Assembly: GCA_020725805.1 (NCBI GenBank)
Contig: DYEF01000031.1
Span: 1 to 29,482 of the forward strand
Length of the DNA: 29,482 nucleotides
Direction: 5' to 3'
From: Bdellovibrio sp.
Lineage (GTDB): Bacteria > Myxococcota > SpSt-1050
A program made the translations under genes and the position numbers. The notes below the pieces were generated by a model that ran no database searches, had not been told where the DNA came from, and saw only the letters and a list, made by a program, of their open reading frames with translations. This document shows, piece by piece, positions 1-29,482 of this stretch (its first letter is position 1; every line of letters starts with the position of its first letter).

Positions 1-180
1 CTCGTTGGCATTTGCACATGCCGTGCACTTACCGCCGCAGCCGTTGTCATCACCGCAGAACTTGCCGGTGCAGTTCGGTGTACAACCACTTTCGCACTTC
101 CATGTGGTCTGGTTGCAGGTCTCGTTGGCATTTGCACATGCTGTGCACTTGCCGCCACAGCCATCATCTTCACCGCAGGC
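1..180 (-). repeat. 120-bp in-frame tandem repeat in the Cys-rich lipoprotein gene
   Basis: The first 60 or so bases of the window recur at 121-180 with few differences; the first 21 bases of each copy are identical. The offset is exactly 120 bp, i.e. 40 codons, so the repeat stays in frame. The left copy continues past the window edge, so the array may be longer. Confidence 0.85.
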
Positions 181-333
181 CTTCCCTTCACAGGAACACT
201 CAGTTCCGCCGTCTGTCTTTGTGCCGGTGTCCTTCTTAATACTTACATCCGACAGCAAATCTTCGGCGTCGCAGCCGGCAAACACAAATGCAAGTGCCGC
301 CAACAGCAGAGTTACCAATAACGTCTTCTTCAT
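1..333 (-). CDS. Cys-rich repeat lipoprotein (partial, 3' end beyond window)
   Basis: Reading leftward from an ATG at 333, the frame stays open for 111 codons to the window edge. A strong AGGAGG-type ribosome site lies just upstream. The protein starts MKKTLLVTLLLAALAFVFAGC, a lipoprotein signal peptide with Cys21 as lipidation site. A short Lys/Asp/Thr linker follows, then a tandem Cys-rich repeat with the core CGxDxGCGGKCTACANANET. The repeat has a period of exactly 40 residues (120 bp). Repeats with CGDDxGCGG cores are common in secreted proteins of myxobacteria-like lineages; their function is generally unknown, and paired Cys suggest disulfides or metal binding. The protein is probably displayed on the cell surface. 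The C-terminus and the number of repeats cannot be seen. The complementary strand also has open frames, but they lack signal peptide and family features. Confidence 0.82.
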   Translation of the reverse strand, partial: MKKTLLVTLLLAALAFVFAGCDAEDLLSDVSIKKDTGTKTDGGTECSCEGKACGEDDGCGGKCTACANANETCNQTTWKCESGCTPNCTGKFCGDDNGCGGKCTACANANE

Positions 334-417
334 CTCTTCTTCCTCCTTGTAATAAGGTTACAAAATCTCTGCCCAAACAGGGCAAAATACAAAACAACCA
401 AAAAACTGGTCAAAACT

Positions 418-444
418 TTTATACAACTTATGACCCTCTGTCAA
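418..444 (-). promoter_or_regulatory. Candidate sigma70-like promoter for the Cys-rich lipoprotein
   Basis: On the minus strand a perfect -35 TTGACA (439-444) is followed after 15 nt by TATAAA (418-423). The spacer is shorter than the usual 17 nt, so this is tentative. The predicted start of transcription gives a leader of about 75-80 nt before the ATG at 333. Confidence 0.35.
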
Positions 445-550
445 TCTTTTTTTTAGCACATAGCCTTTTGAAAAGAAACTGATAGCATCCGGTCTTTTTA
501 TTATCAGGACATTTATGTCAGCTCATTATCACTACTTAGCTTTTTTTTAC

Positions 551-578
551 TTTACAAATGCCTCAAAAAAATTAAAAC
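551..578 (+). promoter_or_regulatory. Weak candidate promoter for the chlorophyllase-like lipoprotein
   Basis: TTTACA (551-556), a 16-nt spacer and TAAAAC (573-578) lie about 30 nt before the ribosome site AGGAGG of the gene starting at 610. The surroundings are AT-rich, so a chance match is quite possible. Confidence 0.28.
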
Positions 579-609
579 TTAGTCTCACTTTCTTTATAGG
601 AGGTAAAAG

Positions 610-1887
610 ATGCAAAGGATTTTCTTTCTGCTTATGCTTACATTAACAGGTTTTATTGCCTTATCCTGTTCGGAGACTGCTCCGCAGGAAGAAATCGCTG
701 ATACTCATTCTGACACGGAAGAGACCCGTGATATCCAAACAGCCGATACAAACGGTCTTCCGGATAAGGAAGAGATTAAAGACAGCATTACGGATATAAC
801 CGGTAATGACACAAATACGGCCGATACTACCGAAATTACTGATAATATGGTCAGCGACACGGCCACTGATACTAATACAAACGATATACCTATTGAAGAT
901 GCAGGAACAGACGTTCAGGATGTAGCTTTTTCCGACAATGAACTGACAGATATCTCGAAAGATACCGGCACAGATACAGGAGTAACGGATACAGGAGGGA
1001 GCGGCGGAATATTTATTAGTGACTCAGACCCGTATTCAAAAGGGAAACTGACAGTCAAAAAGATTTCAATAACCAAAGGGCAGAACGGTGCAACAGTTGA
1101 CGCATCGGTATACGTACCTCAGGGTTATAATGAATTTGCAGTTGTTATCTTCCAGCACGGCTTTCTCGTCGATAATAACTTTTACAGCGATATGCTGGAA
1201 CACTTAGCATCTCACGGATTTGTAGTAGTTGCTCCGCAAATGTATAAAGCAGACGGAATTCCCATCGGTAAACCAAAAACCCCTGAAGAGGCGGATACAG
1301 CCATACAGTTCTACAACTGGTTAAAGACCAACCTCAACACAATATCCGGTGTTACTGCCAGAATGGATATAATGGGTCTTTCAGGACATTCGAGGGGCGG
1401 CAAGGTAATATGGACCATAATGCTGAAGGATTCAAGCTGGACAAAGGCTATGGCAGGTGTCGACCCGGTTGACGGGACAGGAGGACCTTTAGGAGGCGAG
1501 ATGAGAATAGCCGATAAACCGTTCAACCTGAATGTCTCATCACTGATAATCGGAACAGGGCTGGGACCGGAAGGCTCCGGACTCAATCCGGCCTGTGCTC
1601 CGGAAGGGGACAATCATGTACAGTTCTACAACGCAAGTTCATCCCCGGCATATCATTCGGTTGCGGTTGATTACGGACATATGGATATGCTGAACGACTC
1701 TACCCCAAACTGCGGAATGGTATGTACTTCCTGCAAAGCAGGACCTGACAGGAAAAATATGAGGATATACACAGCCGGCCAGCTTACTGCGTTTTTCAGA
1801 TATACATTACAGGGCGACAAAAGTATTGCAGATATACTTACAAACCCGAACAAGGCAAACATAAAGGTAACAATGGAGAACAAGTAG
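610..1887 (+). CDS. Secreted lipoprotein with chlorophyllase-type alpha/beta hydrolase domain
   Basis: 425 aa. The start has a clear AGGAGG ribosome site 6 nt upstream. Residues 1-20 form a lipoprotein signal peptide (lipidation Cys20). Residues 21-133 are a low-complexity linker rich in Asp, Thr and Glu. Residues 145-400 form an alpha/beta hydrolase: FQHGF (oxyanion region, 181-185), the nucleophile elbow GHSRGG with Ser261, DPVDG with Asp285/Asp288, and His357 in DYGHMDML. GHSRGG, DPVDG, CAPEGDNH (329-336) and DYGHxDML are, from memory, hallmarks of plant chlorophyllases and their bacterial relatives, so all three triad residues are present. The likely role is hydrolysis of an ester at the cell surface; the natural substrate is unknown and chlorophyll is not implied. 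Four Cys at 368-375 may form disulfides. The gene stands alone, divergent from the Cys-rich lipoprotein. Confidence 0.85.
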   Translation: MQRIFFLLMLTLTGFIALSCSETAPQEEIADTHSDTEETRDIQTADTNGLPDKEEIKDSITDITGNDTNTADTTEITDNMVSDTATDTNTNDIPIEDAGTDVQDVAFSDNELTDISKDTGTDTGVTDTGGSGGIFISDSDPYSKGKLTVKKISITKGQNGATVDASVYVPQGYNEFAVVIFQHGFLVDNNFYSDMLEHLASHGFVVVAPQMYKADGIPIGKPKTPEEADTAIQFYNWLKTNLNTISGVTARMDIMGLSGHSRGGKVIWTIMLKDSSWTKAMAGVDPVDGTGGPLGGEMRIADKPFNLNVSSLIIGTGLGPEGSGLNPACAPEGDNHVQFYNASSSPAYHSVAVDYGHMDMLNDSTPNCGMVCTSCKAGPDRKNMRIYTAGQLTAFFRYTLQGDKSIADILTNPNKANIKVTMENK

Positions 1888-2314
1888 TTCAGGACTTTCC
1901 TGCTTAATACACTTTATATCCCATATTCTCCTCTGCCGGGAAATTTCCGGAGCTTATTCCTGATTTGTTCTTTAGAGTCACAGTCGAGTGTTGACTGAGC
2001 AAAAAACATCTATTAGTCGCTTTGTTAATAGTATGCTTTCTATATAAGATTGAAGACGACAGAATCCGATCCGTCAAACAAATATACCTACATAAAGTTT
2101 TAAATCCTTATCGTAGTAACAAATGCCGTCATTCAAATCAAAAATATCAATCAACAGTTACCTGCAAAAAACCTGTAATATATTTTCGAAAAAAGGAGCA
2201 GTAATCCACTCGACCCTTATATAGGGTAAAATTGCTTACAATGATGACCCGGAGATTGCCGGTATCATCCCACCGGATGTCAAAAGGTCAATGTTTACTT
2301 GGCCTGAATCAGGA
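1888..2314. other. Intergenic region without recognisable gene
   Basis: 427 bp between two convergent genes. No frame has a plausible start with family features. It holds a dyad at 1936-1950 (CCGG arms around AAATTT), a short inverted repeat at 2213-2227 (ACCCT/AGGGT) and another near 2266-2283 (CCGGT/ACCGG). None is followed by a T-run, so none is a convincing intrinsic terminator. Confidence 0.6.
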
Positions 2315-2653
2315 TTATTCTAAAAGCAGAATGGAACAGAAACCAGTATCGCTACTCTTCTTCTCCTCTGTTGTGGTTTTACCTCCATCATTCGTATTGT
2401 CGGAAGGGCAGTTTATCTGAATCGTGCAATCAAATGCAGTAAGTTGTGTCTTGTCAGGGAAAAGGTCATTCTCGCTCTTTCCGTTTTCGTGAGCAACTGA
2501 TGCCCAGCCCGTACACTCTGTTGCATCGGTCCAGCCCTCGCATCCCTTTACAACAGTCAGAGTGACACCGGGATCTCCACATCTACACTCTGTCGCATAA
2601 ACTAAACTAATAGCTGAAACGAAAATAATTAAAGTAAAAAAAAGAGTTTTCAT
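2315..2653 (-). CDS. Small secreted Cys-rich protein, unknown function
   Basis: 112 aa from the ATG at 2653. This start is preferred over an ATG 36 nt upstream because it has a GAGAGG ribosome site, begins directly with a signal peptide (MKTLFFTLII...SLVYA, cleavage near residue 20) and does not overlap the gene before it. The mature part is about 90 residues with seven Cys (23, 25, 38, 47, 76, 82, 106) and a Thr/Glu/Lys-rich stretch (88-100). It ends abruptly in GFCSILLLE. No family recognised. It lies 19 nt after the slipin stop, so it is probably the last gene of the coaBC-udg-nfeD-slipin operon. The odd hydrophobic tail could be a sorting remnant or simply a short C-terminus. Confidence 0.7.
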   Translation of the reverse strand: MKTLFFTLIIFVSAISLVYATECRCGDPGVTLTVVKGCEGWTDATECTGWASVAHENGKSENDLFPDKTQLTAFDCTIQINCPSDNTNDGGKTTTEEKKSSDTGFCSILLLE

Positions 2654-2672
2654 TGCAATACCCCTCTCTTGG

Positions 2673-3419
2673 TTATGACTTGTTACCAAAAAACGGCTTA
2701 AACAGTTCTATCGGGAGAGGCAGAATCGTTGTTGTGTTATGTTCTGTGGAGACCTCTCTCATAGTCTGCAGGAATCTCAGCTGAAGGGCGCCCGGAGATT
2801 CTGAGATTATCCTTGCCGCCTGTGCAAGCTTCTCTGCTGCCTGGAATTCCCCGTCTGCCGCTATAATCTTTGCCCTCCTCTCTCTCTCCGCCTCTGCCTG
2901 CTTTGCCATAGCCCTCTGCATCTCCTGCGGCAGGTCTATATGCTTGACCTCTACCTTGCTCACCTTAATACCCCAGTTGTCGGTATCCTTATCCAGAATC
3001 TCCTGAAGATGTGTATTGATCTTCTCCCTGTGGGCAAGGAGTTCGTCCAGTTCGGACTGACCGAGGACAGACCTCAGGGTGGTCTGTGCCAGCTGACTCG
3101 TGGCATAGAGATAGTTATAGACCTCGAGTATCGCCTTCTCCGGCTGCATTACCCTGTAATATACGACCGCATTTACCTTTATAGACACGTTGTCCTTAGT
3201 AATAATATCCTGAGGGGGAACATCATCTGCAATGAGTCGCAGGTCGACCTTTATCATCTTATCCACAAATGGTATTATCCAGATAATGCCGGGTCCCTTG
3301 ATAGAACCTGTATATTTTCCGAGTCTCAGAACAACACCTCTTTCGTACTCATTCAGAATCTTGATGCCCGAGAGAATCAGAAATACTACAATTACAACCG
3401 GTACTATTGTGCTTCCCAT
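2673..3419 (-). CDS. Slipin (stomatin-like SPFH/band-7 membrane protein)
   Basis: 248 aa. One N-terminal membrane segment (residues 4-20) is followed by the SPFH/band-7 domain: [13 protein letters not shown] at 24-36, [13 protein letters not shown] at 42-54, then [16 protein letters not shown] charged helical region rich in Ala/Glu/Arg ([19 protein letters not shown], about 165-185) and a short hydrophobic tail complete it. Length and order fit bacterial and archaeal slipins. In this family the partner is the NfeD membrane serine protease, and its gene lies directly upstream with a 12-nt gap, the conserved slipin-NfeD pair. A clear AGGAGG lies in that gap. The likely role is scaffolding of membrane microdomains and presentation of substrate to NfeD; that role is known from family members and not visible in the sequence. 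Confidence 0.93.
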
Positions 3420-3431
3420 AAAAACCTCCTT

Positions 3432-4745
3432 TTAATTGTTTTTCTTCTTTACCTTTAAACGTAAATTTTCGACGCCTACTATTTCCACTGTCTCACCCTT
3501 TCCGATATTCTCGTCAGAATCGGCAAACCAGTATTCACCGGCAACAAAGACCTTCCCGGTCTTATGCGGAGAAATATCTTCTGTAACTTCACAGGTCTTT
3601 CCGACAAGCCCCTCAGGTCCGACAACAGACCTCTTTACCCTCGATTTTACAATCAGAAAACCGACGAGTGCAAAAAATCCGACAATAACAAGCGTCGTCA
3701 GATATATCATACTCCTGTCCACTCCGTAGCCCGGTTCAAACAGAAACCTCGGGTCAAGTTTGTTAACCAGCAAAAGCGAGCCTATCAGTATAGAGACTGC
3801 TGCTCCTATGCTGAGTATCCCATAGCTTGTAACATAAAGCTCCGCGATAATCAATATAACTCCGAGCAAAATAAGTAAAAGGGCGCCGTAATTGATAGGT
3901 ATTACCTGAAATGAGACAAAAGCCAGAATAAGGGATATGCCGCCGATAACACCCGGGAAAATAACACCGGGATGGTAAAGTTCCATCATAATGCCGGCGA
4001 TACCTATCATCATAAGAATATAACTGATATTTGGGTCTGCAAAGAGATTTGTAATCTTCTGCCTTATATTCATCCTGAAAAACGTCCGGGTTGCCCCTTC
4101 GGTATTAATAATCTTTTTGCCGGAGACCGTCTCAACTTCCTTCCCGTGTATAGTTTTTAAGAGTTCATCAATATCCTTGGCAACAACGTCAATTACCTTC
4201 TCTTCAAGTGCCTTACCTGCTGTAACTGATACGGAATCCCGGACCGCCTGAATAGCCCAGTCCTTGTTGCGGTTTCTCTTCTCTGCTATGGATTCAATAA
4301 ATGCTATTGTATCATTCTCAATCTTCTTTCTGAGGTCCTTGCCGCCCTTCTTGTCCACGTCCTGACCACCGGCCTCAACGGGATGAGCCGCTCCGATATT
4401 CGTACCCGGAGACATTGCCGCTATATGAGCCGACATAGTTATAAAAACACCCGCCGACCCCGCTCTTGCACCGTCAGGATAGACATATACGACTACCGGC
4501 ACATCGCTCGACATTATACTCTTTACGATCTCGCGTGTGGAACTGACGAGACCTCCGGGTGTATCCAGAAGAATAAGTATCAGTCGGGATTTCTTCAACG
4601 TTCCCTCTTTTATTGCATCATTTATAAAATCTACCGTTGCCGGATTGATGGAAGAATTTATCTCCGCTATCAGAATATCCGAAGCCGAAAGTCCTTCAGA
4701 GAGAACCAGTGAAAAGAGAAAGAGGAAAAACAAGAATTTTCTCAT
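3432..4745 (-). CDS. nfeD: NfeD membrane-bound ClpP-class serine protease
   Basis: 437 aa, the long NfeD form. A signal or anchor segment (1-20) leads into a ClpP-like protease domain (25-200) with DTPGG at 61-65 and GSAGVFI carrying the presumed nucleophile Ser97. The presumed general base is Lys141, three residues before Asn144 in KIEND; I place both by comparison with the archaeal 1510-N protease, from memory. Four to five membrane helices follow (about 241-258, 263-282, 287-304, 307-327, 348-367), then a C-terminal OB-fold (378-432). All expected parts are present. It begins 3 nt after the stop of the uracil-DNA glycosylase gene and is followed by slipin, its usual partner. Only a distant GGAGG (about 14 nt away) precedes the ATG, suggesting translational coupling. 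Confidence 0.93.
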   Translation of the reverse strand: MRKFLFFLFLFSLVLSEGLSASDILIAEINSSINPATVDFINDAIKEGTLKKSRLILILLDTPGGLVSSTREIVKSIMSSDVPVVVYVYPDGARAGSAGVFITMSAHIAAMSPGTNIGAAHPVEAGGQDVDKKGGKDLRKKIENDTIAFIESIAEKRNRNKDWAIQAVRDSVSVTAGKALEEKVIDVVAKDIDELLKTIHGKEVETVSGKKIINTEGATRTFFRMNIRQKITNLFADPNISYILMMIGIAGIMMELYHPGVIFPGVIGGISLILAFVSFQVIPINYGALLLILLGVILIIAELYVTSYGILSIGAAVSILIGSLLLVNKLDPRFLFEPGYGVDRSMIYLTTLVIVGFFALVGFLIVKSRVKRSVVGPEGLVGKTCEVTEDISPHKTGKVFVAGEYWFADSDENIGKGETVEIVGVENLRLKVKKKNN

Positions 4746-4748
4746 AGA

Positions 4749-5636
4749 CTATTTCTTTACCTCCATACCTACTATCTTCATTGCAACCGAAATATCCTTC
4801 CAGACCTCCTTTTTTACCTCCGGGCTCTCCCCTTTCCTCAGGACATAGGACGGATGAAATGTCGCAACCATAGGAATTACTATATCGTTATCCCTGTATT
4901 CGAGTTCACGTGTCCTTACCTGACCAATCTTTATCTTATAATCACCGAGCAGATATGATACGGCTGTTCCTCCGAGCGCAATTATCACATCAGGCATAAT
5001 GATTCTGATCTGTCTTCTGAGAAAAAGCCCGCAGATATCCATCTCTTTATCAAGCGGGGTTCTGTTCTGAGGTGGTCTGCATTTGACTACGTTTGCGATA
5101 TATACATCAGACCTCTGAAGCCCCATTGCCTTTATTATCCTTGTAAGAAGCTGTCCTGCCCTCCCGACAAACGGCAGACCCTGAATATCCTCGTCTTCAC
5201 CCGGACCTTCTCCTACAAACATTATTTTTGCATCCACATTGCCTTCGCCGAATACCACTTTATTCCGCCCCTGCCCCGCAAGCTCACACCTTTTGCAGTC
5301 CTGACCTATCTCATCCGCAAGCAATTTCAGAAGTCTGCTCTTCTCTTCTGTGTCTGCCGCCGCTTTCTTAACCTGATTTTCCTTTATATCCTCCCTTTCG
5401 GGCCCGTTCTTTTCGAAAAGGCTCATTGCGGAATAAGATTTACTGCTCTCCTGAACTTTACCGGTTGTTACAGCACTCGTTATCTTTTCGATTTTTTTCA
5501 TTTTCTCGATCTCAAGCAGCATCTCTTCACTCAGATCGCTCCCGTAGGCAAAGGCGCCGAGACTTTGCTGGTATTTCAGATATTCTTTCAGATTAATGAT
5601 TATTTCCAGAAGTTCTTCCCTTATGTCTTCACCCAT
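4749..5636 (-). CDS. udg: Type-4 (iron-sulfur) uracil-DNA glycosylase with N-terminal extension
   Basis: 295 aa. Residues 110-290 are a family-4 UDG, which removes uracil from DNA to start base-excision repair. Motif A is GEGPGEDED (142-150) and motif B is HPSYVLR (261-267). Four Cys for a 4Fe-4S cluster sit at 114, 117, 186 and 202. The first 105 or so residues are an extra region, helical and charged, seen in some bacterial members that resemble DNA-polymerase-related proteins; its role is unknown. The start ATG has GAGG upstream and overlaps the end of coaBC by 16 nt, so the two are translationally coupled. nfeD follows 3 nt later. The operon mates share no obvious pathway with it. Confidence 0.93.
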   Translation of the reverse strand: MGEDIREELLEIIINLKEYLKYQQSLGAFAYGSDLSEEMLLEIEKMKKIEKITSAVTTGKVQESSKSYSAMSLFEKNGPEREDIKENQVKKAAADTEEKSRLLKLLADEIGQDCKRCELAGQGRNKVVFGEGNVDAKIMFVGEGPGEDEDIQGLPFVGRAGQLLTRIIKAMGLQRSDVYIANVVKCRPPQNRTPLDKEMDICGLFLRRQIRIIMPDVIIALGGTAVSYLLGDYKIKIGQVRTRELEYRDNDIVIPMVATFHPSYVLRKGESPEVKKEVWKDISVAMKIVGMEVKK

Positions 5637-6826
5637 TTCTGCCTCTTTGCTATCTCTGAAAATAACCTCAACGCCATATCCCTCTTGCCGGATTTTTCGA
5701 TATTGACAACTGTCTTATCCCTGAAAAGAATCCTTCCCTCGTTATAGTCCTGCCCGAAACCGATATCGCCTCTCGAGATATCATTAACTACGATGGCATC
5801 GATATTCTTCCTTTTCATCTTATCTGCAGCGTTATCATTCAGATTCTCCGTCTCGGCCGCAAAGCCTACTATAAATCCGAATTTTCTGCTCTTTGAGGCA
5901 AGGCTGATTATATCGGGATTCTCCCTGAACAGAAGACTTAAGGAAGAGCCATTTCGTTTTATCTTCTGTGTATGTCTTTTGTCAAATCTCCAGTCAGATA
6001 CAGCGGCATTCATTACCAGTAAATCATATCTGCCTTTTGCATTTAAAATGGCCGTTTTCATTTCTTCGGCACTCACAACATTTATTACTCTTACTCCATA
6101 GGGTGGTTTTATACTTACCGGACCTGTAACGAGGGTAACTTCCGCTCCGAGCCAGCGGGCCACACGGGCGAGTTCATAACCCATCTTGCCGCTTGAGGGA
6201 TTACTCAGAAACCTCACAGGGTCCATAAACTCTCGGGTAGGACCGGCTGAAACAAGGACCTTCTTTCCTGACAGCAACTTATTATCCAGCAGATACGGCA
6301 TTGATGCATCGAATATATCCTGAATATCTGCAAGTCTTCCGGCCCCCACATCACCGCAGGCAAGCTCTCCGCTCTCCGGCATTATGAAAGAGAACCTTTT
6401 GAGTCCGGAAAGCCTGTCGATATTTTGCTGAGTAATCCTGTTTTCGAACATCTTTACATTCATCGCAGGGGCAATCAGAACGGGAGCTTCGGATGCAAGG
6501 ACCGCAGATGTAAGAAGATTATCAGCCATTCCGGATGCAATCTTTGCAATAGTATTGGCAGTAGCAGGTGCTATCAGAATCAGGTTTACCCCTCTGGACA
6601 GCATAATATGATAGAATGCCCCGCCCGATTCATCGAACATATCAGAATAGACCCTGTTCTGGGCAAGGGACTCAATAAGAAGCGGCGAGATAAATCTCTT
6701 TGAATCGGGGGTCATAACCGGAATGATTTCGATATCCTCTTTTCTGAAAAGTCTGATAAGTTCACAGACCTTATAAACTGCAACCGACCCGGTAATCCCT
6801 AACAAGAGTCTAGCCTTACAAGACAT
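5621..6826 (-). CDS. coaBC: Bifunctional phosphopantothenoylcysteine decarboxylase/synthetase CoaBC
   Basis: 401 aa, normal length for the fused enzyme. It makes 4'-phosphopantetheine for coenzyme A: CoaB joins Cys to 4'-phosphopantothenate and CoaC decarboxylates the product. The CoaC half shows the flavin-binding start LLLGITGSVAVYK (7-19), probable catalytic His73, APATANTIAKIASGMADNLL (86-105), APAMNVKM (119-126) and the Cys157 loop ACGDVGAGRL. The CoaB half shows SAGPTREFMDPVRFLSNPSS (193-212), AAVSDWR (274-280) and a Lys-rich KIK motif (288-290). All key motifs are present. The start ATG has GGAG upstream and lies about 26 nt from the predicted transcription start, making this the first gene of a five-gene leftward operon. 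Confidence 0.97.
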   Translation of the reverse strand: MSCKARLLLGITGSVAVYKVCELIRLFRKEDIEIIPVMTPDSKRFISPLLIESLAQNRVYSDMFDESGGAFYHIMLSRGVNLILIAPATANTIAKIASGMADNLLTSAVLASEAPVLIAPAMNVKMFENRITQQNIDRLSGLKRFSFIMPESGELACGDVGAGRLADIQDIFDASMPYLLDNKLLSGKKVLVSAGPTREFMDPVRFLSNPSSGKMGYELARVARWLGAEVTLVTGPVSIKPPYGVRVINVVSAEEMKTAILNAKGRYDLLVMNAAVSDWRFDKRHTQKIKRNGSSLSLLFRENPDIISLASKSRKFGFIVGFAAETENLNDNAADKMKRKNIDAIVVNDISRGDIGFGQDYNEGRILFRDKTVVNIEKSGKRDMALRLFSEIAKRQKWVKT

Positions 6827-7135
6827 ATTATTCTCCGCAGAAAATAAAGTGCGTTCTGATTAAACAACGGCATTTATTCTATGTCAATCACAAAAGTAAA
6901 AACAGATTACAATCCGTTTACCTTTTGCAATAACAGAAACCAGCTAACCAAGCATAAGAAAGTAAGGTACAGCAAATGCAGATTGACCTGTTCTCAATAA
7001 GATAGAATAACCGGCACAAATAAAGAACAATAAAAGATTTCACTATGTTTTGGTAAAAAAAATGATATGTTACTTAAACTGTAATTCCGGCTGCCTAAAA
7101 ACAGATAGCAGGAAACTATATACCGGATTCTTTAT
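6827..7135. other. Divergent intergenic region
   Basis: 309 bp between coaBC (leftward) and the M19 dipeptidase gene (rightward). It holds the coaBC promoter. For the rightward gene the only visible element is a TATATA at 7117-7122 just before the start, with no good -35 in place. The rest is AT-rich with no further gene. Confidence 0.6.
6859..6887 (-). promoter_or_regulatory. Strong sigma70-like promoter of the coaBC operon
   Basis: On the minus strand TTGACA (6882-6887) matches the -35 consensus perfectly, followed by exactly 17 nt and TTTAAT (6859-6864), five of six for the -10. Transcription would start near 6852, giving a leader of about 25 nt before the coaBC ATG with its GGAG ribosome site. 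Confidence 0.7.
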
Positions 7136-8176
7136 ATGAACAGTCTTTTCAGACCATATCTGCAGAATATATCCAGACTGATACGATACCAGAAGTTTAA
7201 TCCGGCCATCTTTCTCCTGCTTATTATCTGTATATCAGATCTGAATGCAAAAGAGATACCCGTTGCCCTTACACATATCGATACAATATCGGTTTATTGC
7301 CAAAAGATAAAATCCGATAATATCGAGGTTGATTTTCTGAACGAAAAGGGGGTACTGCTCCTCTCAACCGCCATCTGGATTCCGAGAAGCATAAACGGCC
7401 CGGAGAAAGCGCTTCAGTACACTAAAGAACTCAAGGCCTGTCTGGATGCAAAGATAAAGGGAAGTAATAACATAATTATCGTCAGAGGGAAGTCAGATAT
7501 TGACAAGGTTATCAGTGAGAAAAAGGTCGGTCTGATAATGACGCTGGAGGGCGGGGAACCTCTGGAAGATATCAAAAATATTGAATCAATCAATGAACTG
7601 GGAATTAAGGCCGTCTCCCTGACATGGAGCAGAGACAACTCCCTAGCCTGTGCACATAATACCAAAAATGACACCGGTTTATCGGATAAGGGAAAAGAGA
7701 TTGTCAGACTGCTCAATAAGCATAAGATTATGATTGACGTATCACACGCATCTGACAAAACCATAGAAGATATATTATTTACCTCGGAGGCACCGGTTTA
7801 TGCATCACATTCAAATGCAAGAAGTATCTGCAAAAGCGACCGCAATCTTACCGATGAGCAGATAAAGAAAATAGCAAAGGGAGGCGGCATTATCGGGATC
7901 AATTTTCACTCGCCTCACCTGAGCTGCAAAAGCGAGAGCTCTGTTGATGACATATACAAACATATTGCATATATCCGCAAAATTGCGGGTGTCAAATCCA
8001 TTGCTATAGGCTCAGACTTCGACGGACATATCAAAACGCCCTCTGATATAAAAGGTCTGAAAGATATTTCAGCAATAATCAGGAAACTCAGGTCAGAAAA
8101 TTGGACAGAAGAGGAAATTAAAGATATACTATATCTCAACTTTGTGAGGTTCTTTGAGAGAATAAATAATGAATAG
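7136..8176 (+). CDS. Secreted membrane dipeptidase (renal dipeptidase family, peptidase M19)
   Basis: 346 aa. A hydrophobic segment (23-38) ending LNA-KE looks like a signal peptide or anchor, so the enzyme acts outside the cytoplasm. All zinc ligands of the M19 family can be placed: His47-x-Asp49 in THIDT, bridging Glu138 in LEGGE, His204 in DVSHAS and His225 in YASHSNARS; Asp294 in GSDFDG is the catalytic-site Asp. GLSDKGKEIVRLLNKH and NLTDEQIKKIAKGGG are also typical. The enzyme is expected to cleave dipeptides, including D-amino-acid ones. No ribosome site is seen before the ATG, so the message may be nearly leaderless. First gene of a three-gene operon, 9 nt before the M20-like gene. Confidence 0.92.
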   Translation: MNSLFRPYLQNISRLIRYQKFNPAIFLLLIICISDLNAKEIPVALTHIDTISVYCQKIKSDNIEVDFLNEKGVLLLSTAIWIPRSINGPEKALQYTKELKACLDAKIKGSNNIIIVRGKSDIDKVISEKKVGLIMTLEGGEPLEDIKNIESINELGIKAVSLTWSRDNSLACAHNTKNDTGLSDKGKEIVRLLNKHKIMIDVSHASDKTIEDILFTSEAPVYASHSNARSICKSDRNLTDEQIKKIAKGGGIIGINFHSPHLSCKSESSVDDIYKHIAYIRKIAGVKSIAIGSDFDGHIKTPSDIKGLKDISAIIRKLRSENWTEEEIKDILYLNFVRFFERINNE

Positions 8177-8185
8177 AGATTCCTT

Positions 8186-9598
8186 ATGAATACCAATCTT
8201 TTATTAGAGGCAAAGGAGCTTATCGCGACAAATTCTACTCCCGACTACGGGACATCTGAGATTGTAGAGCTCATCTATAAAATACTTCAGGGGATGGGCG
8301 CGACAATCAAGACACAGCAGTTCGAAGTAAGAGGCGTTCAGAATCACAATGTGCTCGCCAAGTTTGGACCCGACTTCGACGGAGGACTGCTTCTCTCCTC
8401 CTCAATAGAGACGGTGGAACCCGGAGACCCGTATCTCTGGAAGATAACCGATTACGACCCCTATAATATGGTCATAAAGGGAGATAATATTTACGGATTA
8501 GGCACATCTTCGGGCAAACTGGACTGGCTTTGTATGGTAGAGGCAGCGCGTTCAATCTCAAACAAGAAATTCAGAAAGCCCTTCTATATCCTTGCCACAA
8601 GCGGAGAACATTACGGACTCGTCGGAGCAAAGACATTCACTGATAGCAAAATCGTAAAACCGCGGTTCGGTATAGTCGGAGGACCTACAAAACTCAGAAT
8701 AAACTACAGCGCAAAAGGATATATAGGCTTTAATTTTATGCTAAAAGATACAGTCGGCAGAGACCCAAAGGCAGGTAAAAGCCTCTTCAGACTGATGGTA
8801 AACGGCAAACCCGCTCACTCCTCCGTCCCGTCACTCGGAGAGAATGCGATAGAAAAGGCGCTCAGAATTATCTCGGACAACAACAGGATATCGGATAATA
8901 TAGACATAGTATCCATATACGGCGGCGACCATATAAACAAGGTCCCTGACAGATGCAGTATAGATATCCTCGGCTCACTCGATACCGCAAACAAACTCAG
9001 TCAGAAGGACATCCAGATAGAACAGATTACAAGAATAATCGCCGGTTCATCACTCAATAACCTTCTTAATGCAGTGCTGTACATATATAACTCATTCAGG
9101 AATGCCGTATCACAGCTCTCGCCTCAGTCAAATCCGGACTTCTACCCCCCCGAAATCGTCTATAACCTCGGACTCGTACATATGATCGCAGATAAACTCA
9201 CAGTTGCCTTCGACGTCAGGCTACTTCCGGACAACGACCACAATATCCTGCTGAGATGGCTTGAAAAGACCATTGAAGAGATAGGAAGACTCTTTACAGG
9301 TATCGAATGCGAAGCCGAGCTGGAATTCAATGCACAGCCGATGATGGTCAGCAGGACTTCAGATATCATTACACTTTCGATGAATGCCCTTCGCGACATC
9401 AATCAGGAGCCCGTTCTCACAACAGCACCATTTCTGTCGGAGGCACTTATATACAATCAGGCGAGAATTGAATCAATTATCTTTGGTTCAGGCTCACTGG
9501 AGGAAGGAATATATCAGCCCGATGAATACAACAGCCTCACAAGACTAAACAAAGCCATCGAATTTTACAGGGCGATCATCCAGAAATTCTGTATGTAA
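8186..9598 (+). CDS. M20-fold peptidase homologue lacking most metal ligands
   Basis: 470 aa, no signal peptide, so cytoplasmic. The fold signature of M20 dizinc peptidases is clear: LLLSSSIETV (68-77), YGLGTSSGKLD (103-113), TSGEHYGLVGAK (138-149), GGPT (165-168), GKPAHSSVPSLGENAI (207-222), NKVPDRC (251-257), FDVRLLPDNDH (342-352) and YQPDEY (443-448). But the usual ligands are replaced: His by Ser73, bridging Asp by Ser109, Glu by His142, Asp/Glu by Gly166 and the last His by Tyr443. The presumed catalytic Glu141 and the dimer-interface His211 remain. A segment of about 65 residues (265-330) splits the usual lid-domain strands. It is probably a non-catalytic or reshaped relative. It lies 9 nt after the M19 dipeptidase and 2 nt before thpR. 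Confidence 0.85.
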   Translation: MNTNLLLEAKELIATNSTPDYGTSEIVELIYKILQGMGATIKTQQFEVRGVQNHNVLAKFGPDFDGGLLLSSSIETVEPGDPYLWKITDYDPYNMVIKGDNIYGLGTSSGKLDWLCMVEAARSISNKKFRKPFYILATSGEHYGLVGAKTFTDSKIVKPRFGIVGGPTKLRINYSAKGYIGFNFMLKDTVGRDPKAGKSLFRLMVNGKPAHSSVPSLGENAIEKALRIISDNNRISDNIDIVSIYGGDHINKVPDRCSIDILGSLDTANKLSQKDIQIEQITRIIAGSSLNNLLNAVLYIYNSFRNAVSQLSPQSNPDFYPPEIVYNLGLVHMIADKLTVAFDVRLLPDNDHNILLRWLEKTIEEIGRLFTGIECEAELEFNAQPMMVSRTSDIITLSMNALRDINQEPVLTTAPFLSEALIYNQARIESIIFGSGSLEEGIYQPDEYNSLTRLNKAIEFYRAIIQKFCM

Positions 9599-9600
9599 AT

Positions 9601-10176
9601 ATGACAGAATTCATACGGACATTTATTGCAATCGAACCTGATGAAAATGCAAAGAAACAACTTGCCGGTTTTACTGAAAAATTAAAAAGGGTCATCAGAG
9701 GGGATATAAACTGGACAAAACCGCAGAATCTTCATTTTACACTTAAATTTCTGGGTGAGATATCTCCGGAAAAGATCGAAGACATAAAAAATCTTCTCAA
9801 TACCATATCAAGGCAGCACGATTCTTTTTCTGCAAAGATATCAGGAATAGGTTTCTTCCCCGACGAGAAAAGACCCAGAATACTATGGGCGGGATTACAA
9901 GACGGCAGGGAAGAGATGATAGGAATTGCAAAAAGCATTGAAGATGAGGCTGAATATCTGGGATTTGAAAGAGAAGAGAGGGAGTTCAGGGCACATATTA
10001 CCATTGCAAGAATAAGGGACCGGCATATAAGGGCTGACGGAAAGACCCTTAAAGAACTCTCATCGGAGGAGATCTGCAGTTTTACAGCCGACCGTATAAT
10101 CCTTTTCAGAAGTGACCTGCTCCCGAACGGCCCCAGATATTCCATACTTGCAGAATTTGTTCTTAATAGAGAATGA
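9601..10176 (+). CDS. thpR: RNA 2',3'-cyclic phosphodiesterase (LigT/ThpR, 2H family)
   Basis: 191 aa, typical length. The two H-x-T motifs of the 2H phosphoesterase fold are present: HFTLKFLG with His45/Thr47 and HITIAR with His132/Thr134. The N-terminus RTFIAIEPDE and the stretch FFPDEKRPRILWAG (85-98) are also standard. The family opens 2',3'-cyclic phosphates on RNA ends and can ligate 2',5' half-tRNAs in vitro. The gene starts 2 nt after the M20-like gene, so it is co-translated with it. Its stop lies 1 nt from the stop of mnmE on the other strand. Confidence 0.95.
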   Translation: MTEFIRTFIAIEPDENAKKQLAGFTEKLKRVIRGDINWTKPQNLHFTLKFLGEISPEKIEDIKNLLNTISRQHDSFSAKISGIGFFPDEKRPRILWAGLQDGREEMIGIAKSIEDEAEYLGFEREEREFRAHITIARIRDRHIRADGKTLKELSSEEICSFTADRIILFRSDLLPNGPRYSILAEFVLNRE

Positions 10177-10177
10177 C

Positions 10178-11509
10178 CTATTTCCCTATGCAGAATCTGG
10201 AAAAGATACCTGAATAAATATCCTCATCCATACTGTTGCCTGTAAGGCTTTCAAAAGACCTCTTCGCCTCACTCAGTTCAGAAATAATTATATCGAGCAC
10301 CCCTCTTTCATCTATTATTTTCAGAGCCTTCAGAAGAGCAGTTCTGATATTAACGAACAGGTTATACTGTCTTCTGCTGAAAAGAACAGATTTTGAGTTC
10401 AGGTCCGCTAAGGAGAGAATATAATCCCTTATGCCACGTTTGAGGTCTTCTGTTCCCCTGTCATATTTGGCACTTATGTAAAAAACCCTGTCATACCCCT
10501 CAAGGATAAACGATTCGGACAGGTCAATCTTGTTTACAACCAGAATTATCCTGTCTCTGTATTCACTTATAATCCTTTTATCCGCCTCATCAAGGGTCTT
10601 CTCGACATCTGTCATATACAGAATCAGTGCCGCCTTTTTTATCTCCTCATGCGTCTTCTTCTGACCCAGCAACTCGACCACATCACCCGACTCCCTCAGC
10701 CCTGCCGTATCTGCAAATCTCAAAGCTATATTGCCGAAATAGACCTTCTTGTCTACAACATCTCTGGTAGTACCTTCGATCTCAGTAACAATTGACCTCT
10801 CTTCTCCCACCAGCCGGTTGAAGAGCGAGGATTTGCCTACATTCGTCTTTCCGGCGATTACTATATCCGCCCCCTCGTAAAGCATACTCAGCCTCTCGTA
10901 GGTATTTACGAGTTCCTCTACCCTCTTTGCAAGTTCCTCGATCCGGACTCTGAACCTTGAAATATCTGTCTCATCCTCACTGAATTCTGCCTCGGCAATA
11001 ATATCACCATATAAGTCGGTAAATCTTCTGTAAAGGTCTTCGAATTCCTCGTCTGTCTTTCCTGTATAACCTTCGAGTGCCGAATCAAGTTCGGCGATAT
11101 TCTCCGATTTACATATTTTGTCTATTGATTCTGCCTTTGTAAGAGACAATTTGCCGTTTAGAAGGGCCCTGAACGTAAATTCACCGGGCTCTGCAATCCT
11201 CAGTCCCCTCGATGCAAAAAATTCAAGTATTCTTCTGGTATTTGCCGTTCCGCCATGGGAGAATATCTCGACCATATCCTCTCCGGTATATGATGCGGGT
11301 GCAACATATCTTATGAATGTAATCTCATCAATTATCCTGCCTGACAGATCCTTCAGGAGAAATTTTCTTATCCTTCGCGGCTCTGTATCCTCAAGCGGGA
11401 GTAAACCGGAGAGTAACTCTTTTAAATTTTTACCCGAGATTCTGAATACAGATATTGCACCTGTCCCTGCTGACGAGGCCGGCGCTATGATAACATCGTT
11501 TGTATTCAT
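10178..11509 (-). CDS. mnmE: tRNA modification GTPase MnmE
   Basis: 443 aa. With MnmG it makes the 5-carboxymethylaminomethyl modification at the wobble uridine of tRNA. The N-terminal folate-binding domain shows DVIIAPASSAGTGAISVFRI (5-24) and HGGTANTRRIL. The G domain has the P-loop GKTNVGKSS (220-228), EGTTRD (245-250), DTAG (267-270) and NKID (326-329). The C-terminus ends FSRFCIGK, keeping the family's C-x-G-K tail with its catalytic Cys. Length is normal. It follows the small secreted protein by 25 nt and closes the rpmH operon. No clear ribosome site is seen before the ATG. The P-loop has Lys-Thr where most bacteria have Arg-Pro, a mild variant. Confidence 0.97.
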   Translation of the reverse strand: MNTNDVIIAPASSAGTGAISVFRISGKNLKELLSGLLPLEDTEPRRIRKFLLKDLSGRIIDEITFIRYVAPASYTGEDMVEIFSHGGTANTRRILEFFASRGLRIAEPGEFTFRALLNGKLSLTKAESIDKICKSENIAELDSALEGYTGKTDEEFEDLYRRFTDLYGDIIAEAEFSEDETDISRFRVRIEELAKRVEELVNTYERLSMLYEGADIVIAGKTNVGKSSLFNRLVGEERSIVTEIEGTTRDVVDKKVYFGNIALRFADTAGLRESGDVVELLGQKKTHEEIKKAALILYMTDVEKTLDEADKRIISEYRDRIILVVNKIDLSESFILEGYDRVFYISAKYDRGTEDLKRGIRDYILSLADLNSKSVLFSRRQYNLFVNIRTALLKALKIIDERGVLDIIISELSEAKRSFESLTGNSMDEDIYSGIFSRFCIGK

Positions 11510-11534
11510 TCATAAGAACTGACAGGGCAGAATA

Positions 11535-11846
11535 TCAGTAGAAGAATTTGGCCTTGTGTGTCAGTCTTACCTTTCCCTGATCATCGACCTTATAAATCAT
11601 TACGGTCTGCGAATCTCCGTGGTCCTTAACGGAGACGAAGGTATCGGGAGAAAGTGAAACCAGAGAGTTAGTGCTGGTCTGCTGAGGTTTCTGTACCTGT
11701 GTGAGAACCGTTCCAACAGACGGCTGAACAGGTGCAGTCTCTACGGTCTGCGGAATCTGCTGAACCTGAATGCCCTGTGCATATACAATTACTGCGGCAA
11801 GAGAGGCAATAAGCAGAATTACCAAAAAAATCAGTTTCTTATTCAT
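11535..11846 (-). CDS. Small secreted or membrane-anchored protein between jag and mnmE, unknown
   Basis: 103 aa with a good ribosome site (AGGAGG, 8 nt before the ATG). Residues 1-23 are a signal peptide or anchor (LIFLVILLIASLAAVIVYA, then Q). Residues 24-60 are rich in Gln, Pro, Val and Thr and probably unstructured. Residues 65-103 look like a small beta domain ending GKVRLTHKAKFFY. No family recognised. It overlaps the end of jag by 8 nt and is followed by mnmE after 25 nt, so it is transcribed with the YidC-Jag membrane-insertion genes. This position is normally empty in other bacteria. A link to protein insertion or envelope function is speculation. Confidence 0.75.
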   Translation of the reverse strand: MNKKLIFLVILLIASLAAVIVYAQGIQVQQIPQTVETAPVQPSVGTVLTQVQKPQQTSTNSLVSLSPDTFVSVKDHGDSQTVMIYKVDDQGKVRLTHKAKFFY

Positions 11847-12606
11847 ATCTTTTTCCTCCTCTGTTGTTTCTCCTTATATATGGCTTTTTGTTGTACTGAC
11901 TGGTCTTTTTCCCCCTTTTTTCTATATATAACTTCCTCTGCACGCCTTCACCATCTGAATATGTAGTGATATCAGGGTCTCTTCCGATTGCCGAGTGAAA
12001 AACCTTTCTCGCCTTGGAGTCCATTCCGCCGACAACTATAGTCCTGTGGTGTTTCTCCACCTTCTCCTTTATCTCTCTGGCCATCTCGACAAGGTCGACA
12101 TTCGAATCGGATGGTTTTTCGGCAATGAATATACTGATTCTTTTTCCCGAAGAACCTTCCCTTATGGCTATAAGGTTCAGAAGATATTTGATTGAATCGA
12201 TCGTATGACCCTTCTTGTTAAGAAAGATCGAACCCTCGTCAAGAGCGGCCCTGACTATTATTTTACGTTCCTCTTCGGTGATTTCAATCTTCCCGGTCTC
12301 GTTGAGTCTCTCGAGCAATCCCTCGAAAAACTCCGTAAGCCTTTTTCTGACATTCCCGTTTGACGGAGGCCTTGCCTGAGTCTTGGTATCGACATAATCC
12401 GACACAGCCTGTTCCTCATCTTCGATATCGGCCGGCCTCATACTTACCTCAATGACAACCTTCTGACCGAAACCCAGAATACCATTTGACTCCCTGACAA
12501 TATCGTAGATGAATCTGTCCTTGGGGAGCCTGAGCTCCTTCTCGGCCTTTTCAATTGCCTCTTCAAGGGTCTTCCCCTCGAAAGTCTTCTTCGAGAAATT
12601 ATTCAC
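11839..12606 (-). CDS. jag: RNA-binding protein Jag/KhpB (Jag-N, KH and R3H domains)
   Basis: 255 aa. The Jag N-terminal domain spans about 5-55 (KTFEGKTLEEAIEKAEKEL, NGILGFGQK). A linker is followed by a KH domain (about 105-162, with KKGHTIDSIKYLLN) and an R3H domain (165-230) with Arg200-x3-His204 in ARKVFHSAI. The tail (231-255) is rich in Arg, Lys, Asn and Gly. In other bacteria the protein binds RNA and affects envelope growth. Its gene usually follows yidC, as here; the ATGA overlap of 4 nt with the yidC stop indicates translational coupling. Confidence 0.95.
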   Translation of the reverse strand: MNNFSKKTFEGKTLEEAIEKAEKELRLPKDRFIYDIVRESNGILGFGQKVVIEVSMRPADIEDEEQAVSDYVDTKTQARPPSNGNVRKRLTEFFEGLLERLNETGKIEITEEERKIIVRAALDEGSIFLNKKGHTIDSIKYLLNLIAIREGSSGKRISIFIAEKPSDSNVDLVEMAREIKEKVEKHHRTIVVGGMDSKARKVFHSAIGRDPDITTYSDGEGVQRKLYIEKRGKKTSQYNKKPYIRRNNRGGKRYE

Positions 12607-14279
12607 TTTTCTTCCTCCCGTACAGTTTTAGGTTGAATTTTATTGTTTGGATTTGTCCTGTTCATATAGACCTGATGAACTATAGACAAAAGAGAGCTTA
12701 CAAAGATATAAAGTGTAAGCCCCGATGGTAATGAAATCATAATAAAGGTCAGAAATGCGGGCATAAAATAGAGCATAACCTTTGCCTGAGTGCTGTCCAT
12801 AGTGGTCGGAGTCAGTTTCTGCTGTAAAAAGGTACCTGCCCCCAGAAGGACCGGAAGTATATAATAAGGGTCTTTCGATGAGAGGTCGTTTATCCAGCCC
12901 GGGATAAATGCCGCCTGATACAGTTCGACTGAATTCGAGAGCATCCTGTAAAGCGCAAACCATATAGGCATCTGGAGAAGCATCGGGAGACAGCCTCCGA
13001 AAGGAGAGACCCCGTGTTCGCGGTAAAGCCTCATCATCTCTTCGTTGAGTTTCTCCCTGTTGTCCTTGTATTTTTTCTGAAGTTCGTCCAGTTTTGGCTT
13101 GAGTTTCTGAAGTTCCTGCATGGACTTCATAGACTTCTGTGTAAAAGGGATAGATATGAGCTTGATAATAATGGTAAGGAGGATAATCGAGATACCGTAG
13201 TTGTGGACTAAGGAATTAAACAGGTTGAGAAGATACAGAAGCGGGATACACAATACCGCAAGCCACCCGAAATCGACTGCCCTCTCGAGATCCGAGCCGA
13301 TTTTTTTGAGCATCGAATACCCTTTGGGACCCAGATAAAGCCTGTATGAAAATGATATCTCCTTTGACGGCTCAGCCTTCATCTCGGGATAGACGAGTTC
13401 GGCAGAATAATTGTAATTTTCATCGGAAGCAAATCTGCACATTGTAATCTTCTGGTCAACAGGGATTACCGCAGAGATAAAATATCGCGATGCAGAGGCA
13501 AGCCAGTTAATCCTGCCTTCCTGAGATTTAGATATGCTCCCCTTTTTCAGTTCCTTCCCATCAAAAAGCGCATCGTTTGCCAGACAGAGCGGGTGATAAT
13601 ACTCTTCAAGACTGCTGTCAAGGTCCTTTCTGGTTAGGCCGCCCTTCAGCGCACTGTCTGCAAGGAGTATCGAAGGCTTAAATACAAAATCCCTGTCCGT
13701 CCTATTAATTACATTTACATTCAGATTCAGTTCATAATCACCGGTAACTGAGAATTCCTTCCTGATGACAATCCCGGACGGGTGAGTATGTTCAAATACT
13801 ACCTTATTCAGTGATACAACCGAGAAATCATATCTGTTCTTATCCGAAAAATTATATACCTTGCTGGCCGGAGTGACCGAGAGAGTATATCCGTTCTCCG
13901 GTACAAGATTGACCTTCCTGTCGGGGATATGGGCGAGATAATATTTTTTGAGTTCAAAACTCTTAAGAGTCCCGCCTCTGTTTGTAAATACCGCTTCAAA
14001 ATAATTATTGGAGAGAGTAACAGTCTCTTCCTCGAACTTCACCTCAGTCTCGGACTCCAAAACCTTAGGCAACTTATCATCCGAAGGTTTACTCTCCTCC
14101 GGCTTCCCCTCTCCGGTCTTTGCAGGCTGACTGCCTTCAGCCGTTATACCGGCATCAGCATATCCGGCATCCATAGCCCTGTGAGGGTGCCTGCTGCCCA
14201 TATACATCTGCCACAACAGAATAACAGCCATCGAAAGCGCTATCGCCAGAAATGTCCTTGCTGCACTCGAATCCATCAT
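12603..14279 (-). CDS. yidC: Membrane protein insertase YidC
   Basis: 558 aa. It inserts and folds inner-membrane proteins with or without SecYEG. The N-terminal membrane segment (8-27, [19 protein letters not shown]) is followed by a low-complexity linker (35-75), the periplasmic P1 domain (about 78-340) and the conserved core of five helices with [40 protein letters not shown] and [21 protein letters not shown] full P1 domain is characteristic of Gram-negative bacteria. Two adjacent ATGs are possible; the first overlaps the yidD stop (ATGA). It is coupled to jag by a 4-nt overlap. Confidence 0.97.
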
Positions 14280-14488
14280 TTCCTCACCGGGTCATATCCG
14301 CCTCTGGAGAACGGATTGCATCTTAAAATCCTGTAAATACCAAGGAGTGTACCTTTGAAGAATCCGTATTCCAGGATTGCCTGAGCAGAATACTCGGAAC
14401 AGGTCGGCTGAAATCTGCAGGAAGGCGGAAGAAACGGAGAGATAAATCTCTGATAAAGCCTGATTATGAATACAGCAATTTTTCCCAT
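14276..14488 (-). CDS. yidD: Membrane protein insertion efficiency factor YidD
   Basis: 70 aa from the ATG at 14488, beginning [20 protein letters not shown]. The family signature [19 protein letters not shown] and the ending [12 protein letters not shown] are complete. A GTG 12 nt upstream (14500) would add four residues and overlap rnpA; I prefer the ATG, which follows the rnpA stop by 1 nt and has a GGCGGTGA ribosome-site-like stretch. The family helps YidC-dependent insertion at the inner membrane. Its stop overlaps the yidC start by 4 nt. Confidence 0.93.
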
Positions 14489-14489
14489 A

Positions 14490-14834
14490 TCAGCAGTCAC
14501 CGCCTAAAGATTTGATTCGGCTTAGAATATCTTTTTCGATTTCTCTATATCCGGCATCAGCCGAAACAGTTCTTGCAATTATCATAAGGTCATAACCCGC
14601 AATGTCTCTGAGTTGCTTTCTGAATATCTCCCGTATAATTCTTTTTATTCTGTTTCTCATTACAGCATTGCCGACTCTGGATGAAACAACAACGAGGAGG
14701 CGGGCATAGGATAAATTGTTTTCTCTGAATACAATGATGACATATTTTCCCTTAATCTTCTTCTCAGACTTCTTTAATGCCTCTATATCCCTTGCTGCCG
14801 CAATCCTGAAACATGACGGAAAAGTTTCCCTCAA
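14490..14834 (-). CDS. rnpA: Ribonuclease P protein component
   Basis: 114 aa. It binds the catalytic RNase P RNA for tRNA 5'-end maturation. The start [20 protein letters not shown] matches the family's opening, and the RNR motif is present in [20 protein letters not shown] (51-70). The start codon appears to be TTG at 14834: no ATG or GTG is in frame at the right place and the conserved Phe-Pro comes four residues later. It starts 12 nt after the rpmH stop. Gene order rpmH-rnpA-yidD-yidC is the standard bacterial arrangement. The RNase P RNA itself is not in this window. Confidence 0.95.
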
Positions 14835-14846
14835 CTGAACAAAATC

Positions 14847-14996
14847 TCACTTTTTATAACTCGTTACGCTTAGTCTCTTTCTCCCTTTTCTTCTTCTTCT
14901 GCGCAAGACATCCTGTCCGCTCTTCGTAGCCATTTTTGAGAGAAATCCATGAGTCCTTCTTCTGCTCTTGTTGTGAGGCTGAAATGTCCTTTTCAC
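14847..14996 (-). CDS. rpmH: 50S ribosomal protein L34 (GTG start)
   Basis: 49 aa. Translating leftward from a GTG at 14996 gives [20 protein letters not shown] followed by [20 protein letters not shown] and RLSVTSYKK, then TGA at 14847-14849. This is a complete L34 with its invariant opening and arginine-rich tail. AAGGAG lies 9 nt before the GTG. It is the first gene of the rpmH-rnpA-yidD-yidC-jag-mnmE operon and sits about 44 nt behind a candidate promoter. Confidence 0.97.
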
Positions 14997-15046
14997 AGAT
15001 AATCGCTCCTTATTCCAAATAGTTAATAGAATAAAAACAGGCTGAA

Positions 15047-15076
15047 ACTATTCACACAAAAAGATAGATTTGTCAA
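15047..15076 (-). promoter_or_regulatory. Candidate promoter of the rpmH operon
   Basis: On the minus strand a perfect TTGACA (15071-15076) overlaps the last codons of the zinc-finger gene. It is followed after 18 nt by AATAGT (15047-15052), four of six for the -10, preceded by a TG-rich stretch that could act as an extended -10. Transcription would start near 15040, about 44 nt before the rpmH GTG. Confidence 0.5.
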
Positions 15077-15303
15077 GTTGATAGTTTTGTCTTAAGGAAT
15101 TTTTTGAGCTCTTCGACACACTCATCGTCGAGGCTTTCCTCAACAACCTGACGACATACCCTACTGGTCGCACTGTAGGTCCTCAGAAACTTAATGCAGG
15201 GTTTGCACATATGAAAGTGTTCCTCAAGCTCTTTTTTGAGGTCATCAGGCAGGTCACCTTCCAGATAATCGCACAGGAGTTCTACAACCTCTTTACATCT
15301 CAT
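15073..15303 (-). CDS. Zinc-finger anti-sigma factor candidate (ZAS/zf-HC2 type)
   Basis: 76 aa. MRCKEVVELLCDYLEGDLP followed by a helix and HFHMCKPC is the zinc-binding anti-sigma signature. The likely ligands are Cys3, His29, Cys33 and Cys36 (H-x3-C-x2-C). There is no membrane segment, so it should act in the cytoplasm, holding the ECF sigma factor encoded 47 nt upstream. Family members of this kind, such as RsrA and ChrR relatives, often sense thiol oxidants or zinc; whether this one does cannot be told. A ribosome site TGAGGT precedes the ATG. The 36-residue C-terminal part is short and charged, so there is no room for a separate sensor domain. Confidence 0.85.
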   Translation of the reverse strand: MRCKEVVELLCDYLEGDLPDDLKKELEEHFHMCKPCIKFLRTYSATSRVCRQVVEESLDDECVEELKKFLKTKLST

Positions 15304-15350
15304 CTCAATACCTCACAGTATATTTAGATAGAAAAACACACCAAAAGGAT

Positions 15351-15962
15351 TCACTCCTCAAGATATTTGGAAATCTCTTTCCGCAAAAAGAGTCTTGCCC
15401 GGTGCAGTCTGGACTTGACCGCCGGTATAGTCAGATTCAGTTCCCTCCCTATCTCCTCGTTCGACATACCGTCCACATCCTTCATAAGAAAGACAATCCT
15501 GTATTCATCGGGCAGCCTGTCTATGGCCTCGTCAATTTTTTCCCTGAGTTCCTTCTTCAAAAGCAGCTTCTCGGCCCTGTCAGACCAGTCGTTATCAGAA
15601 TGAGAATGCTCGGCAAGCCGCTCGATATCCATATTGGGATTCTCATCCATGGAATCCGACTGATTATCAAATTTTCTGCCTCTGAGTTTCATAAGTGCAA
15701 AATTCGTACAGATTCTGTAAATCCAGCTCGAAAAGGCCGACTCGCCCCTGAATGATTCGATATTCTTGTAAATACTTACAAAAGTCTCCTGAAGAACATC
15801 CTGTGCATCCTCCCTGTTCTTCGTGATTTTCATGGCAAGTCTCATCGCCTTGGGAGAATATCTCTCCACCACCTCCTCGAAGGCGGCGTAGTCCTTCTCC
15901 CTTATGAGCCCTACGAGTTCATTGTCGCTGAGCGACCTGTAGTTCAGAGTTTTGTCAGCCAT
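15351..15962 (-). CDS. ECF-type RNA polymerase sigma factor (RpoE-like)
   Basis: 203 aa. Sigma region 2 runs from about 22 to 93 (DAQDVLQETFVSIYKNIESF, then FSSWIYRICTNFALMKLRGR). Region 4 runs from about 145 to 200 (LPDEYRIVFLMKDVDGMSNE, EEIGRELNLTIPAVKSRLHR). The linker between them (about 97-125) is rich in Asp, Asn and Ser. AGAAGG lies 7 nt before the ATG. The gene overlaps the end of the FHA-TPR gene by 19 nt and is followed by the zinc-finger protein, the standard sigma/anti-sigma arrangement. Being in the same operon as Tad genes suggests it may control envelope or pilus genes, including perhaps its own operon; that is inference. Confidence 0.95.
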   Translation of the reverse strand: MADKTLNYRSLSDNELVGLIREKDYAAFEEVVERYSPKAMRLAMKITKNREDAQDVLQETFVSIYKNIESFRGESAFSSWIYRICTNFALMKLRGRKFDNQSDSMDENPNMDIERLAEHSHSDNDWSDRAEKLLLKKELREKIDEAIDRLPDEYRIVFLMKDVDGMSNEEIGRELNLTIPAVKSRLHRARLFLRKEISKYLEE

Positions 15963-17989
15963 TCCTTAGCCTTCTTATAGAATTCGGAATCCGGTGGTGC
16001 AATCTTGAGTATTACCTTGAACTTCTTCTTTGCAGCCTCGGGGTCTGCGTTCTTCAGCACGTATGCTTCCTCAAAGAGCCTCTGTGCAACATTCCCCATC
16101 TCTGCCATCTTCTTCTTTGCAGCCTCATTGTCGGGATTCATCTTTAGTGCCTTCTGCAGATTATCGATCGCAGAGAAATAATCTTCCTTATAGAAGTCCT
16201 TTATGCCCTTGTACGTGTACATATCAGAAAGCATCTTCTCTATTTCACCCAGATATTTATTGTCCTTCCCCGGGGCAACCGATTTTGCGATAGAATATGA
16301 TTTTTCAAGAGAGGCAATTGCAGTCTCCTTTTTTGCCTTGTAGGCTGATGAGCCTTCGGGATATATCTGTGCAAATGCCTTCAGGTTCTGAAGAAGTTTC
16401 TGAACCTTCGGATTTGAAGCCGCATCCGATGACTCAATCGTCTGAACCGCCCCGTTGACATCACCACTCTTAAACAGCTGAACTGCCTTGTTTGCAACAG
16501 GCCCGGGCGCCGATATGGTCTTCGAAGAACTATCCTCCTCCTCGGCTGGCTGTTCCTTCTCCTTCTTTACCTTTACAGCCGCTGCCGTCTTCTGAACCGG
16601 TTCCGAAGAACCCTTCTTCTGGGATTGAGCCAGATTCTTCTCTATCTGAGCCTTCATATCCTGTGCCTTCGAATCAGACGGGTCGAGCGACAGAATCTCC
16701 CCAACAGACTCTAATGCATTCTGATAGCTCTTCTCCTCCATCTGTTTCTGTGCTGTCTCATAAAGCTGCGATATGTATTTTGTAGTAGCTGTCCTGATTA
16801 TCGTCTGGGCGTCGTTGTAAAATACCGACTCCGGGGATATCTTTCTGGCGACTTCCAAGGCACCTTTGGGAGAATCCTTGTTCATAAACTCACTCGCCGA
16901 ATCCAGGTAATTCTTGTTTATTAGTTCCTCTTCGGTCCTGCTCTTGTACTGCTGAGCCCTTCTGTTGTTCGGGTCCATTGAAAGTGCAGCAATGAACTTC
17001 TCCTGAGCGGCCTTGAAATCCTTCTTCTTGTAGCTTTCTATTCCTTCATCCAGCAGCTTCTGAGCCTCCATTGCCTTGTCATTTGCGGCTACCTGTCCTT
17101 TGGCACCGCCTGAGACCTGTGTCCCCTCTTCCTCCGGAGCAAGTATCACAAATTTTACAAAGACAAGAAGGACTACAAAAAGGGTAAACAGGACAGCGGC
17201 ATAAAGAAGGACAGGCTTCTTCTTCTCCTGTTCCTTTGCAGCTATATATGGTTTCTGCTGTGGAATCTTTGCCGCAGGCGAAGTCTGAATCTCAGGTGCA
17301 GCCTCCTGAACCTTCTGACGGACTACCTTCTCACCTATCCATGCCTGTTCCTGGTCAGTAGTGTAGATATCATAAACTGATACGAATCTTATTTTTGTAT
17401 TACCGAGCTTGATTACATCTCCCGAATAGAGCTCCTTCTCTGTTATTCTTTCGTCATTGAGTACAACGCCGTTTCCGGAACCGAGATCCCTAATAATAAC
17501 CTGGCCGAGGTCACGGGAAATCTCGGCGTGTCTTCTTGAAACAGAGACATCCTTTATTACGATATCGTTGTCGGCACCTCTGCCAAGAGAAATTATGTTC
17601 TTGTCGAGTGAATACTCCTCTCCCATATTCGGACCGTCAAAAAATACGAGTTTATAACCCGAGAGGTTCTCCGATATAGTGCTTATAAGGGTGTCAGCAG
17701 TCGGGGAGGAAATAAGCATCTCCCTTGGATTTATCTTCGGCATCTCTTCCTGAATCACCGGCGGCGGAGCCGATACAGGCTTTCTGGGGACCGGCGGCGG
17801 GACAGGTTGCTGAGGAATCTCCCTGAGCGGTTCAATCGGCTTGACCGGCTGAGGCATCTTCGCTCTCGGAACAGTCTTGTCGTCACCAGAAGATGTATCT
17901 TCCTCTACCTCTATGAACTCTTCTTCAAGACTGTTATCATCCAGAAATTCAAGTTCATCACTTCCTTTTTTGGGCGGTCTCTTTACCAT
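15944..17989 (-). CDS. Membrane protein with cytoplasmic FHA domain and periplasmic TPR repeats
   Basis: 681 aa. Residues 1-100 are acidic, then Pro-rich (QQPVPPPVPRKPVSAPPP). An FHA domain spans about 112-204 with GRGADNDIVIKD (136-147), SRRHAEI (151-157) and GSGNGVVLN (170-178), the residues that bind phosphothreonine. One membrane segment lies at 259-284. The rest (305-681) is helical, with tetratricopeptide-like repeats such as AAQEKFIAALSMDPNNRRAQ (327-346), ALESVGEILSLDPSDSKAQ and AIDNLQKALKMNPDNEAAKK. The FHA faces the cytoplasm and the TPRs the periplasm if the positive-inside rule holds (Lys-rich side before the helix). It may couple Ser/Thr phosphorylation to assembly of the Tad machine. 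It follows the other FHA gene by 12 nt and overlaps the sigma gene. Confidence 0.9.
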   Translation of the reverse strand: MVKRPPKKGSDELEFLDDNSLEEEFIEVEEDTSSGDDKTVPRAKMPQPVKPIEPLREIPQQPVPPPVPRKPVSAPPPVIQEEMPKINPREMLISSPTADTLISTISENLSGYKLVFFDGPNMGEEYSLDKNIISLGRGADNDIVIKDVSVSRRHAEISRDLGQVIIRDLGSGNGVVLNDERITEKELYSGDVIKLGNTKIRFVSVYDIYTTDQEQAWIGEKVVRQKVQEAAPEIQTSPAAKIPQQKPYIAAKEQEKKKPVLLYAAVLFTLFVVLLVFVKFVILAPEEEGTQVSGGAKGQVAANDKAMEAQKLLDEGIESYKKKDFKAAQEKFIAALSMDPNNRRAQQYKSRTEEELINKNYLDSASEFMNKDSPKGALEVARKISPESVFYNDAQTIIRTATTKYISQLYETAQKQMEEKSYQNALESVGEILSLDPSDSKAQDMKAQIEKNLAQSQKKGSSEPVQKTAAAVKVKKEKEQPAEEEDSSSKTISAPGPVANKAVQLFKSGDVNGAVQTIESSDAASNPKVQKLLQNLKAFAQIYPEGSSAYKAKKETAIASLEKSYSIAKSVAPGKDNKYLGEIEKMLSDMYTYKGIKDFYKEDYFSAIDNLQKALKMNPDNEAAKKKMAEMGNVAQRLFEEAYVLKNADPEAAKKKFKVILKIAPPDSEFYKKAKEWLTKL

Positions 17990-18001
17990 CTCTGTAACCC
18001 C

Positions 18002-19321
18002 TTATCCTTCACTAATGTTCTGAATCATCTGTTTTGCCTCCTTATTCCTGATATCATCCGCGTCAGGAAAATACTTTAGAACATCATTAAGGAGGTCATA
18101 AGCCTTCTTGTAATCCTGGTCATTTATTGCCTTGGATACGGAAAACATAAGTTTATCATATATTGCCTGCAACTCCTTATTAATACCCTTTATCTGTTCC
18201 TGAATTTCGGAATAGAGCTGGGGCTTTACCGGCAGTTTTTCCATATAGTCCCTTGCCTGCATAAAAAAACCTAATGCAAGATAGAGATTCTTGGGTTCTA
18301 TATTTTTCTCCCTGTATTTGTTGTAGCCGAGTTCGGCAAGTTCCTTTGCCTTGTCCATATCCGGTTCAGGAATTACTTCCTGATTTATCTTTACGAAGGT
18401 AATATACCAAGGATTCATCTTCTCGGTATTCCCCTTGTATCTGAATACGATAATGTTATCATCTTTCGAAAGCAGTTCCTTCGGTATCATTACACTGATT
18501 CCCCTCAGAAGATTCTTCCCGGTTACGGGGACAGCTCCAATCTCACTTCCGTTTATCTCTATCATAACATCGTTGTGGTTATAAATGCCGTATGCGGAAA
18601 AACTCAGAAAGAGTTTATTGTCGCTTGGTTCGAATGCAAACTGACACCCCTTGAGGCACTGATAATCGGCTTCCTTATATCCGAACTTCTTGTCGAAATA
18701 TGTGGGTGAAAGGTCAAATACCATAGATGACTGATCCTTCAGGCCGGGTCCCTTGTTTGTAATGACCGGTTTTGCCACAAAAACGAGCAAAAGCAGCAAA
18801 AAAAAAGCGCCGGATGCTATCAGAATCTTTGGCAGAAGCCTCTTTTTTTCCTTTCCTGCCACCACAGCCGCCGCTTTCGGTTTTTCCGACAGGACCGGGG
18901 CCGGATTCGAAGCAGGCTGTTCCTCCGTCATTTCTGATCTGGCCTGAGGATTGCCGGATTTCCCCTTCGATTTCTTCGGAGGCGGAGAGAGTATCTGGGT
19001 ATGTTCCTGATTAATCTGGTCTGAAAGACTCTCTGTAAAACCGAATCTGAATGTGGTATTGCCGATAGTGAATGTATCACCGTCCTTTAGTATCTCCTCG
19101 ACCACTGCCGAACCGTTGAGCAGTGTGCCGTTTCTCGAACCCCTGTCAATAATCTTGAATACCGTCCCTTCCTTCTTTATTACCGAATGCTTTCTCGAGA
19201 CAGAGGGGTCAAATACCACCAGAAGATTCTCCTCTGTCCTTCCGATAGTCAGTTCGTTGGTCTCGACAGAGACTATCTTATCTTTTGCAAAACCCTTGAT
19301 CACCTTTAATTTATATCCCAT
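18002..19321 (-). CDS. Membrane protein with N-terminal FHA domain and beta-sandwich/helical outer part
   Basis: 439 aa. The FHA domain starts at the N-terminus (1-95), with IGR at 26-28, SRKHS (42-46) and GSRNGTLLN (61-69). A Pro/Lys/Ala-rich linker (110-160) leads to one membrane segment (164-184). Residues 200-325 look like a beta-sandwich (SFSAYGIYNHNDVMIEINGS, pattern of a jelly-roll carbohydrate-binding fold) with a Cys pair, CLKGC. Residues 330-439 are helical and TPR-like. The two FHA genes share layout but not their outer domains. Its ATG overlaps the tadC stop by 1 nt, with a GAGG ribosome site inside tadC. The domain layout points to an inner-membrane adaptor of the Tad system; no known name. 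Confidence 0.88.
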   Translation of the reverse strand: MGYKLKVIKGFAKDKIVSVETNELTIGRTEENLLVVFDPSVSRKHSVIKKEGTVFKIIDRGSRNGTLLNGSAVVEEILKDGDTFTIGNTTFRFGFTESLSDQINQEHTQILSPPPKKSKGKSGNPQARSEMTEEQPASNPAPVLSEKPKAAAVVAGKEKKRLLPKILIASGAFFLLLLLVFVAKPVITNKGPGLKDQSSMVFDLSPTYFDKKFGYKEADYQCLKGCQFAFEPSDNKLFLSFSAYGIYNHNDVMIEINGSEIGAVPVTGKNLLRGISVMIPKELLSKDDNIIVFRYKGNTEKMNPWYITFVKINQEVIPEPDMDKAKELAELGYNKYREKNIEPKNLYLALGFFMQARDYMEKLPVKPQLYSEIQEQIKGINKELQAIYDKLMFSVSKAINDQDYKKAYDLLNDVLKYFPDADDIRNKEAKQMIQNISEG

Positions 19322-20202
19322 CAGAAGACCTCACCAAAAAAGAATTGAAAGATTATCGGTCCGAAGAGTACCATAAAAACCGTGGGAAAGATGAATGCTA
19401 TCAGCGGAAACAACATCTTTACAGGTGCCTCCTGTGCCAGTTTCTCCGCCCTCTGTGCCCTCTGGTCCCTCAATGTCTCGGACTGAATCCTCAGGACCTT
19501 GCCCAGACTGGTACCCATTCTGTCTGCCTGAATAAGGGCATTTACAAATGATGTGATTGCCGGCAGACTTATTCTGTCATCCATTATCCTCAGCGCCTCC
19601 TCCCTTGTCCTGCCCACCTTGAGAAGAGAGAGCATATAATTCAGCTCATCAACGAGAGGCCCCTGAATTCCCTTCTCCACAACCTTACTGACAGCAGCCT
19701 GAAAGTCCATACCTGCCTCGACAGATAGCGTCAGAAGGTCGAGGTTATACGGCAGTGCCCTCGTAATCTGTCTATGCCTCTTTGCCACCATATCCCTCAG
19801 CCATATAATAGGATAGAGCGCACCAGCCAGAAGAAAGATTATTGCCCAGAGGACACTGACATTTATCATAATGAAAAAGAGCATACCGACTATGAAGAAT
19901 CCTACAGCCCAGAGTTCCTGCAGCACGATAAAATCCTCTGCAGTCAGATTGCGGGGTTCACCTGCCATTATCAGACGTTTCCGCAGGTATTTCAGATATT
20001 CATCTCCGACAAATATCTTGTTTACTCCGATTATCCTGTTGAAAATATACCGCTTTATACCCTTGGACGGAGATACCTCATCGAGTTCCTTTGCCTCCTC
20101 TATCATAGGTTCGAGATAGTTTCTGTAAACGCCTATAACAATCAGCAGAACAGCGGCCGCAAGCCCTATCGAGGAAATTATCAATACAATCGTTGTTGTC
20201 AT
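19321..20202 (-). CDS. tadC: TadC-like inner-membrane platform protein (type II secretion F family)
   Basis: 293 aa from the ATG at 20202. I chose this over a GTG 9 nt upstream because AGGTGA stands 6 nt before it. Membrane helix at 2-24, a cytoplasmic part, two helices near 87-130, the T2SSF domain with LPYNLDLLTLSVEAGMDF, and a final helix pair with PVKMLFPLIAFIFPTVFMVL. In Tad systems TadB and TadC form the platform turned by the TadA/CpaF ATPase to build Flp pili. It follows tadB directly and overlaps the FHA gene by 1 nt. Confidence 0.92.
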   Translation of the reverse strand: MTTTIVLIISSIGLAAAVLLIVIGVYRNYLEPMIEEAKELDEVSPSKGIKRYIFNRIIGVNKIFVGDEYLKYLRKRLIMAGEPRNLTAEDFIVLQELWAVGFFIVGMLFFIMINVSVLWAIIFLLAGALYPIIWLRDMVAKRHRQITRALPYNLDLLTLSVEAGMDFQAAVSKVVEKGIQGPLVDELNYMLSLLKVGRTREEALRIMDDRISLPAITSFVNALIQADRMGTSLGKVLRIQSETLRDQRAQRAEKLAQEAPVKMLFPLIAFIFPTVFMVLFGPIIFQFFFGEVF

Positions 20203-20211
20203 CTCATTCAC

Positions 20212-21054
20212 CTACACATCGATATCTACGATTTTCCTTATAATCAGAGCACCTATAACCTCCATAACAAGTATGGCAAAGATAAGTGCATAACCAAACC
20301 AGTGCTTGAGCATAGGCTCCATCAGGTCCGGCCTCATCCAGTCCATAACAAACCAGATTACGATCGGCATAATACCTATAATGAACCCCTGCAGTTTTCC
20401 CTGTGCAGTCAGAGCCTTAATTCTACCCTCAATCTTGAATCTCTGCCTTATAGTATTTGCAATATTTTCGAACATCTCGGAGAGATTTCCGCCCATTGTC
20501 TTTGCAATATTGGTCGATGTTATAAAGAGGTCGAGGTCCTCGCACTTTACCCTCTCACCCATATTCTTGAGGGCATCCTCAACTGAGACACCGAGTTTAA
20601 TCTCCTTCAGGGCCAGTCCGAATTCCTGAGATATAGGAGGTTGAAAATCCTGCGCAACCGTCCCCATAGCCTGCTGAAGACTGAGTCCGGCCTTGAGCGC
20701 ATTCGACATATTCTGCAGTGCATCCACGAGTTGTTCGTTGAACTTTCTTACCCTCTTACGAGAATAATATTTTACGAGAATCGAAGGAGTAAAAAAACCC
20801 AGAATGGTGAGAATACCCGTAACAATATATCCGAAAAAGAGGATTCCTATTATGAAGCCCACAACCATAATTGAGAGATTCAGCAGCATCATCTGTCTGG
20901 GGTCGATGAAGAGAAACATATCGGACAGGTCTTCGATCTTGGGGTTGAGATACTTCTCCTGATACTGAAGCATTCCGCTTCTCATAATATCATAGACCAC
21001 CAGCGAGAGAAAAAAGACAGAGCCAAAAATAAGTAAAAATATTATCCCGCTCAT
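20212..21054 (-). CDS. tadB: TadB-like inner-membrane platform protein (type II secretion F family)
   Basis: 280 aa. Helix at 3-23, two helices around 56-95, the T2SSF domain with ALQNMSNALKAGLSLQQAM and ALKEIKLGVSVEDALKNMGE, then helices at about 221-236 and 252-272. The second conserved half-motif, STNIAKTMGGNLSEMFENIA, is present. It should be the platform partner of TadC. The ATG overlaps the cpaB stop by 4 nt (ATGA), and tadC follows at once. In complete tad loci the secretin, CpaE and CpaF genes usually lie between cpaB and tadB; here they are missing. Confidence 0.92.
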   Translation of the reverse strand: MSGIIFLLIFGSVFFLSLVVYDIMRSGMLQYQEKYLNPKIEDLSDMFLFIDPRQMMLLNLSIMVVGFIIGILFFGYIVTGILTILGFFTPSILVKYYSRKRVRKFNEQLVDALQNMSNALKAGLSLQQAMGTVAQDFQPPISQEFGLALKEIKLGVSVEDALKNMGERVKCEDLDLFITSTNIAKTMGGNLSEMFENIANTIRQRFKIEGRIKALTAQGKLQGFIIGIMPIVIWFVMDWMRPDLMEPMLKHWFGYALIFAILVMEVIGALIIRKIVDIDV

Positions 21055-21842
21055 CTTCCGGACTTTACCACCTCAATAAATGTTCCGGACCTGATCTTCG
21101 AGAGTTCCTTCGTCAGGTCACCCTGAATTACCATCTCAAGTGTAATTCGTTTCCGCTCTGCCTGCTGTGAGAGGTCGTCAGGATTTCTTAGCGTGAGATA
21201 GAGAGAACCCATCTCCTGTGCAAGCAGGATTATCTCGGCCTCCTCCGGAAGGACAAGCAAAGTTACATTCCCGTAATTCCGTTCATTTTCCGGTATAAGG
21301 TTGATATTCGATGCCGGAGTAATACGACCGGTTGCGAGCACGAGTATGTTCTGAAGAAGGGTCGATACTATAGTGTTGTTGCTCGAGGGGTCTCTGAATG
21401 CACCGAGAATATCCACATGGTCGTTTGGTCTTATCCAGTTTCCGACTGCCGATTCCTGATTGACCCTTACGGTAATCGCCCTGCCCCTCTTCTGAACTAT
21501 ACTGGATAGTTTTTCAAATCCGTGACTCTCCTGAAAGTGGAACCACATAAGAGGGTCTCCCTCCTTGAGATTCACTACAACGGTCTGACCTATTATTCTG
21601 TCGAGGTCCTTCTCCCTGATGGTGCTCTTTGTTACAAATAATTCCGGGACAGACCTCTTGGCAAGCATATCGACCTCAAGGGCCGTTCCCTCGGTTATGT
21701 CCTGAGCCGCTACGATTATCTCTCTTAGGTTCCAGCCTCTCTTTATCTCCCTCTCCTTTGCCTTCAGGGCAAACATAGACATAAGACCGGCAAACAAACC
21801 CAGTACAATTCCAATAACCAGCGGAATCTTGCCTTTTAACAT
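21051..21842 (-). CDS. cpaB: Flp pilus assembly protein CpaB/RcpC
   Basis: 263 aa from the ATG at 21842, which has a perfect AGGAGG 5 nt upstream; an earlier ATG at 21887 has no such site and would put 15 extra residues before the membrane segment. One N-terminal helix (5-25), then a SAF domain (IIVAAQDITEGTALEVDMLA, about 42-105), then the RcpC/CpaB domain (RAITVRVNQESAVGNWIRPN, DHVDILGAF). The family works in the periplasm with the secretin of the Tad pilus. It is the first gene of a seven-gene operon ending with a sigma/anti-sigma pair. Confidence 0.93.
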   Translation of the reverse strand: MLKGKIPLVIGIVLGLFAGLMSMFALKAKEREIKRGWNLREIIVAAQDITEGTALEVDMLAKRSVPELFVTKSTIREKDLDRIIGQTVVVNLKEGDPLMWFHFQESHGFEKLSSIVQKRGRAITVRVNQESAVGNWIRPNDHVDILGAFRDPSSNNTIVSTLLQNILVLATGRITPASNINLIPENERNYGNVTLLVLPEEAEIILLAQEMGSLYLTLRNPDDLSQQAERKRITLEMVIQGDLTKELSKIRSGTFIEVVKSGR

Positions 21843-21859
21843 TTTATCCTCCTCAGCCC

Positions 21860-21881
21860 GGCAGATATAATTATTTCTGCC
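21860..21881 (-). promoter_or_regulatory. 22-bp near-perfect palindrome in the cpaB leader (operator or hairpin)
   Basis: GGCAGA at one end and TCTGCC at the other, with the inner ATAATTAT also symmetric; only one of eleven pairs (T/T) is broken. It lies between the predicted transcription start (about 21890) and the ribosome site (21848-21853). It could be a repressor operator or an RNA hairpin controlling translation. There is no T-run after it, so it is not a terminator. Confidence 0.55.
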
Positions 21882-21896
21882 CTGCAAGTTCGCAAT

Positions 21897-21924
21897 ATAA
21901 TAGCAAATATAAATTAAAATTCAA
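21897..21924 (-). promoter_or_regulatory. Candidate promoter of the cpaB-tadBC-FHA-sigma operon
   Basis: On the minus strand TTGAAT (21919-21924), 16 nt, and TATTAT (21897-21902), four and five of six matches. It sits in the AT-rich 165-bp gap upstream of cpaB; transcription would start near 21890, giving a leader of almost 50 nt that contains the 22-bp palindrome. Confidence 0.5.
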
Positions 21925-22007
21925 ATAAATTTCACATAGAAATCCCCAAATAGTATGATCCCGGAAAAAATAACTTTGCCGCCCTTAAACTCAAATTAGG
22001 TTGTGGT

Positions 22008-23240
22008 CTATTCCTCTTTACCTATTATTGTCCTGAGTTCTATATAGGCACCATAGGAAGGGGCATACGGACCCGACATATTCAGTGCAACAAAAGAGGT
22101 ATTGAGTGTAATAAGACCTTTTTTGAATTCAAAAATAAGACCTGCGTCCAGTTCATCAGAGGCATTCTGTGCCGTATAATCCGTGCTCTGGATATAATAA
22201 TTGGCAAAAGGCTTCAAAAACGGCAGAATCTCCCACGAGAATTTAATCTCACCTATATGACCCTGCCTTAATGAATATCTCTTCAAGAACCCCCAGCTCA
22301 GGTTTTCATAAACAGGATTAATTGCCTTTTCCTCGACATCATTCAGGACCGTTGCAGTCCCGAGAGTAAGCAGAGGTTCTCTTTCGGAGACGGGTATGTG
22401 TAACCTGAGTTCGGAGACAATTCCGAAGACATTGCTATTTATCTCACTGCCTCTGCTATGAATCTTTGCAGGTATAATAACTACCGGTTCTATCACATAA
22501 GAGAGTCTCTTCCTGATAACAGGTCCTTTTGCATATACAGAAAACGAATTACCCTGCAGTTCCTCAAAGGACGGATGAGAATATATGTAAAGAATCTGCA
22601 ATTGATGAGGTCTGAAAATCTTGAGACTGCCCTTAAGTCCCGCAATATAATTTCTGAAATCAGAAGATATTGTCTTCCAGCCTTCGGTCTGTGAGGTATA
22701 TTTTATCCAGAGACAGTTTGAGGTACTCCTGAGTAACCAGTTGTGCGTTACACCCCACAAAAGAGAGATTTCGAAATCCTTATCCTTATAGCCTCCTTCA
22801 ATCCCGATAAATCTCTCGTCCAGCAGAGCCGCTGTTCCGAACTGAAATATCTGAAGTCCCGCATTTGTAAAAAAATGTTCCGAATCATACCCGACATACC
22901 CCTGCCAGGGCCTTCCTGAAAAACCGTTATTCTCGGTCCATCCGGGATTCTTGTATCTGAGTTCTCCTTCCACAACTACAGAAAGTTCACTTACAGGATA
23001 ATAAGTCATCGAGAGTCTAAGACCGCCGAAATAGTTGTTGTCAAACTCCTCTACTCCCGATACCGGCAGATTCTCCCCCACATCCACACCGAGATAAAAA
23101 ATCCTTATCTCTGCACCCAGAGAGAGATTGTCGGTAATGTCAAAATTATGTGCATTCAGTTTAGAAGGACACTCCCTCGCGACTGCAGGAAAACTCCACA
23201 ACAGGAGAATACAAAACAGCAAATACCTGAACCTACTCAT
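22008..23240 (-). CDS. Outer-membrane beta-barrel protein candidate, unknown function
   Basis: 410 aa. Signal peptide 1-22 (LLFCILLLWSFPAVA, then RECPSK). The rest has no hydrophobic helix but many alternating strands of 9-12 residues with aromatic belts (YFGGLRLSMTYYPVSELSVV, QLQILYIYSHPSF, LNTSFVALNMSG, YGAYIELRTIIG). This is the pattern of a barrel of roughly 16-20 strands, although the last residue is Glu and not the usual aromatic. It resembles porin-like or transport proteins but no family is certain. It is the last gene of a four-gene unit, 3 nt after the two-domain cytochrome gene, so it may form the outer-membrane part of that system. No ribosome site is close to the ATG; translational coupling is likely. 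Confidence 0.7.
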   Translation of the reverse strand: MSRFRYLLFCILLLWSFPAVARECPSKLNAHNFDITDNLSLGAEIRIFYLGVDVGENLPVSGVEEFDNNYFGGLRLSMTYYPVSELSVVVEGELRYKNPGWTENNGFSGRPWQGYVGYDSEHFFTNAGLQIFQFGTAALLDERFIGIEGGYKDKDFEISLLWGVTHNWLLRSTSNCLWIKYTSQTEGWKTISSDFRNYIAGLKGSLKIFRPHQLQILYIYSHPSFEELQGNSFSVYAKGPVIRKRLSYVIEPVVIIPAKIHSRGSEINSNVFGIVSELRLHIPVSEREPLLTLGTATVLNDVEEKAINPVYENLSWGFLKRYSLRQGHIGEIKFSWEILPFLKPFANYYIQSTDYTAQNASDELDAGLIFEFKKGLITLNTSFVALNMSGPYAPSYGAYIELRTIIGKEE

Positions 23241-23243
23241 AAT

Positions 23244-24323
23244 CTAATTGTTCTTTGCCCCCTCTTTTACCCATTTCAGGAAGAGATTATACTTTGTGCT
23301 TCCTTTCGGCCATTTAATCGGATGATTCGCTCCTCCTGCCGCCCACCATAAAAATCCGTAAGATGCTTCCGGGTCGTTAATATCTACATATCTCATTACC
23401 TCAGGATAATCAGCTGTCGTACCTGTAAGTTTAACCCCATACTGGCCTGCATAATGACAGCTGCTGCAGTCAGACTTAATTAACGGAACTATCTGTTTGC
23501 TAAAGGATACTGTCGTGCCACCTGTGTCAGCTCCGGCATCAAACCCCGAATCATATCCGGTATCCACACCGATATCCCTTATGCCTGAATCATAACCAGT
23601 ATCATTTGTTCCATAATCGAATCCGGTATCGGTTATTCCGTAATCATATCCGGCATCGGTAACACTATCCACTATGGCTATATCTGCAGATGTATCCGGA
23701 CCATAATCCTGTGTTGATATATCTGATGACAATACATCGGAAGTGGCATCGGTAATCTCCCCGGCATCTTCGACAGTTCCGGAACATATCCCAAAGAATG
23801 ATTCAGTGCAGTTGTTGTCATTTGCACACAGACCCTTACCCTCTTCGTCAATAAAGCATTTGCTTACAGTAACCACACTCAGATCCGGACAGACACAGGC
23901 AATCTCACTGCACTCCTCATCTGACTGACACTCCCCGAGATTCTCATCAAGACAGTTGAGTCTTGCCCCGTTTGAGACCCAGTTATAAAATGCCGTATAT
24001 TCCTTAGAGCCTTCTCTCCATATCCTTGGGTGCTTCTTGTGACCGGTGGCATACAAAAGAAAGAGACTATTCCCGGGTTCGTTTGTATCACAGTATGCAA
24101 CAATGGTGTTATAATCGGAAATACTGCCGGTTAACCTGAAATTATATTCACCGTTTTCGTGGCAGCTTGAACAATCCCTCTTTACAAGAGGTTGAATATC
24201 CTTTTCAAAACAGGGATCCCGGTAATCTATATCCAGAAAGACGTCATTACAGTTGAGCCAGAATACAAGAGAGAATACCGAAATAAGAATGATAACAGGA
24301 AAAATAGACCTGCCTAATAACAT
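23244..24323 (-). CDS. Envelope protein with two duplicated CxxCH cytochrome-type domains
   Basis: 359 aa. The N-terminal hydrophobic stretch (8-24) ends in WLNC; Cys25 could be lipidated although Asn at -1 is unusual. Domain A (about 36-122) and domain B (about 274-357) are clear duplicates: DCSSCH at 50-55 and 285-290, then LTG, then GHKKHPRIWREGSKEYTAFY and GGANHPIKWPKGSTKYNLFL. C-x2-C-H is the heme c attachment motif, and the small domains resemble planctomycete-type cytochrome c domains; the conserved His-Pro (98-99, 334-335) could supply the distal ligand. Between them lie a Cys-rich segment (124-180) and an Asp/Thr/Gly/Tyr repeat linker (222-268). A diheme protein at the membrane surface is the best reading. 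13 nt after the small protein gene. Confidence 0.8.
   Translation of the reverse strand: MLLGRSIFPVIILISVFSLVFWLNCNDVFLDIDYRDPCFEKDIQPLVKRDCSSCHENGEYNFRLTGSISDYNTIVAYCDTNEPGNSLFLLYATGHKKHPRIWREGSKEYTAFYNWVSNGARLNCLDENLGECQSDEECSEIACVCPDLSVVTVSKCFIDEEGKGLCANDNNCTESFFGICSGTVEDAGEITDATSDVLSSDISTQDYGPDTSADIAIVDSVTDAGYDYGITDTGFDYGTNDTGYDSGIRDIGVDTGYDSGFDAGADTGGTTVSFSKQIVPLIKSDCSSCHYAGQYGVKLTGTTADYPEVMRYVDINDPEASYGFLWWAAGGANHPIKWPKGSTKYNLFLKWVKEGAKNN
23520..23660 (-). repeat. Degenerate Asp-Thr-Gly-Tyr-Asp repeat in the cytochrome linker
   Basis: Codes for residues 222-268: units such as DAGYDYGIT, DTGFDYGTN and DTGYDSGIR, about 9 residues each. It is an extended acidic spacer between the two cytochrome domains. 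Confidence 0.75.
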
Positions 24324-24336
24324 ATTATATTATTTT

Positions 24337-24696
24337 TTACTCTGTAACTTTAATCTTTCCTTCGCTTACACCCTTCTTACTGCACTCTCTCCAGACCCTT
24401 ACCTCCCCCTCTTTCTCGGTCAGCTCTACTTCTATCTCATTCTTGAACAGGCCGGGCTTCTCCTTCTTCCAGCCACTCTCCTTAATCTTTTTCACACCTT
24501 TGTAGTCTACATTGACATCATCATCTGCAAGTACACACTTCTTATGCTCCCACTTCACAACAGCAGTAACCTTGGCCTTCTTTGCTTCTGCCTTGACCTT
24601 ATCACCCTGTTCAAATGTTATCTCACAGGCAAAAAGTCTTCCGCCGGCAACAAACGCAATAATAATAAAAGTAATCGCAAACAGGATTTTTTTCAT
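24337..24696 (-). CDS. Small secreted lysine-rich protein, unknown function
   Basis: 119 aa, start ATG with GGGAGG 7 nt upstream. Signal peptide 1-23 (ILFAITFIIIAFVAGGRLFA); the mature protein begins with CEITFEQG. If the Cys24 after the Ala is lipidated it would be a lipoprotein, but the box is poor. The mature part is about 95 residues, very rich in Lys, Glu and Val, with Cys24, Cys54 and Cys104 and the stretch VKWEHKKCVLADDDVNVDYK, suggesting a beta fold. No family recognised. It lies between the membrane ferredoxin (15-nt gap) and the CxxCH protein (13-nt gap) and so probably serves the same system. His-Lys-Lys-Cys could be a metal site; this is a guess. Confidence 0.75.
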   Translation of the reverse strand: MKKILFAITFIIIAFVAGGRLFACEITFEQGDKVKAEAKKAKVTAVVKWEHKKCVLADDDVNVDYKGVKKIKESGWKKEKPGLFKNEIEVELTEKEGEVRVWRECSKKGVSEGKIKVTE

Positions 24697-24711
24697 AATA
24701 AGCCTCCCTGA

Positions 24712-25620
24712 CTATTTTGATTCAGTATTTTTATTTTGGATTCCATAACCAAATGTGATGCACTCCTTTGCACAGGACTTCTCACAATTCCTGCATATTA
24801 TACACTCCAAATCATCTATTGTTTCACATTTATTTACATCTTTATATATTGCATCGACCGGGCAGTTCTTTTCACACCTCTTGCAGCCTGTACAATCGGA
24901 CTTCTTTACCACTCCCATTTTAATCAGGCTGATTTTATTGATTATACCCAGAAGAGCCCCCTCCGGACAGAAATAACGGCAATAGGGACGACTTATGAAT
25001 ATACTGAAAATAAGCCATAAGCTTAGCCAGATTATCATTATAACCGACCCGTCCATATTAAAAAGTACATGGAAGGGACCAATATGTTCAAATAGTTTGA
25101 AATCTCCGAAGAGTGTTGCTGTTATGAGGGCAATCAGCAGAACGAACTTAAGCTTTTTGAGAATTTTATCCAGTTTCCCGGAAATTTTTATGTTAAAATC
25201 AGGTCTATAGATATACTCCTGAACTATACCCTTTGGACAAATCCAGCTGCAGTAGTATCTTGAAAATAGAAGTGCGGTTATTATAAAAACCCCGATTTTT
25301 ATAGCATACATTGCGACGGGTCTGTGGTTGACAAGGGCAGAAATCATAAACTCAAGTGCCCTCGGTATGCGTGGACAGGACATCTGCAGAAATCCGAACA
25401 TAGCAAGAGAGGCAAGCATCACAAGAGGTCGCAGAAATTCACTCTTCGGATAATGAAAGAGAAGGGAAGGGATAACGAGCATAAACATCAGAAAGAGCTG
25501 ATAATCCAGATTCCAGAACTTGACACCTGATATTGGCAAAAAAGGGAGAGAAAATGCTGTAATTACAAACAGATATGATAAGAACCGCAGGACGCCATAT
25601 TTTTTAGAACCAGCCAGCAT
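24712..25620 (-). CDS. NapH/MauN-like membrane polyferredoxin with two 4Fe-4S clusters
   Basis: 302 aa. Five or six membrane helices (about 12-30, 38-56, 66-82, 103-120, 158-172, 193-212). Two cytoplasmic-side motifs, YYCSWICPKG (122-131) and YCRYFCPEGALLG (213-225), are the C-x3-C-P signatures of the NapH/NosR/CcoG group. The C-terminus holds a ferredoxin domain: Cys243, 246, 249, 253 (CTGCKRCEKNCP) and Cys273, 276, 279, 283 (CIICRNCEKSC). The family passes electrons between the quinone pool or ferredoxin and periplasmic partners. No FMN-binding domain of the NosR kind is present. First gene of a four-gene leftward unit with no nitrate or nitrous-oxide reductase nearby. There is no ribosome site before the ATG and the predicted leader is very short. 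Confidence 0.9.
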   Translation of the reverse strand: MLAGSKKYGVLRFLSYLFVITAFSLPFLPISGVKFWNLDYQLFLMFMLVIPSLLFHYPKSEFLRPLVMLASLAMFGFLQMSCPRIPRALEFMISALVNHRPVAMYAIKIGVFIITALLFSRYYCSWICPKGIVQEYIYRPDFNIKISGKLDKILKKLKFVLLIALITATLFGDFKLFEHIGPFHVLFNMDGSVIMIIWLSLWLIFSIFISRPYCRYFCPEGALLGIINKISLIKMGVVKKSDCTGCKRCEKNCPVDAIYKDVNKCETIDDLECIICRNCEKSCAKECITFGYGIQNKNTESK

Positions 25621-25632
25621 AATCGGGGGCTT

Positions 25633-25658
25633 TTAATACGGTTTTCCGAACTTGTCAA
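25633..25658 (-). promoter_or_regulatory. Candidate promoter of the polyferredoxin-cytochrome operon, near-leaderless
   Basis: On the minus strand a perfect TTGACA (25653-25658) is followed after 14 nt by TATTAA (25633-25638), or after 17 nt by TAAAAG. Either would start transcription within about 10 nt of the ATG at 25620, which has no ribosome site. Spacing is not ideal, so the assignment is tentative. Confidence 0.38.
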
Positions 25659-25744
25659 ACAGAAATTTTGAACCTGCCGGAGATACTAAAGATTATTTAA
25701 TTAACCACAAAACCGGTTTCCGTTATTCTTTATACAGGAATATC

Positions 25745-25773
25745 TTGCCTAATTACACTTTTATTTGTATAAA
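25745..25773 (+). promoter_or_regulatory. Promoter of the DUF4159-vWA operon with a very short leader
   Basis: TTGCCT (25745-25750), exactly 17 nt, and TATAAA (25768-25773). Transcription would start near 25780, only about 10 nt before the ATG at 25790, and no ribosome site is seen. This supports the later start for the DUF4159 gene and a nearly leaderless message. Confidence 0.5.
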
Positions 25774-25789
25774 TCCGTTGCCACTGACT

Positions 25790-26524
25790 ATGAAGAGACG
25801 AGAATTCATAAAAGCATTTCTGACTATTCCCTTTCTGAAGGATATTACAGCCCTGCTCGACTATTCCAGATTCACCGCTGCCAAGCTCAAATACAACGGC
25901 AACTGGAATCTGAGAGATAACGCCCTAAGAAGAATAATGTATGAGGTAAACAGAAGAACATCCATCTCCTGTTCGAAGGAGCCCGCAGTCGTTGAACCGT
26001 CTGATACCGGAATATTCAACTACCCCTTTCTTGCAATAAGCGGCGACAGGGCTCTGCCGGATTTCACCCCGATATCGATAGCAAGACTCAAAAGATTCAT
26101 CAACAAAGGCGGTTTTATCTTTGCCGATTCCTCCGAAGAAAATTCCGATGAATTTTACAAATCAGTAGCAAAACTTGCAAACCAGATAATTCCCGGCACG
26201 GAATTTACTGTGCTCGAAAACAACAACGTTATATACAAGACCTTTTATATGCTTACAAAAAGTTACGGAAGACTTAATAAGAAGGATTATTTCGAAGGTA
26301 TAATATATGAAAACAGAATTGTTCTTCTCTACTCACACAACGACCTTCTGGGCGCTCTCGAGAGAGACGAACTAGGTAATTACAAGTATTCAATTACCGA
26401 CGAGAGCACAAGAAGGGAACTCTCGATAAGGACTGCTGTCAATATAGTAATGTATTCCCTCACCGTGGATTACAAGGATGACCAGGTTCATCATCCCTTC
26501 TTCAAGGAAAAGAGAAGAAGATGA
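25790..26524 (+). CDS. DUF4159 protein with twin-arginine-like N-terminus
   Basis: 244 aa from the ATG at 25790. Open frame extends upstream to a TTG at 25652, but that part overlaps the promoter and lacks family features. The start MKRREFIKAFLTIPFLKDI carries RRxFxK followed by a modest hydrophobic stretch, like a Tat signal or anchor. The rest fits DUF4159: KLKYNGNWNLRDNALRRIMY, YEVNRRTSI, FNYPFLAISGD, RLKRFINKGGFIFADSS, FPG-like IIPGTEF and RTAVNIVMYSLT. Such proteins usually sit next to large vWA/GATase-like membrane proteins, MoxR ATPases and DUF58 proteins. Function unknown. It overlaps the next gene by 4 nt (ATGA). Confidence 0.87.
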   Translation: MKRREFIKAFLTIPFLKDITALLDYSRFTAAKLKYNGNWNLRDNALRRIMYEVNRRTSISCSKEPAVVEPSDTGIFNYPFLAISGDRALPDFTPISIARLKRFINKGGFIFADSSEENSDEFYKSVAKLANQIIPGTEFTVLENNNVIYKTFYMLTKSYGRLNKKDYFEGIIYENRIVLLYSHNDLLGALERDELGNYKYSITDESTRRELSIRTAVNIVMYSLTVDYKDDQVHHPFFKEKRRR

Positions 26525-28716
26525 ATAATCTGCTTACATCATACAGCATCGAATTTAATCCGCCCTTAAACAACGTTGTTTCATTTATTATCGCCGTCTC
26601 TATCCTTCTGCTCACAGTCTATTCCGTCAGAAATCTGCTCCCTGACCTGCCAAACCGGGTCAGACTATTCCTTGCCTCCCTGAGAATCATTGCAGTCCTC
26701 TTCTTTCTCTTTATATTCTTTCAGCCCTCAATAGTACAAACGACATATTATCTGGAAAAAGATACAATCGCGCTTTTAATCGATGCTTCAAGGTCGATGA
26801 ATTACAAGTCGGATTCCGTATCAAGACTTGATACTGCAAGAGAGATTGCAAAAGGCATTCTTGCAAGAGATGACATCAGAAATGAACACAATATAGTAAC
26901 CTACCTCTTCAGCAAAAATATCTACCTGAACAGTTCTCCGGAAGAGATCAGAGTTATAAACGAAGATACAACGGATATACTCACTTCACTTGAAAATGTC
27001 AGAATTAAGCATCCTGACCTGTCCAGCATAATACTGGTATCCGACGGTGCCGATAATAATCTACTGCTCAATGTCAGGGAAGATTCATCGTCTTTGATAA
27101 AAAGGTTCGCAAAAAATCTTTCTGTGCCTGTTCACACCTTTCTCGCGGCGACAGATAAAAAGACCAATGATATCTCTCTGAGGATTCTCTCATACTCCCC
27201 GGTAGGCTTCATCGGGAAGGAATTCGAAATAAGTGTCAGGTTATCCAACAATTCGGAACTAACCGAATCTGTTCCCCTGACCATTAAGGAAAACGGTGTA
27301 CCCGTATTCTCCGGAAAATACAAAATACCACACAACACATCAAAAGATATTCTGCTTACCCTCTATCCCAGAAACACCGGAAGGAATGTCTATGAGGTTC
27401 TTACTCCCCCGCAGAGCGGTGAAGAATTTACAGAAAACAACAGTGATTTTTTCAGCTCAAAGATAAAAAAGGAGAACCTCAGAATTCTACAGATAACAGG
27501 TTCGGTCTCCTATGATGTCAGATTCCTGAGGCATCTGTTCAAGAAGGCTCCGGATATCGACCTGATTTCATTTTTTATTCTGCGGACACTCGAGAGCGAC
27601 GTCAATGCCCCCGATTCCGAGCTTTCGCTTATCCCGTTTCCGACCGACACCGTAATCAGGGAAAGCCTCTTTGGTTTCGATGTGGTCATCTTTCAGGATT
27701 TCGGCTTTGTACCTTACGGGCTCAATTCCACGTTCTCGGACCTGAACAGTTTCATACGAAAGGGCGGTGCCCTAATATTTTTTACAGGGAACAACTGGTA
27801 CAGACTGATTGGAGATTTCATTACCTTCTTTGACGACTGTATGCCGGCAGTACCGCGTACCGATTATAATGCAATAGAGAATGTTATATACAGACCTGAG
27901 CTAACTCTGGAAGGGAAGACACACCCCGTAACAAGGATTCTCGATTCTCAGGACGAAAACAATCTGTTATTCAAGAACCTCCCCGAACTTCACGGAGTAC
28001 ACCGTCTGAGCAGTATTAAGCCCGGCGCTGTAACCCTTATGACTGCAAAGTCACAGGAGAATCTGCCTGTTCTGCTCATTAACAGATGTGAAAAGGGGAA
28101 GACGGTTTTGATAACAACCGATGAACTCTGGAGATTCTCATTTTCAGAAAAGACACCCGACGAATTCAATCTCTATAACAAACTTATGAACAACCTTCTT
28201 CTCTGGGTCACCGGAGAACCCGACAAGGAAGATATAGTAATCTCTGCCGGCAGAAACAGAAAACCGTCGGAGGAACTAAGAGGCAGATATTCAGGAATCA
28301 GGGCAGAATCCGAAATCTATATGCAGACAGAAGACGGGAGAGTAACAAAAGGCAGAATCGAGGCAGACGGAGAATTTTACTTCGATATATCGAATCTTCC
28401 CGAAGGTCTTCACTCTGCAAGAATCTCCTATAACAATCAGGTCTACAATATATCCTTTTTCAAGAAGAGATCCGACATAGAGATGCAGGAAATAGCACCA
28501 AGACCGGATATCCTTAAGGCATTATCCAAGTATTCCGGAGGCAGATATTTCGGTGATATAAAAGATATAAAGAATCTCAAACCGGAGAAGAAGGAACTAA
28601 AGAGGATTCACACAAAGAGCAGCAGCCCGCTTACAAACAGGGGAATATTTTTCGCACTCCTTATGGCCCTCTTCTTTGCAGAATGGTTTTTCAGAAGAAT
28701 GTACGGACACCAGTAA
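26521..28716 (+). CDS. Large membrane protein with vWA and GATase-like domains (partner of DUF4159)
   Basis: 731 aa. Two N-terminal helices (20-36, 49-68) are followed by a von Willebrand factor A domain (80-215). Its metal-binding MIDAS is intact: DASRS with Asp88, Ser90, Ser92, Thr150/151 and SDG with Asp175. A beta domain (225-310) comes next, then a class-I glutamine-amidotransferase-like fold (320-560) with LRILQITGSVSYDVRFL and FIRKGGALIFFTG; no catalytic Cys-His-Glu triad is evident, so it is probably not an enzyme. A second beta region and one C-terminal helix (703-720) complete it. Homologues sit in MoxR-DUF58-DUF4159 clusters tied to envelope stress or complex assembly. It is coupled to DUF4159 upstream, and its stop abuts the stop of the opposite-strand lipoprotein. 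Confidence 0.9.
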   Translation: MNNLLTSYSIEFNPPLNNVVSFIIAVSILLLTVYSVRNLLPDLPNRVRLFLASLRIIAVLFFLFIFFQPSIVQTTYYLEKDTIALLIDASRSMNYKSDSVSRLDTAREIAKGILARDDIRNEHNIVTYLFSKNIYLNSSPEEIRVINEDTTDILTSLENVRIKHPDLSSIILVSDGADNNLLLNVREDSSSLIKRFAKNLSVPVHTFLAATDKKTNDISLRILSYSPVGFIGKEFEISVRLSNNSELTESVPLTIKENGVPVFSGKYKIPHNTSKDILLTLYPRNTGRNVYEVLTPPQSGEEFTENNSDFFSSKIKKENLRILQITGSVSYDVRFLRHLFKKAPDIDLISFFILRTLESDVNAPDSELSLIPFPTDTVIRESLFGFDVVIFQDFGFVPYGLNSTFSDLNSFIRKGGALIFFTGNNWYRLIGDFITFFDDCMPAVPRTDYNAIENVIYRPELTLEGKTHPVTRILDSQDENNLLFKNLPELHGVHRLSSIKPGAVTLMTAKSQENLPVLLINRCEKGKTVLITTDELWRFSFSEKTPDEFNLYNKLMNNLLLWVTGEPDKEDIVISAGRNRKPSEELRGRYSGIRAESEIYMQTEDGRVTKGRIEADGEFYFDISNLPEGLHSARISYNNQVYNISFFKKRSDIEMQEIAPRPDILKALSKYSGGRYFGDIKDIKNLKPEKKELKRIHTKSSSPLTNRGIFFALLMALFFAEWFFRRMYGHQ

Positions 28717-29277
28717 TTATTTATTCACGGTAATCAGTCCCGCCCTCAGTCTGTTCTGGCCGTCGTGTTCTACCTCGGAAGGATTGGAAATGGGCATTCT
28801 TGTATCACCCATATAAAATCCGATATATACAGCTATCTTCTGTGCCGAATATGAGGAAGGGACCTTTACCTCTCTCTCGTCCACAACAATCTCCCCTACC
28901 CTCCAGTTACTCGTACGGTATTTGCCGAATACCGGATAATGGTCTCCGTGAATTCGCTGTTCAAACCCTCCCCACGAATCCATATGTACGAATATCTGCC
29001 AGTCCTCGTCGATTGGTTTGAGACACTTGAAATAATACTTTATCTTGAAACGTGTTCCGGGTTTTACCTCCCTGTCGACCGAATATCCGAGAAATGCAAT
29101 CTGGTCCCCAAAGACTGCTTTACTTGGGACCTGAATCGACGGAGGAGAAGAGAGGATATATTCCTTTATCGACGACCTGTCGAAAGAGTCCCTCTCCTCA
29201 TCTACCGGTTTCGGATTGGGCAGACAGGATAAAATCAGTACAAAGAGCAAAGCAGCAAAGAGATATCTGAACTGCAT
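28717..29277 (-). CDS. Lipoprotein with a single beta-sandwich domain
   Basis: 186 aa. Start ATG with AGGAGG upstream. A lipoprotein signal peptide ends FVLILSC, lipidation Cys18. The mature part (about 45-185) matches, from memory, the beta-sandwich at the C-terminus of many ArnT/PMT-type glycosyltransferases: FGDQIAFLGYSVDREVKPGT, then W-x-IFVHMDSWGG, DHYPVFGKYRTSNWRVGE and AVYIGFYMGDTRMP. Here the domain stands alone on a lipid anchor, with no transferase nearby. Its role may be binding of sugar or envelope polymer; this is inference. It is transcribed leftward from a TTGACA promoter, and its stop codon abuts that of the vWA gene without a base between. Confidence 0.82.
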   Translation of the reverse strand: MQFRYLFAALLFVLILSCLPNPKPVDEERDSFDRSSIKEYILSSPPSIQVPSKAVFGDQIAFLGYSVDREVKPGTRFKIKYYFKCLKPIDEDWQIFVHMDSWGGFEQRIHGDHYPVFGKYRTSNWRVGEIVVDEREVKVPSSYSAQKIAVYIGFYMGDTRMPISNPSEVEHDGQNRLRAGLITVNK

Positions 29278-29303
29278 TCTTATTCCTCCTGAGTAAGAGC
29301 CAC

Positions 29304-29332
29304 TATTTAATAAAATAATAGAAAAGTGTCAA
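29304..29332 (-). promoter_or_regulatory. Candidate promoter of the beta-sandwich lipoprotein
   Basis: On the minus strand a perfect TTGACA (29327-29332), 17 nt, and TAAATA (29304-29309), a weak -10. Transcription would start about 20 nt before the ATG at 29277, just ahead of the AGGAGG. Confidence 0.42.
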
Positions 29333-29368
29333 TATTTTAATATCTGACTGGAAATACCCCAAAATTTT

Positions 29369-29482
29369 TCATAAATCCTCCGCAAAACTAAATCTTAGCT
29401 GGTTTTTATTCACTTTTTTCTCTTTACTAAGCATCTGCTTTATCCTTTTCATAATGATTTTAAGCACTTCAGATAATCCGTC
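29369..29482 (-). CDS. C-terminal fragment of an unknown gene (5' end beyond window)
   Basis: Reading leftward from the window edge one frame stays open for 37 codons (DGLSEVLKIIMKRIKQMLSK, then a Lys/Asn-rich stretch and FAEDL) to a TGA at 29369-29371. The other two leftward frames stop within 11 codons. The piece looks helical and basic. It is too short to assign; the open frame could be chance. Confidence 0.4.
   Translation of the reverse strand, partial: DGLSEVLKIIMKRIKQMLSKEKKVNKNQLRFSFAEDL

Follow-up and report, generated by a model that had tools for sequence, protein, structure and literature searches.

Four genes on the minus strand of a 29,482-nucleotide stretch of DNA of Bdellovibrio sp. 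(contig DYEF01000031.1; hereafter the window) encode a NapH-like polyferredoxin, a small secreted protein, a dihaem-type protein and a probable outer-membrane beta-barrel (Table 1). The module formed by these genes is well supported as an envelope redox module because the small protein and the barrel occur in the same genomes, where their genes are mostly found beside those for iron-sulfur and haem proteins. We give roughly even chances to the proposal that the four gene products work as one envelope electron-transfer unit, in which the NapH-like protein would hand electrons, possibly by way of the periplasmic small protein, to the dihaem lipoprotein at the barrel. An envelope electron-transfer module was also the core of the original prediction, and the linkage, the co-occurrence and the Fe-S and CxxCH motifs described below bear it out in part, while its delivery of electrons to the cell surface is something that we only infer, as we do the cofactors, location, direction and terminal acceptor of the module.

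Table 1. Genes of the proposed envelope redox module and the basis of their assignment.
Product	Position in window	Strand	Basis
NapH-like inner-membrane polyferredoxin, 302 aa	24712..25620	-	ORF + Fer4_5/Fer4 matches
Small secreted protein, 119 aa	24337..24696	-	ORF, conserved Cys/His, predicted fold
Dihaem-type protein, probable lipoprotein, 359 aa	23244..24323	-	ORF, two CxxCH domains
410-aa secreted protein, probable outer-membrane beta-barrel	22008..23240	-	ORF, sequence traits

The intergenic gaps along the module, from the NapH-like gene to the barrel gene, are 15, 13 and 3 nt, and the ORF positions match exactly the four closely spaced genes in one direction that had been described before. 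The earlier identification of the first product as a NapH-like 2x4Fe-4S protein is upheld by its Fer4_5 and Fer4 matches and two C-terminal 4Fe-4S motifs, and the two CSSCH domains reported for the dihaem-type protein are likewise present, both of its CxxCH motifs being CSSCH. The 119-aa and 410-aa proteins have signal-peptide-like segments at their N-termini. The single candidate promoter that had been placed ahead of the module was not recovered, as a sigma-70 consensus scan of the minus strand upstream of position 25620 yielded no promoter-like site. Upstream of the module lies a divergent pair of genes (window 25652-28716, plus strand); one encodes a DUF4159 protein whose N-terminus (MKRREF) is twin-arginine-like, the other a large protein of the VWA type. 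Just downstream, on the same strand as the module, are Flp/Tad pilus-type genes (window 18002-21887, minus strand), among which CpaB/RcpC was called by Pfam and NCBIfam and the rest were assigned by eye.

Searching for the NapH-like protein in 97 relatives revealed two good ones, which are from another family of the same phylum. All four genes are found in the same order and with similar lengths in G041 (JAFCZJ010000009.1, 'Deltaproteobacteria bacterium'), and G030 ('Myxococcales bacterium') has the same four-gene order with a contig break interrupting the NapH-like gene, so that the gene order for which a search in related genomes had been suggested recurs in both. A scan of named genomes identified G195 (JAADFL010000106.1), in which the NapH-like, small and dihaem genes are together and the barrel gene is on another contig, beside another Fer4 protein. 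Neighbours of the G195 barrel gene encode a Fer4_5 protein of 206 aa and a second secreted, strand-rich protein. A profile of the small protein, applied to 377 genomes of the phylum of G195, added G294, G373, G400 and G495. All four proteins are present in G294, where the small and NapH-like genes are divergent from the dihaem and barrel genes. The small, NapH-like and barrel genes of G373 are behind a TetR-like regulator (L030:8512-9105, directly upstream), and the dihaem gene is absent. The G495 cluster consists of the genes for a lipoprotein, a ferredoxin lipoprotein, the barrel and the small protein; the first three are also found on one contig of G400, whose small gene lies close to the beginning of a different contig. 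When the search was extended to the class level around G294, no carriers beyond the two already known were detected. Because the gene content, and often the gene order, recurs in unrelated contexts, the four-gene arrangement is far beyond chance. No description of the four-gene cluster was found in the literature.

In separate profile searches, the small protein and the barrel were identified in identical sets of genomes (3/195 and 5/377), and the same 8 of the 572 genomes searched carry both, scattered among many non-carriers. A marginal 58-residue match in G152 (E 0.006) was left out of the barrel count of 3/195. Five of the sequences in the barrel profile were taken from small-gene neighbourhoods; the G400 barrel had no such origin, and the profile found it. 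The naive co-occurrence p values are 8e-7 for the 195 genomes and 2e-11 for the 377 genomes, with the relatedness of the genomes making the true values less extreme. The pairwise identities of the small protein and those of the barrel are correlated with r = 0.94 over 21 genome pairs; other pairings give correlations of 0.91-0.95 over 10 genome pairs, and that of the dihaem and NapH-like proteins is only 0.59, over 6 pairs. Given the identical genome sets and the r of 0.94, the small protein and the barrel therefore form one linked unit, a constant core around which the redox partners vary. The scattering of homologues without each other, which the original prediction had named as evidence that would count against it, did not materialise for these two proteins. 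The dihaem protein is not obligatory to the module, because three of the eight carrier genomes (G373, G495 and G400) are without it.

In G495 and G400, the barrel adjoins two other lipoproteins in place of the dihaem protein (L029:5383-7843 and L040:7377-9910). One is a ferredoxin lipoprotein with four Fer4 matches; the other contains the invariant motifs GVGCHDG and DxxTGAT and is not recognized by Pfam, which called no FMN-binding domain in it. The DxxTGAT motif resembles the flavin-attachment motif of ApbE targets, [S/T]GA[S/T] (PMC8238504), and an ApbE match is present in both genomes. The DxxTGAT lipoprotein is possibly a divergent flavin-binding protein. This exchange of haem, iron-sulfur and perhaps flavin partners around one barrel favours electron transfer towards the outer membrane, which would explain it best. 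Flavinylation was also considered for the window cluster and rejected, as the cluster has neither FMN_bind nor DUF3570 and no ApbE was found in the window genome (G000).

The NapH-like protein matched Fer4_5 (Pfam, PF12801) with an E-value of 5.5e-18 and 65.1 bits, above the cut-off of 22. It also matched the NapH/MauN models of NCBIfam at 2.8e-26, yet stayed well under their curated cut-offs, which mark NapH proper of the periplasmic nitrate reductase (TIGR02163, 92.6 bits vs. 213; PRK09477, 91.7 vs. 234). Hydropathy analysis predicts about six transmembrane segments and places the two CX3CP motifs and both ferredoxin-type motifs on the side that is positively charged and therefore predicted to face the cytoplasm. 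The C-terminal 4Fe-4S motifs (Cys243/246/249/253 and Cys273/276/279/283) are invariant in an alignment of five sequences, as is Cys82-Pro, which is in a predicted periplasmic loop. NapH-like proteins are known as modular carriers that move electrons across the inner membrane to varied extracytosolic enzymes (PMC8238504).

In the small protein, Cys24, His51, Cys54 and Cys105 are invariant among eight sequences whose identity goes down to about 20%, and Cys24 immediately follows the predicted signal peptide. A fold prediction from three sequences suggests an Ig-like beta-sandwich (pLDDT 79), for which the chains matched in structural comparisons (Foldseek, VIA-align) were all of a generic Ig-like kind and none reached E ≤ 0.001. 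No Pfam or NCBIfam family was above its cut-off. TIGR04292 was dropped as a candidate, as it matched only one of the eight relatives (E 0.003, 16.5 bits vs. 200).

The dihaem-type protein has two CxxCH domains, between which lie a Cys-rich domain and a D/G-rich linker. Invariant in an alignment of five sequences are both CxxCH motifs, one further His in each CxxCH domain (His98-Pro and His334), the Cys-rich middle domain and the Cys that ends the signal peptide. L017 and L027 have a good lipobox, whereas that of the window protein is atypical (WLNC). Library matches of the window protein are weak cytochrome ones: it missed the cut-off of 27 for Cytochrome_CBB3 with 21.7 bits, a cut-off that its G195 relative just reaches, and a PDB profile search gave cytochrome c6 at an uninformative E of about 0.5. 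Haem attachment to this protein is likely. The dihaem profile also gave weak matches at other places in the genomes; these covered mainly the middle part, rich in Cys and in D/G, and were discarded. The window genome encodes other c-type proteins, namely NrfHA, assigned by eye; this NrfHA-like pair (tetrahaem NrfH and NrfA) adjoins a MarR-like regulator (L165:3731-5652, G000:C41). No cytochrome c maturation motif was found in the approximately 51% of the window genome that was read, which proves nothing.

Alternating hydrophobicity, the lack of a transmembrane helix and a C-terminal Phe are traits expected of outer-membrane barrels. The 410-aa protein has 14 amphipathic peaks, compared to 7.8 in shuffled sequences, and 5 of 1000 shuffles reach 14; no 19-residue segment is above 1.42 on the KD scale, which indicates that a transmembrane helix is absent, and two of seven family members end in Phe. 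Cys24 and Cys176 are invariant in the family. The earlier assignment of this protein as a beta-barrel is consistent with these traits and with its signal-peptide-like start, but a fold prediction with two sequences as input gave no usable model; on balance, the protein is likely an outer-membrane beta-barrel. The window barrel had no Pfam match at E ≤ 1 and no NCBIfam or PDB-profile match, and Pfam detected no MtrB-family match either in it or in the six relatives. Two families, that of the small protein and that of the barrel, are without a model in the libraries searched.

In the mechanism that we propose, quinol or a cytoplasmic donor would supply the electrons, and the NapH-like protein would transfer them across the inner membrane. 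The periplasmic step would fall to the small Ig-like protein with its Cys/His set, which may be a carrier based on a metal or on thiols, or else an adaptor for the barrel. The dihaem lipoprotein would be the carrier on the outer-membrane side, held there by the 410-aa barrel. The chain in the dihaem-type modules would run from the donor to the NapH-like protein, possibly to the small protein, and would end at the barrel-held dihaem lipoprotein. Against this mechanism, the genomes compared have no reductase or donor enzyme in common next to the module, and the two haems of one lipoprotein alone cannot span the outer membrane. A further and tentative reading, which we regard as rather doubtful, is that of a conduit without a multihaem wire, in which a constant core of a new barrel family and the Ig-like Cys/His protein would be fed by the NapH-like protein and combined with swappable dihaem or ferredoxin plus flavin-type lipoproteins.

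The strongest rival to the electron-transfer unit is a metal or oxyanion acquisition system, which we consider rather unlikely but a serious contender. The barrel would then be an import channel, the redox lipoproteins would reduce the cargo, the small protein would bind metal with its invariant three Cys and one His, and the NapH-like protein would supply the electrons. Such a role is suggested by two finds in G195: feoB and a DtxR/FeoA fusion gene begin about 400 bp downstream of its NapH-like, small and dihaem genes (L017:10642-13415), and a gene that by eye looks selB-like is some 4.5 kb away from its barrel gene (L021:1945-3861); these iron and selenium neighbours, however, are found in one genome only. 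The iron system FtrABCD likewise contains a NapH-like protein, FtrD. In Geobacter, the porin-like protein ExtI has been linked to the reduction of selenite and tellurite (PMC5877670). Yet no inner-membrane transporter recurs in the modules, and dihaem and ferredoxin partners suit electron transfer better than simple uptake.

A thiol-disulfide relay from Cys82 of the NapH-like protein through the small protein to the two invariant Cys of the barrel, serving the repair or assembly of envelope proteins, would make use of the invariant Cys of all three proteins (one, three and two, respectively). We hold it to be very improbable, given that the small protein is without a CxxC thiol motif, that Pfam identified no thioredoxin-like domain in the cluster and that the haem or ferredoxin partners would be left unexplained. 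It is also hardly to be expected that electrons flow in reverse, with the dihaem lipoprotein gathering them at the outer membrane and the NapH-like protein feeding them into the quinone pool or the cytoplasm. The anatomy of such a module would be identical to that of the outward model, and NapH-like clusters also accompany oxidases (PMC8238504); on the other side, the direction of flow cannot be read from the sequence, and a specific donor enzyme is absent nearby.

Compared with known systems, the proposed electron-transfer unit shares its Fer4_5 membrane protein, two C-terminal 4Fe-4S motifs and modular choice of partners with the NapH-like (PF12801) extracytosolic electron-transfer systems, which include NosR, PceC and NapH (PMC8238504). 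It differs from them in that no Nap, Nos or dehalogenase enzyme adjoins it, that it has no FMN-binding domain and no ApbE was found in the window genome, and that an outer-membrane-type protein and a dihaem protein are added. The FtrABCD ferrous iron system (PMC11966278) is similar in having four components, periplasmic proteins among them. A NapH-like polyferredoxin, FtrD, is a further shared part. An FTR1 permease, a P19-type protein and a cupredoxin, by contrast, were not recognised when the four proteins of the module and its scanned flanking genes were compared with Pfam.

The MtrCAB porin-cytochrome conduit consists of decahaem cytochromes and MtrB (PMC8805035). It has in common with the module that a barrel together with a c-type haem protein is the proposed route of electrons at the outer membrane, and the module may work in a similar way. 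By its sequences, however, the module is not a member of the MtrCAB type, because it has no MtrB family match and no decahaem proteins; just two CxxCH motifs are found in the whole cluster, and its barrel is without a Pfam match. The closest architectural analogue, compared by architecture only, is ExtHIJKL of Geobacter sulfurreducens, which comprises an outer-membrane integral protein, a small periplasmic protein and a lipoprotein and has no outer-membrane multihaem cytochrome (PMC6148476, PMC5877670). These features are shared with the module as proposed here, in contrast to the pentahaem cytochrome and rhodanese lipoprotein of ExtHIJKL and its lack of a NapH-like protein. The outer-membrane electron conduits compared from the literature depend on multihaem cytochromes. 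If our proposal is correct, the rare yet strictly co-occurring barrel and small protein, as a core with exchangeable dihaem, Fe-S or flavin-type partners, would represent another design for passing electrons to or from the outer membrane and would suggest a function for two protein families absent from the libraries searched.
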